Shown here: piece by piece, positions 1 through 64,000 of the stretch
Layout of the letters: each line of letters starts with the position of its first letter
Position numbering within the stretch: position 1 is the first letter of the stretch
Assembly (NCBI GenBank): GCA_018335925.1
Contig: JAGXRF010000018.1
Location: 156,643 to 220,642, forward strand
Length of the DNA stretch: 64,000 bases
Direction of reading: 5' to 3'
Source of the DNA: Flavobacteriales bacterium
Lineage (GTDB): Bacteria; Bacteroidota; Bacteroidia; Flavobacteriales; Flavobacteriaceae
Position numbers and translations under genes: made by a program
The notes under the pieces: model-generated
Databases searched by the model: none
The model's input: the letters and a program-made list of their open reading frames with translations, nothing else
Told to the model about the DNA's origin: nothing

Positions 1-50
1 TTAAACCAATAAGGCTTTTACCTTTTTCACTTTAACTTATTACCAATACC

Positions 51-896
51 ATGAAAGCTTACCACGATTTACTTCAACATATTTTAGACCATGGCCACCA
101 GAAAGGTGACCGAACCGGAACCGGAACCATAAGCGTGTTTGGATACCAAATGCGTTTTGATTTGTCGAAAGGCTTTCCGTTAGTTACCACCAAAAAGGTA
201 CACATGAAGTCGATTATTTACGAATTGTTGTGGTTTTTAAAAGGAGAAACCAATATAGGTTATTTAAAAGAAAATGGCGTAAAAATTTGGGACGAATGGG
301 CAGATGAAAATGGCGATTTGGGTCCGGTATATGGCCACCAATGGAGAAATTGGAACAGCGAAAATTTAGACCAAATTGCGGAGTTGATCCAAACCATTAA
401 GAATAATCCGAATAGCAGAAGAATGTTAGTGAGTGCTTGGAACCCAAGTGTATTGCCTGATACCTCCAAATCTTTTGCAGAAAATGTGGCCAATGGAAAA
501 GCAGCTTTGCCTCCGTGCCATGCCTTTTTTCAGTTTTATGTGGCTCCGGCTACTACTGCAAATGGCAAAGGAAAGTTATCTTGCCAATTGTACCAACGAA
601 GTGCAGATGTGTTTTTAGGAGTGCCTTTTAATATTGCATCTTACGCTTTGTTAACCATGATGATTGCCCAAGTGTGCGATTTAGAAGTTGGAGATTTTGT
701 GCACACCTTTGGGGATGTTCATATTTACAACAACCACCTAGAGCAAGTAAAATTGCAGTTGAGTAGAGAATGCAGAACTTTGCCAACTTTGCAAATCAAT
801 TCAAATGTGAAGGATATTTTTTCTTTCCAGTACGAAGATTTTACTTTGTTAAACTACGATCCGCACCCTGCAATTAAAGGAGAAGTGGCAGTGTAA
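51..896 (+). CDS. thyA: Thymidylate synthase
   Basis: Methylates dUMP to dTMP using methylene-tetrahydrofolate, which leaves dihydrofolate for FolA (encoded about 1.4 kb downstream). The 281-residue protein has the ThyA landmarks: the N-terminal DRTGTGT phosphate-binding loop at residues 20-26, the catalytic cysteine in PPCHAFFQF (Cys156), [18 protein letters not shown], and the C-terminal [10 protein letters not shown] tail. It is slightly longer than the E. coli enzyme because of small insertions near residues 145-150 and 168-173, outside the active site. It starts at the first ATG in the window reading frame. A TonB-like gene follows after 10 bases, so the two may be co-transcribed. Confidence 0.97.
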
Positions 897-906
897 TAAC
901 ATCAAG

Positions 907-1332
907 ATGAAAAATTTAATCGCATTATTTTTATTTGGGGCTACCTTGGTTTTTGCCCAAGAAGTTCCCAAGGTAAAAGATGGTATATTGATTCCAAAGG
1001 TAGAGTTGTATCCCATCTTTCCAGGATGCGAAGATTTAGAAGCCAGTCAACAACCTGACTGTTTTCAAGAAAAATTAAAAGAACATCTTCAAAAAAACCA
1101 AACCTATCCAAAAGAAGCTATAAAGCAAAAAATCCAAGGGAGAGTGTATGTTACTTTTATTATTGATAAACAAGGAGATGTGGTGATTAACCATGTAAGA
1201 GCTCCGCATGAATCACTTGGTAATGAAGCCAAAAGAGTGATTTTACTTTTACCAAAAATGAAACCCGGAATGTACCAAGGAAATGCAATTGACACACCTT
1301 TTACGATTCCTTTGCTTTTTAGATTTAATTGA
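907..1332 (+). CDS. Secreted TonB C-terminal-domain-like protein
   Basis: A 141-residue protein with a clear N-terminal signal peptide (about residues 1-17, ending FAQ). Residues 60-140 resemble the TonB C-terminal fold (YPKEAIKQKIQGRVYVTFIIDKQGDV, then PMKPGMYQGNAIDTPFTIPLLF-like residues). There is no transmembrane anchor or proline-rich span as in a true TonB. It therefore looks like one of the stand-alone periplasmic TonB-box-domain proteins common in Bacteroidota, whose exact role is not established. It lies 10 bases after thyA and is followed by a strong hairpin terminator. Confidence 0.75.
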   Translation: MKNLIALFLFGATLVFAQEVPKVKDGILIPKVELYPIFPGCEDLEASQQPDCFQEKLKEHLQKNQTYPKEAIKQKIQGRVYVTFIIDKQGDVVINHVRAPHESLGNEAKRVILLLPKMKPGMYQGNAIDTPFTIPLLFRFN

Positions 1333-1352
1333 AAAAGTATTTTAAACAAAAA

Positions 1353-1374
1353 AGCCGACTCGCAAGAGTCGGCT
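1353..1374. terminator. Bidirectional rho-independent terminator
   Basis: AGCCGACTC and GAGTCGGCT form a perfect 9-bp stem around a GCAA loop, flanked by an A-run on the left and T-rich sequence on the right. It sits between two converging genes, the TonB-like gene (+) and the E-set gene (-), and can serve both. Confidence 0.85.
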
Positions 1375-1381
1375 ATAATTT

Positions 1382-1678
1382 TTAAACTGCCAATACGGAG
1401 TTTTCAGCAGCAGCAAAATCGTTCCATTGGTACGCATCTGCAGCTTCATCGTTTACAAATTGTCCGTCTACAATATAACGGAATTCGTAGGTTGCAGAAG
1501 CAGGAAGTTCAAAGGTTCCTTTAAAAGTCCCGTTTTTTAATTTTCCTAAAGCACCAGCTTCCGGATCCCAATTGTTAAAATCACCCACTACCGATGCTGT
1601 AGTAGCATCTTTAGCTTCAATAGAAAAAGTTACTTTACAAACTGGTTTACTTTTTATGAATTGTTTTTTAATTGCCAT
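1382..1678 (-). CDS. Small isoamylase early-set (CBM48-like) protein
   Basis: A 98-residue protein made of a single E-set/CBM48 beta-sandwich: KVTFSIEAKDATTASVVGDFNNWDP at about residues 15-39 and FELPASATYEFRYIVDGQFVNDEAADAY at about 55-82. This domain normally binds alpha-glucans at the front of branching enzymes or AMPK beta subunits. Here it stands alone with no catalytic domain, a form common in Flavobacteria. There is no signal peptide, so it is probably cytoplasmic. The function is unknown; glycogen or sugar binding is an inference from the fold. Confidence 0.85.
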   Translation of the reverse strand: MAIKKQFIKSKPVCKVTFSIEAKDATTASVVGDFNNWDPEAGALGKLKNGTFKGTFELPASATYEFRYIVDGQFVNDEAADAYQWNDFAAAENSVLAV

Positions 1679-1722
1679 GGTTACAACGTTTTATTGTTCG
1701 ACTACAAAGAAAGCAATACTTG

Positions 1723-1752
1723 TTTGAATATCAAATAGTTAGTTGTATTTTT
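1723..1752 (+). promoter_or_regulatory. Bacteroidota-type promoter (TTTG-N18-TATTTTTG)
   Basis: TTTG at 1723-1726 and TATTTTTG at 1745-1752 are 18 bases apart, matching the Bacteroidota housekeeping promoter TTTG-N17-20-TAnnTTTG. The predicted start of transcription is near 1758, leaving about 160 bases of leader before the 2TM gene at 1919. A 26-codon ORF begins within that leader. Confidence 0.55.
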
Positions 1753-1777
1753 GTCATATTCACAGCAATACCGTTAA

Positions 1778-1858
1778 ATGAGTTCATTATTAAAAATTTT
1801 TCCTACCTCCACTTTTATTTTTAAAATAGGAAAACGTTTTCTAATTTTATTATCCTAA
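1778..1858 (+). CDS. Possible 26-residue leader peptide ORF
   Basis: An ATG about 20 bases after the predicted transcription start opens a 26-codon ORF encoding a basic, hydrophobic peptide (MSSLLKIFPTSTFIFKIGKR and six more residues, ending in LLS). No ribosome binding site is obvious, which is normal in this phylum. I do not recognise the sequence. It could be a small membrane peptide or a chance ORF in an untranslated leader. Confidence 0.2.
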   Translation: MSSLLKIFPTSTFIFKIGKRFLILLS

Positions 1859-1918
1859 TTTTACTATTCGTCAAAAAAAGTGCAATAAAAAGGTTTTCTC
1901 TCTCAAAATCATCGATTT

Positions 1919-2251
1919 ATGGAAAATGAGCAACACGAAAAATACGAATATGCCCGCAATCGAATTCGGCAAAAAAAGCGTTTGTACTATCATTTTGTGG
2001 TATTTTTGTTGGGTTCGTTGTTTATGTATTTGGCCAACAATTTGTTTCAAGTATTTCCGGATACCCAATGGTATTCGTGGGTAATTGCATTGTGGCTATT
2101 TTTGTTTATTTTACATTTTATTCGAGTGTATATTACCGATCGATTTATGAACAAACAATGGGAACGAGATCAAATTAACAAGCTCATTGCCAAACAAGAG
2201 CAACGAATTGCCCAATTAGAAAAAAAACACCTACCACCAACCGAAAACTAA
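1919..2251 (+). CDS. 2TM domain-containing membrane protein
   Basis: A 110-residue protein of the 2TM family. It starts with a charged segment (EQHEKYEYARNRIRQKKRLYYHF), followed by two transmembrane helices at about residues 24-44 and 53-72, and ends in a coiled-coil-like charged tail (ERDQINKLIAKQEQRIAQLEKK). In flavobacteria such domains occur alone or attached to histidine kinases; the role of the stand-alone form is unknown. It ends 3 bases before folA, so the two genes form an operon. Confidence 0.8.
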   Translation: MENEQHEKYEYARNRIRQKKRLYYHFVVFLLGSLFMYLANNLFQVFPDTQWYSWVIALWLFLFILHFIRVYITDRFMNKQWERDQINKLIAKQEQRIAQLEKKHLPPTEN

Positions 2252-2254
2252 ACC

Positions 2255-2746
2255 ATGCAAATTATTGCAATTGCTGCTGTAGCAGAAGACCGAGCTCTTG
2301 GTAAAAACAACGATTTGTTGTGGCACTTGCCAAACGACTTTAAGCGGTTTAAACAATTAACTACCGGACATTTTATTATTATGGGAAGAAAAACATTGGA
2401 GAGTTTTCCGAAATTACTTCCCAATCGAACCCACGTGGTGGTGTCTCGACAAAAAAATTACCAACCCGAAGGGGTTTTGGTGGTTGCTAATTTGCAAGAA
2501 GCTTTGGAGCAGTGTAAAGGGCAAGAAAAAGTTTATGTGATTGGTGGTGGACAAATATACCAGCAGAGTTTGCCTTTATGTACCCATTTAGAAATTACTT
2601 TGGTGCATGCTCATTTCCCCGATGCAGAAGTACATTTTCCGGAAATTGACGAAAACCAATGGAAATTGACTTTTAAAGAATTTCATCCGAAAGACGACAA
2701 ACATGCGTATGACTTTACTTACCTAACTTATGAGAGGATTGTGTAA
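2255..2746 (+). CDS. folA: Dihydrofolate reductase
   Basis: Reduces dihydrofolate to tetrahydrofolate with NADPH, closing the cycle opened by ThyA. The 163-residue length is typical. Visible landmarks are IAAVAEDRALGKNNDLLWHL (the N-terminal strand and Met20-type loop), PNDFKRFKQLTTGHFIIMGRKTLESF (NADPH-binding region), and VYVIGGGQIYQQSLP with the conserved GG pair near residue 98. It is translationally close to the preceding 2TM gene (3-base gap). Confidence 0.97.
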   Translation: MQIIAIAAVAEDRALGKNNDLLWHLPNDFKRFKQLTTGHFIIMGRKTLESFPKLLPNRTHVVVSRQKNYQPEGVLVVANLQEALEQCKGQEKVYVIGGGQIYQQSLPLCTHLEITLVHAHFPDAEVHFPEIDENQWKLTFKEFHPKDDKHAYDFTYLTYERIV

Positions 2747-2753
2747 AATACAC

Positions 2754-2761
2754 TATTTTTG
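2754..2761 (+). promoter_or_regulatory. -7 promoter element for ubiE
   Basis: TATTTTTG fits TAnnTTTG. It lies just after folA and overlaps an upstream in-frame TTG at 2759, which makes that codon an unlikely translation start and supports ATG 2783 for ubiE. Confidence 0.6.
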
Positions 2762-2782
2762 CACCTTCCAAAACAAGCATTC

Positions 2783-3535
2783 ATGAGCAAGCAAAAAGAC
2801 CACAATTTAATTACTCCGTACCAAGACCAAAGCTCAAAAAAAGAGCAAGTAGCCAAAATGTTTGACACCATTTCGGAAAATTATGACGGAATGAATCGAG
2901 TAATTTCCTTTGGTACCGATATTGCTTGGAGAAAAAAAGTACTGAAAACCGTGCAAGATTTGCAACCGGAAACCATTTTAGACATTGCTACCGGAACGGG
3001 TGATTTGGCTATTTTAATGGCCAATAGTAGTGCTAAAAAAATTATCGGATTAGATATTTCTGCCGGAATGTTAGAGGTTGGCAAAAAGAAAATAGCTCAA
3101 AAACAACTGTCCAACAAAATTGAAATGGTTTTAGGAGATTCTGAAAATATTCCGTTTGCAGATAATTACTATGATGCGGTTACGGTTGCTTTTGGCATCC
3201 GAAACTTTGAACATTTAGAAAAAGGACTTTCTGAAATTCTTCGCGTATTAAAGCCAAATGGTAAATTGGTGATTTTAGAAACCTCTGTTCCCGAAAAATT
3301 TCCGTTCAAACAAGGCTATCATTTGTACACCAAATATATTTTGCCAAACTTAGGCAGGCTCTTTTCTAAAGACAAAACAGCTTATGCCTATTTATCAGAA
3401 TCTGCCAAAGCATTTCCGTATGGAGAGGTGTTAAACAATAAATTGCGAAAAATTGGGTTTTTAGAGGTACAATCCTTCCCACAAACCATGGGAGTGGCCA
3501 CCATTTATCACGCTAGTAAAGGCAGCAATGTATGA
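2783..3535 (+). CDS. ubiE: Demethylmenaquinone methyltransferase UbiE/MenG
   Basis: Performs the last methylation in menaquinone synthesis, using SAM. Starting at ATG 2783 the protein is 250 residues. It contains the UbiE signature: MFDTISENYDGMNRVISFGTD near the N-terminus, the SAM-binding DIATGTGDLAI, GLDISAGML, and the AFGIRNFEHLEKGLSEILRVLKP motif that distinguishes UbiE from other class I methyltransferases. An upstream TTG in frame overlaps the promoter and was rejected as the start. Its stop overlaps the porT ATG (ATGA), so the genes are translationally coupled. Confidence 0.95.
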   Translation: MSKQKDHNLITPYQDQSSKKEQVAKMFDTISENYDGMNRVISFGTDIAWRKKVLKTVQDLQPETILDIATGTGDLAILMANSSAKKIIGLDISAGMLEVGKKKIAQKQLSNKIEMVLGDSENIPFADNYYDAVTVAFGIRNFEHLEKGLSEILRVLKPNGKLVILETSVPEKFPFKQGYHLYTKYILPNLGRLFSKDKTAYAYLSESAKAFPYGEVLNNKLRKIGFLEVQSFPQTMGVATIYHASKGSNV

Positions 3536-4230
3536 AGAAATTGATAGTTATTAGTTGTATTATTTACACCAGCCTTGGTTTTGCCCAGTTTGGTATTTTT
3601 AATAAAAATCCGTTAATCAACATGGAAAACTTCCAAAAGCAAAGAGTGCATTGGGGGTATTTTTTGGGGTTTAATACCTACGATTTTAAATTTGATTACT
3701 TACAAGATATTGGAGAAGTAAAAGTTGCTAGTAGCTTTGGTTTTAATGTAGGATTGGTAGGAAATTTACGCATCAACGATTATTTTGATTTGCGTTTTGA
3801 ACCAGGACTGTATTACACCGAAAGAGATTTAGAATTCCCTAATTTTTCTAATTTAAGCCAAGCCAATCGAGAAGCAAAATCTACCTATTTGCATTTTCCT
3901 TTGTTGCTAAAATACTCCGCTTTACGAACCGGTAATGTGAAACCTTATTTGGTTGGAGGATTTTCTACAGCAACCAATTTGGCAAGTAATTCAAAAGCAA
4001 TAGATGATAATTTAAACAACCGTTTTCGGGTAAGCCAATGGACCTACCACTACGAAATTGGTTTTGGGGTAGATATTTTTACCGAGCACTTTATTTTTTC
4101 TCCTTCTATTAGAGGGGTATTTGGTATTGGAAATGAATTAATCCCTGATAACGACCCTAACAGTCCGTGGACTAGCAACATTAGCAGTATGCGTTCCAGA
4201 GGTTTGCTGATTAATTTTACCTTTCATTAA
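3532..4230 (+). CDS. porT: Type IX secretion system protein PorT (SprT)
   Basis: A 232-residue outer-membrane beta-barrel protein with a signal peptide (residues 1-18, ending GFAQ) and a porin-family fold. The opening after the signal (FGIFNKNPLINMENFQKQRV, then HWGYFLGFNTYDFKF) and the position immediately after ubiE match PorT/SprT of flavobacteria. PorT is required for assembly of the type IX secretion system that exports CTD-bearing proteins and, in gliding species, adhesins. The gene overlaps the end of ubiE and converges with the RNA methyltransferase gene, sharing 4 bases with it. Other T9SS genes (gldKLMN, sprA, sprE) are not in this window. Confidence 0.88.
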   Translation: MKKLIVISCIIYTSLGFAQFGIFNKNPLINMENFQKQRVHWGYFLGFNTYDFKFDYLQDIGEVKVASSFGFNVGLVGNLRINDYFDLRFEPGLYYTERDLEFPNFSNLSQANREAKSTYLHFPLLLKYSALRTGNVKPYLVGGFSTATNLASNSKAIDDNLNNRFRVSQWTYHYEIGFGVDIFTEHFIFSPSIRGVFGIGNELIPDNDPNSPWTSNISSMRSRGLLINFTFH

Positions 4231-4952
4231 TTTCCTCTCAGCCATTCACTTAAGATAATGGCTGTGGCATTGGCTACATTCAAACTTTCTGCTTTTTGAA
4301 ATGGTCCAAACCTCGGAATGGTAATTGCTTCTTGGATATGGGCTTTGATGGCATCTGAAATGCCGTGCGATTCGCTTCCCATCACGATAATTCCTTCCGT
4401 TTCCAGTTTGGTTTGGTAAATATTGGTACCATCCAACAAAGTGCCATAAATTTTTCCGGAGTAGCTTTTTAATACTTTTTCTAAGTCTACAACATGCACC
4501 TGCACTCTGGTTAAAGAACCCATCGTTGCTTGGATTACTTTTGGGTTGTAAACTTCTACGGTATCTTTGCTGCACAATAAAGTTTCAATGCCAAACCAAT
4601 CGCACAAACGAATAATGGTACCCAAATTTCCCGGATCGCGAACTTGATCCAACGCAATGATTCTTCCGTTTAATTGCATTGGTTTTATGGCTGGAATTTT
4701 AAAAACTCCCAACATTTCAGAAGCTTGTTCAAAGCAACTCATTTTTTGCATTTCTTGGGTGGTAACCAATTTAAACGGGAATTTTTTATGCAAAAACTGC
4801 TCTTTGGTAGTAAACAAGTAAACAGCATCCCATCCAGCTTCTAAAAACTCATGGACCGATTTTACGCCTTCTACCAAAAACAATTGGTGTTGGTTTCGAA
4901 ATTTTTTGGTGTGTAGTTGCGAAATTAGTTTTAACTGGTTTTTAATCACCAT
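4227..4952 (-). CDS. TrmH-family (SpoU) RNA 2'-O-methyltransferase
   Basis: A 241-residue SPOUT methyltransferase with an N-terminal substrate-binding region (KNQLKLISQLHTKKFRNQHQLFLVEGVKSV) and a C-terminal trefoil-knot domain. Motifs include ALDQVRDPGNLGTIIRLCDWFG, VMGSESHGIS and IPRFGPFQKAESLNVANATAI. Family members 2'-O-methylate rRNA or tRNA; the exact nucleotide cannot be read from sequence. It converges with porT and diverges from tamL, whose promoter lies in its first bases. Confidence 0.9.
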   Translation of the reverse strand: MVIKNQLKLISQLHTKKFRNQHQLFLVEGVKSVHEFLEAGWDAVYLFTTKEQFLHKKFPFKLVTTQEMQKMSCFEQASEMLGVFKIPAIKPMQLNGRIIALDQVRDPGNLGTIIRLCDWFGIETLLCSKDTVEVYNPKVIQATMGSLTRVQVHVVDLEKVLKSYSGKIYGTLLDGTNIYQTKLETEGIIVMGSESHGISDAIKAHIQEAITIPRFGPFQKAESLNVANATAIILSEWLRGN

Positions 4953-4960
4953 AAAAAATG

Positions 4961-4968
4961 TATTTTTG
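4961..4968 (+). promoter_or_regulatory. -7 promoter element for tamL
   Basis: TATTTTTG fits TAnnTTTG and lies downstream of the first in-frame ATG (4958). A transcript from here would start near 4974, so translation more likely begins at TTG 4988. Confidence 0.55.
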
Positions 4969-4987
4969 GACGGATAATCGCATTGCT

Positions 4988-7534
4988 TTGACTCGAATCG
5001 TTACAAAAATACTATTATTACTCCAATTAATTTGGTTGTTTTGGGCTTGTAATGCTGTGAAAAGGGTTCCGGAAGGCAAATATTTACTCGTCAAAAACGA
5101 AATCAGGGTAAATGACCGTTTGGTACAAACAGAAGAAGTCAACCAATTGCCAAGCCAGCAACCTAATGCCAAATTTTTACGAATCCCTTTTGGTTTGCAC
5201 ATTTTTAATTTGGCACGACCAAATAACGATTCGCTATTTAGAGCGAAATACATCGAAGATACCATCCGATTCAAACGAATGTCGAAGTTGCTTTCGGAAA
5301 AACAAGTATATCGTTTAGGAGAATCGTTTTGGTACAAAGGATTTCCAAATTTTTTAAGATCTACCGGAGAAGCTCCAGTTATTATAGATACCAATCAAGT
5401 AAACAGAAGTTTACAACGATTGCAAATGTATTATTTTAACAAAGGTTACTTTAGAGTTAGTGGCAACTATTTGGTGCAACCAACCAAAACCAAAAGAGCC
5501 AACGTAACCTACCAATTGCAATTAGGAACTGCTCACCAATTGGATTCTATTACCGAAAATATTTCTTCCCCAGCCATCGATTCGTTGTACCGATTGTACC
5601 AACGCAATCGAAAAATTACAAGCGGGCAAATTTATGATGTGAAGAATTTTGAAGAAGAACGTCAACGATTAAATGGTGTATTCAGAAATAATGGCGTGTA
5701 TAACTTTCAATCAAACTACATCACTTTTAAGGTAGATACTGTTGATACCAATCAAAAAGCACACATACAAGTAAATATTTCCGATTTTCAACAACGCACC
5801 AACGATACCACTTACCAAAAGCCATTTCAGGTGCATCGATTTAACAGAATCAATGTATTTACCGATACCAATCGTGCTACCGACACCGGAATTCAAGTGG
5901 ATAGTTCCAATACCCAAGGCATTCGATTGATTAGTTTAGGAAAACTTCGATATAAACCAAAGGCTATTACCAACAATATCTTTTTGTATAAAGACCAATG
6001 GTTTTCTGACGAAAAAGTATCGCAAACTTCACAAGCACTAAACAATTTAAGGGTGTTTAATTTTCCATCCATTCAAGTGATTGAAGATCCAAACGATGAA
6101 AATCGTGGTTTGATAGCCAATATTTATTTGCGTCCCCGTGAAAAATTTAGTTTCAATACCTCTATTGATTTTACCCACTCCAACATCCAAGATTTTGGTA
6201 TTTTAGGCAATGCATCTCTAACGATTCGAAACATTTTTAGAGGTGCAGAAACACTACAATTCGGTATTCGAGGCAATTTAGGAGCATCTAAAGATTTATC
6301 AGGTTCTAACGATCAATTTTTTAATGTGATTGAGTATGGTTTAGATACCAAACTTACCTTTCCTAGATTGTTGTTTCCGGTAAATACCGATCGATGGATT
6401 CCTAAATATATGTTGCCAAGCACAGTAACCAATTTAGGTTTTTCAAAACAGCAAAACATCGGTTTAGATAAAGAAAATTTTACCGGATTTTTTACTTATA
6501 ACTGGACACCAAAGCAAAACCGAAATGTGCGTTTTGACTTCATCAATTTGCAGTACGTAAACAATTTGAACATTGGTAATTATTTTAATATTTATCGTTC
6601 GTCATACAATCAGTTAAACCAAATTGCAAACAACTATACCATTAATCCAGATTTTTTAGATGACAACAACAATTTGATTATCGAAAGTGGTACCAACGGA
6701 TTTATTCAAGAAGTAATCAACGGTGCTATTCCGTTAAGCAACGAAGACAATAAAATTGTACGAAGTGTAGAAGAAAGACGTAAGCGTTTGACCGAAAATA
6801 ACTTGATTTTGGCCACAAGTTTTACCTACACCAAGTCAACCAAAGAAGGGATTACCGATAATTCGTTCAGCATTTTTAAAACTAAAATAGAAACTGCAGG
6901 TAACTTATTGAATTTATTTGCCAAGTGGAGCAATGCTCCTATCAACGAAGATGGCAACCGAACCTTTTTTAATGTGGCCTATTCGCAATACATCAAAACC
7001 GAGTTAGAATTGATCAAACATTGGGATTTGAAGCGATTGAATGTGATTGCAGTTCGATCGTTTATTGGGATTGCAGTGCCTTTTGGGAATTCGCAAAACA
7101 TTCCGTTTACCAGATCTTATTTTGCAGGTGGATCTAACGACAACCGAGCATGGAGACCTTATAGTTTAGGTCCGGGAAGCAGTGGAGGAGTAAACGACTT
7201 TAACGAAGCCAACTTAAAAATAGCTTTGAATGCAGAGTATCGTTTTAAATTATTTGGAAATTTTAGAGGTGCTTTGTTTGTAGATGCAGGTAACATTTGG
7301 AATGCCTTAGATAACGAAACCATCGAAGCTGCTACCTTTACCGGGTTACAATCGCTACAAGATTTGGCGGTTGGTTCCGGATTTGGGTTGCGATATGACA
7401 CCGGATTATTTGTGGTAAGAATCGACACCGGATTTAAAACCTATAATCCGGCATTGCCATTAGGAAACCGATGGTTTAAGGAATATAATTTCCAAAATGC
7501 GGTCATCAATCTTGGTATCAACTATCCATTCTAA
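4988..7534 (+). CDS. tamL: Translocation and assembly module lipoprotein TamL (Omp85 family)
   Basis: An 848-residue Omp85/BamA-like outer-membrane protein that in Bacteroidota partners TamB in outer-membrane biogenesis. From TTG 4988 the N-terminus reads LTRIVTKILLLLQLIWLFWAC, a good lipoprotein signal with its lipobox cysteine, followed by the family-typical NAVKRVPEGKYLLVKNEI. POTRA-like segments follow, then a C-terminal 16-strand-type barrel with FNTSIDFTHSNIQDFGILGNA, SYFAGGSNDNRAWRPYSLGP and a final aromatic residue (NLGINYPF). An ATG at 4958 is in frame, but it precedes the promoter box and gives a poor signal peptide. Confidence 0.88.
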   Translation: MTRIVTKILLLLQLIWLFWACNAVKRVPEGKYLLVKNEIRVNDRLVQTEEVNQLPSQQPNAKFLRIPFGLHIFNLARPNNDSLFRAKYIEDTIRFKRMSKLLSEKQVYRLGESFWYKGFPNFLRSTGEAPVIIDTNQVNRSLQRLQMYYFNKGYFRVSGNYLVQPTKTKRANVTYQLQLGTAHQLDSITENISSPAIDSLYRLYQRNRKITSGQIYDVKNFEEERQRLNGVFRNNGVYNFQSNYITFKVDTVDTNQKAHIQVNISDFQQRTNDTTYQKPFQVHRFNRINVFTDTNRATDTGIQVDSSNTQGIRLISLGKLRYKPKAITNNIFLYKDQWFSDEKVSQTSQALNNLRVFNFPSIQVIEDPNDENRGLIANIYLRPREKFSFNTSIDFTHSNIQDFGILGNASLTIRNIFRGAETLQFGIRGNLGASKDLSGSNDQFFNVIEYGLDTKLTFPRLLFPVNTDRWIPKYMLPSTVTNLGFSKQQNIGLDKENFTGFFTYNWTPKQNRNVRFDFINLQYVNNLNIGNYFNIYRSSYNQLNQIANNYTINPDFLDDNNNLIIESGTNGFIQEVINGAIPLSNEDNKIVRSVEERRKRLTENNLILATSFTYTKSTKEGITDNSFSIFKTKIETAGNLLNLFAKWSNAPINEDGNRTFFNVAYSQYIKTELELIKHWDLKRLNVIAVRSFIGIAVPFGNSQNIPFTRSYFAGGSNDNRAWRPYSLGPGSSGGVNDFNEANLKIALNAEYRFKLFGNFRGALFVDAGNIWNALDNETIEAATFTGLQSLQDLAVGSGFGLRYDTGLFVVRIDTGFKTYNPALPLGNRWFKEYNFQNAVINLGINYPF

Positions 7535-7547
7535 CCAAAATTTGTTA

Positions 7548-7555
7548 CTTTTGTT
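7548..7555 (+). promoter_or_regulatory. -7 promoter element for fbaA
   Basis: TACTTTTG fits TAnnTTTG; it ends 24 bases before the fbaA ATG. I see no clear TTTG at the -33 position. Confidence 0.5.
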
Positions 7556-7578
7556 TTTTCAATTTAATACCTCTTTTT

Positions 7579-8646
7579 ATGTCTCATAGCATTCAACCGG
7601 GAGTTGCCACAGGCAAACAAGTTCAAGAGATTTTTCAATTAGCCAAAGCCAAGGGATTTGCTTTACCTGCTGTTAATGTAATTGGATCTAGTACCATTAA
7701 TGGTGTATTAGAAACAGCTGCAAAATTAAATGCACCGGTAATTATTCAATTTTCTAATGGTGGTGCTGCTTACAATGCCGGAAAAGGCTTAAGCAACGAA
7801 AATCAAAAGGCAGCTATTGCAGGTGCTATTGCAGGTGCAAAACACGTTCATACTTTGGCAGAAGCTTACGGAGCTACTGTAATTTTACATACCGACCATT
7901 GTGCAAAAAACTTATTGCCTTGGATTGATGGTTTGTTAGATGCTTCTGAAAAGCATTTTTCAGAAACCGGAAAATCGTTGTTTTCTTCACACATGATTGA
8001 TTTGTCTGAAGAGCCATTGCACGAAAACATGGAAATTTGCAAAGAATACTTGCGAAGAATGGCCAAAATGGACATGACATTAGAAATCGAATTAGGAATT
8101 ACCGGTGGGGAAGAAGATGGGGTAGACAATACAGGTGTAGATAGTTCAAAGTTATATACCCAACCGGAAGAAGTAGCTTATGCTTACGAAGAATTAATGA
8201 AGGTAAGTCCGCAATTTACCATTGCTGCAGCTTTCGGAAACGTACACGGAGTTTACAAACCTGGAAACGTAAAATTAACCCCGGTTATTTTAAAAAATTC
8301 ACAGGATTATGTGCAAAATAAATACAAAACCGGACACAATCCAATCGATTTTGTGTTTCACGGTGGTTCGGGTTCTACTTTAGAAGAAATTAGAGAAGCT
8401 ATTTCCTACGGAGTAATCAAAATGAATATTGATACCGATTTACAGTTTGCCTTTACCGAAGGAATTCGTGATTACATGACTTCTAAAATAGAGTATTTAA
8501 AAACACAAATTGGAAGTCCGGATGGAGCCGATAGTCCTAACAAAAAACATTACGACCCAAGAAAATGGATTCGTGAAGGGGAAGTGACATTTAACAAAAG
8601 ATTAGAGCAAGCATTTGCTGACTTAAACAATATTAATACGTTGTAA
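7579..8646 (+). CDS. fbaA: Class II fructose-bisphosphate aldolase
   Basis: Cleaves fructose-1,6-bisphosphate to dihydroxyacetone phosphate and glyceraldehyde-3-phosphate in glycolysis, and runs in reverse in gluconeogenesis. The 355-residue length is typical of the class IIA enzyme. Metal and substrate residues are visible: ILHTDHCAKNLLPW with catalytic Asp106 and zinc His107, AAFGNVHGVYKPGNVKL with a second metal histidine, FVFHGGSGSTLEEI with the third, and INTDLQFA-like INIDTDLQ for phosphate binding. It has its own promoter and is followed by a 17-bp inverted repeat before accD. Confidence 0.97.
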   Translation: MSHSIQPGVATGKQVQEIFQLAKAKGFALPAVNVIGSSTINGVLETAAKLNAPVIIQFSNGGAAYNAGKGLSNENQKAAIAGAIAGAKHVHTLAEAYGATVILHTDHCAKNLLPWIDGLLDASEKHFSETGKSLFSSHMIDLSEEPLHENMEICKEYLRRMAKMDMTLEIELGITGGEEDGVDNTGVDSSKLYTQPEEVAYAYEELMKVSPQFTIAAAFGNVHGVYKPGNVKLTPVILKNSQDYVQNKYKTGHNPIDFVFHGGSGSTLEEIREAISYGVIKMNIDTDLQFAFTEGIRDYMTSKIEYLKTQIGSPDGADSPNKKHYDPRKWIREGEVTFNKRLEQAFADLNNINTL

Positions 8647-8651
8647 AATTG

Positions 8652-8702
8652 GTTTCAGGTTTCAAGTTTGTACAAATATAATTACAACTTGAAACCTGAA
8701 AC
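8652..8702 (+). terminator. Perfect 17-bp inverted repeat followed by T5 (probable terminator)
   Basis: GTTTCAGGTTTCAAGTT (8652-8668) and AACTTGAAACCTGAAAC (8686-8702) are perfect inverted copies around a 17-base loop, followed directly by TTTTT. The arms contain an internal GTTTCA direct repeat. It sits between fbaA and accD and could act as an intrinsic terminator or a dispersed intergenic palindrome; the long loop is unusual for a pure terminator. Confidence 0.6.
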
Positions 8703-8726
8703 TTTTTAACCTTAAACTAATATAGA

Positions 8727-9584
8727 ATGGCTTGGTTTAAAAGAACAGAAAAAGGGATTCAAACCCCAACCGAAGAAAAAAAGGATGTGCCTAAAGGTTT
8801 GTGGTATAAAACTCCAACCGGTAAAATCATTGACCAAGATGAATTAGCAAGAAATTTATGGGTAAGTCCGGAAGATGATTTTCACGTTCGTATTGGCAGT
8901 AAAGAATATTTTCAAATTTTATTTGACAACAATGAGTTTAAGGAGTTAGACAAAAACATGACTTCTAAAGACCCGTTAAAATTTGTAGATACCAAGAAAT
9001 ATGGAGATCGATTAAAAGAAGCTACCGAAAAAACCGGATTAAAAGATGCCGTAAGAACTGCCGTAGGTAAATCAAAAGGAAGAGACATCGTAGTTTGTTG
9101 TATGGATTTTGCATTTATTGGAGGTTCGATGGGAGCAGTAGTTGGAGAAAAAATTGCTCGTGGGATTGATTATGCCATCAAAAATAAATTGCCCTTTATG
9201 ATGATTTCCAAATCGGGTGGTGCTCGTATGATGGAAGCAGCATATTCGTTGATGCAGTTGGCAAAAACTTCTGCCAAACTTGCTCAATTAGCAGATGCCA
9301 AATTACCTTATATCTCTCTTTGTACCGATCCAACTACAGGCGGTACTACGGCATCTTATGCCATGTTAGGAGATATCAACATCGCAGAACCAGGAGCATT
9401 GATAGGATTTGCCGGACCACGTGTGGTAAAAGACACCACAGGTAAAGATTTACCAGAAGGCTTCCAAACATCAGAGTTTGTATTAGAGCACGGATTCTTG
9501 GATTTTATTACCCACAGAAAAGAATTAAAAGACAAAGTCAACTTATATTTGGATTTAATTTTAAACCAAGAAATTAGAAACTAA
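8727..9584 (+). CDS. accD: Acetyl-CoA carboxylase carboxyltransferase subunit beta, zinc ribbon degenerate
   Basis: Transfers the carboxyl group from biotin to acetyl-CoA, with AccA, in the first committed step of fatty acid synthesis. The 285-residue protein has the crotonase-like core: [64 protein letters not shown] and [13 protein letters not shown]. The N-terminal zinc ribbon of E. coli AccD (four cysteines) aligns with WYKTPTGKI and [11 protein letters not shown], so all four ligands are replaced (Thr29, Thr31, Ser47, Asp50). The rest is intact, so I read this as a functional, zinc-free lineage variant and not as a pseudogene. Confidence 0.95.
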
Positions 9585-9585
9585 C

Positions 9586-9614
9586 AAAAATCCCGACTGA
9601 GGTCGGGATTTTTT
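9586..9614. terminator. Bidirectional terminator between accD and metK
   Basis: AAAAATCCCGAC and GTCGGGATTTTTT form a stem of about 12 bp around a TGAG-type tetraloop, with T-runs on both strands. It serves the converging accD (+) and metK (-). Confidence 0.9.
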
Positions 9615-9617
9615 AGT

Positions 9618-10892
9618 TTATAGTCCAAAAGCTTTTTGAATATCTTCTACTCGGTTTAGTTTTTCCCAAGTAAATAATTCAACTTCTACAACTTTGTCTT
9701 TTCCATCCGGGGATTTAAAAGTTTTGGTCACCACTTGTGGCTTTCTACCCATGTGTCCGTACGCAGCAGTTTCGCTGTAAATAGGTTTACGTAATTGCAA
9801 GCTTTGTTCAATGGCATAAGGACGTAAGTCAAATAATTGGGCCACTTTTGTAGCGATTTCGCTATCCGACAAACCGTTTTTTGCAGTACCATAAGTATTC
9901 ACAAAAATATTACAAGGTTTGGCAACCCCAATGGCATAACTAACTTGCACCAACACTTCGTCTGCAACTCCAGCAGCTACTAGGTTTTTGGCAATATGAC
10001 GAGTAGCATAAGCTGCACTTCTGTCCACTTTACTTGGATCTTTTCCCGAAAAAGCTCCACCACCATGTGCTCCTTTTCCACCGTAGGTATCAACAATAAT
10101 TTTTCTTCCGGTTAAACCGGTATCTCCATGCGGACCTCCAATAACAAACTTTCCGGTTGGATTGATGTGGTAAGTGATTTCATCGTGAAAATAAGGAGCA
10201 TATTGTGGGTATTTAGCAATAATTCTCGGAATTAAAATCTGAGTAATATCCTGATAAATTTTTGCCAACATTTTTTCTTCCTCATCAAAATCGTCGTGTT
10301 GGGTTGAAATGACAATCGAGTCGATTTTTATCGGTTGGTTTTGCTCATTATATTCTAAAGTTACTTGCGATTTGGCATCAGGTCTTAAGTAAGTGATTTC
10401 CTTATTTTCTCTTCTTAATGCAGCCAATTCTTGCAATAATTTGTGCGATAAATCTAAAGCCAAAGGCATGTAATCTTCCGTTTCTTTGCTGGCATAACCA
10501 AACATAATGCCTTGGTCACCTGCACCTTGTGCATTGGCTTTGGTTTCAAAATCTGCCTCATTTTTAATTCTGTCAACACCGCGATTGATGTCGTCTGATT
10601 GCTCATGAATAGCAGATAAAATACCACACGAATTGGCTTCAAACATATACTCGCTTTTGGTATAACCAATTTTTTTGATTACTTCTCTTGCAATGCTTTG
10701 TACATCCAAATAGGTGTTGGATTTAACTTCTCCAGCCAAAATAACCTGACCGGTAGTTACTAAGGTTTCACAAGCTACTTTGCTGCTTGGGTCAAAAGCT
10801 AAAAAATGATCGATTAATGCATCGCTAATTTGGTCTGCAATTTTGTCCGGATGTCCTTCGCTCACCGACTCCGATGTAAATAAATATGCCAT
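9618..10892 (-). CDS. metK: S-adenosylmethionine synthetase
   Basis: Makes SAM from methionine and ATP. The 424-residue protein has the family signatures: [21 protein letters not shown] at the N-terminus, [12 protein letters not shown], and [20 protein letters not shown] containing the P-loop-like motif. It is slightly longer than the E. coli enzyme because of insertions in the middle domain. It is transcribed divergently from metH. Its leader carries an apparent SAM-II riboswitch, which would let the product feed back on its own synthesis. Confidence 0.97.
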
Positions 10893-10944
10893 AACAAATA
10901 TTTTTTAAATGTTTGGTCTGAAAAATCGGATAAAACTGACGTGC

Positions 10945-11016
10945 AAATGCTGTAGTGAAGAACACTGATTTAGCATTTTTTACAGAGGTTGCAAGCAGTC
11001 AAATTTTTCCTCTTAC
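10945..11016 (-). promoter_or_regulatory. SAM-II (SAM-alpha) riboswitch in the metK leader
   Basis: On the minus strand the leader contains AAGAGG (11014-11009), an A-rich loop with AATTTGACTGCTTGCAA, the pairing partner CCTCT (10988-10984), an A-run, and GCTAAA (10974-10969). This order matches the known SAM-II pseudoknot (P1, loop with UUUG, UUGCAA, 3' GCUAAA). Downstream, AAATGC (+ strand 10973-10978) can pair with GCATTT (+ 10945-10950) around an AGTG/CACT stem; this hairpin overlaps GCTAAA and would compete with the aptamer. The aptamer starts almost at the predicted transcription start. The class assignment is from memory of the consensus and was not searched. Confidence 0.78.
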
Positions 11017-11026
11017 TTAGACTTTG

Positions 11027-11034
11027 CAAATTTA
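11027..11034 (-). promoter_or_regulatory. -7 promoter element for metK
   Basis: On the minus strand TAAATTTG fits TAnnTTTG. Transcription would start near 11020, a few bases before the SAM-II aptamer. The AT-rich stretch from here to 11217 holds nothing else I recognise. Confidence 0.6.
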
Positions 11035-11217
11035 CGGATAAAATTTTCTTTTTTCCTAAAGGCTTGTGAATTTTTAGATACTAAGTTATTTTGACTACAA
11101 AAAATCACTTTTATAGATTTTTGTTCTTATAAAGAATCAAAAAATAGAAAAAAAATATTAAAAAAAATCAAAATTAAATAAATTTCAGTGGATATTATCG
11201 GAATTTTAAAATTCGAT

Positions 11218-11225
11218 TATCTTTG
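11218..11225 (+). promoter_or_regulatory. -7 promoter element for the metH operon
   Basis: TATCTTTG fits TAnnTTTG; transcription would start near 11231, about 18 bases before the SAM-I aptamer. Confidence 0.6.
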
Positions 11226-11248
11226 CACAGTTCTTACAAATCTTGTTG

Positions 11249-11358
11249 GTTATCACGAAAGCTGGAGGGAATAGACCCTATGAAAGCTTAGCAACCTCTT
11301 CTGTAAAAAAGAAAAAGGTGCTACGTTCTATCTCGTTTTATTCGCGAGAACAGATAAC
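11249..11358 (+). promoter_or_regulatory. SAM-I (S-box) riboswitch in the metH leader
   Basis: The closing stem is GTTATC (11249-11254) with GATAAC (11353-11358). Inside lie the conserved S-box blocks in order: ATCACGAAAGC, TGGAGGGA, GACCCTATGAAAGC, TTAGCAACCTC and AAGGTGCTA, then a local TCTCG/CGAGA hairpin as P4. These match the SAM-I consensus closely. It precedes the split metH and metF genes, which SAM would be expected to repress. Confidence 0.92.
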
Positions 11359-11365
11359 ATATTTC

Positions 11366-11407
11366 CTCATTTCTGGATTACCAACTACTAAAAACCACAG
11401 AAATGAG
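11366..11407 (+). promoter_or_regulatory. Start-codon-sequestering hairpin (riboswitch expression platform)
   Basis: CTCATTTCTG (11366-11375) is perfectly complementary to CAGAAATGAG (11398-11407), which contains the metH ATG at 11403-11405. The 10-bp stem has a 22-base loop. It lies 8 bases after the SAM-I aptamer, so it probably works as the translational expression platform. No T-run follows, so it does not look like an intrinsic terminator. The linkage between aptamer state and hairpin is inferred. Confidence 0.6.
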
Positions 11408-12395
11408 TTTGCTTAAAGAAGCCTTACAACATAGAATTTTAGTTTTAGATGGTGCCATGGGTACCATGTTGCAACGATATCAATTTTCAGAAGAAGATTT
11501 TAGAGGAGAGATTTTCAAAGATTTTCCTCATCCATTAAAAGGCAACAACGATTTGCTTTCTATCACCCAACCCGAAGCCGTAAAATCGGTACATCGAGCT
11601 TATTTAGAAGCTGGAGCAGACATCATTGAAACCAATACATTTTCCTCCACTACCATCGGAATGGCTGATTATCATTTGGAAGATTGGGTGTATCAACTCA
11701 ACTTTCAAGCAGCAAAAATAGCCAAAGAAGTTTGTGCGGAATTTACCGACAAACCTCGATTTGTAGCGGGTTCCATCGGGCCTACCAATCGAACCGCTTC
11801 CATGAGTCCCGATGTGAATGACCCTGGATTTAGAGCAGTTACTTTTGACGATTTAAGAATTGCCTACAAACAACAAGTAGAAGCTTTGATAGATGGTGGA
11901 TGTGATGTGTTGTTGGTAGAAACCATCTTTGATACCTTAAATGCCAAAGCAGCATTATTTGCCATTGAAGAAGTAAAAGAAGAAAGAAAACTCGATATTC
12001 CTATCATGGTTTCCGGAACCATAACCGATGCATCAGGCAGAACTTTATCCGGACAAACCGTAGAAGCTTTTCTGATTTCTATCTCACATATCCCTTTGTT
12101 AAGTATCGGTTTTAATTGTGCTTTAGGAGCTGATCAGTTAAAACCTTATTTAAAGCGATTAGGAAGCATGTCTTCCTTGAGCATTTCTGCACATCCAAAT
12201 GCTGGTTTGCCAAACGCTTTCGGGCAATACGATCAAACTCCAGAGGAAATGCAAGCTCTAATAAAAGAATATTTGAATGAAAATTTGGTTAATATCATTG
12301 GTGGGTGTTGTGGTACCACTCCGGAGCATATTAAGTTAATTGCAGAAGTGGCCTCTGATTATCAACCCCGAATCGCTGAAGCTCTATGGTTATGA
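11403..12395 (+). CDS. metH: Methionine synthase, homocysteine-binding half (MetH N-terminal module)
   Basis: A 330-residue homocysteine S-methyltransferase domain that corresponds to the first module of MetH. Zinc and substrate residues are visible: [10 protein letters not shown] (Cys239) and [11 protein letters not shown] (Cys302, Cys303). [11 protein letters not shown] at residue 14 and [11 protein letters not shown] at residue 73 are also typical. The remaining MetH modules are encoded by the next gene, which overlaps it by ATGA at 12392-12395. This two-gene split is normal in flavobacteria and is not a frameshift. Its ATG lies inside a hairpin downstream of the SAM-I riboswitch. Confidence 0.95.
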
Positions 12396-15085
12396 ATATA
12401 CAAGAGAAGAGATATTTAAAATTGTCGGGTCTCGAACCTTTAGTGATTACTCCTGAAACCAATTTTGTCAATGTAGGAGAAAGAACCAACGTGACAGGTT
12501 CCCGAAAATTTCTTCGTTTAATTAAAGAAGAAAAGTACGAAGAGGCTGTCGAAATTGCTCGTGCTCAAGTAGAAGGTGGAGCCCAAATCATCGATGTGAA
12601 CATGGATGAAGGGATGTTAGATGGGGTATATGCGATGACCAAATTCCTAAATTTAATTGCTGCGGAACCTGATATTGCTCGAGTTCCGGTGATGATTGAC
12701 AGCTCTAAATGGGAAATTATCGAAGCCGGTTTAAAAGTTATTCAAGGAAAAGGAGTGGTAAACTCAATTTCGTTAAAAGAAGGAGAGGTAGCTTTTACTC
12801 GTCAAGCCAAACTCATAAAACGATATGGTGCTGCGGTGATTGTGATGGCTTTTGATGAGGTTGGTCAGGCAGATACTTATGAAAGACGTATCGAAATTTG
12901 CAAAAGAAGCTACGAAATTTTAGTAAATCAAGTTGGTTTTCCGGTAGAAGACATCATTTTCGATCCTAATATTTTTCCGGTTGCCACCGGAATGGAAGAG
13001 CACAAATTAAACGCTTTGGATTTTTTTAGAGCTACCAAATGGATCCGAGAAAACTTACCGTATGCACATGTTTCGGGTGGAGTGAGTAATGTGTCGTTTT
13101 CTTTTAGAGGAAATGACAAAGTGCGTGAAGCCATGCATTCTGCATTTTTATACCATGCCATCAAACACGGCATGACGATGGGAATTGTAAACCCGGAAAT
13201 GCTTGAAATTTATGACGAAATAGACCCCGTTTTGTTGGAGCATGTAGAAGATGTGTTGTTAAACCGAAGAGAAGATGCTACAGAAAGATTGTTGGATTTT
13301 GCAGAATCATTTAAAAATCAAAACTCCCCTCTCCTTCGGAGAGGAGCAGGGGGTGATGTAGAATGGAGAAATGGCACCATTCAAGAACGATTGACCTATT
13401 CCTTAGTGAAAGGTATAGATGAATTCATTGAAAAAGATGTAGAGGAAGCTAGATTACATGCTGCAAAACCCATCGAAGTTATCGAAGTAAATTTAATGGC
13501 TGGGATGAATGTGGTAGGAGATTTATTTGGTTCAGGTAAAATGTTTTTACCGCAAGTAGTCAAGTCAGCTCGCGTAATGAAAAAAGCGGTGGCTTATCTT
13601 CAACCATTTATTTTGGCAGAAAAACAAGGTTTTTCTGCAAATGCTGGTCGCATTCTCATGGCAACCGTTAAAGGAGATGTACATGACATAGGCAAGAACA
13701 TTGTTTCGGTGGTATTGGCTTGTAATAATTATGAAATCATTGATTTAGGCGTGATGGTGCCACCAGAAAAAATCATTGAAACTGCCATCAAAGAAAACGT
13801 CGATATCATTGGGTTGAGTGGGTTAATTACCCCATCGTTAGATGAAATGGTTTATTTGGCTAAGGAAATGGACAAATTAAACATCCAAATTCCGATAATG
13901 ATAGGTGGTGCCACTACTTCTCGAGCACATACTGCAGTAAAAATTGCTCCACAATACCAAGGAACGGTGGTTCATGTAAACGATGCTTCTAGAGCAGTAA
14001 CTGTGGCAACCAATTTGTTGCAACCCGACACCAAAACAACCTATGCTAAAACCATTAGAGAAGAATATGATGCTTTGCGAGAAGGTTATTTAAACCGAAG
14101 CAGAGAAAAGAATTTAATTTCTTTGGAAGAAGCCCGGAAAAATAAATTGCAAATAGATTGGAATAATTACCATCCGGTAAAGCCCAATTTTATCGGAATT
14201 AAAAAGATAGAAGTTGAAATATCTGAATTAGTAGATTTTATCGATTGGACTCCTTTTTTTCAGTCGTGGGAATTGTTTGGAAAATACCCTACTATACTTA
14301 CCGATGAAGTAGTAGGGGAGCAAGCCACCAATTTGTTTGAAGATGCCCAAAAAATGTTGCATCAAATGATCAATGAAAATTGGTTAACAGCCAAGGGAAT
14401 TTTAGGGATTTTTCCTGCAAATGCTGAAAATGATGACATCACACTTTTTCCAACAACCAACAACCAACCACCAACCACTTTTTTGTGTTTAAGGCAACAA
14501 TTCCAAAAAACCAAAGATTATCCAAACTTAGCTCTTTCTGATTTCATTGCTCCAAAAGAAACCGGTATTCAAGATTATATAGGTTGTTTTTGTGTAACCA
14601 CCGGTTTTGGAGTGGATGAAAAAGCATCAGAATTTGAAATACAATTAGACGATTATAATGCAATTTTGGTCAAAGCTATTGGGGATAGGTTGGCAGAGGC
14701 ATTTGCGGAATATCTCCATTTAAAAGTTAGAAAAGAAATTTGGGGATATGCTTCTGAGGAAGCTTTGAGTAATGAAGCTTTAATCAAAGAAGAGTACAAA
14801 GGCATACGTCCAGCTCCAGGGTATCCTGCCTGTCCGGACCATTTGGAAAAAGTTACTATTTGGAATGTATTGCAAGTAGAACAAGAAATAGGCGTAAAGT
14901 TAACCGAAAGTATGGCCATGTGGCCAGCTTCATCGGTTTCGGGATACTATTTTGCCCATCCGGAAAGCAAATATTTTGGTTTAGGAAAAATTCAAAAAGA
15001 CCAAGTAGAGGATTATGCCAAACGAAGAGGAATATCTGTGGAAGAAGCCAAGAAATGGTTGGGTAGTGTTTTGGTTGATAGTTGA
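12392..15085 (+). CDS. metH: Methionine synthase, folate/cobalamin/activation modules (MetH C-terminal part)
   Basis: Carries the methyl-tetrahydrofolate, cobalamin and SAM-dependent reactivation modules of B12-dependent methionine synthase. In order: the pterin-binding domain ([28 protein letters not shown]) at residues 15-290; the B12 cap and Rossmann domain with the cobalt-ligand histidine in [11 protein letters not shown] (about residue 431) at 330-560; and the activation domain ending in [14 protein letters not shown] and [17 protein letters not shown] chose ATG 12392 because it overlaps the previous stop as ATGA; ATG 12386 is the alternative. Two odd insertions look like translated intergenic repeats: [13 protein letters not shown] near residue 312 and TTNNQPPTT near residue 690. 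Confidence 0.95.
13324..13357 (+). repeat. Palindromic repeat inserted in frame within metH
   Basis: The stretch is C-rich then G-rich: CCCCTCTCC, TTC, GGAGAGG, then AGCAGGGGG, forming a CTCTCC/GGAGAG stem extended by CCC/GGG. It encodes [11 protein letters not shown] in the variable linker between the folate and B12-cap modules. It differs sharply in composition from the AT-rich gene around it. Confidence 0.7.
14450..14480 (+). repeat. CCAACAACCAAC-type repeat translated inside metH
   Basis: A CCAAC/CAACC-type low-complexity stretch encodes TTNNQPPTT in the activation domain, between [12 protein letters not shown] and LCLRQQF. The same motif class fills the metH-metF gap about 0.65 kb downstream. 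Confidence 0.6.
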
Positions 15086-15179
15086 TAGTTGTTGGTTTTC
15101 AGACAAACCATACATTAACCAACAACCAACAACCATTAACCATTAACCATTAACCATCAACCATTAACTATCAACTCTA
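15073..15179 (+). repeat. Tandem/inverted repeat region between metH and metF
   Basis: The metH end and gap read GGTTGATAGTTGATAGTTG, TTGGTTTTC on the left. On the right there is AACCAACAACCAACAACC, then about five units of a TTAACCA heptamer, then AACTATCAACTC just before the metF ATG. Left and right are imperfect inverted copies, so the RNA could fold into a long hairpin. The last metH codons lie inside the left arm. Confidence 0.7.
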
Positions 15180-16136
15180 ATGAAAATAACCGAACACATC
15201 CAAAAAGCCAACGGAAAATGCTTGTTTTCGTTTGAAATTTTACCTCCATTAAAAGGGCAAAACATCCAATGTATTTTTGATGCCATAGACCCATTAATGG
15301 AGTTTCAACCTCCTTTTATTGATGTGACTTATCACAGAGAAGAATACGAGTTTAAAGAACTTGAAAACGGACTTTTGCAAAAAAAGGTAGTAAAAAAACG
15401 ACCCGGTACGGTTGGTATTTGTGCTGCCATTCAAAGCAAATACGAAGTAGATGCCGTGCCTCATGTATTGTGTGGAGGTTTCACGAAAGAGGACACGGAA
15501 AATTTACTAATTGATTTAGATTTTTTAGGAATAGACAATGTAGTTGCTTTGCGAGGAGATGCTTTGAAAAACGAAATTTATTTTAAGCCCGAAAAAGAAG
15601 GCAATGCGTATGCATCGGAATTGGTAAGCCAAATCAGTAATTTGAACCAAGGAATTTATTTAGACGAAGATTTAAAAAATACTTCCAAAACCGATTTTTG
15701 TATTGGAGTAGCTGCTTATCCGGAAAAACATTTAGAAGCCCCAAGTTTGGATAGCGATATCCACTTTTTAAAACAAAAAATTAAAAATGGAGCCGATTAT
15801 ATCATCACCCAAATGTTTTTTGACAACCAAAAGTATTTTGATTTTGTTGCCAAATGTCGTCAAGCCGGAATTACCGTACCAATTATTCCAGGATTAAAAC
15901 CCATTACCACCAAAAAGCAACTCAACCTGATTCCGCATCGTTTTTTTGTACAACTACCAGATGAGTTGATCATGCAAGTAGTAAAAGCAACAAACAACGA
16001 TGTCGTAAAAGAAGTGGGCATTGCTTGGTGCATCCAACAAAGTAAAGAGTTGGTTGCAGCTGGTGTTCCGGTGTTGCATTACTACTCTATGGGAAAATCA
16101 GAAACCATTCAGCGAATTGCTAAAGAGGTGTTTTAA
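15180..16136 (+). CDS. metF: Methylenetetrahydrofolate reductase
   Basis: Reduces methylene-tetrahydrofolate to methyl-tetrahydrofolate, the methyl donor for MetH. The 318-residue FAD-dependent TIM barrel shows FSFEILPPLKG, PPFIDVTYHREE, VPHVLCGGFTKED, VVALRGDAL and the FAD/folate region GADYIITQMFFDNQKYFDFVAKCR. It is the last gene of the riboswitch-controlled methionine operon. Its final bases (GTGTTTTAA) lie in the left copy of the 138-bp duplication that flanks the fic gene. Confidence 0.96.
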   Translation: MKITEHIQKANGKCLFSFEILPPLKGQNIQCIFDAIDPLMEFQPPFIDVTYHREEYEFKELENGLLQKKVVKKRPGTVGICAAIQSKYEVDAVPHVLCGGFTKEDTENLLIDLDFLGIDNVVALRGDALKNEIYFKPEKEGNAYASELVSQISNLNQGIYLDEDLKNTSKTDFCIGVAAYPEKHLEAPSLDSDIHFLKQKIKNGADYIITQMFFDNQKYFDFVAKCRQAGITVPIIPGLKPITTKKQLNLIPHRFFVQLPDELIMQVVKATNNDVVKEVGIAWCIQQSKELVAAGVPVLHYYSMGKSETIQRIAKEVF

Positions 16137-16265
16137 TTCAAAAACGGATGATACCATTTTGCATCTACATAAATAAAATTACCGGATAAAGTTTCTAAAA
16201 ATGCAGTTACTGCTTGTATTTCTTGTGGAGTTAGTTGTAGTTGTTGCCCAACACCTCCCGGTTTT
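16128..16265. repeat. 138-bp direct repeat, left copy (metF end plus peroxidase 3' end)
   Basis: Bases 16128-16265 match 17547-17684 at a constant offset of 1,419 with no indels. I count two mismatches, both close to the stop codon of the peroxidase reading frame. The repeat starts within the metF stop region and ends inside the peroxidase coding sequence. Confidence 0.95.
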
Positions 16266-16342
16266 GCAAAATACCTTTTTAGAAGTTTAATGTTTTCAAT
16301 ACTTGTAGTGCTATTTATTTTGGTAAATATCAATGTTACCAT
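16133..16342 (-). pseudogene. Truncated 3' fragment of cytochrome c peroxidase, fused to a short fic-coupled ORF
   Basis: The ORF starts at an ATG that overlaps the fic stop (ATGGTAA). It runs about 26 unrelated residues and then continues in frame as KPGGVGQQLQLTPQEIQA to the end, the same 43 or so residues as the intact peroxidase gene at 17.6 kb, apart from WYHPFLN in place of WSNPFLN. It lacks both haem-binding CxxCH motifs, so it cannot be a peroxidase. It is a by-product of the duplication. Confidence 0.85.
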
Positions 16343-17376
16343 ATCGTGTAACTTACATTCCGACCATTTCCTTGCTTTTCAATTAGTTCTTTTTTAACTA
16401 ACTCCGATAGAATTCTTTTTACAGTTGGTGCCGGTATTGCCAATTTGTCTGAAATTTCACCAGACTGGATGTTCGGACGGTTTTGAATAATGGTATAAAT
16501 TGATTTTTCTTTAAATGAAAGTTGTGTTTCTAAACCACTTTTTTGCAGTTTTATCATTAATTGCGATTGGATATTTGATAAGCAATTCAAAAAAAATAGA
16601 ATCCATTCTGTCACATCTTCGTTTGGTCGTTGTGCCTGACAACTTCTAAGCACCTGATAATATTCGTTTTTTCGATTTTCTATTTCGTGTTCAAAACTCA
16701 CGTATTGTATCCAATTATATCCGTTTTTGAGTAGTAAAAGCGTTGAAAGCAAACGACTTATTCTACCGTTTCCGTCTTGAAAAGGGTGAACGCTCAAAAA
16801 GTCATATACAAAAGATGCTACTTTGATTAACGTGTGAACTTCCGATTCTGAATTATACCAATGGATTAACTGTCTCATAGCTTCTTCAGTTGCAAATCCC
16901 GCTTCGGTGGTTTGGAAAACAATTTGTTTTGTTCCGTCAGGAAATGTTGCTTCCACTGCGTTGCTATGCATTTTATAATTGCCTTTATGCCATTGGTCTT
17001 TGGCACTGTATTTCATCAAACTATTGTGTAAACTTTTGATATGGCTTTCTGAAACGATGATACTTTTATAAGATTCCGAAATCAAATCTAATACTTCAAA
17101 ATATCCGACTACTTCCTGAGAATCTCTATCAGTAAGCTTAGTAATGTCAATTTCTTGAAGTAGTACGTCAACTTCTTCATCGCTCATTTTGTTGCCTTCA
17201 ATACGATTTGAAGCCCCTACGCTTCGAACGGTTGCAATAGTTTTTAATTCTTTAAGGCTTTGTTTTTCTTTACGTTCAATAGCTGTCCAATTTGCATCAA
17301 AACGGTCTATTTTACTAATTAAGTTAATCAGTTTCCAGTCAATATTCAATTTAAAATTGTATACTATGTTGCTCAT
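16336..17376 (-). CDS. Fic family protein with C-terminal winged helix-turn-helix
   Basis: A 346-residue Fic (AMP-transferase) protein. The catalytic motif HPFQDGNGRISR is complete at about residues 195-206. An N-terminal inhibitory motif SNRIEGN (about residues 56-62) makes it a class II, self-inhibited Fic. The C-terminal 60 residues form a winged helix (IQSGEISDKLAIPAPTVKRILSELVKKELIEKQGNGR), which suggests DNA binding and self-regulation. Its target is unknown. The gene is isolated between direct repeats of the neighbouring peroxidase gene and is likely a recent insertion. Upstream lies an array of GATAC motifs at 10-bp spacing. Confidence 0.93.
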   Translation of the reverse strand: MSNIVYNFKLNIDWKLINLISKIDRFDANWTAIERKEKQSLKELKTIATVRSVGASNRIEGNKMSDEEVDVLLQEIDITKLTDRDSQEVVGYFEVLDLISESYKSIIVSESHIKSLHNSLMKYSAKDQWHKGNYKMHSNAVEATFPDGTKQIVFQTTEAGFATEEAMRQLIHWYNSESEVHTLIKVASFVYDFLSVHPFQDGNGRISRLLSTLLLLKNGYNWIQYVSFEHEIENRKNEYYQVLRSCQAQRPNEDVTEWILFFLNCLSNIQSQLMIKLQKSGLETQLSFKEKSIYTIIQNRPNIQSGEISDKLAIPAPTVKRILSELVKKELIEKQGNGRNVSYTIW

Positions 17377-17379
17377 TTC

Positions 17380-17470
17380 GATACGATTTGATACGCAAAG
17401 ATACGATTATGAATTGAAACCGCAAATGAAACTTGATACGATTTGATACACTTAGATTGAATTATGATAC
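17380..17470. promoter_or_regulatory. GATAC motif array upstream of fic (probable operator)
   Basis: GATAC occurs at 17380, 17390, 17400, 17435, 17445 and 17466. The 15-base unit GATACGATTTGATAC appears twice exactly (17380-17394 and 17435-17449), and a partial third begins at 17400. The 10-base steps put the motifs on one face of the helix. The array directly precedes the fic start codon, so binding by the Fic winged helix is a natural hypothesis. Confidence 0.6.
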
Positions 17471-17546
17471 GAAAAGTATATGTAATTTAACATTTATCAA
17501 ACTCTGCGATTCGGACTGCTTTTGGAAACTGACTATGCAGTTCCTA

Positions 17547-17684
17547 GTGTTTTAATTCAAAAACGGATTAGACCATTTTGCATCTACATAAATAAAATTA
17601 CCGGATAAAGTTTCTAAAAATGCAGTTACTGCTTGTATTTCTTGTGGAGTTAGTTGTAGTTGTTGCCCAACACCTCCCGGTTTT
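17547..17684. repeat. 138-bp direct repeat, right copy (3' end of intact peroxidase gene)
   Basis: Partner of 16128-16265. This copy is continuous with the full-length peroxidase gene. The 1,281 bases between the copies hold only the fic gene and its upstream array. Confidence 0.95.
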
Positions 17685-18736
17685 AAACGTGGGTCTAAAT
17701 TAGGGTTTTGTATGGCAGCAGTGGTTAAATTGTTGTAATGTGCAATGGCAGCTGCCAAAGTTGCTTTACTTCCATCGTGCATCATAGGGCCATTGGTGCT
17801 TTTATTCGGTTTTACCAAATCTCTTAACGAAGGAGATCGCGTATTGCTAAAATCGTTACCTCCCAAAATGGAGGTACTTACTCCATTTGACAAGGAGTTA
17901 GGGTTGATGTCAAAAGTAGGGGGAGCATGGCAACCGGCACATCCTAGCCCTCCACCGGTACGGATGCCTCCCGGAGCAAATTGTGGAGGAGCTAAAAACA
18001 AATTTTTTCCTTGGTTTTCTTGTGCCGTAAAATTCGGAAACGGAGCTGCATCATTCGGAACTTGGCTCCTTCCTTGGTCGTATTTAGAGTCGAACGATTG
18101 GATGCTTCGAATAAACTGTGCCAAAGCCAATTGCATTTTGGTTTCGGTAATTTCTTCGGTTCCAAAAGCTAGTTTAAACAATTCTTTGTAATATCCAATT
18201 TGACTTAGTTTGGCAATCAATGCCGAAAAAGGTTGGTCGCCATTGGTGCCACTAAAACCCATTTCTCCATGATCACGAATAGGCATGGTAGTCTGGGTTT
18301 CTAAGTTTGCAGCTCTTTCGTCCCAAAAGAACCGAACCTCATTGCCAAATCGTGCATTTACCAACCGCATGGAATGTCTTGCAGTAGTACCATTAACACC
18401 TAAACTAGCAATAGCTTGGTCGCTAAAAGCGTTGGCTTGTTGGTGGCAACTAGCACAAGAAATGGTATTGTTTGAAGATAAGTTTTTGTCATAAAACAAT
18501 ACTCTTCCTAAAGTAGCCCCTTCATTAGTAATGGGATTGTTTTGTCCGTTGAATCGATTAACGTATGCTGGAATCGGTTGGTTGGCATAGTTGGGCAAGT
18601 TATCTGGTTGAATATTATTGCCAAAAGCTGCTTTGGTATGTTGAAAGGGGTCTATAGGTTGCAATCCCTCATCTTCTTTATTGCTGCAAGAAAACTGTAA
18701 GCACATTGCCAACAGTAGGAGTCCAATTTTGTTCAT
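17552..18736 (-). CDS. Di-haem cytochrome c peroxidase / MauG-family lipoprotein
   Basis: A 394-residue periplasm-facing lipoprotein with its lipobox cysteine at residue 17 (LQFSC). Two c-type haem sites are present: SCASCHQQ (Cys94, Cys97, His98) and GCAGCHAPP (Cys266, Cys269, His270). Other family features are LGRVLFYDKNLSSNNTISC, MPIRDHGEMG and SPSLRDLVKPNKSTNGPMMHDG. The family reduces hydrogen peroxide or oxidises protein targets. The gene is intact; its last 138 bases are duplicated next to metF, where it presumably originally ended before the fic insertion. Confidence 0.92.
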   Translation of the reverse strand: MNKIGLLLLAMCLQFSCSNKEDEGLQPIDPFQHTKAAFGNNIQPDNLPNYANQPIPAYVNRFNGQNNPITNEGATLGRVLFYDKNLSSNNTISCASCHQQANAFSDQAIASLGVNGTTARHSMRLVNARFGNEVRFFWDERAANLETQTTMPIRDHGEMGFSGTNGDQPFSALIAKLSQIGYYKELFKLAFGTEEITETKMQLALAQFIRSIQSFDSKYDQGRSQVPNDAAPFPNFTAQENQGKNLFLAPPQFAPGGIRTGGGLGCAGCHAPPTFDINPNSLSNGVSTSILGGNDFSNTRSPSLRDLVKPNKSTNGPMMHDGSKATLAAAIAHYNNLTTAAIQNPNLDPRLKPGGVGQQLQLTPQEIQAVTAFLETLSGNFIYVDAKWSNPFLN

Positions 18737-18797
18737 TTGGTTAGGTTTAATGGTTAGGACACCACAATGCCAAAAAGGTTTAAATTAAGATAAAAAA

Positions 18798-18822
18798 AAC
18801 TCCAACTTTTTGGGTTGGAGTT
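18798..18822 (-). terminator. Rho-independent terminator of the prs-rplY operon
   Basis: AACTCCAAC and GTTGGAGTT pair around a 7-base loop. On the minus strand the stem is followed by a run of eight T. It lies 24 bases after the rplY stop. Confidence 0.85.
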
Positions 18823-18845
18823 GTTTTTAAAGGATTTTAAAGAAA

Positions 18846-19451
18846 TTATTTTTTCTTTTTTCCACCTTTTTCTGCTTTGGCAGCTTCTTGTGCAGCTTTC
18901 ATTGCAGCTCTTGAAATCTTCACCTGACATACTACAGTGTTGTCTGGGTGCATCAATTTAAAGTTGTTGGTTTCCAACTTGGTGATGTATAATTTGTTAC
19001 CCATTTCTAATTCAGAAATGTTTGCTTCTACAAAGTCAGGTAAGTTTTTAGGTAAAGCTTTCACTTTTAATCTACGTTGGTTTAAACGTAAAACCCCACC
19101 TGCTAATACCCCTGGAGATGTTCCTGTTATTTTTACCGGAACTTCCATCAAAATTTCTTTATCGTCTCTTAATTGGTAAAAGTCGATGTGTAAAATTTTG
19201 TCAGAAACTGGGTGAAATTGGATGTCTTGTAAAATAGCATCAATTTTTTTACCAGTGTTTAACTCAATTACCACAGTGTGTGCGTTGGGAGTGTACACCA
19301 AGTTTTTAAATGCTTTGTCTTCTGCTGTAAAATGTACTGGTTGATCGCCTCCGTAAACAACGCAAGGTACCATTCCAGCATCACGTAAGGCTTTAGTAGC
19401 TTTTTTGCCTACGCTTTCTCTTTCTTGTCCTTTGATCGTAATTGATTTCAT
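18846..19451 (-). CDS. rplY: Ribosomal protein bL25 (Ctc/TL5 form)
   Basis: A 201-residue long-form L25 that binds 5S rRNA. The N-terminal L25 domain includes [33 protein letters not shown]; the C-terminal TL5-type domain includes [38 protein letters not shown]. The protein ends in a lysine-rich tail (AEKGGKKKK). It lies about 100 bases after prs, a pairing common across bacteria. Confidence 0.96.
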
Positions 19452-19551
19452 TGTAAAATATATAAAATTAATAAATAAAATTCTTTTCTGTTTTCTTTTG
19501 TCAACTATTAGTTATCAGTTTGGATATGCTATTCACTAATCACTAATTAAA

Positions 19552-20493
19552 CTACATTAAAAATTTTCCACTAATGGAATTGTTGTGTTGTACCATGTGC
19601 ATTACTTCTGCAAATAGTGCTGCACAACTAATCACTCTTATTTTATCACTCGCACGTTGTAATGGAATCGAATCGGTTACAATCAATTCATTTAATTGCG
19701 AATTTTCAATTTTTTCGTAGGCATTGCCTGATAAAATAGCATGCGTACAAATTGCTCTTACACTAATAGCTCCTTTTTCCATCATCAAATCAGCAGCTTT
19801 GGCAATAGTTCCTCCAGTATCAATCATATCATCTACCAAAATCACGTTTCTACCTTGCACATCACCAATCAATTCCATGGTTTCGATGATGTTGGCCTGC
19901 TTGCGTTGTTTGTAACAAACTACCACATCTGAGTTTAAAAACTTAGAGTAGGCATACGCTCTTTTAGATCCACCCATGTCAGGAGATGCAATGGTAAGAT
20001 TTTCTAAATTCAAGCTTTTTACATAAGGCAAAAATATGGTAGAAGCAAATAAGTGGTCTACCGGCTTTTCAAAAAAGCCCTGAATTTGATCTGCATGCAA
20101 GTCCATGGTCATGATGCGTGTTGCACCTGCTGTTTCTAGTAGCTTGGCAATTAATTTAGCACCTATCGGAACTCTTGGTTTGTCTTTTCTGTCCTGACGA
20201 GCATATCCAAAGTATGGGATTACCGGGGTAATGTGTCTGGCAGAAGCTCTTTTGGCAGCGTCAATCATCAGTAAAAGTTCCATTAAATTGTCTGCATTAG
20301 GAAATGTAGAACAAACAATAAAAACTCTTAACCCACGAATGGACTCTTCAAATGAGGGTTGAAACTCACCGTCACTAAATTTTGAGAACGTAACTTTTCC
20401 GAGTGGTACCCCATAGCTTTCGGCTATTTTTTCGGCAAGGTATACACTATTGGAACAGGCAAATATTTTTGCTTCTGGTTCTAAATGTGGCAT
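19552..20493 (-). CDS. prs: Ribose-phosphate pyrophosphokinase
   Basis: Makes PRPP from ribose-5-phosphate and ATP, for nucleotide, histidine and NAD synthesis. The 313-residue length is typical. Motifs include FSDGEFQPSFEESIRG, PYFGYARQDRKDKPRVPIGAKL, MDLHADQIQGFF, and the PRPP-binding loop VILVDDMIDTGGTIAKAA. It heads the prs-rplY operon, with a promoter box 110 bases upstream. Confidence 0.97.
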   Translation of the reverse strand: MPHLEPEAKIFACSNSVYLAEKIAESYGVPLGKVTFSKFSDGEFQPSFEESIRGLRVFIVCSTFPNADNLMELLLMIDAAKRASARHITPVIPYFGYARQDRKDKPRVPIGAKLIAKLLETAGATRIMTMDLHADQIQGFFEKPVDHLFASTIFLPYVKSLNLENLTIASPDMGGSKRAYAYSKFLNSDVVVCYKQRKQANIIETMELIGDVQGRNVILVDDMIDTGGTIAKAADLMMEKGAISVRAICTHAILSGNAYEKIENSQLNELIVTDSIPLQRASDKIRVISCAALFAEVMHMVQHNNSISGKFLM

Positions 20494-20603
20494 TTTAGTA
20501 GTTGTTTAGTTTCTTTGATATTTAATACCTGTTTAAAAGCGATTTAAATGAGGTATAATTATCTCGGATATAGTTAGTTGTGTGTCGTTGTAAAAACGAG
20601 GTG

Positions 20604-20611
20604 CAAATTTA
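20604..20611 (-). promoter_or_regulatory. -7 promoter element for prs
   Basis: On the minus strand TAAATTTG fits TAnnTTTG. The predicted leader to the prs ATG is about 105 bases. I see no further structure in it. Confidence 0.5.
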
Positions 20612-20653
20612 GAAATAAATTCGGAGTATTAAATATTTTTTTTGGGCTTTTTT

Positions 20654-20684
20654 TTTGGAAGATTGGCAAAATGGCTTACATTTG
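20654..20684 (+). promoter_or_regulatory. Promoter of tRNA-Leu (TTTG-N19-TACATTTG)
   Basis: TTTG at 20654-20657 and TACATTTG at 20677-20684 are 19 bases apart, a full match to the Bacteroidota consensus. Transcription would begin about 16 bases before the tRNA. Confidence 0.75.
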
Positions 20685-20706
20685 CACCCACATTACTACC
20701 AGCATT

Positions 20707-20786
20707 GCCCGGATGGCGGAATTGGTAGACGCGCACGACTCAAACTCGTGTCCGAAAGGGTGTGGGTTCGATTCCCACTCCGGGTA
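20707..20786 (+). tRNA. tRNA-Leu (anticodon CAA)
   Basis: Acceptor GCCCGGA pairs with TCCGGGT. The anticodon stem CACGA/TCGTG encloses CTCAAAC with CAA at 20741-20743. There is a long variable arm (TCCGAAAGGGT) and a T-arm GGGTTCGATTCCC-type loop, as expected for a class II tRNA. CCA is not encoded. It has its own promoter and terminator. Confidence 0.96.
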
Positions 20787-20787
20787 C

Positions 20788-20816
20788 AAAACCTCTCAGA
20801 AATGGGAGGTTTTTTT
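20788..20816 (+). terminator. Terminator after tRNA-Leu
   Basis: AAACCTCTC and GGGAGGTTT pair (one G-T wobble) around AGAAAT and are followed by a T-run. Confidence 0.85.
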
Positions 20817-21077
20817 ATGCTTTTTTAATTGCTTGTTGATAGAGCCCAATAGTGGTTTAATTCTTTCTTTCTCAAGTAAATCAATGGAATGAACGGTATC
20901 TGCATGATTAGCAAAAGTGATTTTAAGAAAGTATTTTCTAAACCATGGCTTATGATAAAAGAATAACATTTTTTTTATTGTGGAGTCTTTGTAAAAGATG
21001 CTTATTTTATTAGGAGTTTCTTTTGCATTCACTAAATATTTTGAAATAGAGGATAAAGCGGAATTATTTAATGTCAT
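20796..21077 (-). CDS. Hypothetical 93-residue protein next to tRNA-Leu
   Basis: I do not recognise this protein. It is basic, with no signal peptide or clear membrane helix. The middle (KPWFRKYFLKITFANHADTV, then HSIDLLEKERIKPLLGSI) looks like real coding sequence, but the last residues (KKHKKTSHF) come from reading through the tRNA terminator. It may be a gene end or remnant that was joined to this site; an intact small gene is the alternative. Upstream there is only AT-rich sequence without a clear promoter. Confidence 0.35.
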   Translation of the reverse strand: MTLNNSALSSISKYLVNAKETPNKISIFYKDSTIKKMLFFYHKPWFRKYFLKITFANHADTVHSIDLLEKERIKPLLGSINKQLKKHKKTSHF

Positions 21078-21198
21078 CGATATAAAAATTAATCATATAA
21101 ATTACCTATGTGTACGAAATTCATGATAGTTTGGTTTTTTTCGCAAAAAACATAAATTCTTTATTTATGAATTATTTAAATCATTTTTGGATAAAAAA

Positions 21199-21220
21199 AG
21201 AGGTCGCTATTGCGACCTCT
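21199..21220 (-). terminator. Terminator of the ECF sigma operon
   Basis: AGAGGTCGC and GCGACCTCT form a perfect 9-bp stem with a 4-base loop, followed on the minus strand by a run of seven T. Confidence 0.9.
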
Positions 21221-21246
21221 CATACAAAAAACTCAAACAATTTTAA

Positions 21247-22317
21247 TTAATTAAAATCAAATCGTACACCAAAAGAAATATTATTTTGTTGGATTGGATT
21301 ATTTTTAAATAATGGATTCAAGTCGTATTTTACATACAAACCAACTTCTTTGTAGGATACATACGTGCTTAAACCATAAATAAATGTATTTGCGTTAAAG
21401 TCTCCTAGTTCTTTTACATAAACATCTTGGTCATTAAGAGTGTATTCTAATTTTTGTTTGGTTTTTAAACGTAACCCAGCATATCCTCCTAAACCTATAC
21501 GAAAACTTTTGTGTGTTCTGAAATAATTAGTTCCATCTTCATTGGTTTTTTTTGGGGTAAAGTCAAGTTCTAAATGCAATGGAAAAACCAATTGTACATT
21601 TCGCAATCGAGATTCTTCTAACTTCTCATCAAAAGGAACTAAAATTGTTTGGTTGCCATCTTTTACAAAGTATCTGTTTTCTGTAGGACGAAGATTGTTG
21701 TACATTACCGAAAAGCCATATTTGGCATGCCAAAAGTTGTTATTTTTAAAAATACGGGTATTGTATGTGGCTCCCCACTCGTAAAATCTGGAACCCCAAG
21801 TACTAAAGTCACTTTGGTCTAGGCTTGATAAATCTTCATTCACCAATAAATTGTTCAGTCCCATCGCAAAAACAAATTGCGAAGTAGTTCGTTTTTCGCC
21901 TTTTTTCCATTTTTTGGTTTTGTCTTTTTTATTGTCATCTTTTTCGTAGCTAACAATTATTCTATTTTTTTTCCAACGAATGGTGTCGGTTTTTTCAAAA
22001 ACTTGATCGTCTACTTTCATTTTTACCAATTCTAATAATTTGGCTTCTTGCTCTGCAACTTTTCTTTCAATTTGTTGCGAAGATTTGGTAGCAGCTAGAG
22101 ATTTTAGACTATCCGCTGTTTTTTGGTTGATTTTTCCGGCATTCAATTCTTCATCTATACGAATGACTTCTGCCTTTAAAACTTTCTTTTCTTCCTCTGA
22201 AATTTGTTGGATGTTTTCTCCAATTTTTTTTGCTTTTTTTTCAAAAGATTCTTGTGCCAATAAATTTTGACATAATAATGGGAATAATAAAACTAAATAA
22301 ATAATGCTCTTGTTCAT
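21247..22317 (-). CDS. Outer-membrane beta-barrel protein of an ECF sigma operon
   Basis: A 356-residue protein with a signal peptide (residues 1-21, ending LLAQ) and a helical, charged N-terminal region (residues 25-95, KKIGENIQQISEEEKKVLKAEVIRIDEEL). The C-terminal part alternates aromatic and polar residues in barrel style and ends in ISFGVRFDFN. The family is unassigned; similar proteins follow sigma/anti-sigma pairs in flavobacteria. It may be the envelope protein whose level or state the sigma system controls, which is inferred from position only. Confidence 0.75.
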   Translation of the reverse strand: MNKSIIYLVLLFPLLCQNLLAQESFEKKAKKIGENIQQISEEEKKVLKAEVIRIDEELNAGKINQKTADSLKSLAATKSSQQIERKVAEQEAKLLELVKMKVDDQVFEKTDTIRWKKNRIIVSYEKDDNKKDKTKKWKKGEKRTTSQFVFAMGLNNLLVNEDLSSLDQSDFSTWGSRFYEWGATYNTRIFKNNNFWHAKYGFSVMYNNLRPTENRYFVKDGNQTILVPFDEKLEESRLRNVQLVFPLHLELDFTPKKTNEDGTNYFRTHKSFRIGLGGYAGLRLKTKQKLEYTLNDQDVYVKELGDFNANTFIYGLSTYVSYKEVGLYVKYDLNPLFKNNPIQQNNISFGVRFDFN

Positions 22318-22329
22318 GATATAATTGGT

Positions 22330-22992
22330 TTAATTTTCTTGATTTCTGTTTGCTAATTGTTCTTGCAAGGATTTTAAATTACGCTGAATTTTGTCCATTT
22401 TGCTTTCGCGATGTTCGTGGTTGAGTTCTTTTTCTACTTGCTGTAGTAAGTCGTTAGGGTCAATTTTTACTTGAGAAGTTTTGTTTGATTTTATCGGATT
22501 TTCTGTAATTGGATTCTCTGTAATGTAATTATTTACCAATATGTTTTCTGATGATTGTGTATTGTTTTGATTTACCAAAATAGTTTCCTTAGGAGGCAAT
22601 GCTACTAGTGATTTTTGTTTAAGAAAAACACTCGTTTTATTAGAATTTAGAATAGTTTTCTTTTGAATTATTTCTTTTTCATCCTCTGTATTTTCATGAG
22701 ATATTTCAATGATTTGCTTCGATTTATCCTCTGAAGAAATTTCTACAACTGGCTGATTGGGTGTATTAGGGATTATTTCTTCCATCTCATTTGGTTTCAA
22801 CCATAAATAACCAACGGATAAAAGTCCGAAAAATATAAAACTGGCTGCTATAGTTAACCAATGATTGCTTTTTGTGCTTTTTGTTGAAGCATCTAAAAGT
22901 TGCTCCATTCGATGCCAAGCATTGGCAGAAGGTTGCTTTTGTTGGTCTTGCATTTGTTTTTTCAACTGCTCGAAAAATCTATCTTGTTTCAT
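22330..22992 (-). CDS. Anti-sigma-factor-like single-pass membrane protein
   Basis: A 220-residue protein with a cytoplasmic N-terminus (RFFEQLKKQMQDQQKQPSANAWHRMEQLL) and one transmembrane helix at about residues 44-64 (WLTIAASFIFFGLLSVGYLWL). A long, low-complexity periplasmic region follows, rich in E, N, K and P (ITENPITENPIKSNKTS). The order sigma factor, single-pass membrane protein, outer-membrane protein suggests an anti-sigma role. No zinc-finger (ZAS) motif is visible, so this rests on context. Confidence 0.7.
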   Translation of the reverse strand: MKQDRFFEQLKKQMQDQQKQPSANAWHRMEQLLDASTKSTKSNHWLTIAASFIFFGLLSVGYLWLKPNEMEEIIPNTPNQPVVEISSEDKSKQIIEISHENTEDEKEIIQKKTILNSNKTSVFLKQKSLVALPPKETILVNQNNTQSSENILVNNYITENPITENPIKSNKTSQVKIDPNDLLQQVEKELNHEHRESKMDKIQRNLKSLQEQLANRNQEN

Positions 22993-22997
22993 GATGC

Positions 22998-23579
22998 TTA
23001 ATTTTGTTGGGTGAAAGCTTTTTGATTTGCGAAATCTAATAACATCGATTTTAATAATTTTTTCGCATGTGCCAGTTGTGATTTAGAAGTGCCTTCTGAA
23101 ATGTTTAGGGAAGCTGCAATTTCTTGGTGTTTCCAATTTTCAAAAAGGTACAGATTTAATACAGTTTTACAACCTACAGGTAGTTGGTTCAAACAATTTT
23201 GGATAATTTCTGGAGTAAAAATATCGAGCCAACTCTCTTCCGTAAAATCAATTGTGTCTGGAATTTCTTCTGTAAACACCTCTTTAAATGAACTTTTTTT
23301 CTGGCCTCGCAAATGGTCTAAGCAGGTGTTTACGATAATTCGATGTACCCAGCCTTCCAAGGATCCTTGGTTTTGAAAGTGATTGATTTTTTGAAATACC
23401 TTTAAAAAACCTTTAAGCATCACATCTTCTGCCATATGTTCGTCAGAAATATATCTGCCACATATAGCTAGCATTTTTGGTGCCATTTGATCAAAAAGTT
23501 CTTGTTGTGCTTTTCGATCTTGCTTCGCCAAACGCTGCAAGAATTTTTGCTGGGTATTAAAAATAGAAATTACTTTCAT
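22998..23579 (-). CDS. ECF-type RNA polymerase sigma factor
   Basis: A 193-residue sigma-70 family protein. Region 2 is at about residues 20-90 (DRKAQQELFDQMAPKMLAICGRYISDEHMAEDVMLKGFLKVF) and region 4 at 130-180 (LNQLPVGCKTVLNLYLFENWKHQEIAASLNISEGTSKSQLAHAKKLLK). It lacks regions 1 and 3, as ECF factors do. It is the first gene of a three-gene operon (5- and 12-base gaps) with a membrane protein that is probably its anti-sigma factor. Confidence 0.93.
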   Translation of the reverse strand: MKVISIFNTQQKFLQRLAKQDRKAQQELFDQMAPKMLAICGRYISDEHMAEDVMLKGFLKVFQKINHFQNQGSLEGWVHRIIVNTCLDHLRGQKKSSFKEVFTEEIPDTIDFTEESWLDIFTPEIIQNCLNQLPVGCKTVLNLYLFENWKHQEIAASLNISEGTSKSQLAHAKKLLKSMLLDFANQKAFTQQN

Positions 23580-23689
23580 CTTCAGGTTCGTAATGATTTG
23601 AAAATTAGAAGTATTTTGTAAAGCTTTGTTACAATAATAATTCCTTTTCTACCTTAAAGACGAAAGTAATTTAAAAAGGTTGTATGGTT

Positions 23690-24451
23690 TTATCGATTAT
23701 TTAATCGAAGTTGGTATTTCTTAGGAGAAATGTTCATGTATTTTTTAAAACTTGTAGAGAAAAACGAGGTAGAACGGAACCCTGAATTATCAGCAACTTC
23801 TTTGATGCTATAGTTTCCTGTTTCCATCAAACGCAAGGCATAATCTAAACGGAATTCACGAATGTATTGGCTAAAGTTACAGCCCTTCATCTTTCTGATT
23901 TTTTTATCTAAAGATGATTTGCTTATATATAATTTTCCGGCAACAAAATCCATGGTCAAGTCTTCTACCAAATGTTTACTTAGTACTTCATCTAAAGCAG
24001 CTTTAAAATCTTTGATTTTATTGCGAACAGTAATTTTATGTTCTGGTTTCGACTCGTAGTGTTCACGAATTTTTTCAGTGTATAATAAGATGTTTTTAAT
24101 TTTTAAAATCAGTTCACTAATCTTAAATGGCTTGGTAATAAAATCATTTACTCCACTTTCTAGTTGTCTAACTTTTACATCCGGACTTGTGTTGGCTGTA
24201 ATAAAGATGAATGGTATGGTATCGAATTTTTTATCTTTTCTAATCAAAGTCAAAAATTCTTCTCCATCCATGATAGGCATCATTAAATCGCTTACGATAA
24301 TGTCTACTCTTGTTTCGTTAATAAATGCATAAGCATCAATACCGTTGCGGAACCAAAAAACGGTAAATCCGTTTAATTTTAAAAGCTCGAAGATAGATTC
24401 TCCTAAAGCTTCATCGTCCTCTACAAAAAGGATTTTTTTATCAAATTTCAT
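23690..24451 (-). CDS. Response regulator with AraC-type DNA-binding domain
   Basis: A 253-residue regulator. The receiver domain spans residues 1-120 with acidic residues EDD at 11-13 and the phospho-acceptor Asp55 (IIVSDLMMP). The AraC/XylS helix-turn-helix is at about 150-250 (MDFVAGKLYISKSSLDKKIRKMKGCNFSQYIREFRLDYAL, then EVADNSGFRSTSFFSTSFKKYM). I chose ATG 24451, since the alternative TTG at 24478 lies almost at the promoter box. It is divergent from a histidine kinase operon and is its likely partner. Confidence 0.93.
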   Translation of the reverse strand: MKFDKKILFVEDDEALGESIFELLKLNGFTVFWFRNGIDAYAFINETRVDIIVSDLMMPIMDGEEFLTLIRKDKKFDTIPFIFITANTSPDVKVRQLESGVNDFITKPFKISELILKIKNILLYTEKIREHYESKPEHKITVRNKIKDFKAALDEVLSKHLVEDLTMDFVAGKLYISKSSLDKKIRKMKGCNFSQYIREFRLDYALRLMETGNYSIKEVADNSGFRSTSFFSTSFKKYMNISPKKYQLRLNNR

Positions 24452-24480
24452 AGTAGTAATTTTAATATATAAATACAATG

Positions 24481-24488
24481 CAAAGCTA
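24481..24488 (-). promoter_or_regulatory. -7 promoter element for the AraC-type response regulator
   Basis: On the minus strand TAGCTTTG fits TAnnTTTG, 30 bases before ATG 24451. Confidence 0.5.
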
Positions 24489-24563
24489 TATTTCTAATGT
24501 TAAACATATCAGTAAAAGTGTTTCAACTATCAGTATTAAGTTTTTCCTAATCGTTCAATATCA

Positions 24564-24571
24564 TACTTTTG
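24564..24571 (+). promoter_or_regulatory. -7 promoter element for the kinase operon
   Basis: TACTTTTG fits TAnnTTTG. It overlaps an in-frame TTG at 24569, which supports ATG 24593 as the start of the first gene. Confidence 0.5.
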
Positions 24572-24592
24572 AGTGTTTTTAAAAAAATAGTT

Positions 24593-24976
24593 ATGGGTGC
24601 ATATCCTAAAATAAAAAAATTACAAATTGGAGACTCTATTATGGTTATTACTAGTTTGGGGGAAGAAAAGTATTCTGATAAAGATGTTAGACAAATCATA
24701 GTACGAAAAAAAAAACATATTTATCACCATAAATTGGTGTACCTAACCATAATCTTATTTTTTTTGTTAACAAGTATATTGGTAGAAAATAGTTTAATTT
24801 TGGGAGGGATTTTAATTGCTATTTTGTTGTTTTGGATGCTACCAAAATATGTTTATTCTTTAAAAATAAATTTTGCTATAAGTTCAAAAAAATACCAAAT
24901 TACCCAACAACAGTACCAAGCTTTTAAGCCCTTAGCCTATCAGTACAACCAAGCCCACAAATCTACCCATGCATAA
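24593..24976 (+). CDS. Small two-helix membrane protein coupled to a histidine kinase
   Basis: A 127-residue protein of no recognised family. Two transmembrane helices are at about residues 49-66 (LVYLTIILFFLLTSILV) and 70-87 (LILGGILIAILLFWMLP); the ends are soluble and positively charged. It starts at ATG 24593, after the promoter box. Its last 8 bases overlap the start of the histidine kinase gene, so the two are translationally coupled and probably act in the same signalling route. Confidence 0.65.
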   Translation: MGAYPKIKKLQIGDSIMVITSLGEEKYSDKDVRQIIVRKKKHIYHHKLVYLTIILFFLLTSILVENSLILGGILIAILLFWMLPKYVYSLKINFAISSKKYQITQQQYQAFKPLAYQYNQAHKSTHA

Positions 24977-27344
24977 TATTTTAACAGGTATTTCAAATGC
25001 CAATAACTTCTTGCTAAAAGAACAAAACATTCAGCAAGCACTTGATTTTTGTGTGCAAACTTTAGGAGAAAACCTTGAAGTAGATAGATGTTACATATTT
25101 CAAAACAAAATTGATACCGATGGTATTTTAAAATTATATTATGAACATGAATGGTGTAACAAAGGAACTACACCATATTTAGGGAGCCCTGAATTGAGTG
25201 GTTATCCGTACGAGTCATTTCCTGGCTTATATGAATCATTGGTTTTAGACCATACTATGTATGGGTTGGTAGAAGAAGCAGAAAATGAGTTTTTTAAAGA
25301 AATCATGACCATGCAAGGAATTCTATCGTATTTGTTTGCGCCAATTTTTTCTAATGGGTTTTTTTGGGGTTGGATCGGTTTTGATGACTGTACTTTTCCC
25401 AGACGTTGGAAACCTGAAGAAGTAGATGCCATTCATACAGTAGCCAAAAATATAGGTTTGCGATTAAATCAAGACAACTTATTTTTTGATTTAAAAAACA
25501 CTCTTTTTGAATTGGATTTTTACATGAAAAGTTCGGGGCAAGCCAAATGGGAATATAATGTAAAAAAAAACATCACTTCTTTTTCCTATAATTGGTACGG
25601 AATGTTAGGCCTAAAAGACAAAGAACTTCCTGAGACTTATGATACATGGCAAAATCTTTTACATCCCGAGGATAAACATGAAATTACACAAAAATTTCAA
25701 GATTATTTATCAGGAAGAATTAAAGATTATTCAGGAGTAACCCGATTGCTTCATAAGTCTGGTGAATACATTTGGGTAAAATATAGTGGCTTAGCTATTA
25801 AAGATAGTAAAAATGAAATTGAAAAAATTATAGGAACACATATTGATGTTACAGACATCTTAAATAAAGAAAAGCAAATAGAAATTCAACGAAACGAATA
25901 CGACTTTTTAGTTAACAACTTAGCAGAGGTTATTTTTAAAATTGATGAATTAGGAAACATAAAATATTTAAACAGACAATGGGAAAAAATAACCGGATTT
26001 AAAATAGATGAATCTTTAGAGCAACCTATAGCTAATTTTTTAAAAGATGAGTTTCAACAATTTGACGTGACTAGAATTTTAAACGGCTCTTCAAATGTGG
26101 TATTAGAATCCAAACTTAGCCGTAAATCTACCTTTCCTATTTGGACTTTAGTTATTTTAAGCTTAAATATAGATAGTACTACTGGTAAAAAAGTTATTAT
26201 GGGGTCTATAACCGATATTAATGATAAAATTGAATTTGAAAGCAAGCTTAAAATTTCAGAAAAAAAATATCGATTTATAGCAGAAAACACTACCGATTTG
26301 ATTTGTCAGTATCAATTAGATGGTACTTATTTGTATGTTTCAAAATCTGCGGAATCCATTATTGGATATGATTCCAAAGAATTGGTTGGTAAAAATCCAT
26401 TTACCTTTTTTCATCCGGAGGATGTAAACTTGTTAAAAGATTTGATGCTCGGAATTACAGACATTGATAAGGTGTATAGTGTAATTTATCGATACTTGAT
26501 AAAAGACCAAACCTATGTATGGTTAGAGACTTTTGCTAAATTAATAGTTGACAGTAACAATCAAGTGGTAGGTATTCAGAGTTCAAGTAGGGATATTTCC
26601 GAGCGAATTAAAGCAGAAGAAGAAGTTAAGCAAGCCTTACAAAAAGAACGTGAATTAAATGAATTAAAATCGGGTTTTGTAACCATGGCATCTCATCAGT
26701 TCAGGACACCCTTATCCGTAATTTTTTCTAACACGGAATTGATTGATTTTAAAGCAGAATTATTGCCAGTAAATCAAAGAAATGAATTTAAATCGTTAAG
26801 TGAGAGGATCAAGTTAGAAGTAGATAGAATGACAGAGTTAATGAACAATATCTTGGTGTTTGGCAAATACGACTCTGGAGAAATTAAGGTAGTAAAAAAA
26901 CCTCTAGATTTATATCATTACATTAACAATCTAAATGAAATTTATTACAGCAACCAAAAAGATGGACGAAAATTAAAAATTTCTTCCACCGGAAATCCCA
27001 AAACATTTGTTTCAGACGAGTCGTTATTAACTCATATTTTAACCAACTTAATCAGTAACGCATTTAAATACTCCGAAGGAAAGCCTTCTCCTGAATTAAA
27101 AATAAAGTTTCACGATCATCAAATAGCATTTGAAGTAAAAGATTATGGTGTAGGTGTGCCTAAAGATGAGTTGCCAAATTTGTTTCATTCCTTTTATAGG
27201 GCAAGTAATACTACCAATATTAAGGGTTCTGGTTTAGGATTGGTTATTGCCAAACAATTTACGGAATTATTAAATGGTAAGATTTTAGCGGAAAGTGAGG
27301 AATTTGTAGGGTCTATCTTTACAATTGAATTTCCGTACGAATAA
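24969..27344 (+). CDS. GAF/multi-PAS sensor histidine kinase (soluble)
   Basis: A 791-residue hybrid sensor without transmembrane helices. A GAF domain (residues 1-165; NNFLLKEQNIQQALDFCVQTLGENLEVDRCYIF) is followed by three PAS/PAC modules at about 185-300, 305-425 and 430-555. The HisKA helix has phospho-acceptor His576 (MASHQFRTPLSV), and the ATPase domain has HILTNLISNAFKYSEG (N box) and GSGLGLVIAKQF (G2 box). It should sense a cytoplasmic or small-molecule signal. The divergent AraC-type response regulator is the likely target. Its end abuts the convergent polyprenyl synthase gene with no gap. Confidence 0.94.
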   Translation: MHNILTGISNANNFLLKEQNIQQALDFCVQTLGENLEVDRCYIFQNKIDTDGILKLYYEHEWCNKGTTPYLGSPELSGYPYESFPGLYESLVLDHTMYGLVEEAENEFFKEIMTMQGILSYLFAPIFSNGFFWGWIGFDDCTFPRRWKPEEVDAIHTVAKNIGLRLNQDNLFFDLKNTLFELDFYMKSSGQAKWEYNVKKNITSFSYNWYGMLGLKDKELPETYDTWQNLLHPEDKHEITQKFQDYLSGRIKDYSGVTRLLHKSGEYIWVKYSGLAIKDSKNEIEKIIGTHIDVTDILNKEKQIEIQRNEYDFLVNNLAEVIFKIDELGNIKYLNRQWEKITGFKIDESLEQPIANFLKDEFQQFDVTRILNGSSNVVLESKLSRKSTFPIWTLVILSLNIDSTTGKKVIMGSITDINDKIEFESKLKISEKKYRFIAENTTDLICQYQLDGTYLYVSKSAESIIGYDSKELVGKNPFTFFHPEDVNLLKDLMLGITDIDKVYSVIYRYLIKDQTYVWLETFAKLIVDSNNQVVGIQSSSRDISERIKAEEEVKQALQKERELNELKSGFVTMASHQFRTPLSVIFSNTELIDFKAELLPVNQRNEFKSLSERIKLEVDRMTELMNNILVFGKYDSGEIKVVKKPLDLYHYINNLNEIYYSNQKDGRKLKISSTGNPKTFVSDESLLTHILTNLISNAFKYSEGKPSPELKIKFHDHQIAFEVKDYGVGVPKDELPNLFHSFYRASNTTNIKGSGLGLVIAKQFTELLNGKILAESEEFVGSIFTIEFPYE

Positions 27345-28325
27345 TTATTTTTTGCGTTCAATCACGTAGTTTACCATCAATTCTAAAGCCTCTCTGTAAT
27401 CAGATACCGGGAACTCTTTTAAAATTTTAATGGCTTGTTGTTGGTAGGCAATCATTTGTTGTTGTGCATAGTCAAGCCCACCTAAACTAATGACTCTTTC
27501 AATTACTTCTTTAACTCTCTTTTTGTTTTTGTTGTGGTTTTTTACGGAATTTATTAACCAGCTTTTCTCCTCAGGAGAACAGTTATTTAAAGCATAGATC
27601 AATGGCAAGGTCATTTTTTGCTCTTTAATGTCAATACCGGTTGGTTTGCCAATAGGGCCATCGGTATAATCAAACAAATCATCTTTTATTTGAAAAGCCA
27701 TTCCGATAATTTCTCCGAATTTTCGCATTTTTTCAATGGTTTCTGCTTCATTCGGAGCAACAGAGCATGCTCCTAAGCTGCAACATGCGGCTATTAAAGT
27801 AGCAGTTTTTTGTCGGATGATTTCGTAATAAACTTCCTCAGTAATATCTAATCTTCTAGCTTTTTCTATTTGAAGTAATTCGCCTTCACTCATTTCTCTC
27901 ACTGCTACAGAAATAATTTTAAGCAAATCAAAATCGTTGTTGTCTATACTCAATAGCAAGCCTTTAGAAAGCAAATAGTCTCCAACCAAAACAGCAATTT
28001 TATTTTTCCACAAAGCATTGATGGAGAAAAAACCTCTTCGTTTGTTGCTATCGTCTACCACATCATCATGAACCAAAGTTGCGGTATGAATCAATTCAAT
28101 TACAGAAGCACCTCGGTAAGTACGTTCGTTGATGTGTCCGTTGGAAATCATTTTGGCAGTTAAAAACACGAACATAGGTCGCATTTGTTTGCCTTTGCTG
28201 TTTACAATGTAGTAGGTAATTCGGTTGAGCAAAGCCACTTTTGAAACCATCGATTCGTGGAACTTTTTTTCAAATAGTTCCATTTCCTCTTGAATAGGTT
28301 GTTTGATTTGCTCTGTAATTTTCAT
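27345..28325 (-). CDS. Polyprenyl (long-chain) diphosphate synthase
   Basis: Builds the isoprenoid tail of menaquinone by successive addition of isopentenyl diphosphate. The 326-residue protein has both aspartate-rich motifs: HDDVVDD at 86-92 (FARM) and KDDLFDYTDG at about 217 (SARM). KGKQMRPMFVFL near residue 45 binds diphosphate. Chain length cannot be read from sequence. Its ATG lies only 5 bases after a -7 promoter box, so the mRNA may be leaderless. Confidence 0.93.
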   Translation of the reverse strand: MKITEQIKQPIQEEMELFEKKFHESMVSKVALLNRITYYIVNSKGKQMRPMFVFLTAKMISNGHINERTYRGASVIELIHTATLVHDDVVDDSNKRRGFFSINALWKNKIAVLVGDYLLSKGLLLSIDNNDFDLLKIISVAVREMSEGELLQIEKARRLDITEEVYYEIIRQKTATLIAACCSLGACSVAPNEAETIEKMRKFGEIIGMAFQIKDDLFDYTDGPIGKPTGIDIKEQKMTLPLIYALNNCSPEEKSWLINSVKNHNKNKKRVKEVIERVISLGGLDYAQQQMIAYQQQAIKILKEFPVSDYREALELMVNYVIERKK

Positions 28326-28330
28326 TGAAA

Positions 28331-28338
28331 CAAAGGTA
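28331..28338 (-). promoter_or_regulatory. -7 promoter element for the polyprenyl synthase gene
   Basis: On the minus strand TACCTTTG fits TAnnTTTG and ends 5 bases before the ATG, which predicts a leaderless or nearly leaderless transcript. Confidence 0.5.
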
Positions 28339-28372
28339 GGAAATGCAAAAGGATTTTGGTAGTGTGTTTAGA

Positions 28373-29416
28373 TTATTTTGACTTATTGGCTAACTGACCG
28401 CAAGCGGCATCAATGTCTTTTCCTCTGCTTCTTCGCACTTTGGCAACTACTTGAATTTGTTTCAAAGTTTCTACATATTGCTCTAAAATGGCATCGTCAG
28501 CTTGTTGAAAAATACCGTTGTCAATAGGGTTGTATTCTATAATGTTAACTTTACAAGGCACGTGTTTGCAAAATTTCACCAAAGCATTAATTGCTTCCGG
28601 AGTATCGTTGATGCCTTTCCAAACCACATACTCATAGGTAATTTTACTTTTCGTTTTTTGGTACCAATACTGTAAACTATCACGCAATTCGGTTAATGGA
28701 AAATTCTTGCTAAAAGGCATGATTTGGTTTCGGGTACTTTCCACAGCACTATGTAACGAAACAGCTAATTTGCATTTAACCCCATCATCTGCCATCTTTT
28801 TAATCATCTTCGGAATTCCCGAAGTAGAAATAGTGATTCTTTTGGCTGACATACCCAAACCATCAGCAGCAGTGATTCGGTCAATGGCTTTCATCACATT
28901 AGGGTAGTTCATCAAAGGCTCTCCCATACCCATAAACACGATGTTAGAAAGTGGTCGGTTAAAATACAATCTGCTCTCTTGGTCAATAGCTACCACTTGG
29001 TCAAATATTTCTCCCGGTTCTAAATTTCTCATTCTTTTCAATTGGGCAGTAGCACAAAAATTACAATCCAAACTACATCCAACTTGGCTAGATACACAGG
29101 CAGTCGTTCGGGTTTCTGTTGGAATTAATACGCTTTCAACCACCAAACCATCATGTAGTTTTACTGCATTTTTAATGGTGCCATCATTACTTCGTTGCAT
29201 TTGATCTACACGAATAGGTTGGATTACAAAATGCTCTTTTAAAAAAGCACGCAAGTCTTTGGATAAGTTGGTAAAATCGTCAAACGAAGTACATTTTTTA
29301 CTCCATAACCAATCATATACTTGGTTGCCTCTAAATGCAGCTTGTTGGTGTAGCGTAAAAAACTCTCTTAACTGTTCTTTGCTTAACGAGCGAATGTCTT
29401 TTCGTTGAATTTCCAT
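28373..29416 (-). CDS. rlmN: 23S rRNA (adenine2503-C2) methyltransferase RlmN
   Basis: A radical-SAM enzyme that methylates C2 of A2503 in 23S rRNA and of A37 in tRNAs. The 347-residue protein carries the iron-sulfur motif GCSLDCNFC (Cys114, Cys118, Cys121), GMGEPLMNY and the C-terminal catalytic cysteine in DIDAACGQL. The ATG lies 4 bases after a -7 promoter box, again suggesting a leaderless mRNA. It diverges from an O-methyltransferase gene. Confidence 0.96.
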   Translation of the reverse strand: MEIQRKDIRSLSKEQLREFFTLHQQAAFRGNQVYDWLWSKKCTSFDDFTNLSKDLRAFLKEHFVIQPIRVDQMQRSNDGTIKNAVKLHDGLVVESVLIPTETRTTACVSSQVGCSLDCNFCATAQLKRMRNLEPGEIFDQVVAIDQESRLYFNRPLSNIVFMGMGEPLMNYPNVMKAIDRITAADGLGMSAKRITISTSGIPKMIKKMADDGVKCKLAVSLHSAVESTRNQIMPFSKNFPLTELRDSLQYWYQKTKSKITYEYVVWKGINDTPEAINALVKFCKHVPCKVNIIEYNPIDNGIFQQADDAILEQYVETLKQIQVVAKVRRSRGKDIDAACGQLANKSK

Positions 29417-29420
29417 GGCA

Positions 29421-29428
29421 CAAATTTA
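29421..29428 (-). promoter_or_regulatory. -7 promoter element for rlmN
   Basis: On the minus strand TAAATTTG fits TAnnTTTG; the rlmN ATG follows after 4 bases. Confidence 0.5.
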
Positions 29429-29473
29429 CATAATTTACAGCCTTTTTTGAGAGGCTTTATGCTAGGAGCTATT

Positions 29474-29481
29474 TATATTTG
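29474..29481 (+). promoter_or_regulatory. -7 promoter element for the O-methyltransferase gene
   Basis: TATATTTG fits TAnnTTTG, 17 bases before the ATG at 29499. Confidence 0.5.
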
Positions 29482-29498
29482 TTGGAAATTAGTATACC

Positions 29499-30143
29499 AT
29501 GCATTTTATTTCGGAAGAATTAGAACATTATGTAGAACAACATTGCAGTTCCGAATCGGATTTGTTGCAACGTTTGAATAAAGAAACGTATCAAAAAGTT
29601 CTACAACCACGAATGTTGAGCGGGCATTTTCAAGGAAGAGTTTTGTCCATGCTATCTAAATTAATCCGGCCAGAAAAAGTTTTAGAATTGGGGACTTACA
29701 CGGGTTATGCTTCGCTTTGTTTGGCAGAAGGTTTAAGTCCTTCAGGAGAATTACATACCATTGATATTAAAGAGGAATTGGTGAATTTTCAACGAAAGTA
29801 TTTTGATGCTTCGGGTTATGGAAAACAAATATTTCAGCATGTTGGGCCAGCTTTGGAAATCATACCAACTTTAGATGGGCCATTTGATTTGGTTTTTATG
29901 GATGCAGATAAGGAAAATTATATTGCATATTTTCATTTAATATTACCTAAAATGAAACCTGGAGGGATTATTCTATCTGACAATGTGCTGTGGAGTGGTA
30001 AGGTAGTAGAACCTTTGCAACCTAATGACAAAAGTACCCAAGTATTGTTAGAATATAACCAATTATTGGCTACCCATCCAAAATTAGAAACCGTTTTATT
30101 ACCAATTAGAGATGGACTAACGGTGAGTAGGGTGATTTATTAA
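29499..30143 (+). CDS. SAM-dependent O-methyltransferase (COMT-like, COG4122)
   Basis: A 214-residue class I methyltransferase of the caffeoyl-CoA/catechol O-methyltransferase type. The SAM site is visible in KVLELGTYTGYASLCLAEGL and LHTIDIKEEL; metal-binding acidic residues are in FDLVFMDADKENYIAYF and GGIILSDNVLWSGKV. The substrate is unknown. It is a single gene with its own promoter. Confidence 0.9.
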   Translation: MHFISEELEHYVEQHCSSESDLLQRLNKETYQKVLQPRMLSGHFQGRVLSMLSKLIRPEKVLELGTYTGYASLCLAEGLSPSGELHTIDIKEELVNFQRKYFDASGYGKQIFQHVGPALEIIPTLDGPFDLVFMDADKENYIAYFHLILPKMKPGGIILSDNVLWSGKVVEPLQPNDKSTQVLLEYNQLLATHPKLETVLLPIRDGLTVSRVIY

Positions 30144-30238
30144 TCTTATAAAGAAGTTTCGTTTGTGTGAAATTTTATAAACATAAATGATTCTAACATT
30201 TTAGAAAACTAGTTTTTTGTGTCTCTATTTGTAAGTTT

Positions 30239-30265
30239 ACCGCAAAGACACAAAGAACGCAAAGT
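30239..30265 (+). repeat. 27-bp ACCGCAAAGAC repeat, copy 1 (left of GxxExxY gene)
   Basis: Reads ACCGCAAAGACACAAAG followed by AACGCAAAGT. It is an inverted copy of the repeat at 30922-30948, with about 23 of 27 positions matching. Just upstream, TTTTTTGTGTCT (about 30213-30224) can pair with AGACACAAAGAA inside it, with one mismatch. Confidence 0.75.
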
Positions 30266-30354
30266 GAAACATAAGTTTTATGTTTAACTAGATGCCTTTG
30301 TTGCATCTGATCCTTTACTTTAATTTAAATTCTTGTATCTCATCATAAATTGAT

Positions 30355-30732
30355 ATGACAGAAAACGAATTATCATCCAAAATAATTGGAGCAGCAATTG
30401 AAGTTCATAAGCAATTAGGTCCCGGATTGTTAGAAAGTTCTTATGAAGCTTGTTTGGTTTATGAGCTTAAGCTATTAGGCTTAAACATAAAACAACAATT
30501 AGCATTGCCAATAGTTTACAAGGATGTAAAGTTAGATGCCGGCTATAGAATAGATATATTAGTTGAAGATAAAGTAATAATTGAAATAAAAAGTGTTGAT
30601 GCACTTGCAGATATTCATACCGCTCAATTATTAACTTATTTGAAGTTAAAAGATATTAAACTAGGCCTGTTAATTAATTTTAATGAAGTTTTGTTAAAAA
30701 ACGGGATTAAAAGAATTGCAAATAATTTGTAA
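30355..30732 (+). CDS. GxxExxY protein (PD-(D/E)XK nuclease-like)
   Basis: A 125-residue protein with the family motif GLLESSY (residues 24-30) and the PD-(D/E)XK-like core [18 protein letters not shown] (residues 64-81), where ExK follows an acidic residue as in restriction-type nucleases. The family is widespread, often in environmental genomes, and its function is not established. The gene is flanked by inverted copies of a 27-bp repeat, so it may be a small mobile cassette. Composition is similar to its neighbours. Confidence 0.9.
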
Positions 30733-30806
30733 TCTATGGGTTTTCTTCAGTTTTTTATCGCGAAGAAGAAAAGCTAACCATGAATAATAAAGTTGTCAGC
30801 AAATAA

Positions 30807-30833
30807 ACTCTACGAACTTTATGTCTCTGAGGT
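30807..30833 (-). repeat. 27-bp repeat, copy 2 (degenerate)
   Basis: ACTCTACGAACTTTATG then TCTCTGAGGT matches copy 3 at 22 of 27 positions and in the AAATAA just before it. It has the same orientation as copy 3. Confidence 0.65.
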
Positions 30834-30921
30834 AGGAATGAACTTCTTAAATTAGACTTAAGTGTCGTTAGATATTAAATTAGAGAAAATGAAATATTTA
30901 AAATTAAGTTGTTAAAAATAA

Positions 30922-30948
30922 ACTCTGCGAACTTTGCGTCTTTGCGGT
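30922..30948 (-). repeat. 27-bp repeat, copy 3 (right of GxxExxY gene)
   Basis: On the + strand ACTCTGCGAACTTTGCG then TCTTTGCGGT; its reverse complement begins ACCGCAAAGACGCAAAG. With copy 1 it forms an inverted pair enclosing the GxxExxY gene (30239-30948). The 302-base gap 30733-31034 otherwise contains only AT-rich sequence and the terminator below. Confidence 0.75.
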
Positions 30949-30980
30949 GAAATAAAATAAAGGAGTTGATTATAAGAGAA

Positions 30981-31012
30981 AAAACCCATCAAATTTAATT
31001 TTGACGGGTTTT
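30981..31012. terminator. Terminator at the end of the coiled-coil protein gene
   Basis: AAACCCATCAAA and TTTGACGGGTTT pair with one mismatch around TTTAAT, with A/T runs on both sides. It lies 23 bases past the stop of the minus-strand gene. Confidence 0.75.
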
Positions 31013-31034
31013 TGGTATAAATTCATTAAATCTT

Positions 31035-31574
31035 TTAATTCCTATTGGCATTGATCAAATCCCTTTTGGCACGTTCAATTTTAGCTTCTAAGTTTTTTAA
31101 GTTGGCTTGATCTTTTAAAATTCGCTCATTTTCTTTAGAAATATCTTCTGGTTTCATTTTGCCTTTGCCCATTTTTTTATCTAAATCTCTCTGACGTTTC
31201 TCTAATTTTTTAGCAGCTTTGTCGTAATTTGATTCTGCTTTTTTCAGATTTTTATCGGCTTTGGCAATGGCTTGCTGTTTTTTCTCTAAAGCACGTTGTT
31301 GTTTTTCTATTTTTTTGGTTTGCTTTTCCATTTCTTTAGCACGTTTTTCCACTTCTTTGGCTTGGGCTTCTGCTGACTTTTGTGCTTCCTCTGCTTGCTT
31401 TTTGGCTTCAATGGCTTCTTGCTCTCTTAATTTTACTTCTTCCGTTTGTTTTAACAACATAGAATCCATCGATTTTATTTGCGTAGAGTCGATAGGTTGT
31501 ATTTGTAAAGTAGGCTCTTGGGCTTGAAGATTAAAAAAACTTACCATTAAAATTGCTAGGGATAAAATTCTCAT
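31035..31574 (-). CDS. Secreted alpha-helical (coiled-coil) protein of unknown function
   Basis: A 179-residue protein with a signal peptide (MRILSLAILMVSFFNLQAQ, residues 1-19) and a long charged helix from about residue 45 to the end. The helix is rich in A, E, K and Q with near-heptad repeats (EAIEAKKQAEEAQKSAEAQA, EVEKRAKEMEKQTKKIEKQ). ATG 31574 is preferred because an upstream in-frame ATG (31613) lies before the promoter box and spoils the signal peptide. The function is unknown; the coiled coil suggests a structural periplasmic or envelope role. Confidence 0.7.
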   Translation of the reverse strand: MRILSLAILMVSFFNLQAQEPTLQIQPIDSTQIKSMDSMLLKQTEEVKLREQEAIEAKKQAEEAQKSAEAQAKEVEKRAKEMEKQTKKIEKQQRALEKKQQAIAKADKNLKKAESNYDKAAKKLEKRQRDLDKKMGKGKMKPEDISKENERILKDQANLKNLEAKIERAKRDLINANRN

Positions 31575-31594
31575 ATAATATATTTTTATTAGTA

Positions 31595-31602
31595 CAAAAG
31601 TA
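31595..31602 (-). promoter_or_regulatory. -7 promoter element deciding the start of the coiled-coil gene
   Basis: On the minus strand TACTTTTG fits TAnnTTTG. It lies between the two candidate ATGs (31613 and 31574), which supports the downstream one. Confidence 0.55.
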
Positions 31603-31625
31603 CGAAAATTCATTCAAGGCAACAA

Positions 31626-31652
31626 AAAAGCCAACCTAATAGGCTGGCTTTT
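31626..31652 (-). terminator. Terminator of hppA
   Basis: AAAAGCCAACC and GGCTGGCTTTT pair with one mismatch around a 5-base loop; on the minus strand a run of six T follows. It lies 22 bases after the hppA stop. Confidence 0.8.
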
Positions 31653-31674
31653 AATGAATATTTATGATTTTAAA

Positions 31675-33945
31675 TTACTCTACAGTTACAGTGTCTTTAG
31701 CTTCAGTATTGATTTCTTGTAAAGTTTCTTCTAACAATTCCACTTGCATTTCCTCTACTGCAGGTTCTTCTGTAGCAATGGTTTCAGCTGCATGACCTCC
31801 CAATAAAGGTGCAATCACCAAACCAACCAAGCAAGTTAATTTGATTAAAATGTTCATAGATGGACCTGAAGTATCTTTAAAAGGATCTCCAACGGTATCA
31901 CCAGTTACTGCAGCTTTGTGAGCATCAGAACCTTTAAACGTCATTTCTCCATTGATCATCACACCAGCTTCAAATGATTTCTTGGCATTGTCCCAAGCAC
32001 CACCAGCATTATTTTGGAAAATAGCCCACAATACACCAGAAACAGCAACTCCTGCCATGTAAGCACCTAAAGCTTCTGCACCCATCACAAAACCGATAAT
32101 TACCGGAGTAATAATGGTAATTGCACCTGGCAACATCATTTCTCTTAAAGCAGCTTTGGTAGAAATTTCAACACATTTAGCGTATTCTGGCTTTCCGGTA
32201 CCTTCTAAAATACCCGGAATTTCTCTAAACTGTCTTCTTACTTCTTGCACCATGTCCATAGCAGCTTTTCCAACCGATTGCATTGCCAAGGCTGAAAATA
32301 CAACTGGAATCATCCCACCAATAAACAAGGCAGCTAATACATCGGCTTTGAAAATATTGATACCATCAATTCCGGTAAAAGTTACATATGCAGCAAACAA
32401 AGCTAAAGCAGTTAAAGCAGCAGAAGCTATAGCAAAACCTTTACCTACTGCAGCAGTGGTATTACCAACAGAATCTAAAATATCTGTTCTTTGACGAACT
32501 TCTTTTGGTAATTCGCTCATTTCAGCTACACCACCAGCATTGTCAGCAATAGGGCCGAAAGCATCAATTGCTAACTGCATAGCAGTGGTTGCCATCATGG
32601 CAGAAGCAGCAATTGCTACCCCATAAAAACCAGCCAATTCATACGATCCCCAAATGGCAATTGCAAATAATAATACAGAAGAAAAAGTAGATTTCATACC
32701 AGTAGCCAAACCAGCAATAATGTTGGTTGCAGCTCCGGTGGAGGAATTTTGAACAATATTTAATACTGGTTTTTTACCCAAAGCGGTGTAAAATTCTGTA
32801 AATGCAGAAATCAAATAACCAACCGATAAACCTACCAAAGTAGCGTAAAATACATGACGACTTGGTATGTCTTTAATGCCTTCTCCAAAAAAGTTCATTT
32901 GGATGGTGTCTGGCAACATCATTTTAATCAAAAACCAACCTGCTACAGCTGAGATTAACATTGAAACGATGTTTCCTAAATTTAATGCACTTTGTACCTG
33001 AGCCTCTTTGGCTTCATTATTTTTAATACTTACCAACCAAGTTCCGATGATGGAAGCAATAATACCTACACCTGCAATCACAATAGGCAACAAAATTGGT
33101 CCCATCCCATTAAAAGCATCTGAAAACTGCTCTCCACTTGCCATTGTCATGTCTTTAATAATGTAGTTTCCTAATACCATCGAAGCCAAAACAGTTGCCA
33201 CATAAGAACCGAATAAATCTGCCCCCATACCAGCAACGTCACCTACATTGTCCCCTACGTTATCTGCAATGGTAGCAGGGTTACGAGGATCATCTTCTGG
33301 AATTCCAGCTTCTACTTTTCCAACCAAGTCAGCACCTACGTCAGCAGCTTTGGTATAAATACCACCACCTACACGGGCAAACAAAGCGATAGATTCAGCA
33401 CCTAAGGAGAAACCAGCCAATGCCTCTAATGCGATGGTCATTTCTGTATAAAAATCTCCTCCTTTACCAACAAACATGTTTAAGAAAATAATAAAGAACA
33501 AGCTCAAACCTAACACAGCCAGTCCGGCAACTCCTAAGCCCATTACAGTTCCTCCACCAAAAGACACTTTTAAAGCTTTTGGCAAACTAGTTTTGGCTGC
33601 TTGGGTGGTTCGAACGTTAGAATTGGTTGCAATTCGCATCCCAATATTACCTGCCAAAGCAGAGAAAAAAGCTCCAACAACAAACGCTACCACAATAATC
33701 CAATGCGTAGTTGGAACAAATCTAGATATAGTAAATAATGCAATAGATGCAATTACTACGAAAATTGCTAAAATTCGGTATTCTGCATTTAAAAATGCCA
33801 ATGCACCTTCTTTGATGCTTTTTGAAATACCTTGCATTTTTTCGTCACCTGCATCTTGTTTGTTAACCCACATAGCCATGTAGCCCATGTAAGCCAACCC
33901 TACAATTGCCAATATAACTGGCAAATAAATCATCATTGATTCCAT
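31675..33945 (-). CDS. hppA: Membrane-bound pyrophosphate-energised ion pump (H+/Na+-PPase)
   Basis: A 756-residue integral membrane protein with about 16 helices that uses pyrophosphate hydrolysis to pump protons or sodium ions. Signature sites: [43 protein letters not shown] (pyrophosphate-binding acidic loops), [16 protein letters not shown], and [32 protein letters not shown] has alanine where potassium-independent enzymes carry lysine, so it is probably K+-dependent. The transported ion cannot be decided here. About 35 acidic residues extend the C-terminus past the last helix ([20 protein letters not shown]). Confidence 0.96.
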
Positions 33946-33977
33946 AAATGGTTTGTTTTATAATTTTACAACGATTG

Positions 33978-33985
33978 CAAAAGTA
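33978..33985 (-). promoter_or_regulatory. -7 promoter element for hppA
   Basis: On the minus strand TACTTTTG fits TAnnTTTG, 32 bases before the ATG. Confidence 0.5.
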
Positions 33986-34040
33986 TAAAAACGAAAAGGA
34001 TTTAGAAGATTTTTTGTTAAAAAAACGTTACTAATTTTGC

Positions 34041-34601
34041 CTATTTGCTATAGTTTTTGAGAAAAATATCATAAAGGCGATACATGCCATATCCGGTAGA
34101 AGCACCAAATAAATACCCACATAAAATGTCGGTAGGGTAGTGCAAACCTAGATAAATTCTGCTATAGGCAAAAATGAAAGGGAATACGAATAAAAATACC
34201 GCAAAGCGATAGTGCTTTTTAAGCAAAAAGAACAATAGTGTGGTAGTTGCCATAGAGTTGGAAGCATGTCCGGAAAAGAAACTATACTTGCCACCATCTT
34301 TTACAATTCGGATGATGTTTTGTAAATGTGCTTCATGGCATGGTCTTAAACGTTGGGTAAGATTTTTCACCAAATTGGTTCCTTGATCGGTGATGGTGAT
34401 TAAAATAGCTAATGCAATGACCAAAAAGCCAAAATTTTTCCAACCATATTTTTTGATAAAAAAATAAAACACCACCACAAACAACAATGCCCAATTGGCT
34501 TGCTTGGTTAAAAACAACCACATTGGATCCCAACTTTCCGAACCCAGGGAGTTGAGGTATATAAAAACTTGTTCGTCGAGTTGTTTGATTTTTTCCAACA
34601 T
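34041..34601 (-). CDS. PAP2-family membrane phosphatase
   Basis: A 186-residue membrane phosphatase with all three acid-phosphatase motifs: KNLTQRLRP (about residue 80), SGHASNS (about 109) and SRIYLGLHYPTD (about 147), the catalytic histidines lying in the last two. Five or so hydrophobic helices surround them. Substrates in the family are lipid phosphates such as undecaprenyl diphosphate or phosphatidic acid. It follows tatA after 11 bases and probably shares its transcript. Confidence 0.9.
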   Translation of the reverse strand: MLEKIKQLDEQVFIYLNSLGSESWDPMWLFLTKQANWALLFVVVFYFFIKKYGWKNFGFLVIALAILITITDQGTNLVKNLTQRLRPCHEAHLQNIIRIVKDGGKYSFFSGHASNSMATTTLLFFLLKKHYRFAVFLFVFPFIFAYSRIYLGLHYPTDILCGYLFGASTGYGMYRLYDIFLKNYSK

Positions 34602-34612
34602 AAGGATAGCAA

Positions 34613-34939
34613 TTAAAAAGAACCTCTTTTGATGGGGCCTGTAATTTGATCGATGTCTTCTTCTAGCTTTTGGATGTTATCAGGCACTGGGTTTAAATTT
34701 TGCAAAGGCTTTTGTAGTGCCTCTTTGGCTTGATCTATTTCTTGTTGAATTGGGTTTTGTAGGATATCATCTAAACCAGCACTTTTATTGATTTCCGTTT
34801 TGAGTTCGTTGGTAGCGTTTTTTACTTGGTGGATGATTCTACCTAAAGTTCTTGCCAATTGCGGAATTTCTTTTGACCCAAAAAGCATCAAAATAATGAC
34901 TATAACAAAAATAAATTCAAAACCGCTGATACCAAACAT
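34613..34939 (-). CDS. tatA: Sec-independent translocase component TatA/TatE
   Basis: A 108-residue TatA-type protein with one N-terminal helix (FGISGFEFIFVIVIILMLFG) followed by the FGSKEIPQLARTLGRIIHQVKNA amphipathic helix and a flexible acidic tail. It supplies the pore-forming part of twin-arginine export; tatC is not in this window. I chose ATG 34939 because a -7 promoter box lies between it and the upstream ATG at 34972. Confidence 0.88.
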   Translation of the reverse strand: MFGISGFEFIFVIVIILMLFGSKEIPQLARTLGRIIHQVKNATNELKTEINKSAGLDDILQNPIQQEIDQAKEALQKPLQNLNPVPDNIQKLEEDIDQITGPIKRGSF

Positions 34940-34953
34940 GGAAATATTTTTTG

Positions 34954-34961
34954 CAAAGATA
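34954..34961 (-). promoter_or_regulatory. -7 promoter element for tatA
   Basis: On the minus strand TATCTTTG fits TAnnTTTG. It begins directly at the base of the terminator hairpin of the upstream peptidase gene. Confidence 0.55.
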
Positions 34962-34999
34962 AAAAACCCCAAAAGATGAAAAGGACTTTTGGGGTTTTT
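34962..34999 (-). terminator. Terminator of the M1 peptidase operon
   Basis: AAAAACCCCAAAAG and CTTTTGGGGTTTTT form a perfect 14-bp stem around a 10-base loop, with T-runs in both directions. It lies just after the peptidase stop and abuts the tatA promoter. Confidence 0.88.
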
Positions 35000-35015
35000 G
35001 ATGGGTTAAATTTTG

Positions 35016-37256
35016 TTATTTGTTGTCAAATTTCGACTTTACTTCCTCTTTTGGCCAAACATTGTTACTTACATCAATATCGGCAGTTTCCAACTTTGGA
35101 TCTAATTGAATTTTTTTCACTTTTTTATCCGTTGCAAATACTCTCGTTGCGGTTTGGTTGTTTTTTCTCCAAATTTGTTCGCGGAATTTGTGCAATTCTT
35201 TCGTGCCATCTTCAAATTCTAATTCCACAATAATTGGCATAATCAATCCTCCGGGTTTGTCAAAAGTTACTTCGTAAAAGAATTGTGGATTTTTAAATTC
35301 AGCTCTTTCTTCTGCGGTAAAATTCTTTTCTATGAATTTTTCCAAGGTTTCGAAATCTTTAACTTGAAATCCTTTTTTGTACTTGTCTTTCAATTCTGCA
35401 TGCCCATCCGGAATCATATATAAATATGGTCCAGGTTGTATTCCAAATCTACCTCTGCGTTGTGCAAATTGCTCTTGTTCTTTGGTTGGGTCTAACGAAA
35501 CGTAGTATTGTTTTACTTCTTTAATTCCCATGTCTACATAATCGGTAGAGTAAAACCAACCTCTCCAAAACCAATCCAAATCTATAGCAGAAGCATCTTC
35601 CATAGTTCGGAAAAAGTCCTCCGGAGTTGGGTGTTTGAATTTCCAACGGTTGGCATAAATTTTAAAAGCATAGTCAAACAATTCTTTCCCCATTACGGTT
35701 TCACGCAAAATATTAAGTGCAGTTGCAGGCTTTCCGTAAGCATTTGGTCCGAATTGATGGATGACTTCAGAGTTTGACATGATAGGCTCTAAAAAGTCTT
35801 GGTTGCCACTCATGTATGGAACAATTTTAGCAGCAGGTCCTCGTTGTGAAGGATAGTTTTCTTCAAACTCCTGTTCTGTCAAGTATTCTAAAAAGGTATT
35901 CAACCCTTCATCCATCCATGTCCATTGTCTTTCGTCTGAATTTACAATCATCGGAAAGTAATTGTGTCCTACTTCGTGGATAATCACACTGATCATCCCG
36001 TATTTAATTCGGTCAGATACATAACCGTTTTTGTCAGGTCTGCCATAGTTCCAGCAAATCATTGGGTATTCCATTCCTTGGTCTTCTGCCGAAACAGATA
36101 CTGCTTTTGGGTACGGATAATCAAAAGTATGTTTGGAATAGGTTTTTAATGTTTGAGCCACAGCTTTGGTAGAATACTCTCCCCACAACGGATTGGCTTC
36201 GTTAGGATATAACGAAATTGCCATTGGAGTGGTAGTTTCTAATTTAACAGCCATAGCATCTAAAATGAATTTTCGTGAGGTAGAAAACGCAAAATCACGC
36301 ACATTTTGGGCTTTAAAATGCCATGTTTTGGTAGTGGTTGCAAAGCCTTTTTCCGCTTTTTTAGCCTCTTCTGGAGTCACCACCAACACAGGTTTATCAA
36401 ATGTTTTTTGTGCTAATTCGTATCTTTTTACTTGTTCGGCAGTAAATACATCTTTACGATTTTGTAAATCTCCGGTAGCTTCCATCACGTGGTCAGACGG
36501 AACGGTAATTTTTACATCGTAGTTTCCAAAGGTTAAAGCAAATTCTCCGCTTCCCCAAAACTGCATATTTTGCCAGCCTTCTACATCGTTGTACACAGCC
36601 ATTCTAGGAAAAAACTGAGCAATCACATATATGCGGTTGCCATCTTCTAATTCTTCATACCCGGAACGACCTCTATCTACTTGGTAATTATTGATGTTAT
36701 ACCACCATTTGATAGAAAACGTAAATTTTTCTTTTGGTTTTAAAGGTGTTGCCAAATTGATTCGCATCATGGTATTGTTGATGGTATGCGATTGGTTGTT
36801 TCCTTTACTATCTTTTACATATTCAATGTTATATCCACCATCAAAACTAGGTTGTAAAAACGACTTGGTTAAAGTGGTTGGAGTATATCCTGGTGAAACT
36901 CTTTCGCTATTGATCAATTTGTTGTCAGAGGTTCTCTTTTTTTCATTTTGGTCTAATTGCACCCATAAATACTCTAATGTTTCTGGGGAGTTATTGTAAT
37001 AAGTTACCGTTTGAACTCCGTATAGTTTTTTGTTTTTGTCGTCTAAAGTAATTTCCATCACATAGTCAGCTTGTTGTTGGTAATAAGCCGGACCCGGTGC
37101 TCCTGATGCTGTTCGAAACATGTTTGGAGTGGCATACAACTGATAGTTTTGGCTAAACTTGTTGTTGTCGTATTTGCCTGGCTGACGTTCCTTTTTGTCT
37201 GCCTCTTGAGCAAAAACTAGCAATGGCAACAAACACCATAATAGGATTTTATTCAT
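35016..37256 (-). CDS. M1-family metallopeptidase (aminopeptidase-like), exported
   Basis: A 746-residue zinc peptidase with a signal peptide (residues 1-17, ending VFAQ). The N-terminal M1 beta-sandwich occupies about residues 55-250 and the catalytic domain follows. The zinc motif HEVGH starts at His427 and the third ligand is Glu450 (WMDEGLNTFLEY). EDQGMEYPMICW takes the place of the usual GAMEN exopeptidase motif, as in other Bacteroidota members of this group. It probably degrades peptides in the periplasm or at the surface. It ends in a terminator, and a DUF6702 gene lies upstream on the same strand. Confidence 0.92.
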   Translation of the reverse strand: MNKILLWCLLPLLVFAQEADKKERQPGKYDNNKFSQNYQLYATPNMFRTASGAPGPAYYQQQADYVMEITLDDKNKKLYGVQTVTYYNNSPETLEYLWVQLDQNEKKRTSDNKLINSERVSPGYTPTTLTKSFLQPSFDGGYNIEYVKDSKGNNQSHTINNTMMRINLATPLKPKEKFTFSIKWWYNINNYQVDRGRSGYEELEDGNRIYVIAQFFPRMAVYNDVEGWQNMQFWGSGEFALTFGNYDVKITVPSDHVMEATGDLQNRKDVFTAEQVKRYELAQKTFDKPVLVVTPEEAKKAEKGFATTTKTWHFKAQNVRDFAFSTSRKFILDAMAVKLETTTPMAISLYPNEANPLWGEYSTKAVAQTLKTYSKHTFDYPYPKAVSVSAEDQGMEYPMICWNYGRPDKNGYVSDRIKYGMISVIIHEVGHNYFPMIVNSDERQWTWMDEGLNTFLEYLTEQEFEENYPSQRGPAAKIVPYMSGNQDFLEPIMSNSEVIHQFGPNAYGKPATALNILRETVMGKELFDYAFKIYANRWKFKHPTPEDFFRTMEDASAIDLDWFWRGWFYSTDYVDMGIKEVKQYYVSLDPTKEQEQFAQRRGRFGIQPGPYLYMIPDGHAELKDKYKKGFQVKDFETLEKFIEKNFTAEERAEFKNPQFFYEVTFDKPGGLIMPIIVELEFEDGTKELHKFREQIWRKNNQTATRVFATDKKVKKIQLDPKLETADIDVSNNVWPKEEVKSKFDNK

Positions 37257-37417
37257 TTTTGAGTTCTTTTAGTTAAATAAAACGTGCTAAAATATCTAAT
37301 TTATGGGATTCGGTTGCTAAATAATCCTTAAAAAATGACAATAGCAATTGCAATGGCAATAACAATAGAAATGAAAATGATAAATGAATGAGATTGACTA
37401 CTGATAAGGATGAACAT

Positions 37418-37930
37418 TTAGTTTTTCAAAACAAATTCTTTCTCTTTTTTTGAGTTTACCAATAGCTCGGTGAATTTTTGGTTGCCAAATTTTACATGTA
37501 AAATATTTTGTTGGTCGGGTTCTAATTCCATTAAAGTGGCATTTTTAATAGTAATTTTTTTTGGTTTGTTTACATTTTTAACCAACAAATAGCAAATTAA
37601 CACATCGTCTTCCACTTCTTTTAAATGAAATTGTAAAGGCATTTTTTTTTGGTTGACAATGATTTGGTTGTTTTCTAACAAATAATCTATAAGTAATTTA
37701 ACATCTTCTGCGGATTCTTTTTTATCGCCTAAATAAAACACTCGTTGGTGTTTTTTTTCTAATGCTCTATTCATATCGTCTAAAAAATATCGAGAAGTAA
37801 TTTCCATCTGACTCTTTTTTTCGTTCCATTCCACTTGGTTTACCGACACATAAAATTTATGGGTGAAGGAAAAAAAAGAAAGAATGATTCCTACGAATAC
37901 TAACGACTTCCAACTTATAAAGATTTTCAT
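37418..37930 (-). CDS. DUF6702 family protein
   Basis: A 170-residue exported protein with a signal or anchor segment at residues 8-24 (LVFVGIILSFFSFTHKFY). The following VSVNQVEWNEKKSQMEITSRYFLDDMNRAL is typical of DUF6702, found next to M1 peptidases in flavobacteria. Its function is unknown. It belongs to a run of four minus-strand genes for exported proteins. Confidence 0.8.
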   Translation of the reverse strand: MKIFISWKSLVFVGIILSFFSFTHKFYVSVNQVEWNEKKSQMEITSRYFLDDMNRALEKKHQRVFYLGDKKESAEDVKLLIDYLLENNQIIVNQKKMPLQFHLKEVEDDVLICYLLVKNVNKPKKITIKNATLMELEPDQQNILHVKFGNQKFTELLVNSKKEKEFVLKN

Positions 37931-37951
37931 TTTATTATGGGATGGAAATTC

Positions 37952-38725
37952 TTACTTAAAATCTTTCCTTTTATTGATTAAAAATTCTGTGATATAAAAT
38001 TCTTGTTTGCCAGCCATTAGTTTTTTAAACTCCGGGTCTTTTTCGCAAAATTGTAAAAAGTCTTCAATTTGTTCAGGTTTTAGTTCTAGAGTCTCGGTAA
38101 AAAAAGTATAAGTAAATTTTTCTTTTAACAAGTCTGCACTTGCTTTTTCGTAATCTATTTTTTCTTGTTTCTTTTTGCTTTTTCCAAAAACTGCGTCTTT
38201 TACTAACTTTCCTATGGCTACAAAATTCATTCCATATGGGATTGAGCCATCACTTGGCATAGTACTATTTTTTGGAGAAGTAATCACATCGTCTGTAAAT
38301 TGTTGATCTGTTACCGCTTTGCTGTCAAAACTTTCATACATATCATAAATCTTTATGTTTTTTGCATCTTTTGCCAAGTCACCTGTTAGTGATTTTGGGG
38401 TAATCACAACTTCATTTAGTTCGTTGATAAACATGTTGAGTTCTACTTTGTACACGCGAAGTTTAAAATCGCTTTCTTCTAAAACAATAGATACTGGTTT
38501 AATTTGTACACTTTGAAAAACCAAAGTGTCTTTAGGTTTGGCATATAAAGTATAAAACCCTTGGGCATCGGTAATAGCCCCTTTGTTAGAGTTTTTGTTG
38601 AATACTTCAACGTTTTCAATTTGTACTTCGGTAGAAACAATTTGACCACGCAAAATGCTTCTAGGAATCAATTGTGCAAGAGAGAATTGAAAAAAGATCA
38701 AACAAAGGAGTAAAATTTTGTACAT
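37952..38725 (-). CDS. CarboxypepD_reg-like domain protein (distal copy)
   Basis: A 257-residue exported protein with a signal peptide (residues 1-17, ending SLAQ) and a carboxypeptidase-regulatory-like beta domain at residues 25-100 (LRGQIVSTEVQIENVEVFNKNSNKGAITDAQGFYTLYAKPKDTLVFQSVQ), followed by an unrecognised helical C-terminal half. Such domains usually sit at the front of TonB-dependent receptors; here there is no barrel. It is 21 bases from the DUF6702 gene, and a related gene precedes it. Confidence 0.8.
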   Translation of the reverse strand: MYKILLLCLIFFQFSLAQLIPRSILRGQIVSTEVQIENVEVFNKNSNKGAITDAQGFYTLYAKPKDTLVFQSVQIKPVSIVLEESDFKLRVYKVELNMFINELNEVVITPKSLTGDLAKDAKNIKIYDMYESFDSKAVTDQQFTDDVITSPKNSTMPSDGSIPYGMNFVAIGKLVKDAVFGKSKKKQEKIDYEKASADLLKEKFTYTFFTETLELKPEQIEDFLQFCEKDPEFKKLMAGKQEFYITEFLINKRKDFK

Positions 38726-38769
38726 GGAAATGTTTTTGTTAAAGGTATAAAATGGTCGCGACTTTTTTG

Positions 38770-39477
38770 TTAATCTTCTTTTAAGCTTTCTAAGAAATCG
38801 AACGAAAGTTCCGAAAGTTTTAACAAAGCTCGGTCTTTTTGGTATTTATCTACCAAATCAAACAAATCAGGATCTTCAATAGCATAATACAAAAATCCTT
38901 CTACATAAATCTCTGGTATTTTTAAATCATCTATACAATAACTTGCGGGGGCATATAGGCTTAATCGAGTTCTGAGGATGTTTTTCTTTTCATTGGCCAA
39001 TTCTTTTTTCAACATTTTTGTCCTTCCCGAAATCCAATTGATGATAGGATCTAATGGTAAAAACCCTCCACCGGAAGTAGCTGTGTATAATCTTCTTTCT
39101 GCCACAGTATATCTTTTTGGGGTGTAGTTAATGCCCAAATCTTTTAAGGTAATAGCTCGGTCTCTAACAACTACTTCTTCTAATTCGGTAGTTTTTTCGG
39201 TCATTTTTACACTCATGGTACCATTGGCAAAGTCTTTCGCAGAAACCGATTGTCTCCAAAACTCTAAGTGCACTGCATTAAATACCAACAAATCGTCTTC
39301 AGAAGCATCTATGGTAAAAACACCTTTGGCATCTGTTATGGTAGTTTTTTCATTAGACAAATTAATTACATGAATTCCCTCTACCATAGCGTTTCCTGCG
39401 GTTATGGTGCCTGTAATTTTTTTTGTTTGCCCAATTAAAATGGAAGAGCAAAACAATAACAACCAAAATTTACTCAT
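38770..39477 (-). CDS. CarboxypepD_reg-like domain protein (proximal copy)
   Basis: A 235-residue paralogue of the preceding entry, with a signal peptide (residues 1-16) and the regulatory-like domain at about 20-95 (ITGTITAGNAMVEGIHVINLSNEKTTITDAKGVFTIDASEDDLLVFNAVH). The C-terminal half is not recognised. Both copies end in similar acidic aromatic motifs (FLYYAIEDPDLFDLVDKY here, IEDFLQFCEKDPEFKKLM in the other), so they probably arose by duplication. Confidence 0.8.
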   Translation of the reverse strand: MSKFWLLLFCSSILIGQTKKITGTITAGNAMVEGIHVINLSNEKTTITDAKGVFTIDASEDDLLVFNAVHLEFWRQSVSAKDFANGTMSVKMTEKTTELEEVVVRDRAITLKDLGINYTPKRYTVAERRLYTATSGGGFLPLDPIINWISGRTKMLKKELANEKKNILRTRLSLYAPASYCIDDLKIPEIYVEGFLYYAIEDPDLFDLVDKYQKDRALLKLSELSFDFLESLKED

Positions 39478-39592
39478 TTGTTGGAAATTATGAGGTAAAA
39501 ATATTTGATTTTAGCATTCCATTCGTTTTTGTTGCCCCCAAATATTTGTTAATAATGTTGGTGAAAAGGGTGGTGTTATCTGTTGGAATATG

Positions 39593-39600
39593 TATTTTTG
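39593..39600 (+). promoter_or_regulatory. -7 promoter element for pepE
   Basis: TATTTTTG fits TAnnTTTG. It lies downstream of the in-frame ATG at 39583, so ATG 39628 is the better start. Confidence 0.55.
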
Positions 39601-39627
39601 TTTGCCAATCATTTGAGTATTTTAACT

Positions 39628-40329
39628 ATGCGTAAAGCCATTATTGCCAGCACTTCAACCTTACATGGAGGAGGATATTTAGAATATTTACAGCCCACCT
39701 TACAAGAGTTTTTTAAAGAAATCAAACAATTGCTTTTTATTCCGTTTGCACGTCCTGGAGGGATTTCGCATGATGTTTACACCGAAAAAGCAGCGGTTTT
39801 TTTTCAGAAAATGAACATACAAGTACAAGGCTTGCATACGTTTGAAAACCCCAAAGAAGCTATTTTACAAGCAGAAGCCATTTTTACAGGCGGAGGCAAT
39901 ACTTTTGTTTTGGTAGATCAATTGCATCGGTTGCAATTAATGCCAGTGATTAAACAAGCGGTAAATCAAGGAACTTTGTATTTAGGTTCTTCTGCCGGAA
40001 GTAATATAACCGGATTAACCATGCAAACTACCAACGATATGCCCATAGTATATCCGAGTAGTTTTCAAACCATAGGTTTGGTGCCTTTTAATTTGAATCC
40101 ACATTATTTAGATCCAGACCCAAACTCTACCCACATGGGTGAAACTCGTGAAACCCGAATTAAAGAGTTTCATGCGTTTAATACCCAACCTGTGGTTGGC
40201 TTGCGTGAGGGAAGTTGGTTAGAGGTAGTTGGAGAAACCATTACTTTAAGAGGTAACTTATCTGCTAGAATTTTTACCGCACAACAAGCACCTTATGAAT
40301 TGGAGTCGAATAGTATCTTAGCTTTTTAA
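39628..40329 (+). CDS. pepE: Dipeptidase E (alpha-aspartyl dipeptidase)
   Basis: A 233-residue S51-family serine peptidase that cleaves N-terminal aspartyl dipeptides. LFIPFARPGGISHDVYTEKA and IFTGGGNTFVLVDQL are typical, and the nucleophile serine is in LGSSAGSNITG. NLNPHYLDPDPNSTHMGETRETRI contains the conserved histidine region and GLREGSWL the acidic residue. The length agrees with E. coli PepE (229). The start was chosen downstream of the promoter box. Confidence 0.92.
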   Translation: MRKAIIASTSTLHGGGYLEYLQPTLQEFFKEIKQLLFIPFARPGGISHDVYTEKAAVFFQKMNIQVQGLHTFENPKEAILQAEAIFTGGGNTFVLVDQLHRLQLMPVIKQAVNQGTLYLGSSAGSNITGLTMQTTNDMPIVYPSSFQTIGLVPFNLNPHYLDPDPNSTHMGETRETRIKEFHAFNTQPVVGLREGSWLEVVGETITLRGNLSARIFTAQQAPYELESNSILAF

Positions 40330-40335
40330 TAACTT

Positions 40336-42315
40336 ATGATTTCACGAAACACCATCGACCAAGTATTTGAAACTGCCCGAGTAGAGGAGGTGATTGGTGA
40401 TTTTGTACAACTCAAAAGGGCCGGAAGTAACTTAAAAGGTCTGAGTCCGTTTTCTAGTGAAAAATCACCTTCATTTATGGTGAGTCCGGTAAAGCAAATT
40501 TGGAAAGATTTTAGTTCCGGAAAGGGAGGAAATGCGGTGACTTTCATTATGGAGCATGAGCATTTTACTTTTCCGGAAGCCATCAGATATTTGGCTAAGA
40601 AATACGGAATTCCGATTGAAGAAACCGAAGAGTCTTCGGAAGAAAAAATCCAAGCCCAAGAAAAAGAAAGCTTGTATTTGGTATCTGAATTTGCAGCAAA
40701 GTATTTTCAAGACCAATTATTTCAATCAGAAGAAGGCAAAGCAATTGGCTTGAGTTATTTTAAAGAAAGAGGCTTTACCGAGCATACTATTGAAAAATTT
40801 GGATTGGGTTACTCTCCCAACCAATGGGATGCTTTTACACAGCATGCTTTGCAAAAAGGTTTCCAAATGACATATTTGGAGAAAACAGGGTTGACCATTG
40901 TAGGAGAAAACCGAAACATCGACCGATTTAAAGGTAGGGTCTTGTTTCCTATCCATAGTATGTCAGGAAGAGTACTAGGTTTTGGAGGTCGTATTTTAAC
41001 AAACGATAAAAAAGCAGCAAAATATCTCAATTCTCCCGAAAGTGAAATTTATTACAAGAGCAAAATACTATACGGAATTTTTCATGCCAAACAAGCCATA
41101 GCCAAGTTAGATCGATGTTATTTGGTAGAAGGATATACCGATGTAATTCAAATGCATCAAGCAGGAATTGAAAATGTGGTAGCAAGCTCCGGAACAGCTT
41201 TAACAACCGAGCAAATTCGATTGATAGGCAGATTAACCAAGAATATAACCGTTCTTTTTGATGGTGATGCTGCTGGTTTACGTGCTTCTATCCGTGGAAT
41301 TGATTTGATTTTGGAAGAAGACATGAACGTTAAGGTTTGTACTTTTCCGGATGGAGATGACCCCGATAGTTTTGCCAAGAAAACCCCTTTTGGTGAGTTG
41401 CAATTGTACTTGAATGAACAAGCCCAGGATTTTATTCAATTCAAAGCTTCGTTGTTGATGCAAGAAAGCAAAAACGATCCTATCAAAAAAGCGGAAGTCA
41501 TTCGAGATATGGTGCAAAGTATTGCCAAAATCCCGAATCGAATTAAAAAGGAAGTCTACATACGCGAATGTGCTCGATTGATGGATATTTCGGAAGAAGT
41601 ATTGTTCAATACCTTGGCTCAGATTAACCAAAAAGAACTTTTGCAAAGCAAAAAGTCGGAATCCAGTGAGGTAGTGAAACCAATGGAAGTGGTAAAAACT
41701 CCAACAGCAACTTTACTGAATACCCAAGAAATGTTGCACGAAATGGAACGAAAACTGTTGGAAATTTTGCTTTTATATGGCGAAATGGAAGGAGAGTTTG
41801 TGGACTATTATATTGAATTGAATGAGTTTGGGAAAGAAATGGAAAAACACGAAACCATTAAGTGTCCGGTTTACCAACGCATTTACTTGAGTTTACAGCA
41901 AGATGAAATTGCTTTTTCCAACCCAATGTTTAAAAATATTTATGACGATTGTATTTTGGCTTTTACCCAAGGTAACTTTGATCGAAACCAATGGATGCAA
42001 CAGTTAGAACCAGATGCTATGGCATTGGTTACACAAATTTTGATGCAAGAAGACAAGTACGAACTACATGCTTGGTTTGAAAAGAAAAATATTTTGGTAA
42101 AAGAACGCAAAGATGTGTTGGTAATTAGTGGTTTGACCCAAGACACCATTGTGAGCTACCGGGAGTTTTTAATCAAAAAAATGGTAGATGATTGGCAAAA
42201 ACAATTAGTTGAAATGACAGAAAATGAAATCATGGAAGTGTTGGGAATGATCAACGACTACAATAAATTAAAGGCATACATCTCCCATAAAATCGGTAGA
42301 TTGAGGACTTATTAG
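40336..42315 (+). CDS. dnaG: DNA primase DnaG with degenerate zinc-binding domain
   Basis: Makes RNA primers for replication. The 659-residue protein has the N-terminal domain (residues 1-100), the TOPRIM catalytic core (YLVEGYTDVIQMHQAGIENVVASSGTAL with the conserved Glu; LFDGDAAGLRASIRGID with DxD-type acids) and a C-terminal helicase-interaction domain. In E. coli the zinc ligands are CPFH and CFGC. Here the matching segments are LSPFSSEK and KDFSSGKGG, so all four ligands are changed (Ser37, Ser40, Asp58, Ser61). The fold around them is well kept (SPSFMVSPVKQIWKDFSSGKG), so this seems to be a zinc-free variant of the lineage. Confidence 0.95.
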   Translation: MISRNTIDQVFETARVEEVIGDFVQLKRAGSNLKGLSPFSSEKSPSFMVSPVKQIWKDFSSGKGGNAVTFIMEHEHFTFPEAIRYLAKKYGIPIEETEESSEEKIQAQEKESLYLVSEFAAKYFQDQLFQSEEGKAIGLSYFKERGFTEHTIEKFGLGYSPNQWDAFTQHALQKGFQMTYLEKTGLTIVGENRNIDRFKGRVLFPIHSMSGRVLGFGGRILTNDKKAAKYLNSPESEIYYKSKILYGIFHAKQAIAKLDRCYLVEGYTDVIQMHQAGIENVVASSGTALTTEQIRLIGRLTKNITVLFDGDAAGLRASIRGIDLILEEDMNVKVCTFPDGDDPDSFAKKTPFGELQLYLNEQAQDFIQFKASLLMQESKNDPIKKAEVIRDMVQSIAKIPNRIKKEVYIRECARLMDISEEVLFNTLAQINQKELLQSKKSESSEVVKPMEVVKTPTATLLNTQEMLHEMERKLLEILLLYGEMEGEFVDYYIELNEFGKEMEKHETIKCPVYQRIYLSLQQDEIAFSNPMFKNIYDDCILAFTQGNFDRNQWMQQLEPDAMALVTQILMQEDKYELHAWFEKKNILVKERKDVLVISGLTQDTIVSYREFLIKKMVDDWQKQLVEMTENEIMEVLGMINDYNKLKAYISHKIGRLRTY

Positions 42316-42352
42316 AACATCTATAAGAGATGGTAAAATGAAACTACATTTT

Positions 42353-42652
42353 TTATGCAGCATCATGTTCAACAGGTTTGATGTTTTTTAATTCGTTTTG
42401 TTTCAATATTTTTTCTTCCTCTAAATCATAATCATCCTGTAAACCCAACCAAAATTTTGCACTAGTACTAAAGTAAATGGAAAGTCTTAATGCAGTATCT
42501 GCAGTAATTCTTCTTTTACCTTTAATTATTTCACTAATTCTGGTTTGAGGAATAAAAGTTTCTTTACACAACCGATATGCGGATATTCCAAGTGGCTCTA
42601 AAAATTCTTCTTTTAAAACTTCTCCAGGATGAATATTTTTTAATCTTTCCAT
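42353..42652 (-). CDS. higA: HigA-family antitoxin (XRE-type)
   Basis: A 99-residue helix-turn-helix antitoxin of the HigA/VapI group: NIHPGEVLKEEFLEPLGISAYRLCKETFIPQTRISEIIKGKRRIT at residues 6-51 and RLSIYFSTSAKFWLGLQDDYDLE at 57-80. It would neutralise HigB and repress the operon. The gene is intact, but the adjacent higB has two in-frame stops, so the antitoxin is probably an orphan. It lies 9 bases after the remains of higB. Confidence 0.93.
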   Translation of the reverse strand: MERLKNIHPGEVLKEEFLEPLGISAYRLCKETFIPQTRISEIIKGKRRITADTALRLSIYFSTSAKFWLGLQDDYDLEEEKILKQNELKNIKPVEHDAA

Positions 42653-42661
42653 AGTTGTTTG

Positions 42662-42943
42662 TTAATGATAATCTAAAATGGTTACATCATAAGCATTGTC
42701 GTTTTCCCATTTAAAAACTATTCGCCATTGATTATTGATTCGAATGCTATATAAACCAGAAAAATTCCCACTTAATTTTTCCAAATGGTTAGCAGGAGGA
42801 ACTCTTAAGTCGTTAATATTTTGAGAACTGTTAAGCATTCTCAGTTTCCTTCTGGCTACATTTTGAATTTCAAAAGGTAGTTTTTTTGACTATGTTCCAT
42901 TCCAAATTTATTCGGTTTCCTTATCGTCAAAGCTTTTAATCAC
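42662..42943 (-). pseudogene. higB: Degraded higB toxin gene (two in-frame stop codons)
   Basis: Read from GTG 42943 on the minus strand, the frame gives VIKSFDDKETE, stop, IWNGT, stop, then SKKLPFEIQNVARRKLRMLN and on to a normal end SGNFSGLYSIRINNQWRIVFKWENDNAYDVTILDYH (shown only as its recognisable HigB/RelE-type ending). The stops are TAA at 42908-42910 and TAG at 42890-42892. No frameshift is needed, and the rest of the roughly 93-codon toxin is preserved, including the basic RINNQWRI segment. The mutations therefore appear recent. Confidence 0.88.
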
Positions 42944-42968
42944 TACTAACGAATTACAATACTAATGC

Positions 42969-42976
42969 CAAAGATA
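42969..42976 (-). promoter_or_regulatory. -7 promoter element for the higBA remnant
   Basis: On the minus strand TATCTTTG fits TAnnTTTG, 26 bases before the GTG of the former higB. The promoter seems intact and would still express higA. Confidence 0.5.
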
Positions 42977-43071
42977 AGTAATTTTGATTTTGTCTTTAAT
43001 AAAAAAAAGGTAAAAAATGTAAATGGTAAATTTTGAGGTGTAAATTTTGCAATTCAAAAAACTTCAAAAAT

Positions 43072-43701
43072 TTAAACAATCTCCAATTTCTTCGCTTTTT
43101 CAATCAAATCCACCACATTGGTTACTTGGAATTTATTTAATAAACGAAGTTTATAAGTGCTGATGGTTTTCTCGTTGAGGTCGAGAATTTTTGAAATTTC
43201 AATATTCTTTTTGCCATAACTGATGTATCTAAGCACTTCCATTTCGCGGTTAGATAATTTGCGATACAATCGATCGTTTTTGTTTTGCTTTAAAATCAAC
43301 GATATATTACTTCTTACTTGCTCATTATAAATAATAGCACCTTTGTAAACGCGAATAATCACTTTGCTGAGGTTTTCTAACTTATCTAATTTAGAAACAA
43401 AACTTGAAGCTCCTGCCTTAATGGCATTTGGAGCATAAATTCCTTCGGATAAAGCAGTAAAAATTATCACTTTGGTAGAAGGGTTTTCTTTCATCAATTT
43501 TTTCAATTGGTTGATGCTGTCAAAACCTTCTAACTCCAAATCTATCACCAAGATATCGATAGGTTTGATTTTTAATATGTCTTCCACCATGTCAAAAGCT
43601 CCCACCTGTGCATCAATTTTAATTTCAGAATGGTCCTTAAAAAAAGAACGAATTCCGTAATGAACTACTGGTTGGTTATCTGCAAAACAGACTTTGATCA
43701 T
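43072..43701 (-). CDS. LuxR/NarL-family response regulator
   Basis: A 209-residue regulator with a receiver domain (residues 1-120, phospho-acceptor Asp54 in ILVIDLELEG) and a LuxR-type helix-turn-helix at about 140-205 (KLSNREMEVLRYISYGKKNIEISKILDLNEKTISTYKLRLLNKF). No histidine kinase gene is adjacent, so its partner is elsewhere. A promoter box lies 23 bases upstream, in the gap to nadE. Confidence 0.93.
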   Translation of the reverse strand: MIKVCFADNQPVVHYGIRSFFKDHSEIKIDAQVGAFDMVEDILKIKPIDILVIDLELEGFDSINQLKKLMKENPSTKVIIFTALSEGIYAPNAIKAGASSFVSKLDKLENLSKVIIRVYKGAIIYNEQVRSNISLILKQNKNDRLYRKLSNREMEVLRYISYGKKNIEISKILDLNEKTISTYKLRLLNKFQVTNVVDLIEKAKKLEIV

Positions 43702-43724
43702 AAAGGGTTGATTTTTAAGAACTT

Positions 43725-43732
43725 CAAATTTA
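43725..43732 (-). promoter_or_regulatory. -7 promoter element for the LuxR-type regulator
   Basis: On the minus strand TAAATTTG fits TAnnTTTG; the ATG follows after 23 bases. Confidence 0.5.
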
Positions 43733-43780
43733 GTTAATTAAGTAACAGAAAACTATCAATTGTGTGAAAAGTTATAAATA

Positions 43781-44596
43781 TCACAAATTTTTGATTTCGT
43801 TAGAAATATAACACACCGGAATCGGTTGCATTTTGTGCTGGTTGGCTCGATTTAATCGGGTATAAATTTCCATCACTTCTTTTTCTCTTCCATTAAATTC
43901 TATTGATTCTTTCCCAATTTCTTTTTGATGCATGGCCCACTCTAACTCGTCATAACTGGCACCCAATTGGTCTTCATCGGTACGGTTATCTCCAAACAAG
44001 CCATCTGTAGGGGCAGCTTGTAAAATACTTTCCGGAACTTGTAAATAAGCTCCTAACGCATATACTTCCGACTTCATTAAATCAGCAATCGGACTCACAT
44101 CCACGCCACCATCTCCGTATTTGGTATAAAAACCAACGCCAAAATCTTCTACTTTGTTTCCTGTACCTGCAACTAGCAAGCCGTGAATTCCTGCTAAATA
44201 ATACAAAGATGTCATTCGTAATCTAGAACGGGTATTTGCCAAAGACAAGTCAACTTTTTGGGTGTTTTCCACCACAGGAAAAATTGATTTCATTTGTTCA
44301 AAAGTTGCGGTTAAGTCTAACGAAACATCGGTAACATTTGGGTAAATAGTTTTCAAATTAGCAATATGTTCCGACGCTCTGTTCACTTGGTTGTGTGCTT
44401 GATGGATAGATAACTGCACACAAAGTGTTTTCAATCCGGTTTTGGCACATAAAGTAGAAGTTACCGCACTGTCTATTCCACCCGAAACTCCAACTACAAA
44501 ACCGGAAACATTCGCTTTTTTAGCATAATCTGCCAACCATTGCACAATGTGCTCGCTTACTTTAGCACCATTAATTTTAGCATTTTTTTGATACAT
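43781..44596 (-). CDS. nadE: NH3-dependent NAD+ synthetase
   Basis: Amidates nicotinic acid adenine dinucleotide to NAD+. The 271-residue protein has the ATP pyrophosphatase loop VGVSGGIDSAVTS (about residues 38-50), NTRSRLRMTSLYYLAG, GTGNKVEDFGVGFYTKYGDGGVD and APTDGLFGDNRTDEDQLG. There is no N-terminal glutaminase domain, so it should use ammonia. The gene diverges from gldB; its promoter overlaps the gldB promoter region. Confidence 0.96.
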   Translation of the reverse strand: MYQKNAKINGAKVSEHIVQWLADYAKKANVSGFVVGVSGGIDSAVTSTLCAKTGLKTLCVQLSIHQAHNQVNRASEHIANLKTIYPNVTDVSLDLTATFEQMKSIFPVVENTQKVDLSLANTRSRLRMTSLYYLAGIHGLLVAGTGNKVEDFGVGFYTKYGDGGVDVSPIADLMKSEVYALGAYLQVPESILQAAPTDGLFGDNRTDEDQLGASYDELEWAMHQKEIGKESIEFNGREKEVMEIYTRLNRANQHKMQPIPVCYISNEIKNL

Positions 44597-44624
44597 AGCA
44601 CCTAAGATATTACGTGGTTAAGTT

Positions 44625-44632
44625 TATCTTTG
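44625..44632 (+). promoter_or_regulatory. -7 promoter element for gldBC
   Basis: TATCTTTG fits TAnnTTTG, 22 bases before the gldB ATG. Confidence 0.55.
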
Positions 44633-44638
44633 TTCCCA

Positions 44639-44646
44639 CAAATGTA
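44639..44646 (-). promoter_or_regulatory. -7 promoter element for nadE
   Basis: On the minus strand TACATTTG fits TAnnTTTG. Its predicted start site (about 44633) falls against the gldB -7 box on the other strand, so the two polymerases would collide or exclude each other. Confidence 0.5.
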
Positions 44647-44654
44647 CCATTTTT

Positions 44655-45644
44655 ATGTTGGAGGTTTTTAAGAAAAAAAGCAAATTTCGCATTATTTTAA
44701 TATCGTTTTTGGTGTTGTTTATCATATCCTGCAACCAAAAATCAAAAGAGCAAAAAGAGGCAGCAAAACTTCCCATTGAAATGGAGTTGGTTCGTTTGGA
44801 TCAAATTTTATACGAATCGGATGTGCAGGATTTTCCAAAAATAAGAAGGGAGTTCTCCTCGTTTTTTCCATCGCAATTTCCCGATAGTATTTTTATCAAT
44901 AAAATAACCAATCCGTTATATCAACAATTGTATAAAGAGGTGAAAAAGACCTTTTCGGATGATAAAGAATTGGTGGAAAGCTTTGTACCTACTTTACAGT
45001 TGATCAAGTATCATTTTCCACAAATCAAGTTACCTAATAAAATGATTGGGTTGATTTCTGACATGGATTACGAAAACAAGGTTATTTTTACGGATAGCGT
45101 TTTGATTGTTTCTTTGGATTTGTACTTAGGGGCAGAACATAAATTTTACGATGATTTTTACGACTACCAACGTCAAAATTTTAAAAAAGAAATGATGGTT
45201 TCTGATTTGGTTTCTGATTTTGCAACTTACGTAGTAGAACCAAATAAAGATCGTTCCTTAATGGCACAAATGATTTTTCATGGAAAAGAATTGTATTTAA
45301 AAGACATATTATTGCCAAACACTTTAGAGGAACACAAAATAGGGTATACCAAAGCACATTTAGATTGGTGTAAAGAAAATGAGGGCAATATTTGGCGATA
45401 TTTTATAGAGAATAATTTGCTGTTTGATACCTCATTTCATGCCTACCAAAGATTTTTGGAGCCAGGGCCTTTTTCAAAATTTTATATGGAGTTTGACAAC
45501 GAAACTCCAGGTAGAATAGGTGCTTGGGTAGGATGGCAAATAGTAAGAAATTTAATGAATAATAATAAAGTGCCTTTACAGCAAATGCTGCAGATGGATG
45601 CCAAAGAGATTTTGGAATTAAGCAAATACAAACCAAAAAATTAA
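44655..45644 (+). CDS. gldB: Gliding motility lipoprotein GldB
   Basis: A 329-residue lipoprotein with lipobox cysteine Cys26 (LFIISCNQ). It carries the GldB-family features LVRLDQILYESDVQDFPKIRREFSSFFP, DMDYENKVIFTDSVLIVSLDLYLGAEHKFY and GPFSKFYMEFDNETPGRIGAWVGWQIVRNLMNN. GldB is essential for gliding in Flavobacterium johnsoniae and tied to type IX secretion. The adjacent gldC and the divergent nadE reproduce the usual flavobacterial neighbourhood. Confidence 0.93.
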   Translation: MLEVFKKKSKFRIILISFLVLFIISCNQKSKEQKEAAKLPIEMELVRLDQILYESDVQDFPKIRREFSSFFPSQFPDSIFINKITNPLYQQLYKEVKKTFSDDKELVESFVPTLQLIKYHFPQIKLPNKMIGLISDMDYENKVIFTDSVLIVSLDLYLGAEHKFYDDFYDYQRQNFKKEMMVSDLVSDFATYVVEPNKDRSLMAQMIFHGKELYLKDILLPNTLEEHKIGYTKAHLDWCKENEGNIWRYFIENNLLFDTSFHAYQRFLEPGPFSKFYMEFDNETPGRIGAWVGWQIVRNLMNNNKVPLQQMLQMDAKEILELSKYKPKN

Positions 45645-45648
45645 TCTG

Positions 45649-45981
45649 ATGTCAAGCAAAGTATCTCACATTACCTTACAAGTAGAGGTTGATGAAAATA
45701 ATATTCCTGAAAAATTAGCATGGACAGCACCAGATGGTGGCATTCAAAACGAAGCAACCAAAGCCTTGTTTTTAGCTGTTTGGGACCATAAACATTTAGA
45801 ATCGTTACGAGTAGATTTATGGACTAAAGACATGCCCGTAGATCAAATGAAAGAGTTTTTTCACCAAACTTTGGTGAGCATGGCCAATACCTACGAACGT
45901 GCCACTAACGACCATTTATTGGCCGAAACCATGCGTGATTTTTGTGCTTATTTTGGAGAAAAAATCAAAGGAGAAGAGTAA
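45649..45981 (+). CDS. gldC: Gliding motility protein GldC
   Basis: A 110-residue cytoplasmic protein: SHITLQVEVDENNIPEKLAWTAPDGG, EATKALFLAVWDHKHLESLRVDLWTKDMPVDQMKEFFHQTL. GldC is non-essential but improves gliding in F. johnsoniae, where it is encoded next to gldB. Here it follows gldB after 4 bases. It converges directly with engB. Confidence 0.93.
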   Translation: MSSKVSHITLQVEVDENNIPEKLAWTAPDGGIQNEATKALFLAVWDHKHLESLRVDLWTKDMPVDQMKEFFHQTLVSMANTYERATNDHLLAETMRDFCAYFGEKIKGEE

Positions 45982-46605
45982 TTAAAAACTTTGATTTTTG
46001 GCTTTAAAAAACGATTCGTTGATTTCTGCAATGTATTGTAACAATTCTTCTTTTCCGGTTTGATTTTCCGAAGAAGTAACAAAGTGAAGTGGGGTTTCTT
46101 CCCATCCTACTTCGTGCAGTTTTTTCTCGTAATCTTGTACCAAAGTTTTGGCTTTGTTAATGCCAACCTTATCGGCTTTGGTAAAAATAATAGCAAACGG
46201 AATTTCCTGATCTGCCAGATATTCCAAAAATTCTAAGTCTATTTTTTGGGCTTCTAATCGAATGTCAATCAGTACAAAAGCAGCTACCAATTGGGCTCTT
46301 TTTTCAAAGTAATCTGTAATAAATTGCTGAAAAACTTTTTTGGTCAATTTAGATACTTTTGCATATCCATAACCAGGTAAATCAACCAAAAACCAATTTT
46401 TGTTGATCAAAAAATGGTTGATTAATTGGGTTTTCCCGGGTCTGGAAGAAGTTTTAGCCAAACTTTTTTGGTTGGTAAGCATGTTGATTAACGACGATTT
46501 TCCAACATTACTTCTCCCAATAAAGGCATACTCCGGTAAAATGTCTTTCGGACATTTACTTACTTCGGAGTTACTGATGACAAATTCGGCTGTATTTATT
46601 TTCAT
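45982..46605 (-). CDS. engB: Ribosome biogenesis GTPase EngB (YihA/YsxC)
   Basis: A 207-residue GTPase for late large-subunit assembly. G1 is GRSNVGKSSL (residues 30-39), G2 lies in SSRPGKTQLINHF, G3 is VDLPGYGYAKV, G4 is FTKADKV and G5 is VTSSENQTG. It lies 12 bases after the alpha/beta hydrolase gene on the same strand. Confidence 0.96.
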   Translation of the reverse strand: MKINTAEFVISNSEVSKCPKDILPEYAFIGRSNVGKSSLINMLTNQKSLAKTSSRPGKTQLINHFLINKNWFLVDLPGYGYAKVSKLTKKVFQQFITDYFEKRAQLVAAFVLIDIRLEAQKIDLEFLEYLADQEIPFAIIFTKADKVGINKAKTLVQDYEKKLHEVGWEETPLHFVTSSENQTGKEELLQYIAEINESFFKAKNQSF

Positions 46606-46617
46606 GTGATGATTGGA

Positions 46618-47382
46618 TTAAATCCCTCTTTTTTGCAGCCAGGCATACAACAATTCGTTAAAAGTATCCGGATGCTCCATCATGGCTGCATGTCCGCATT
46701 TTTCAATCCAAAACAATTCTGAATCTGGGAGTAATTTGTTAAAATCATCTGCTACATTAGGTGGAGTTACTTTATCGTTTGCTCCCCAAATGATACAAGT
46801 TGGAGTTTGCATTTTTGGCAAATCTTTCGCCATATTATGTCGAATGGCACTTTTGGCAATGGTCAAAGTTTTTAGCAATTTAATGCGGTCATTTACTGTA
46901 GCATAAACATCATCAATAATTTCTTTGGTAGCAATATTTGGGTCGTAAAACACGTCTTGTGCTTTCTTTTTAATAAATTCATAGTCCCCACGTTTTGGGT
47001 AACTATCTCCCATAGCACTTTCGTAAAGACCTGAACTGCCAGTAATTACTAATGCTTCTACTTTTTCCGGATACATTTTGGTGTAATACAAAGCGATATG
47101 TCCTCCTAAGGAATTTCCAAGCAATATTACTTTTTCATATCCTTTAAAAATCAAAAAGTCTTTTAAATATTTTGAAAAAGCTTTTACATTGGTTTTTAAT
47201 ATACTTTGGGTATAAATTGGCAACTCAGGCACCACCACTTTGTATCCTTTATTTGGAAAAAAATTAGCCACTCCATCAAAGTTACTCAATCCTCCCATCA
47301 ATCCGTGTAATACCACAATTGGTTTGCCCTCTCCAATTTCTAGATAATTGTACTTTCCTTCTTTTTTAAACAATCCACTCAT
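46618..47382 (-). CDS. Alpha/beta hydrolase
   Basis: A 254-residue hydrolase from ATG 47382 (MSGLFKKEGKYNYLEIGEG). The catalytic serine is in the nucleophile elbow LLGNSLGGHIA, the oxyanion region is VVLHGLMGGLSNFDG, the acid lies in IWGANDKVTPP and the histidine in EKCGHAAMMEHP. The substrate is unknown. Longer upstream reading frame exists, but the promoter box at 47407-47414 lies between that start and ATG 47382, and the extra residues do not resemble the family. It is divergent from mraZ. Confidence 0.9.
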   Translation of the reverse strand: MSGLFKKEGKYNYLEIGEGKPIVVLHGLMGGLSNFDGVANFFPNKGYKVVVPELPIYTQSILKTNVKAFSKYLKDFLIFKGYEKVILLGNSLGGHIALYYTKMYPEKVEALVITGSSGLYESAMGDSYPKRGDYEFIKKKAQDVFYDPNIATKEIIDDVYATVNDRIKLLKTLTIAKSAIRHNMAKDLPKMQTPTCIIWGANDKVTPPNVADDFNKLLPDSELFWIEKCGHAAMMEHPDTFNELLYAWLQKRGI

Positions 47383-47406
47383 GTGTTTCCTATTGTTTTG
47401 GTCACA

Positions 47407-47414
47407 CAAATATA
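47407..47414 (-). promoter_or_regulatory. -7 promoter element for the alpha/beta hydrolase
   Basis: On the minus strand TATATTTG fits TAnnTTTG, 24 bases before ATG 47382; it decides the start. Confidence 0.55.
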
Positions 47415-47565
47415 GTGTTTTATCCATCACTTCCATCAATCCAAACAATCCCGTATTAACATTTCTTTTCAGCTTCAGTAATACTTTTTTTGGAGATTTT
47501 GTATCTGCCTGAATCCTAGTTTTTTGGGGAGATTCTTCTCTTTTTTCGTTAAAAAATGGTTCCAA

Positions 47566-47612
47566 GTGGAAAAACTTATCAACAAAGTGGTAGAAAGTGG
47601 TAAATTGTGGTA
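47566..47612 (+). promoter_or_regulatory. MraZ-box array upstream of the division cluster
   Basis: GTGGTA occurs at 47587, 47597 and 47607, exactly 10 bases apart, and GTGGAA at 47566, 21 bases (two turns) before the first. MraZ in other bacteria binds short GTGG/TGGG direct repeats with 10-bp spacing upstream of its own gene. The array covers the region just upstream of the -7 box, so MraZ would repress the whole cluster. Confidence 0.72.
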
Positions 47613-47621
47613 AAAACTTTT

Positions 47622-47629
47622 TATTTTTG
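47622..47629 (+). promoter_or_regulatory. -7 promoter element for mraZ and the division cluster
   Basis: TATTTTTG fits TAnnTTTG, 22 bases before the mraZ ATG at 47652 and directly after the MraZ-box array. Confidence 0.65.
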
Positions 47630-47651
47630 TTTGAAATCTTGGCCAAAGTTG

Positions 47652-48125
47652 ATGAACTCATTTATAGGGACATACGAATGTAAAATAGATGCCAAAGGAA
47701 GGCTATTGGTGCCTGCTCCTCTAAAAAAGCAGCTATCTTCCTCTTTGGAAGCAGGATTTGTGTTGAAAAGATCGGTGTTTCAGCCTTGTTTGGAATTGTA
47801 TCCAATGGCTGAGTGGAACCAAATGATGGAAAAGGTGAATGGCTTAAATCGGTTTGTAAAACAAAACAACGATTTCATCCGAAGATTTACAGCAGGTGTT
47901 AAAGTGGTAGAAATTGACAATCTAGGCAGATTGTTGGTTCCAAAAGATTTATTGCTATTTGCTCAAATGCAAAAAGATTTGGTGTTATCCTCAGCGGTAA
48001 ACATCATTGAAATATGGGACAAAGATTTGTATGAAAAAGCCATTGACGATTCGGTGGTAGATTTTGCTGATTTGGCTGAAAAAGTAATGGGAAATCAAAA
48101 TGACAACAGAAATGAGTTACCATAG
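47652..48125 (+). CDS. mraZ: Transcriptional regulator MraZ
   Basis: A 157-residue protein with two AbrB-like half-domains: FIGTYECKIDAKGRLLVPAPLKKQL (residues 4-28) and VVEIDNLGRLLVPKDLLLFA (about 98-117). MraZ represses the division and wall cluster in the bacteria studied. ATG 47652 gives the family-typical MNSFIGTYE start; a longer frame upstream would begin inside the operator. It overlaps rsmH by 26 bases. Confidence 0.95.
   Translation: MNSFIGTYECKIDAKGRLLVPAPLKKQLSSSLEAGFVLKRSVFQPCLELYPMAEWNQMMEKVNGLNRFVKQNNDFIRRFTAGVKVVEIDNLGRLLVPKDLLLFAQMQKDLVLSSAVNIIEIWDKDLYEKAIDDSVVDFADLAEKVMGNQNDNRNELP
48100..48125 (+). other. mraZ-rsmH coding overlap
   Basis: The last 26 bases of mraZ also encode the first residues of RsmH if ATG 48100 is used; ATG 48112 would shorten the overlap to 14 bases. 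Either implies translational coupling. Confidence 0.7.
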
Positions 48126-49008
48126 TCCGGTTTTATTACATCCTTCTATTGATGGGTTGAATATTCAGCCTAATGGTATTTACGTGGATGTAACTTTTGG
48201 TGGTGGAGGTCACTCACGAGAAATTTTGAACCGCTTAGGGCCAAACGGAAAACTCTTTGCCTTTGATCAAGATGAAGATGCATTGGCTAATGTAATTAAT
48301 GACAAACGATTTCAATTGATTCCGGAGAATTTTCGCTTTATCAAAAGATTTTTAAAATTTTATGGTGTTGCCAAAGTAGATGGAATTTTGGCTGATTTAG
48401 GAGTTTCTTCACATCAATTTGATGATGCAAGCAGAGGGTTTTCTACTCGTTTTGAAGAAGTGTTGGACATGCGAATGTCAAAAAAAAATAAATTAAGTGC
48501 AGTAACTATTTTAAACGAATACGAAGAAAATCAAATTCGCTTTTTGTTACAGACCTACGGAGAGTTGAAATCAGCAGCTGGTATGGCTTATGCGATTGTG
48601 CATTATCGAAAAACACAACCAATTCAGCATACCGGACATTTAAAAGAAGCGTTGGCTCGGTTTTTACCAAACAACAAGACCCACAAAATTATGGCACAAG
48701 TTTACCAAGCCATCAGAATTGAGGTAAACCAAGAATTACAAGTGTTGCAAGAATTTTTACAGCAAACCTTAGACCTTTTACCCAAAGGAGGTCGATTGAG
48801 CATCATTTCTTACCACTCGTTGGAAGACAGATTGGTGAAAAGATTTATGCGAAACGGGATGTTTGAAGGAGAACCCGAAAGAGATATGTTCGGAAATTTT
48901 GAAGTTCCGTTTAAAAGTATCGAAAAACTGATCATACCTACAGATCAAGAAATTGCAGAAAACAATAGAGCACGAAGTGCCAAATTGAGAGTAGCAGAAC
49001 GAATATGA
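48100..49008 (+). CDS. rsmH: 16S rRNA (cytosine1402-N4)-methyltransferase RsmH
   Basis: A 302-residue methyltransferase with the family opening YHSPVLLHPSIDGL, SAM site VDVTFGGGGHSREIL, FAFDQDEDA, ADLGVSSHQFDDASRGFSTR and the C-terminal ISYHSLEDRLVKRFMR. It modifies C1402 in the ribosomal P site. It is the second gene of the division cluster and overlaps ftsL by 4 bases (ATGA). Confidence 0.97.
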   Translation: MTTEMSYHSPVLLHPSIDGLNIQPNGIYVDVTFGGGGHSREILNRLGPNGKLFAFDQDEDALANVINDKRFQLIPENFRFIKRFLKFYGVAKVDGILADLGVSSHQFDDASRGFSTRFEEVLDMRMSKKNKLSAVTILNEYEENQIRFLLQTYGELKSAAGMAYAIVHYRKTQPIQHTGHLKEALARFLPNNKTHKIMAQVYQAIRIEVNQELQVLQEFLQQTLDLLPKGGRLSIISYHSLEDRLVKRFMRNGMFEGEPERDMFGNFEVPFKSIEKLIIPTDQEIAENNRARSAKLRVAERI

Positions 49009-49358
49009 GTACCTCCAACAAAATATATGATTTTTTAAAGGCAAAGTACCTGATTGACGACAATGCTTTTGAAAATTGGAAGTTCATTTTGTTTGTTTTG
49101 GTTTTGGCGATGATAATGATTACCAACATTCATAGCTACGAAGCCAAGATTTTTAAAATAGCCGATTTAAGTACAGAAGTCAAAGAATTGCGTTCGGAGT
49201 TTGTAGACAGAAAATCGGAATTGATGAAGTTGAAAATGGAATCAACCATCACCCAAAAAATGAAAGAGAGAGGCATTGTTCCTTCAGAAGTGCCACCTGT
49301 AAAAGTAAAAGTAATTATTGAAAAAGAACCCAATTGGTGGGAACGTATATGGAAATGA
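49005..49358 (+). CDS. ftsL: FtsL-like cell division protein
   Basis: A 117-residue bitopic membrane protein: short cytoplasmic N-terminus, one helix at about residues 27-42 (ILFVLVLAMIMITNIHSY) and a coiled-coil periplasmic part (IADLSTEVKELRSEFVDRKSELMKLKMESTI). Size, topology and position between rsmH and ftsI identify it; sequence conservation in this family is low. It stabilises the FtsQLB complex that activates FtsWI. Confidence 0.85.
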   Translation: MSTSNKIYDFLKAKYLIDDNAFENWKFILFVLVLAMIMITNIHSYEAKIFKIADLSTEVKELRSEFVDRKSELMKLKMESTITQKMKERGIVPSEVPPVKVKVIIEKEPNWWERIWK

Positions 49359-51337
49359 ACCAATCATATCATGCCAAAAGATTTTATTTCATCGTATCGT
49401 TGATGCTACTGATGGGGCTTGGTATTGTGGTAAAGTTGGTAAATATTCAATTGGTTGAAGGAGATCATTACAGAGAAATTGCCAAACAACGCACCGTAAA
49501 AACCCATACCATCCCTGCCAATCGAGGAAATATTTATTCTTCAGACGGGAGCTTATTGGCAACTTCTATTCCAAGTTATACCATTCGTTTTGATGCTTTA
49601 GCACCAAAGCAAGAAGATTTTGATGCCAATGTAGATGCCTTGTCAGATTCGCTCAGTACTCTTTTGCAGAAGTCAAAATACGAAGTAAAAAATGAGCTAA
49701 TCAAAGCTCGTAACCAAAAAAATCGATTCCTTTTATTGGCAAGAAAGAGAAGTTATACCGATTACATGCGAATGAAAAAGTTCCCATTGTTTAACAAAGG
49801 GCCATACAAAGGAGGATTTATAGCAGAACAAAAAGTAGTAAGAGAGCATCCTATCGGATTGGTAGCTGAAAGAACCATTGGTTATGAAAGAATAGATGAA
49901 AACGGAAACTTGAACGGGAAAGGAATTGAGTGGTCATTCAAAGATTTTTTAAACGGGAAAGATGGTACCCAATTGATGCAAAAAATGGCCAAAGGACAAT
50001 GGAAACCACTCCGTGATGAAAACGAATTAGAACCACAAGACGGGTTAGATGTCATTTCTACCATTGATGTATACATGCAAGATATTGCCCATCATGCATT
50101 GTTAGACCAATTAGTTAAGCACGATGCGGACCATGGTTGTGTGGTAGTAATGGAAACCAAAACCGGGTATGTTAAAGCAATTTCTAATTTAGGTAGAGAC
50201 AAAGACGGGAACTATTTTGAAACGGTAAACTATGCCATCAACGAAGCACATGAACCAGGTTCAACTTTTAAGTTGGTAAGCATGATGGCATTGTTAGAAG
50301 ATAATTTGGCAGATACGAGTACTGTTTTTAATTCAAATGGTGGAGAAATAATCTTATATAACAGAAAAATCAAGGATTCCAGAAAAGGAGGCTATGGCAA
50401 AATATCCCTAGGAAAAGCCTTTGAAGTTTCTTCAAATACTGTGATTGTTCAAGCAATTCAGAACAATTATAAAAACAACCCCAAAGGATTTTTAAAACAT
50501 GTGTACCAATCAAAGTTACACGAACCTTTGGATTTGCAAATTCAAGGTGCAGGAGTTCCATTCGTGCCAACACCAGACAATAAAAACAGATGGTATGGTA
50601 CTAGTTTGCCATGGATGGCTTGGGGTTATGGAGTTTCCATTACGCCATTACATACTTTAACCATGTACAATGCCATAGCCAACAACGGAGTAATGGTAAA
50701 ACCATTGTTTGTAAAAGAGGTTAAAGAATGGAACCAAACCATTAAAAAATTTCCCCCAACCGTTATTCAATCCAGAGTTTGTTCCCCAGAAACTGCACAA
50801 AAATTAAAAGGGGTGATGGAAAATGTGGTAAAAAAAGGAACTGCAAGCAAATTGTATTCAAAAGATTTTCCGATGGCAGGAAAAACAGGAACCGCAAAAA
50901 ATAATTACAACCAAGACGATTTACACTATGTTTCTTCATTTGTAGGTTACTTTCCAGCCAATGCTCCTAAGTACTCTTGTATAGTGGTTATTCATAAACC
51001 AAGTATCCAAACCGGATTTTATGGGGCAGATGTTTCCGGGCCTGTTTTCAAAAGAATTGCACAAAAAGTATATACCAATACGCCATCACAAAATGTAATT
51101 AAAAAGATTGACCAAGTTCCTGTAGAGGTTAAAAATAATTACCAAAAGTACTACGCTAAGCTTCATTCTAAATATCTACCAAACTTAATAGGAATGGATG
51201 TAATGGATGCCATTGCAATAATTGAGAATTTAGGAATGAAAGCAAAAATTAATGGAGTAGGAAAAGTTAAAAAACAATCGTTAGAACCAGGTTCTAATAT
51301 CCAAAAAAACCAAGTGATTTATTTAGAAGTATCGTGA
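49355..51337 (+). CDS. ftsI: Septal peptidoglycan transpeptidase FtsI (PBP3) with PASTA domain
   Basis: A 660-residue class B penicillin-binding protein that cross-links septal peptidoglycan with FtsW. N-terminal anchor at about residues 9-28, dimerisation domain to about 230, and transpeptidase domain with catalytic Ser303 (GSTFK), SSNTVI, and KTGTAK (Lys510). A C-terminal PASTA domain (about 600-660; LPNLIGMDVMDAIAIIENLGMKA) is typical of Bacteroidota and absent from E. coli FtsI. ATG 49355 overlaps the ftsL stop (ATGA). Confidence 0.95.
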   Translation: MNQSYHAKRFYFIVSLMLLMGLGIVVKLVNIQLVEGDHYREIAKQRTVKTHTIPANRGNIYSSDGSLLATSIPSYTIRFDALAPKQEDFDANVDALSDSLSTLLQKSKYEVKNELIKARNQKNRFLLLARKRSYTDYMRMKKFPLFNKGPYKGGFIAEQKVVREHPIGLVAERTIGYERIDENGNLNGKGIEWSFKDFLNGKDGTQLMQKMAKGQWKPLRDENELEPQDGLDVISTIDVYMQDIAHHALLDQLVKHDADHGCVVVMETKTGYVKAISNLGRDKDGNYFETVNYAINEAHEPGSTFKLVSMMALLEDNLADTSTVFNSNGGEIILYNRKIKDSRKGGYGKISLGKAFEVSSNTVIVQAIQNNYKNNPKGFLKHVYQSKLHEPLDLQIQGAGVPFVPTPDNKNRWYGTSLPWMAWGYGVSITPLHTLTMYNAIANNGVMVKPLFVKEVKEWNQTIKKFPPTVIQSRVCSPETAQKLKGVMENVVKKGTASKLYSKDFPMAGKTGTAKNNYNQDDLHYVSSFVGYFPANAPKYSCIVVIHKPSIQTGFYGADVSGPVFKRIAQKVYTNTPSQNVIKKIDQVPVEVKNNYQKYYAKLHSKYLPNLIGMDVMDAIAIIENLGMKAKINGVGKVKKQSLEPGSNIQKNQVIYLEVS

Positions 51338-52788
51338 AGATTTTACAAGACATATTATACAAAGTTCGTTTAGATGCAGTACAAGGATCTACTCAAGTAG
51401 CTGTTCGAAACCTACATTTCGATTCCAGAAAGGTAGGTTTGGATGATGTTTTTATTGCGATAAGAGGAGTTGGAGCGGATGGACATTTGTTTATTGAAAA
51501 AGCGGTTAATGCTGGTGCAATTGCTATTATTTGTGAAGAGTTCCCAACTATTTTAGTCAACGGAGTAACTTATGTAAAAGTGTCAGATAGTGCGGAAGCA
51601 TTGGCATGGATGGCATCTAATTATTATGACCAACCATCTACCAAATTAAAATTAGTTGGTATAACAGGTACCAACGGAAAAACAACCGTTGCCAGTTTGT
51701 GCTACCAGTTGTTTCAAAAAGCGGGTTATGTATGCGGACTGTTATCTACAGTAAAAGTAATGGTTGGCAACGAAACTTTTCCAGCCACCCATACCACCCC
51801 TGATCCGATTGCCATTAACCATTATTTAAATGAAATGGTACAGGCTGGTGTAACTTATTGCTTTATGGAAGTTAGCTCGCATGGTATTCAACAAAACAGA
51901 ATTACCGGATTAGATTTTGACGGAGCGGTATTTACCAATTTAACCCACGATCATTTAGATTATCACAAAACTTTTGCAGCTTATCGCGATGTTAAAAAAT
52001 CATTCTTTGATGGTTTGCCAAAAAACGCATTTGCATTAACCAATATTGATGATAAAAATGGGGGAGTAATGGTGCAAAATAGCAGAGCAAAAATTAAAAG
52101 CTATGCACTAAAGTCTTTTGCTGATTATAGAGGGCAAATTTTAGAAAGTCAACTTTCCGGATTGCTTCTTAAAATTAACGAGCAAGAAGTTTGGGTAAAA
52201 TTAATCGGTCAATTCAATGCCTATAACTTACTCGCAATTTATGGGATAGCCATCGAGTTAGGTATGACAGATTTGGAAGCTCTTCGATATTTGTCAGAAA
52301 TAGAGAGTGTATCCGGAAGATTTCAATATGTAATATCTCCAAACAAAATCACCGCAATTGTTGATTATGCCCATACCCCAGATGCCTTACAAAATGTGAT
52401 TGATACTATTAATGATTTACGAACAAAGAACGAAAGTTTTATCACCATTGTAGGATGTGGAGGAGATAGAGATAAAGTCAAAAGACCAGAAATGGCTGCT
52501 ATTGCAGCAAATGGAAGCACCCAAGTGATTTTAACTTCTGACAATCCAAGAACAGAAGACCCGATGCAAATTCTAAAAGAAATGGAAGCAGGAGTACCTC
52601 CGCAACATTTTAAAAAAGTGGTGAGTAATGTGGATAGAGAGCAAGCTATCAAGATGGCTTGTCAAATGGCAAAGCCATACGATATCATTTTAATTGCAGG
52701 AAAAGGACATGAAAACTATCAAGAAATCAATGGGGTTAAATACCCTTTTGACGACATGGAAATTGTAAAAAAATACCTGAACCAATAA
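51334..52788 (+). CDS. murE: UDP-MurNAc-tripeptide synthetase MurE
   Basis: Adds the third amino acid to UDP-MurNAc-L-Ala-D-Glu. The 484-residue ligase has the ATP loop GITGTNGKTTVASL, FMEVSSHGI and the specificity motif DNPRTEDP, which marks meso-diaminopimelate as the substrate. The start is GTG 51334, overlapping the ftsI stop (GTGA). Confidence 0.96.
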   Translation: MKILQDILYKVRLDAVQGSTQVAVRNLHFDSRKVGLDDVFIAIRGVGADGHLFIEKAVNAGAIAIICEEFPTILVNGVTYVKVSDSAEALAWMASNYYDQPSTKLKLVGITGTNGKTTVASLCYQLFQKAGYVCGLLSTVKVMVGNETFPATHTTPDPIAINHYLNEMVQAGVTYCFMEVSSHGIQQNRITGLDFDGAVFTNLTHDHLDYHKTFAAYRDVKKSFFDGLPKNAFALTNIDDKNGGVMVQNSRAKIKSYALKSFADYRGQILESQLSGLLLKINEQEVWVKLIGQFNAYNLLAIYGIAIELGMTDLEALRYLSEIESVSGRFQYVISPNKITAIVDYAHTPDALQNVIDTINDLRTKNESFITIVGCGGDRDKVKRPEMAAIAANGSTQVILTSDNPRTEDPMQILKEMEAGVPPQHFKKVVSNVDREQAIKMACQMAKPYDIILIAGKGHENYQEINGVKYPFDDMEIVKKYLNQ

Positions 52789-52797
52789 AACCAAACT

Positions 52798-54024
52798 ATG
52801 CTCTACTATTTATTTGAATATCTCGATAAAAACTTTGATATACCCGGAGCAGGTGTATTTCAGTTTATTACTTTCCGTTCCGGAATGGCAATTTTAATGT
52901 CGTTGATTTTGTCTACCATTTTCGGAAAAAGAATCATCGATTTTTTAAGAAACCAACAAGTAGGAGAATCTATACGTGAATTAGGCTTAGAAGGACAAGC
53001 CCAAAAAGCTGGGACCCCAACCATGGGTGGAATCATCATCATTTTTGCCACTTTGGTTCCGGTTTTGTTGTTTGCTAAAGTGGATAATATTTATGTGTTG
53101 CTGTTAATCATCACTACGCTCTGGATGGGAACCATTGGTTTTATTGATGATTACATCAAGATTTTTAAAAAAGATAAGAAGGGATTAAAGGGAATTTTTA
53201 AAGTAATAGGTCAAGTTGGTTTAGGGCTATTTGTAGGAAGCGTACTTTACTTTCACCCAGAAGTAACTGTACGTAAAGATACCATGAGAACCGATATTTT
53301 TTCAGAAAAAAGCAAAACCGAAGTAGTGGTTCAAAAAAATGAAAAATCCACTGCAACCACCATCCCTTTTACCAAAAACAACGAGTTAGATTATGCTTTG
53401 ATATTAAAGCCATTTACGGATAATTACCAATCTTGGGCATGGTTAATTTTTATTCCCGTGGTAATTTTTATTGTAACTGCGGTTTCCAATGCAGCCAATT
53501 TAACCGATGGGATTGATGGACTTGCAGCTGGTACATCTGCCATATCGGTCGTCACTCTCGGGATATTCACTTTTGTTTCCGGTAACATCATTTTTTCTAA
53601 TTATCTCAACATTATGTACATCCCAAATTCCGGAGAAATGACAGTGTTTATCTCAGCATTTACCGGAGCATTGGTTGGATTTTTATGGTACAATAGTTAC
53701 CCGGCTGCTGTTTTTATGGGAGATACCGGAAGTTTAACCATAGGTGGAATCATCGCAGTAATTGCAATTGCTATACGCAAAGAGTTATTGTTACCTGTGT
53801 TGTGCGGAATTTTTGTTGCCGAAAATTTATCTGTCATGATTCAGGTAGCTTATTTCAAATACACCAAAAAGAAATATGGCGAAGGGAGACGTGTGTTTTT
53901 GATGTCTCCTTTGCATCATCATTACCAAAAAAAGGGATACCATGAAAGCAAAATTGTCACCCGATTTTGGATTGTATCCATCCTATTAGCCATCCTATCT
54001 ATTGTGACATTAAAATTGAGATAA
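52798..54024 (+). CDS. mraY: Phospho-MurNAc-pentapeptide transferase MraY
   Basis: Attaches phospho-MurNAc-pentapeptide to undecaprenyl phosphate to form lipid I. The 408-residue membrane protein has about ten helices and motifs [48 protein letters not shown] and [25 protein letters not shown]. Roughly 45 extra residues around 155-200 ([20 protein letters not shown] and on) form a loop insertion absent from E. coli MraY but usual in Bacteroidota. Confidence 0.97.
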
Positions 54025-54027
54025 ATC

Positions 54028-55416
54028 GTGCAAAATACTTTTCAACATAGCAAAAAAAATCCATCGTGGTATTCCGATGCAAAAGGACTATTAGTAGTCT
54101 TGGGTGCAGGAGAAAGCGGAGTGGGTACTGCTATATTGGGTAAAAAATTAGGCTATGAGGTTTGGGTTTCAGATGCTGGAAAGATTGCTGAAAAATACCA
54201 AAAAGTATTAAACGATTACCAAATTGATTGGGAGCATCAACAGCATAGCGTAGAAAAAATTATGCAAGCCCAAGTGGTAATGAAAAGTCCGGGCATACCA
54301 GAAAAAGTTGCCATTATTCAGCAATTGATGCAAGCGGGAATTCCGGTAATATCCGAAATTGAATTTGCAGGATATTTTACCAATGCTATTTGTATCGGTA
54401 TTACAGGAAGCAACGGGAAAACCACCACCACTTCCTTAACCTACCATTTGTTAAAAAGTGCAGGACTTAACGTTGGTTTGGGAGGAAACATCGGAAAAAG
54501 TTTTGCATGGCAAGTGGCAGAGCAAAATTATGAGATATATGTGTTAGAATTAAGCAGCTTTCAGTTAGATGGCATCGAAACATTTTGTCCACATATTGCA
54601 GTATTGCTCAATATTTCTCCAGATCATTTAGACAGATACCAATACCAAATGGATTTGTATATCCAAAGCAAGTTTAAAATTACACAAAACCAATCAGAGG
54701 AAGATTTTTTTATTTATGATGCGGATGATCCTATACTATCCGAATGGATTGCTAAATCAACAAGTAAAGCACAAAAAATACCTTTTTCACTGACCAAAAA
54801 ATTACAACAAGGAACTTATATAAACCAACAAAACATGGAAATCAACATCAATTCAGAAGAGCTTCAAATCGATACACAGTATGTAACATTGGAGGGTAAG
54901 CACAATTTAAAAAATGCGATGGCAGCTGCTTCGGTAGCACAACTGATGAAAATTAGAAAGCAAACAATTAGAGAGAGTTTGTCCAATTTTCAAGGGGTAG
55001 AGCATCGTTTGGAAAAAGTGTTGAAAATTCAACATGTACAATACATCAACGACTCAAAAGCAACCAATGTAAACGCTACTTTTTTTGCCCTAGAAAGCAT
55101 GACAACTCCAACAGTTTGGATAGTTGGTGGTGTAGACAAAGGGAATGACTATTCTGAGTTGGTGCCTTTAGTGATGGAAAAAGTAAAAGCCATTGTTTGT
55201 TTGGGGGTTGACAATAAAAAGATAATTGATGCTTTTGGGCATATTGTAGATATGATGGTAGAAGTGCAAAGCATGCAAGATGCGGTAAAAACTGCACAAC
55301 ATTTAAGCGAAAAAGGTGATACAGTATTATTGTCTCCTGCTTGTGCAAGCTTTGATTTATTTGAAAATTACGAAGACAGAGGAAATCAGTTCAAACGTGC
55401 AGTAAGAATGTTATAA
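54028..55416 (+). CDS. murD: UDP-MurNAc-L-alanine:D-glutamate ligase MurD
   Basis: The 462-residue ligase adds D-glutamate to UDP-MurNAc-L-alanine. Motifs: VVLGAGESGVGTAILGKKLGY, ITGSNGKTTTTSL (ATP loop), LELSSFQLDG, NISPDHLDRY, and NDSKATNVNAT with LLSPACASFDLFENYEDRG. The GTG start at 54028 gives about 20 residues before the Rossmann strand; no ATG lies closer in frame, so the start is uncertain. Confidence 0.95.
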   Translation: MQNTFQHSKKNPSWYSDAKGLLVVLGAGESGVGTAILGKKLGYEVWVSDAGKIAEKYQKVLNDYQIDWEHQQHSVEKIMQAQVVMKSPGIPEKVAIIQQLMQAGIPVISEIEFAGYFTNAICIGITGSNGKTTTTSLTYHLLKSAGLNVGLGGNIGKSFAWQVAEQNYEIYVLELSSFQLDGIETFCPHIAVLLNISPDHLDRYQYQMDLYIQSKFKITQNQSEEDFFIYDADDPILSEWIAKSTSKAQKIPFSLTKKLQQGTYINQQNMEININSEELQIDTQYVTLEGKHNLKNAMAAASVAQLMKIRKQTIRESLSNFQGVEHRLEKVLKIQHVQYINDSKATNVNATFFALESMTTPTVWIVGGVDKGNDYSELVPLVMEKVKAIVCLGVDNKKIIDAFGHIVDMMVEVQSMQDAVKTAQHLSEKGDTVLLSPACASFDLFENYEDRGNQFKRAVRML

Positions 55417-55426
55417 TCCGAAATCG

Positions 55427-56701
55427 ATGCTATTAATGAGCTATTTACGAAGATTAAGGGGAGACAAAACCATTTGGGTTTTGTTCGGCATTTTGTCGTT
55501 TTTCTCTTTAATTGCAGTGTATAGTTCCAGTACCAATTTGGCTTACACAGCATCAGGAGGTAGTCCGGCAAGTTATTTGGTAAAACACTTTGTCCATATC
55601 TGTTTAGGATTACTTTCTATGTATTGGATCCATCGAGTTCCTTATCATTATTGGAGAAAATTATCTTACTTACTTCTGCCTTTTTTCGGAGTGTTGTTGG
55701 TTTACACTTTGTTTAAAGGCACCCAAATTTCTGGAGCAAATGCGAGTAGATGGATACAAATTCCATTGGTTGGAATTTCATTCCAAACTTCTACGTTTGC
55801 CTTTGTATGTTTGATGATATATGTAGCAGGATATTTAACCAAAACCAGAGAAGAGCCAATTACTTTAAAACATTCTTTATTGTATTTATGGCTTCCGGTA
55901 TTTGCTACAATGGCATTGATTTTACCTGCCAATTTTTCTACAACAGCCATCATGTTTTCCATGGTGTTAATGTTGGTTTATATCGGAAATTATCCTTTAA
56001 AACAATTATTTACAGTTTTAGGATTTGGCTTGATATTGCTTCTTTTGTTTGTGTTAATTGCAAAAGCATTTCCAAATAAATTAACTAGCAGGGTAGATAC
56101 CTGGCAATCGAGAATAGAAAAGTTTGTAAAAAACGATGTACAAGAGGAGGAACAATACCAAGTTGAGCGAGCCAAAACTGCCATAGCAACGGGAGGAATT
56201 ACTGGCTTGGGACCAGGAAAATCGGTACAACGAAATTTTTTACCGCAATCTTCATCCGACTTTATTTATGCCATAGTGGTGGAGGAATACGGATTGGTTG
56301 GGGCTATCACACTTATAGCTGTTTATTTATTACTATTTGTTCGATTTTTATTGGCAGCACATAAGGCTAGAACTGCCTTTGGAAAACTCTTAGTAATCGG
56401 TTTAGGTTTTCCAATTATTTTTCAAGCATTAATAAATATGGGTGTGGCTGTAAATTTACTACCGGTTACAGGCCAGCCTTTGCCTTTGATTAGTGCGGGA
56501 GGAAGTTCTATTTGGGCAGCTTGCATTGCTTTGGGAATTATTTTGAATGTCACCAAAAAAGATGAAGAATTAGCAGAAGAGGAAAAAGAAAGCAAACTTC
56601 GTGAAGAAGCATTACAACGCTTAATTGACAAACAATTAGAAGAAGAGAAATTGGAAAGTGAAGTCAATCCGATGCAACCAATTTTAAACCAATCCAAATG
56701 A
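55427..56701 (+). CDS. ftsW: Septal peptidoglycan glycosyltransferase FtsW
   Basis: A 424-residue SEDS-family membrane protein that polymerises septal glycan strands together with FtsI. About ten helices are visible, with family motifs [34 protein letters not shown] and [27 protein letters not shown] charged cytoplasmic C-terminal tail of about 45 residues ([20 protein letters not shown]) is longer than in E. coli. It overlaps murG by 4 bases. Confidence 0.97.
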
Positions 56702-57804
56702 GACCATATAAATTCATATTAAGTGGAGGAGGAACAGGTGGACATATTTATCCAGCCGTTGCCATTGCCAACGAATTAAAATTCCGTTACCCGGATGCAG
56801 AAATTTTATTTGTTGGGGCAAAAGATAAAATGGAAATGCAAAAAGTTCCGAAAGCAGGATACGAAATCAAAGGATTGTGGATTTCTGGATTGCAACGTAA
56901 ATTAACTTTTGATAATTTGATATTCCCGCTCAAACTGCTTAAAAGCATGTGGGATTCGTATTTTATATTAAAGAAATTTCAACCAAATGTAGTTATTGGT
57001 ACTGGTGGTTTTGCAAGTGGCCCTTTGCTAAAAGTTGCCAGCTTGATGCATCTTCCTACCATTATACAAGAACAAAATTCATTTCCGGGTATTACGAATA
57101 AGTGGTTAAGTAAATCTGCAAAATCTATTTGTGTTGCTTATGACGGAATGGAGCAATTTTTTCCGAAAGAAAAAGTAGTGTTAAGCGGCAATCCGGTTCG
57201 TCAGGATTTGTTGGATGTTTACCAAAAACAAGCCGATGCTACAGAATATTTTGCATTAGACTCTACCAAAAAAACTTTGTTGGTTTTGGGTGGAAGTTTA
57301 GGTGCCAGAAGAATAAACCAATTGATCGCATCGCATGCAGAATGGTTAAGAAGTAAAAATCTAGAAATAATATGGCAGTGTGGATCTTTATATTTTGAAA
57401 CCTATGTTGAATTTAACCAAAAGCCTTGTACCAAAGTTTTTGCTTTTATCGATCGTATGGATTTGGCTTATGCAGCAGCAGATATCATTATTTCCAGAGC
57501 AGGAGCTTCTTCCGTTTCCGAATTGGCTTTGGTTGGAAAGCCTGTTATTTTTATTCCATCACCTAATGTAGCAGAAGACCACCAAACCAAAAATGCCAAT
57601 GCCTTAGTAAACAAAAAGGCAGCATTGATGATTGCTGAAAAAAATTTAGAAGCAGAATTTAAAAATGTATTAGAGGGTTTACTTAATAATGAAGATAAAC
57701 AACTGAAATTAGGTAAAAAAATATACAATTTGGCAAAGCCTAACGCTACCAAAACCATAGTAGAAGAAATTGAAAAATGGTTGCCACAAGAGATAATTAA
57801 GTAA
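56698..57804 (+). CDS. murG: UDP-GlcNAc transferase MurG (lipid II synthesis)
   Basis: Transfers GlcNAc to lipid I. The 368-residue GT-B glycosyltransferase shows [20 protein letters not shown] at the N-terminus, [43 protein letters not shown] and [26 protein letters not shown]. It overlaps ftsW by 4 bases and is 1 base from murC. Confidence 0.97.
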
Positions 57805-57805
57805 A

Positions 57806-59164
57806 ATGGAATTAAGAGACATTCAACAGGTTTATTTTTTAGGAATCGGAGGAATCGGAATGAGTGCCTTGGCTCGTTATTTTCAATTTTTAGGGAAAGA
57901 AGTAGCAGGATACGACAAAACCGCTACCAAATTAACCAAAGAGTTGGAAGTGTTACAAATGTCGATTACTTATGAAGAAGATGTGCAACAAATTCCAGCT
58001 ACTTTTTTAAACAAAAACAATACTTTAGTGGTTTACACTCCGGCAATCCCAAAGCAACACCCACAATTGGTTTATTTTCAAGAAAATCAATTTGAACTGC
58101 AAAAACGTTCAGAAGTTTTAGGAACTATTACCAAAGGGACCTATAGCTTTGCCGTTGCCGGAACCCATGGCAAAACTACTACGACTGCAATTTTAGGTCA
58201 TTTGTTGTATCAAGCCAAAACAGATGTAACCTGTTTTGTTGGAGGAATATTAGAACAATACCAAACCAATTTATTAGGAAATGGCAAAACTATTTCGGTA
58301 GTAGAAGCAGATGAATTTGACCGTTCTTTCTTAAGGTTACAACCAAACATGGCTTGCATTACATCGATGGATGCAGATCATTTGGATATTTACGAAACCA
58401 AAGAAAATTTTGAAAAAGCGTTTCAACAATTTGCTGCAAAAGTTTCTGAAAAAAACCATTTATTGGTTGCGGAACATGTGCCTTTACAAGGGTTAAAAGT
58501 AGGTTTTGAATCTACTTCAGATTTTTACATTCATCATATCGAAGTCAAAGATGGTTATCAATGGTTTGATTTTCAAACCCCAAAAGGTTTATTAAAACAA
58601 TTGACTTTTCCATTACCTGGTAAGCATAATTTGATGAATGCTGCCATGGCTGTTGGAATGTGCTTACAGTATGGAATAGAGGAAGATATAATTAAAAAAG
58701 CTTTGGCAAATTTTGCCGGAGTACAAAGAAGGTTTTCATTTCCAATCCGAACCCAAAATTTGGTGATGATTGATGATTATGCACATCATCCAACAGAAAT
58801 TAATGCGGTAACTCAAGCATTACAAATGTGGTTTCCTGATAAAACCAAAACAGTTGTTTTTCAGCCACATTTATTTTCCAGGACTAGAGATTTTATGGAG
58901 GATTTTGCAAAAGCATTATCTGTATTTGATCAGATTATTTTACTGGATATTTATCCTGCAAGAGAGTTACCGATTGAGGGAATTACTTCCCAAGCGTTAT
59001 TGCAGATGGTTTCCAACCCAAATAAACATTTAATTACTAAAAATGATTTGATCTCATTTTTACAAAAACAAAAATTAGAAGTTTTGGCAATTTTAGGAGC
59101 TGGTGACATAGGAGAAATGGTTACAGATATTGCAAATGCATTAAAGGATCACAAAAATGAATAG
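57806..59164 (+). CDS. murC: UDP-MurNAc:L-alanine ligase MurC
   Basis: The 452-residue ligase starts pentapeptide assembly. FLGIGGIGMSALARYFQ binds UDP-MurNAc, GTHGKTTTTAILG is the ATP loop, and VEADEFDRSFL, DADHLDIYET, IDDYAHHPTEI are family motifs. It overlaps ftsQ by 8 bases. Confidence 0.97.
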   Translation: MELRDIQQVYFLGIGGIGMSALARYFQFLGKEVAGYDKTATKLTKELEVLQMSITYEEDVQQIPATFLNKNNTLVVYTPAIPKQHPQLVYFQENQFELQKRSEVLGTITKGTYSFAVAGTHGKTTTTAILGHLLYQAKTDVTCFVGGILEQYQTNLLGNGKTISVVEADEFDRSFLRLQPNMACITSMDADHLDIYETKENFEKAFQQFAAKVSEKNHLLVAEHVPLQGLKVGFESTSDFYIHHIEVKDGYQWFDFQTPKGLLKQLTFPLPGKHNLMNAAMAVGMCLQYGIEEDIIKKALANFAGVQRRFSFPIRTQNLVMIDDYAHHPTEINAVTQALQMWFPDKTKTVVFQPHLFSRTRDFMEDFAKALSVFDQIILLDIYPARELPIEGITSQALLQMVSNPNKHLITKNDLISFLQKQKLEVLAILGAGDIGEMVTDIANALKDHKNE

Positions 59165-59906
59165 GTTAAAAAAATTACCGTGGTTAAGTATTCGGCTTTT
59201 TGGGATTTTGGTTCTCGGAATGTTTTTGTTTTCGTTCACCAAAAAACGTCATGAACTAAGAAATTTTGAAAAAGTTTTAATAGAAATTGACCATGATGAA
59301 ACATTGTTAATAACCGAAAACATGGTTAATAAATTGTTAATAGAAAATAATTTGCATGTTTCTAAGATGCTAAAAGAAAAAGTAGATTTGAATAGACTAG
59401 AAGTATTGTGTACAAAACACCCAATGCTTTTAGAATCAAACATATATAAAACCATCGATGGGAAGCTTGTAGTAAAAGTTCGACAAAAAAAACCTATTGC
59501 CCGCTTTCAAGTTCCTGGAGAGGTTCGTTATGTGTCTAATGATGCTTCTGAAATTCCGTTATCGGAAGTAGCAACGGCAAGAGTGCCAATGGTGGTGGGA
59601 GAAAAAAAATTGGTTTGGGACAAGGAAATGGTAGAGATGTTGGATTATATAGCCAATGATTCCTTTTTAAAACAGCATATAACCGCTGTAAAATTGGAAT
59701 CAGAACAACAAATTTATCTTCAAAACAGACATTATGATTTTGTAGTTGAATTTGGTTCATGGCACCAATATCAAAAAAAGTTTTTAAAATACAAAGCGTT
59801 TATTTTAAAAGCGAAAGAGGATAAAAGCATAGATAAGTTTGAAAAAATAAATTTGAAATTTCAGCAACAAGTTGTTTGCACAAATAAAATAGAGTATGGG
59901 ACATAG
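59157..59906 (+). CDS. ftsQ: Cell division protein FtsQ
   Basis: A 249-residue bitopic membrane protein with one helix at about residues 11-27 (IRLFGILVLGMFLFSF) and a periplasmic POTRA/FtsQ-like region (residues 30-230) with LEVLCTKHPMLLESNIYKTIDGKLVVKVRQKKPIARF. Its identity rests on this segment, its size and its place before ftsA. It overlaps ftsA by 11 bases. Confidence 0.9.
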   Translation: MNRLKKLPWLSIRLFGILVLGMFLFSFTKKRHELRNFEKVLIEIDHDETLLITENMVNKLLIENNLHVSKMLKEKVDLNRLEVLCTKHPMLLESNIYKTIDGKLVVKVRQKKPIARFQVPGEVRYVSNDASEIPLSEVATARVPMVVGEKKLVWDKEMVEMLDYIANDSFLKQHITAVKLESEQQIYLQNRHYDFVVEFGSWHQYQKKFLKYKAFILKAKEDKSIDKFEKINLKFQQQVVCTNKIEYGT

Positions 59907-61308
59907 TCATTTTACTACCACTTTTAATGCAATCGGATCCAATCAGGAACAATTGGCTGTGGGATTAGATATCGGAACCACCAAGATAGTTGCCATTATT
60001 GGTAAGAAAAATGAATTTGGTAAAATTGAAATTCTTGGAGTTGGTAATGCCAAAAGTTTAGGAGTGCAAAGAGGTGTTGTTAACAACATTACCAAAACCA
60101 TTGAGTCCATCCAGCAAGCAGTTGAACAAGCAGAGAATAGTTCAGGCTTAAAAATTAAAGAGGTAATGGTCGGAATTGCTGGTCAACACATCCGTAGCAT
60201 CCAACATTCCGATTACATCAGTCGTAACAATGCAGAAGAGGTAATTGATGAAAGAGATATTGAGTTATTAGTTTCGCAAGTTCAAAAATTGGCCATGCTT
60301 CCCGGAGAGGAAATCATACATGTATTGCCACAAGAATTTAAAATTGATGGCCATCAAGAAACCCATGAACCTATCGGAATGTACGGTTCTCGTTTAGAGA
60401 GTCACTTTCATGTGGTAGTTGGGCAATCGGCTTCTATTAAAAATTTAGGAAGATGTGTAAAAAGTGCTGGTATTGATTTATCCGGTATTACTTTAGAGCC
60501 AATTGCTTCTTCAGATGCGGTTTTGAGTAACGAAGAAAAAGAGGCAGGAGTTGCATTGATTGATATAGGAGGTGGAACTACCGATTTGGCAATTTTTAAA
60601 GATGGGATTATCCGACATACTGCAGTTATTCCGTTCGGTGGAAACATCATAACAGACGACATCAAAGAAGGATGTTCAATTATTGAAAAACATGCGGAAT
60701 TGCTTAAAGTAAAATTTGGTTCTGCTTGGCCGGGTGAAAATAAAGAAAATGAAATTGTATCCATTCCAGGATTAAGAGGTGGAGAGCCAAAAGAAATTTC
60801 TTTAAAAAATCTTTCAAAAATAATTCACGCTAGAGTGGTAGAAATTATTGAGCAGGTTTTTGCAGAAATCAAAGCGTATGGTTACGACAATCCAAAAAAG
60901 AAATTAATTGCAGGAATTGTTTTAACAGGTGGTGGTGCTCAATTAAAACACATCAAGCAATTGGTGGAGTATATTACAGGAATTGACACCAGAATTGGAT
61001 TTCCAAATGAGCATTTGGCAGGAAACTCTGATGAAGAATTTTCAAGTCCTATTTATGCAACCGCAGTAGGATTGGTAATCCAGAGTTTGAAAAACAATAA
61101 AATCAATGGAGCAGAATTGTTTCAGGAAGCTCCTAAAGAAGAAGTAAAACAAGAAACAGTGCAGGAAACCGAAATCGGAATTCCATCTGTAGAAGAAGAA
61201 AAAGAAATATTGCGTCAGAAAAATGAAGCATCTAACGAAAAAATCAAATCAAGATATTTTGATACCTTTTTCAATAAGTTGAAAGCATTTTTAGATAACG
61301 CAGAATAA
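59896..61308 (+). CDS. ftsA: Cell division protein FtsA
   Basis: A 470-residue actin-like protein that tethers FtsZ to the membrane. The ATPase signatures are VGLDIGTTKIVAIIGKK, IDIGGGTTDLAIFKDG and VLTGGGAQLKHIKQLVEY; HVLPQEFKIDGHQETHEPIGM is typical of FtsA. Acidic residues around 415-450 precede a C-terminal amphipathic helix (KSRYFDTFFNKLKAFLDN) suited to membrane binding. Confidence 0.97.
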   Translation: MGHSHFTTTFNAIGSNQEQLAVGLDIGTTKIVAIIGKKNEFGKIEILGVGNAKSLGVQRGVVNNITKTIESIQQAVEQAENSSGLKIKEVMVGIAGQHIRSIQHSDYISRNNAEEVIDERDIELLVSQVQKLAMLPGEEIIHVLPQEFKIDGHQETHEPIGMYGSRLESHFHVVVGQSASIKNLGRCVKSAGIDLSGITLEPIASSDAVLSNEEKEAGVALIDIGGGTTDLAIFKDGIIRHTAVIPFGGNIITDDIKEGCSIIEKHAELLKVKFGSAWPGENKENEIVSIPGLRGGEPKEISLKNLSKIIHARVVEIIEQVFAEIKAYGYDNPKKKLIAGIVLTGGGAQLKHIKQLVEYITGIDTRIGFPNEHLAGNSDEEFSSPIYATAVGLVIQSLKNNKINGAELFQEAPKEEVKQETVQETEIGIPSVEEEKEILRQKNEASNEKIKSRYFDTFFNKLKAFLDNAE

Positions 61309-61332
61309 TTAAGCAATTAAATACCCAAAAAT

Positions 61333-63222
61333 ATGGAAAGCAACACAGAATTTGGAGGAATTTCATTTGACTTGCCAAAAAACCAATCTAACGTAATTAA
61401 AGTGATTGGTGTTGGAGGTGGAGGAAGCAATGCCATCAACCACATGTTCCGTCAGGGAATTGTTGGAGTAGATTTTGTTATTTGTAACACCGATGCACAA
61501 GCATTGCAAAACAGTCCGGTACCTAACAAAATCCAATTAGGAGTCAATTTAACCGAAGGTTTAGGAGCAGGTGCCAACCCTGATGTGGGGTACCAATCGG
61601 CAATTGAATCGGTAAGCGACATTGAAAAAATGTTAAATACCAATACCAAAATGGTATTCATTACTGCTGGTATGGGTGGTGGAACCGGAACAGGAGCTGC
61701 ACCGGTTATTGCTCAAATGGCCAAAGAGAGAGATATTTTGACCGTTGGAATTGTGACCATTCCTTTTCAGTTTGAAGGAAAGAACAGAACCGAACAAGCG
61801 TTGATTGGATTAGAGAGATTACGTAAACACGTAGACTCATTGATTGTAATCAACAACAATAAATTAAGAGAAGTATACGGAAACCTTGGTTTTAAAGCAG
61901 GCTTCTCCAAAGCAGATGAAGTGTTGGCTACTGCTGCTAAGGGTATTGCAGAAGTAATTACACATCATTATACGCAAAATATCGATTTAAAAGATGCCAA
62001 AACAGTATTGTCAAACAGTGGAACTGCCATCATGGGGTCAGCCAAAGCTTCTGGGGAAACTAGAGCTAAAGATGCCATTGTATCTGCATTAGATTCTCCA
62101 TTGTTAAACGATAATAAAATAAGTGGTGCTAAAAACGTTTTGTTGCTTATCGTTTTTGGTTCAAGTGAAATTACTATTGATGAAATTGGAGAGATTAACG
62201 ATTACATTCAAACAGAAGCTGGATTTAGTGCCAACATTATCATGGGGGTAGGGGAAGATGAAACTTTGGAAGATGCAATTGCAGTTACTGTAATCGCTAC
62301 AGGTTTTAATGTAGAACAACAAAAAGAGATTGTTAACACCCAACCACGTAAAATTGTACACCCTTTACATGATGAACAAATCAATACCATCGATTTAACA
62401 CCTAAAGCTCCGGAAGTTATTTCTTCGCCTGAAGTGCCTTTAGAAGTGGTTTCTTCCAATAAAATTGTTTTTGATTTGATGGAAGACATCGAGGTAGTAG
62501 ATGCTAAAGTAATTACCAATGAATTGGTGCCAACTACTGAAGCAATTAAAAATATGGAGGTAAGTTATGAAATTGTTTCTCCTGAGTTTAAAGAGCAGTT
62601 AATTGCTACCACAGCAGAGATTAGAGACATCTTTGTACACGAACCTGAGTTTGTGATTGTAGAGGCTCCAAAAGCGGAAACTACTTTTCATTTATTTGAT
62701 GTTACTGAGGAGGTAAAAGAAATAAAAGTAAAAGAGGTAGTAGAGTTTGTAAACATTACTGAGGTGGATAACGGAGTAATCAAGCATTCTTTAGAAGAGT
62801 ACATGGAAGTGGAAAAATCCTTGTTAGATTCTAAACCAATTGTGCAAAAAGTAGAGGAGCCTGAGATAAGTTTTACAGTGAAACAAGTTGCGGAAACTAC
62901 AGCTGCTCCAGTTGCTCAAGAAGCTAAAAAGTGGGATTTAGATTCGATAAATCCAACAGAAATGACCATCGAAGAATCGATGAAACTGAGAGCAGAAGAA
63001 CGTAGAAGAAAATTAAAAGATTTTAATTATAAATTTCAAAACCAACAAATGGGTAGGTTAGAAGATTTAGAAAAAGAACCTGCATTCAAACGTTCTGGTG
63101 TAGAATTAAATGAGCCAACCAAATCAGACAGTGCTACCATGAGCAGAATAACTCAAGATGGCAACGGGCAAAATTTGTTTTTGCGTTCAAATAATTCATT
63201 TTTACACGATAATGTAGATTAA
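61333..63222 (+). CDS. ftsZ: Cell division GTPase FtsZ with long C-terminal extension
   Basis: The tubulin-like protein that forms the Z-ring. The GTPase core (residues 15-325) shows VIGVGGGGSNAINHM, TAGMGGGTGTGAAPVIA and the T7 region DEVLATAAKGIAEVIT. The protein is 629 residues, against 383 in E. coli: about 300 extra residues follow the core, rich in V, E, T and P, then a basic helix ESMKLRAEERRRKLKDFNYKF and an end with LFLRSNNSFLHDNVD. Long linkers are usual in flavobacterial FtsZ. It ends the division cluster. Confidence 0.97.
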   Translation: MESNTEFGGISFDLPKNQSNVIKVIGVGGGGSNAINHMFRQGIVGVDFVICNTDAQALQNSPVPNKIQLGVNLTEGLGAGANPDVGYQSAIESVSDIEKMLNTNTKMVFITAGMGGGTGTGAAPVIAQMAKERDILTVGIVTIPFQFEGKNRTEQALIGLERLRKHVDSLIVINNNKLREVYGNLGFKAGFSKADEVLATAAKGIAEVITHHYTQNIDLKDAKTVLSNSGTAIMGSAKASGETRAKDAIVSALDSPLLNDNKISGAKNVLLLIVFGSSEITIDEIGEINDYIQTEAGFSANIIMGVGEDETLEDAIAVTVIATGFNVEQQKEIVNTQPRKIVHPLHDEQINTIDLTPKAPEVISSPEVPLEVVSSNKIVFDLMEDIEVVDAKVITNELVPTTEAIKNMEVSYEIVSPEFKEQLIATTAEIRDIFVHEPEFVIVEAPKAETTFHLFDVTEEVKEIKVKEVVEFVNITEVDNGVIKHSLEEYMEVEKSLLDSKPIVQKVEEPEISFTVKQVAETTAAPVAQEAKKWDLDSINPTEMTIEESMKLRAEERRRKLKDFNYKFQNQQMGRLEDLEKEPAFKRSGVELNEPTKSDSATMSRITQDGNGQNLFLRSNNSFLHDNVD

Positions 63223-63245
63223 CCAAACAAATCCTAAAGTACACT

Positions 63246-63278
63246 AACCCAAAAGCCATTGGTTTTTGGGTTATTTTT
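63246..63278 (+). terminator. Terminator of the division cluster
   Basis: AACCCAAAAGCC and GGTTTTTGGGTT pair with one mismatch around ATT, followed by ATTTTTTT. It overlaps the -33 region of the following promoter. Confidence 0.82.
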
Positions 63279-63287
63279 TTAAATTTG
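63259..63287 (+). promoter_or_regulatory. Promoter for the YqeY-like gene
   Basis: TTG at 63259-63261 and TAAATTTG at 63280-63287 are 18 bases apart. The -33 part lies in the loop and right arm of the ftsZ terminator. Confidence 0.55.
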
Positions 63288-63309
63288 CATACTGAAAAAA
63301 ATATAGGAA

Positions 63310-63759
63310 ATGAGTTTACAAGCAACCATCAACGAAGAAATAAAAAATGCCATGCGTGCAAAAGATGCCATTGCATTAGAAGCATTGAGAGCAGTTAAAA
63401 GTGCTATATTATTGGCATTAACAGATGGAGGTGCCAAAGAGGAATTGTCATCAGACGAAGAAATTAAACTTTTGCAACGATTGGTAAAACAGCGTAAGGA
63501 TAGTGCAGATATTTATACCAAACAAGGCAGAGCCGATTTGGCAGAGCCAGAATTGGCACAAGTTGCTGTAATTGAAAAGTTTTTACCAGAACAAATGTCG
63601 GAAGAACAGGTAGAACAAGTAGTACAATCCTTAATTGCTGCAAACGGATTTTCAGGAATGGCAAATATGGGTGCTTTGATGGGTTTAGCTACCAAAGAAT
63701 TGGCAGGAAAAGCAGATGGAAAATTAATCTCAGGAGTAGTAAAAAGATTACTTAGTTAA
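63310..63759 (+). CDS. GatB/YqeY domain protein
   Basis: A 149-residue YqeY protein: LQATINEEIKNAMRAKDAIALEALRAVKSAI, RLVKQRKDSADIYTKQGRADLAE, EQMSEEQVEQVVQSLI and the end ADGKLISGVVKRLLS. It resembles the tail domain of the GatB amidotransferase subunit; stand-alone forms may bind tRNA, but their role is unclear. It has its own promoter inside the ftsZ terminator and is followed by tRNA-Arg. Confidence 0.93.
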   Translation: MSLQATINEEIKNAMRAKDAIALEALRAVKSAILLALTDGGAKEELSSDEEIKLLQRLVKQRKDSADIYTKQGRADLAEPELAQVAVIEKFLPEQMSEEQVEQVVQSLIAANGFSGMANMGALMGLATKELAGKADGKLISGVVKRLLS

Positions 63760-63804
63760 TAAGAATCTAATAACTTTTTACTTCTCACCACATACTAATA
63801 TAAA

Positions 63805-63878
63805 GGCTACGTAGTTCAACTGGATAGAATATCAGATTTCGGCTCTGAGGGTTGGGGGTTCGAATCCCTCCGTGGTCA
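63805..63878 (+). tRNA. tRNA-Arg (anticodon TCG)
   Basis: Acceptor GGCTACG pairs with CGTGGTC (two G-T pairs). The anticodon stem TCAGA/TCTGA encloses TTTCGGC with TCG at 63839-63841. The T-arm reads GGGGGTTCGAATCCCTC. CCA is not encoded. Confidence 0.94.
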
Positions 63879-63886
63879 CGAATAAG

Positions 63887-63941
63887 TTTTAAAGGAGCCT
63901 AAAAACACAAGCTTGCTTGATGTTTTTAGGCTCCTTTAAAA
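63887..63941 (+). terminator. Perfect 21-bp hairpin after tRNA-Arg
   Basis: The arms are 63887-63907 (TTTTAAAGGAGCCTAAAAAC plus A) and 63921-63941, perfectly complementary, with a 13-base loop containing the palindrome CAAGCTTG. It can end tRNA transcription. It is longer than an ordinary terminator and is followed by more hairpins. Confidence 0.75.
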
Positions 63942-64000
63942 TTTTCAAAGCGGAGCTTTGTAGGGATCTTTAATCCCTCCTGAATTTGCTTGATGTTTTT
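63913..64000 (+). repeat. Repeat/hairpin series at the window edge
   Basis: TTGCTTGATGTTTTT occurs at 63913-63927 and again at 63986-64000, the last base of the window. Between them lie two small hairpins: CAAAGC/GCTTTG (63946-63960) and AGGGAT/ATCCCT (63962-63978). The unit may continue beyond the window. Confidence 0.6.

Follow-up and report, generated by a model that had tools for sequence, protein, structure and literature searches.

The window, a stretch of 64,000 nucleotides from the genome of a Flavobacteriales bacterium, places metK on the minus strand and metH on the plus strand, with metF behind metH. An initial annotation had given the gap between the divergent metK and metH genes as 510 bases, with which the gene coordinates agree, and had proposed that it holds two unrelated riboswitch classes for the same metabolite, a SAM-I aptamer facing metH and a SAM-II pseudoknot facing metK. 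This raises the question of whether both RNAs are genuine sensors of S-adenosylmethionine (SAM), how each might control the gene behind it, and whether their placement back to back has a joint function. Our analysis confirms the back-to-back SAM-II and SAM-I elements, and it makes it likely that both sense S-adenosylmethionine. Both are predicted to turn down their genes, metK and metH.

Two SAM aptamer classes between metK and metH

We assigned the met gene families of the window with NCBIfam. The metK gene (9618..10892, minus strand) encodes an S-adenosylmethionine synthetase of 424 aa (TIGR01034, 502.7 bits, cut-off 309.4), and the nearest named MetK among the matches listed is from Flavobacterium (F. 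terrigena and F. davisii, 86%). On the plus strand lie the N-terminal part of metH (11403..12395, 330 aa; positions 1-321 of the TIGR02082 profile and 11-337 of PRK09490), its C-terminal part (12386..15085, 899 aa; PRK09490 positions 340-1229, 1510.7 bits, cut-off 1497) and the methylenetetrahydrofolate reductase gene metF (15180..16136, 318 aa; TIGR00676, 308.8 bits, cut-off 293.7). Here, metH is two genes (11403-15085) that overlap by 10 bases, and a separate MetH N-part of about 330 aa also occurs in two relatives, at full lengths of 329 and 336 aa. The same genome carries an adjacent metX-like gene and metY on a contig other than that of metK and metH (locus L301, contig C83:31000-37000). 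A search for SAM-I near this pair found none, in contrast to many relatives, in which SAM-I precedes metY or metX.

We searched the whole window with cmscan at the Rfam gathering thresholds. On the plus strand, RF00162 matched a SAM-I (S-box) aptamer at 11247..11360 with 72.5 bits (E 4.9e-15, cut-off 44.4), covering the full model from 1 to 108, as the initial annotation had expected of that strand. The aptamer ends 42 nt before metH, in the leader of a methionine gene with metF behind it, and its P1 core pairs 11249-11254 with 11353-11358. On the minus strand, a SAM-II aptamer was correctly anticipated, although under the wrong model: RF00521 (SAM_alpha), which had been named for it, gave no match at E<=10 in 10700-11700, and RF01726, the long-loop form, matched at 10960..11018 with 68.6 bits (E 3.8e-11, cut-off 44) over the full model from 1 to 60. 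RF00521 likewise matched 0 of 120 family genomes, and since control genomes also gave no match, absence is not demonstrable by that search. The only other Rfam matches in the window were two tRNAs, and the 132-contig, 3.58-Mb assembly has one match per SAM class at E<=0.001.

We then compared the SAM-II pairs across 22 sequences. P1 (11012-11009 with 10988-10985 in the window) is paired in 100% of cells, and the P2 pseudoknot (ACUG 10999-10996 with CAGU 10967-10964) in 78.4%. Twelve cells showed changes on both sides (4.1 on average in shuffles), and the covariation score was 0.208 against 0.100 in shuffles. Three of the five covariation measures lay above every shuffle and two did not; neither the count of doubly changed pairs (3, with 2.3 in shuffles; 207/500) nor that of further pair types (6, with 6.5 in shuffles; 407/500) was in excess. 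With covariance matches, the SAM-II stem and pseudoknot in relatives, and conservation within the family, the proposal that the divergent metK and metH genes carry SAM riboswitches of two classes is supported.

It seems to us highly improbable that one of the aptamers is a decayed relic that has lost SAM binding. The window's SAM-II element does read GCTTGC where most aligned relatives show GATTGC, and it has GCTAAATCAGT where most show GCTAAAGCAGT or GCTAAAACAGT. However, GCTTGC is shared with four relatives (L202, L232, L281 and L166), the model consensus writes the base that precedes CAGU in lower case, the window keeps its P1 and P2 pairs intact, and both aptamers match their full models far above the curated cut-offs.

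Spread of the two classes and their layout around metK

Both classes are common in the family: among 249 genomes of 235 genera, SAM-II occurred in 235, SAM-I in 199 and both in 193. In a class-level sample of 345 genomes, the corresponding counts were 53, 247 and 44. For comparison, the accessible text of a 2007 survey that used an older SAM-II model reports no single species with both SAM-I and SAM-II (PMC2258182). Four genomes of 1.3-1.9 Mb (G348, G396, G425 and G578) have two SAM-II copies each and are absent from the family's SAM-I matches.

We examined layout in 116 family genomes with both classes, fetching as much as 9 kb to either side of SAM-II. The sample was drawn from 192 other genomes with both classes by taking the best-scoring SAM-II rows listed, a choice that under-represents weaker SAM-II copies. 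The stretches were searched with models (R1, R2) trained on 20 SAM-I and 22 SAM-II sequences; their E-values are rough, and some of the training sequences recur in the searched genomes. In 70 of the 116, SAM-I turned up no more than about 9 kb from SAM-II, and contig ends cut 17 of the 116 stretches, 13 of them among those in which SAM-I did not appear. Every one of the 76 SAM-I matches points away from metK, with 0 in the other two orientations. Thirty-one matches in 29 genomes are upstream and divergent only, and 45 matches in 41 genomes are downstream of metK on its strand only. In 16 genomes the aptamers stand back to back within 330 bp, 12 of them at 125-150 bp; in the window they are 228 bp apart, and in four more genomes of its genus they are divergent at 1.0 to 11.7 kb.

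Among named metK loci, of which we took the best 80 of 591, SAM-I is present in 14, divergent in 13 of these and close in two: 124 bp in an uncultured Polaribacter (L161) and 72 bp in a Cryomorphaceae genome (L166). One named locus (L127) is an exception, having no SAM-II match and an upstream SAM-I directed towards metK. In a large group (L181, L257, L245 and others; 41 of the 140 genes on the MetK tree below), SAM-II, metK and SAM-I share one strand, with SAM-I mostly about 1.4 kb after SAM-II, right behind metK. Taking the gene after SAM-I as the longest reading frame that starts within 600 nt, we found three clusters among 95 leaders: MetY/MetB-like (50/95), MetX-like (27/95) and the N-part of MetH (18/95). 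At L230, SAM-I is followed by an ORF of 1133 aa in which, judging from the translation, a MetX-like domain appears to be fused to an aspartokinase-like part.

The expectation that other flavobacteria keep the pair is therefore borne out only in part. While each class is widespread, the gap ranges from 72 bp to more than 11 kb, the gene under SAM-I may be metY/metB-like, metX-like or metH, SAM-I follows metK in a large group, and the fetched stretch lacks SAM-I in 46 of the 116 genomes.

To ask how the close layout arose, we placed the layouts on a tree of 140 MetK genes, a single-gene tree from a quick search in which 4 of 144 MetK proteins had no layout label. SAM-I after metK forms nearly one group (41/140 genes, 4 changes), and the close divergent state, present in 19 genes, is scattered and takes at least 16 changes. 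The tree does not support a single origin of the close divergent layout. The metK neighborhood may be old and often broken, or it may have been often rebuilt, and one gene tree cannot distinguish the two.

These data bear on the possibility that the locus is an ordinary gene neighborhood, in which metK and methionine genes cluster, each with its own riboswitch, and meet back to back without joint function. We regard this as an evenly balanced proposition. The scatter of the close state on the tree, the 125 bp to more than 11 kb spanned by the divergent SAM-I distances, and the genomes whose fetched stretch lacks SAM-I all favor it; the strict orientation of SAM-I away from metK and the concentration of gaps at 125-150 bp count against it. 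Still, plain clustering constrained by promoters only is compatible with both orientation and gap clustering.

The initial annotation had set both aptamers close to a TAnnTTTG box, which we take to be the flavobacterial promoter box, and this is what the sequence contains: TAAATTTG (11027..11034, minus strand) lies 8 nt before the SAM-II aptamer in the metK leader and TATCTTTG (11218..11225, plus strand) 21 nt before the SAM-I aptamer in the metH leader. Of 146 SAM-II leaders, 139 have TAnnTTTG in the 40 nt ahead of the aptamer, where shuffles average 6.1, and it mostly sits 4-10 nt from the aptamer. For SAM-I, the box appears over the same distance in 38 of 95 leaders (2.6 on average in shuffles), mostly 26-29 nt ahead of the aptamer. 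Of 19 close pairs, 18 carry an exact box on the side of SAM-II and 3 on that of SAM-I; the window carries both, and 183 bp separate them.

The metH leader and its start codon

A search of 10850-11450 for an intrinsic terminator or terminator-like hairpin found none in either leader. What follows the SAM-I aptamer is a predicted anti-P1 strand, GATTACCAAC (11376..11385, plus strand), that can form 9 of 10 pairs with 11245-11254, the P1 5' strand and its upstream extension. In the window, the best duplex between the platform (the sequence downstream of the aptamer) and the aptamer 5' strand reaches -14.8 kcal/mol, where shuffles average -7.6 (z -3.25). A start-codon hairpin is also predicted at 11366..11407 on the same strand, in which CTCATTTCTG and CAGAAATGAG (11366-11375 with 11398-11407) form a perfect 10-bp stem of -12.3 kcal/mol when folded alone. 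The metH ATG (11403-11405) sits within the second of these strands, and the anti-P1 strand lies in the loop. The predicted minimum-energy fold accommodates the hairpin together with P1; the hairpin and the anti-P1 pairing cross, and we therefore take these two to be mutually exclusive.

We examined the same complementarity across SAM-I leaders. Leaving out 2 of the 95, in which the start is more than 400 nt away, the platform pairs with its own aptamer 5' strand at a mean z of -2.21 (55/93 below -1.645), and it prefers its own aptamer over the mean of others' in 79 of 93, although these genomes are related and not independent. When P1 is held in the folding calculation, predicted accessibility of -15..+6 falls beyond that of shuffled platforms in 45 of 50 MetY/B leaders and 13 of 16 MetH leaders. 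The MetX leaders, at only 13 of 27, are outside this rule.

For the window itself, predicted start-region accessibility is unchanged, at 0.51 and 0.51, and the modeled pseudoknot-free fold retains the ATG hairpin in both states. This is because the calculation cannot treat crossing pairs and because the anti-P1 fold is predicted to be 7.7 kcal/mol less stable than P1 with the ATG hairpin. Given that difference, the metH switch would need to be co-transcriptional.

We envisage the following sequence of events for metH. Without SAM, GATTACCAAC would displace the P1 3' strand; lying in the loop of the ATG hairpin, it would thereby hinder that hairpin and leave the start codon free. With SAM, P1 would be locked, the 10-bp hairpin could form, and the start codon would be occluded, with the choice presumably made during transcription. 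In F. johnsoniae, initiation is described as making no use of the Shine-Dalgarno sequence and as tuned by structure near the start (PMC6847099). That the metH output would need no Shine-Dalgarno sequence agrees with a phylum in which ribosomes make no use of it.

The metK leader and its predicted anti-aptamer strand

In SAM-II riboswitches that act by direct occlusion, the ribosome site lies in P2 or next to the aptamer. We ruled out this mode for the metK leader, since its aptamer ends 67 nt before the metK ATG; across 146 leaders, the distance from aptamer to start is 43-127 nt, with a median of 64.5. These leaders include 25 of 38 named-locus rows (the window apart), 13 weak or split rows and a second SAM-II match of L289 having been left out, and 142 and 141 of the 146 passed the filters for the pairing and accessibility analyses, respectively. 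Several relatives of the genus (L288, L289, L097 and L094) have a SAM-II in which a long insert separates P1 from the AAAAATGCTAAA element, splitting or weakening the model matches.

Downstream of the aptamer, the metK leader has a predicted anti-aptamer strand (10927..10957, minus strand) in a minimum-energy fold of -34.7 kcal/mol. In this modeled ligand-free fold, 10945-10927 would pair with aptamer positions 11011-10994, 10951-10945 with 10978-10972, and 10957-10954 with 10966-10963; P1 and P2 of the aptamer type would both be absent, and the predicted pairs are partly unlike those of most relatives. The complementarity to the aptamer 5' half can be read directly in metK leaders, for example as GTCAAATC to GATTTGAC and GCAATC to GATTGC, and post-aptamer sequence is often also complementary to GCTAAAGCAGT. 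Relative to shuffles, platforms pair with the aptamer 5' half at a mean z of -2.14 (87/142 below -1.645; -1.96 in the window), against -1.17 (50/142) for the 3' half. A leader suits its own aptamer above the mean of others' in 117 of 142, again among related genomes that are not independent. At one locus (L224), covariation is visible by eye: an unusual aptamer is mirrored by an equally unusual platform.

What would this strand do when SAM binds? With the aptamer held, mean predicted start-region accessibility falls from 0.516 to 0.468, whereas with shuffled platforms it goes from 0.469 to 0.506, and the predicted fall exceeds that of shuffled platforms in 114 of 141 leaders. The raw modeled change, which has no shuffle control, falls by more than 0.02 in 64 of 142 leaders and rises by as much in 27, and in the window it is small (0.517 to 0.495). 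We reject simple occlusion of the metK start upon SAM binding, as the raw change is small and of mixed sign and is consistent only relative to shuffled platforms. A larger predicted effect lies upstream, where the unpaired fraction of -45..-20 rises from 0.307 in the ligand-free fold to 0.525 with the aptamer held, a release greater than in shuffles in 120 of 141.

This release raises the potential that SAM-II acts on completion or decay of the metK transcript, with the freed G-poor strand at about -45 to -20 inviting Rho termination or a nuclease. In its favor, the modeled release mostly exceeds that of shuffled platforms while the start region is barely altered. Elsewhere, SAM-II leaders are predicted or described as transcription terminators, and in Sinorhizobium meliloti SAM also alters mRNA stability, according to the accessible parts of two papers (PMC9373788, PMC9481103). 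On the other hand, the window leaders lack an intrinsic terminator pattern, the base bias of the freed strand stems from its complementarity to a G/A-rich aptamer and need not mark a Rho site, and predicted start-region accessibility falls as well, relative to shuffles. We consider an action of this kind possible but unlikely.

Considerably less probable, in our judgment, is that the metK element is an on-switch through which SAM raises metK expression. In its favor, the modeled ligand-free state is a long hairpin that takes in much of the platform, and some relatives have a U-run directly behind the GCAAUC strand. We rejected a terminator made of the SAM-II anti-aptamer and this U-run because the U-run is complementary to the aptamer A-run and would lie within the helix. 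Furthermore, the window has no terminator pattern, predicted start-region accessibility drops rather than rises on binding relative to shuffles, and SAM lowers translation of S. meliloti metA (PMC9373788, from its accessible text).

We therefore return to an off-switch as the preferred reading for metK, in part by analogy with the known S. meliloti members, whose expression SAM lowers. Without SAM, the post-aptamer sequence would fold onto the aptamer 5' half. With SAM, the pseudoknot would form, the downstream strand would be freed, and the start region may become slightly less accessible.

A possible SAM hub

Building on the observed aptamer matches, their conservation and consistent orientation, and the downstream strands complementary to the aptamer of the same leader, we consider it fairly probable that SAM-II before metK and SAM-I before metH-metF work as divergent leaders: each is predicted to bind SAM and would probably lower its own gene, as an anti-aptamer helix yields to the aptamer. 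In our reading, SAM would switch both genes off without any need for a Shine-Dalgarno sequence, and SAM-I is the better supported of the two.

A more ambitious reading would make the locus a flavobacterial SAM hub, in which two unrelated aptamer folds, retained back to back in one divergent promoter region, govern two branches of the cycle through coevolved anti-aptamer strands and without Shine-Dalgarno sequences; a tight SAM-I would shut methionine supply first, and a weaker SAM-II would shut the SAM synthase last. Affinities reported in the accessible text of one paper for distant members are about 4 nM for SAM-I (Bacillus subtilis yitJ) and about 10 uM for SAM-II (Agrobacterium tumefaciens metA) (PMC1273637). 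We hold this full version to be speculative and doubtful.

Most sampled genomes of one family have both SAM folds, at times adjacent, and this constitutes a natural experiment on the reasons for retaining two unrelated RNA sensors of one metabolite. The leaders also offer an entry to riboswitch action in bacteria in which Shine-Dalgarno sequences play no part for the ribosome: for metH, the prediction is that the start codon itself becomes occluded, and for metK, that an anti-aptamer strand acts at a distance.

Comparison with known SAM riboswitches

Both aptamer families, and one SAM-II that acts at a distance, are already known in print. The divergent SAM-I/SAM-II pair and the anti-aptamer platform were not found in the accessible portion of the open-licence literature, and the accessible text of two papers (PMC12452182, PMC12121620) contains nothing on such a pair. 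The metK element belongs to the same family as the long-loop SAM-II motif RF01726 of Weinberg et al. (2010), whose table gives Bacteroidetes and marine sources (PMC2864571). There the motif is just listed, and a SAM-I partner, a divergent layout and an anti-aptamer strand go unmentioned in the accessible text.

The metH element resembles other SAM-I (S-box, RF00162) riboswitches in having a full-length aptamer upstream of methionine genes, whose P1 would compete against a strand further downstream. It differs in that a terminator was not found, in that the competitor copies the P1 3' strand and takes the P1 5' strand, and in its predicted output, which is occlusion of the start codon and not of a Shine-Dalgarno sequence. 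With direct-occlusion SAM-II (metX, 2QWY), the metK element shares the aptamer fold with P1 and pseudoknot P2; in the accessible description of the former, the ribosome site is within P2 (PMC10907184), whereas here the aptamer ends well before the ATG.

The S. meliloti metA SAM-II is closer, as its aptamer is also far upstream, with 74 nt from Shine-Dalgarno to start there and 67 nt from aptamer end to ATG here. As far as the accessible text describes it, SAM lowers metA translation via a required Shine-Dalgarno sequence sequestered inside the riboswitch (PMC9373788). The window's metK leader instead has a predicted downstream anti-aptamer strand, in a phylum without Shine-Dalgarno use.

Finally, the locus recalls the tandem arrangements of SAM-II/SAM-V and of SAM-II with SAM-I/IV, which likewise bring two unrelated SAM folds for one metabolite to one locus. 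According to the accessible text of the paper that describes them (PMC9481103), tandems lie on the same transcript, with 149 cases of SAM-II/SAM-V, 7 of SAM-II before SAM-I/IV and 2 in reverse order. We do not class the window as a tandem riboswitch, as its aptamers are not in one transcript: each is encoded on its own strand and serves its own divergent gene.
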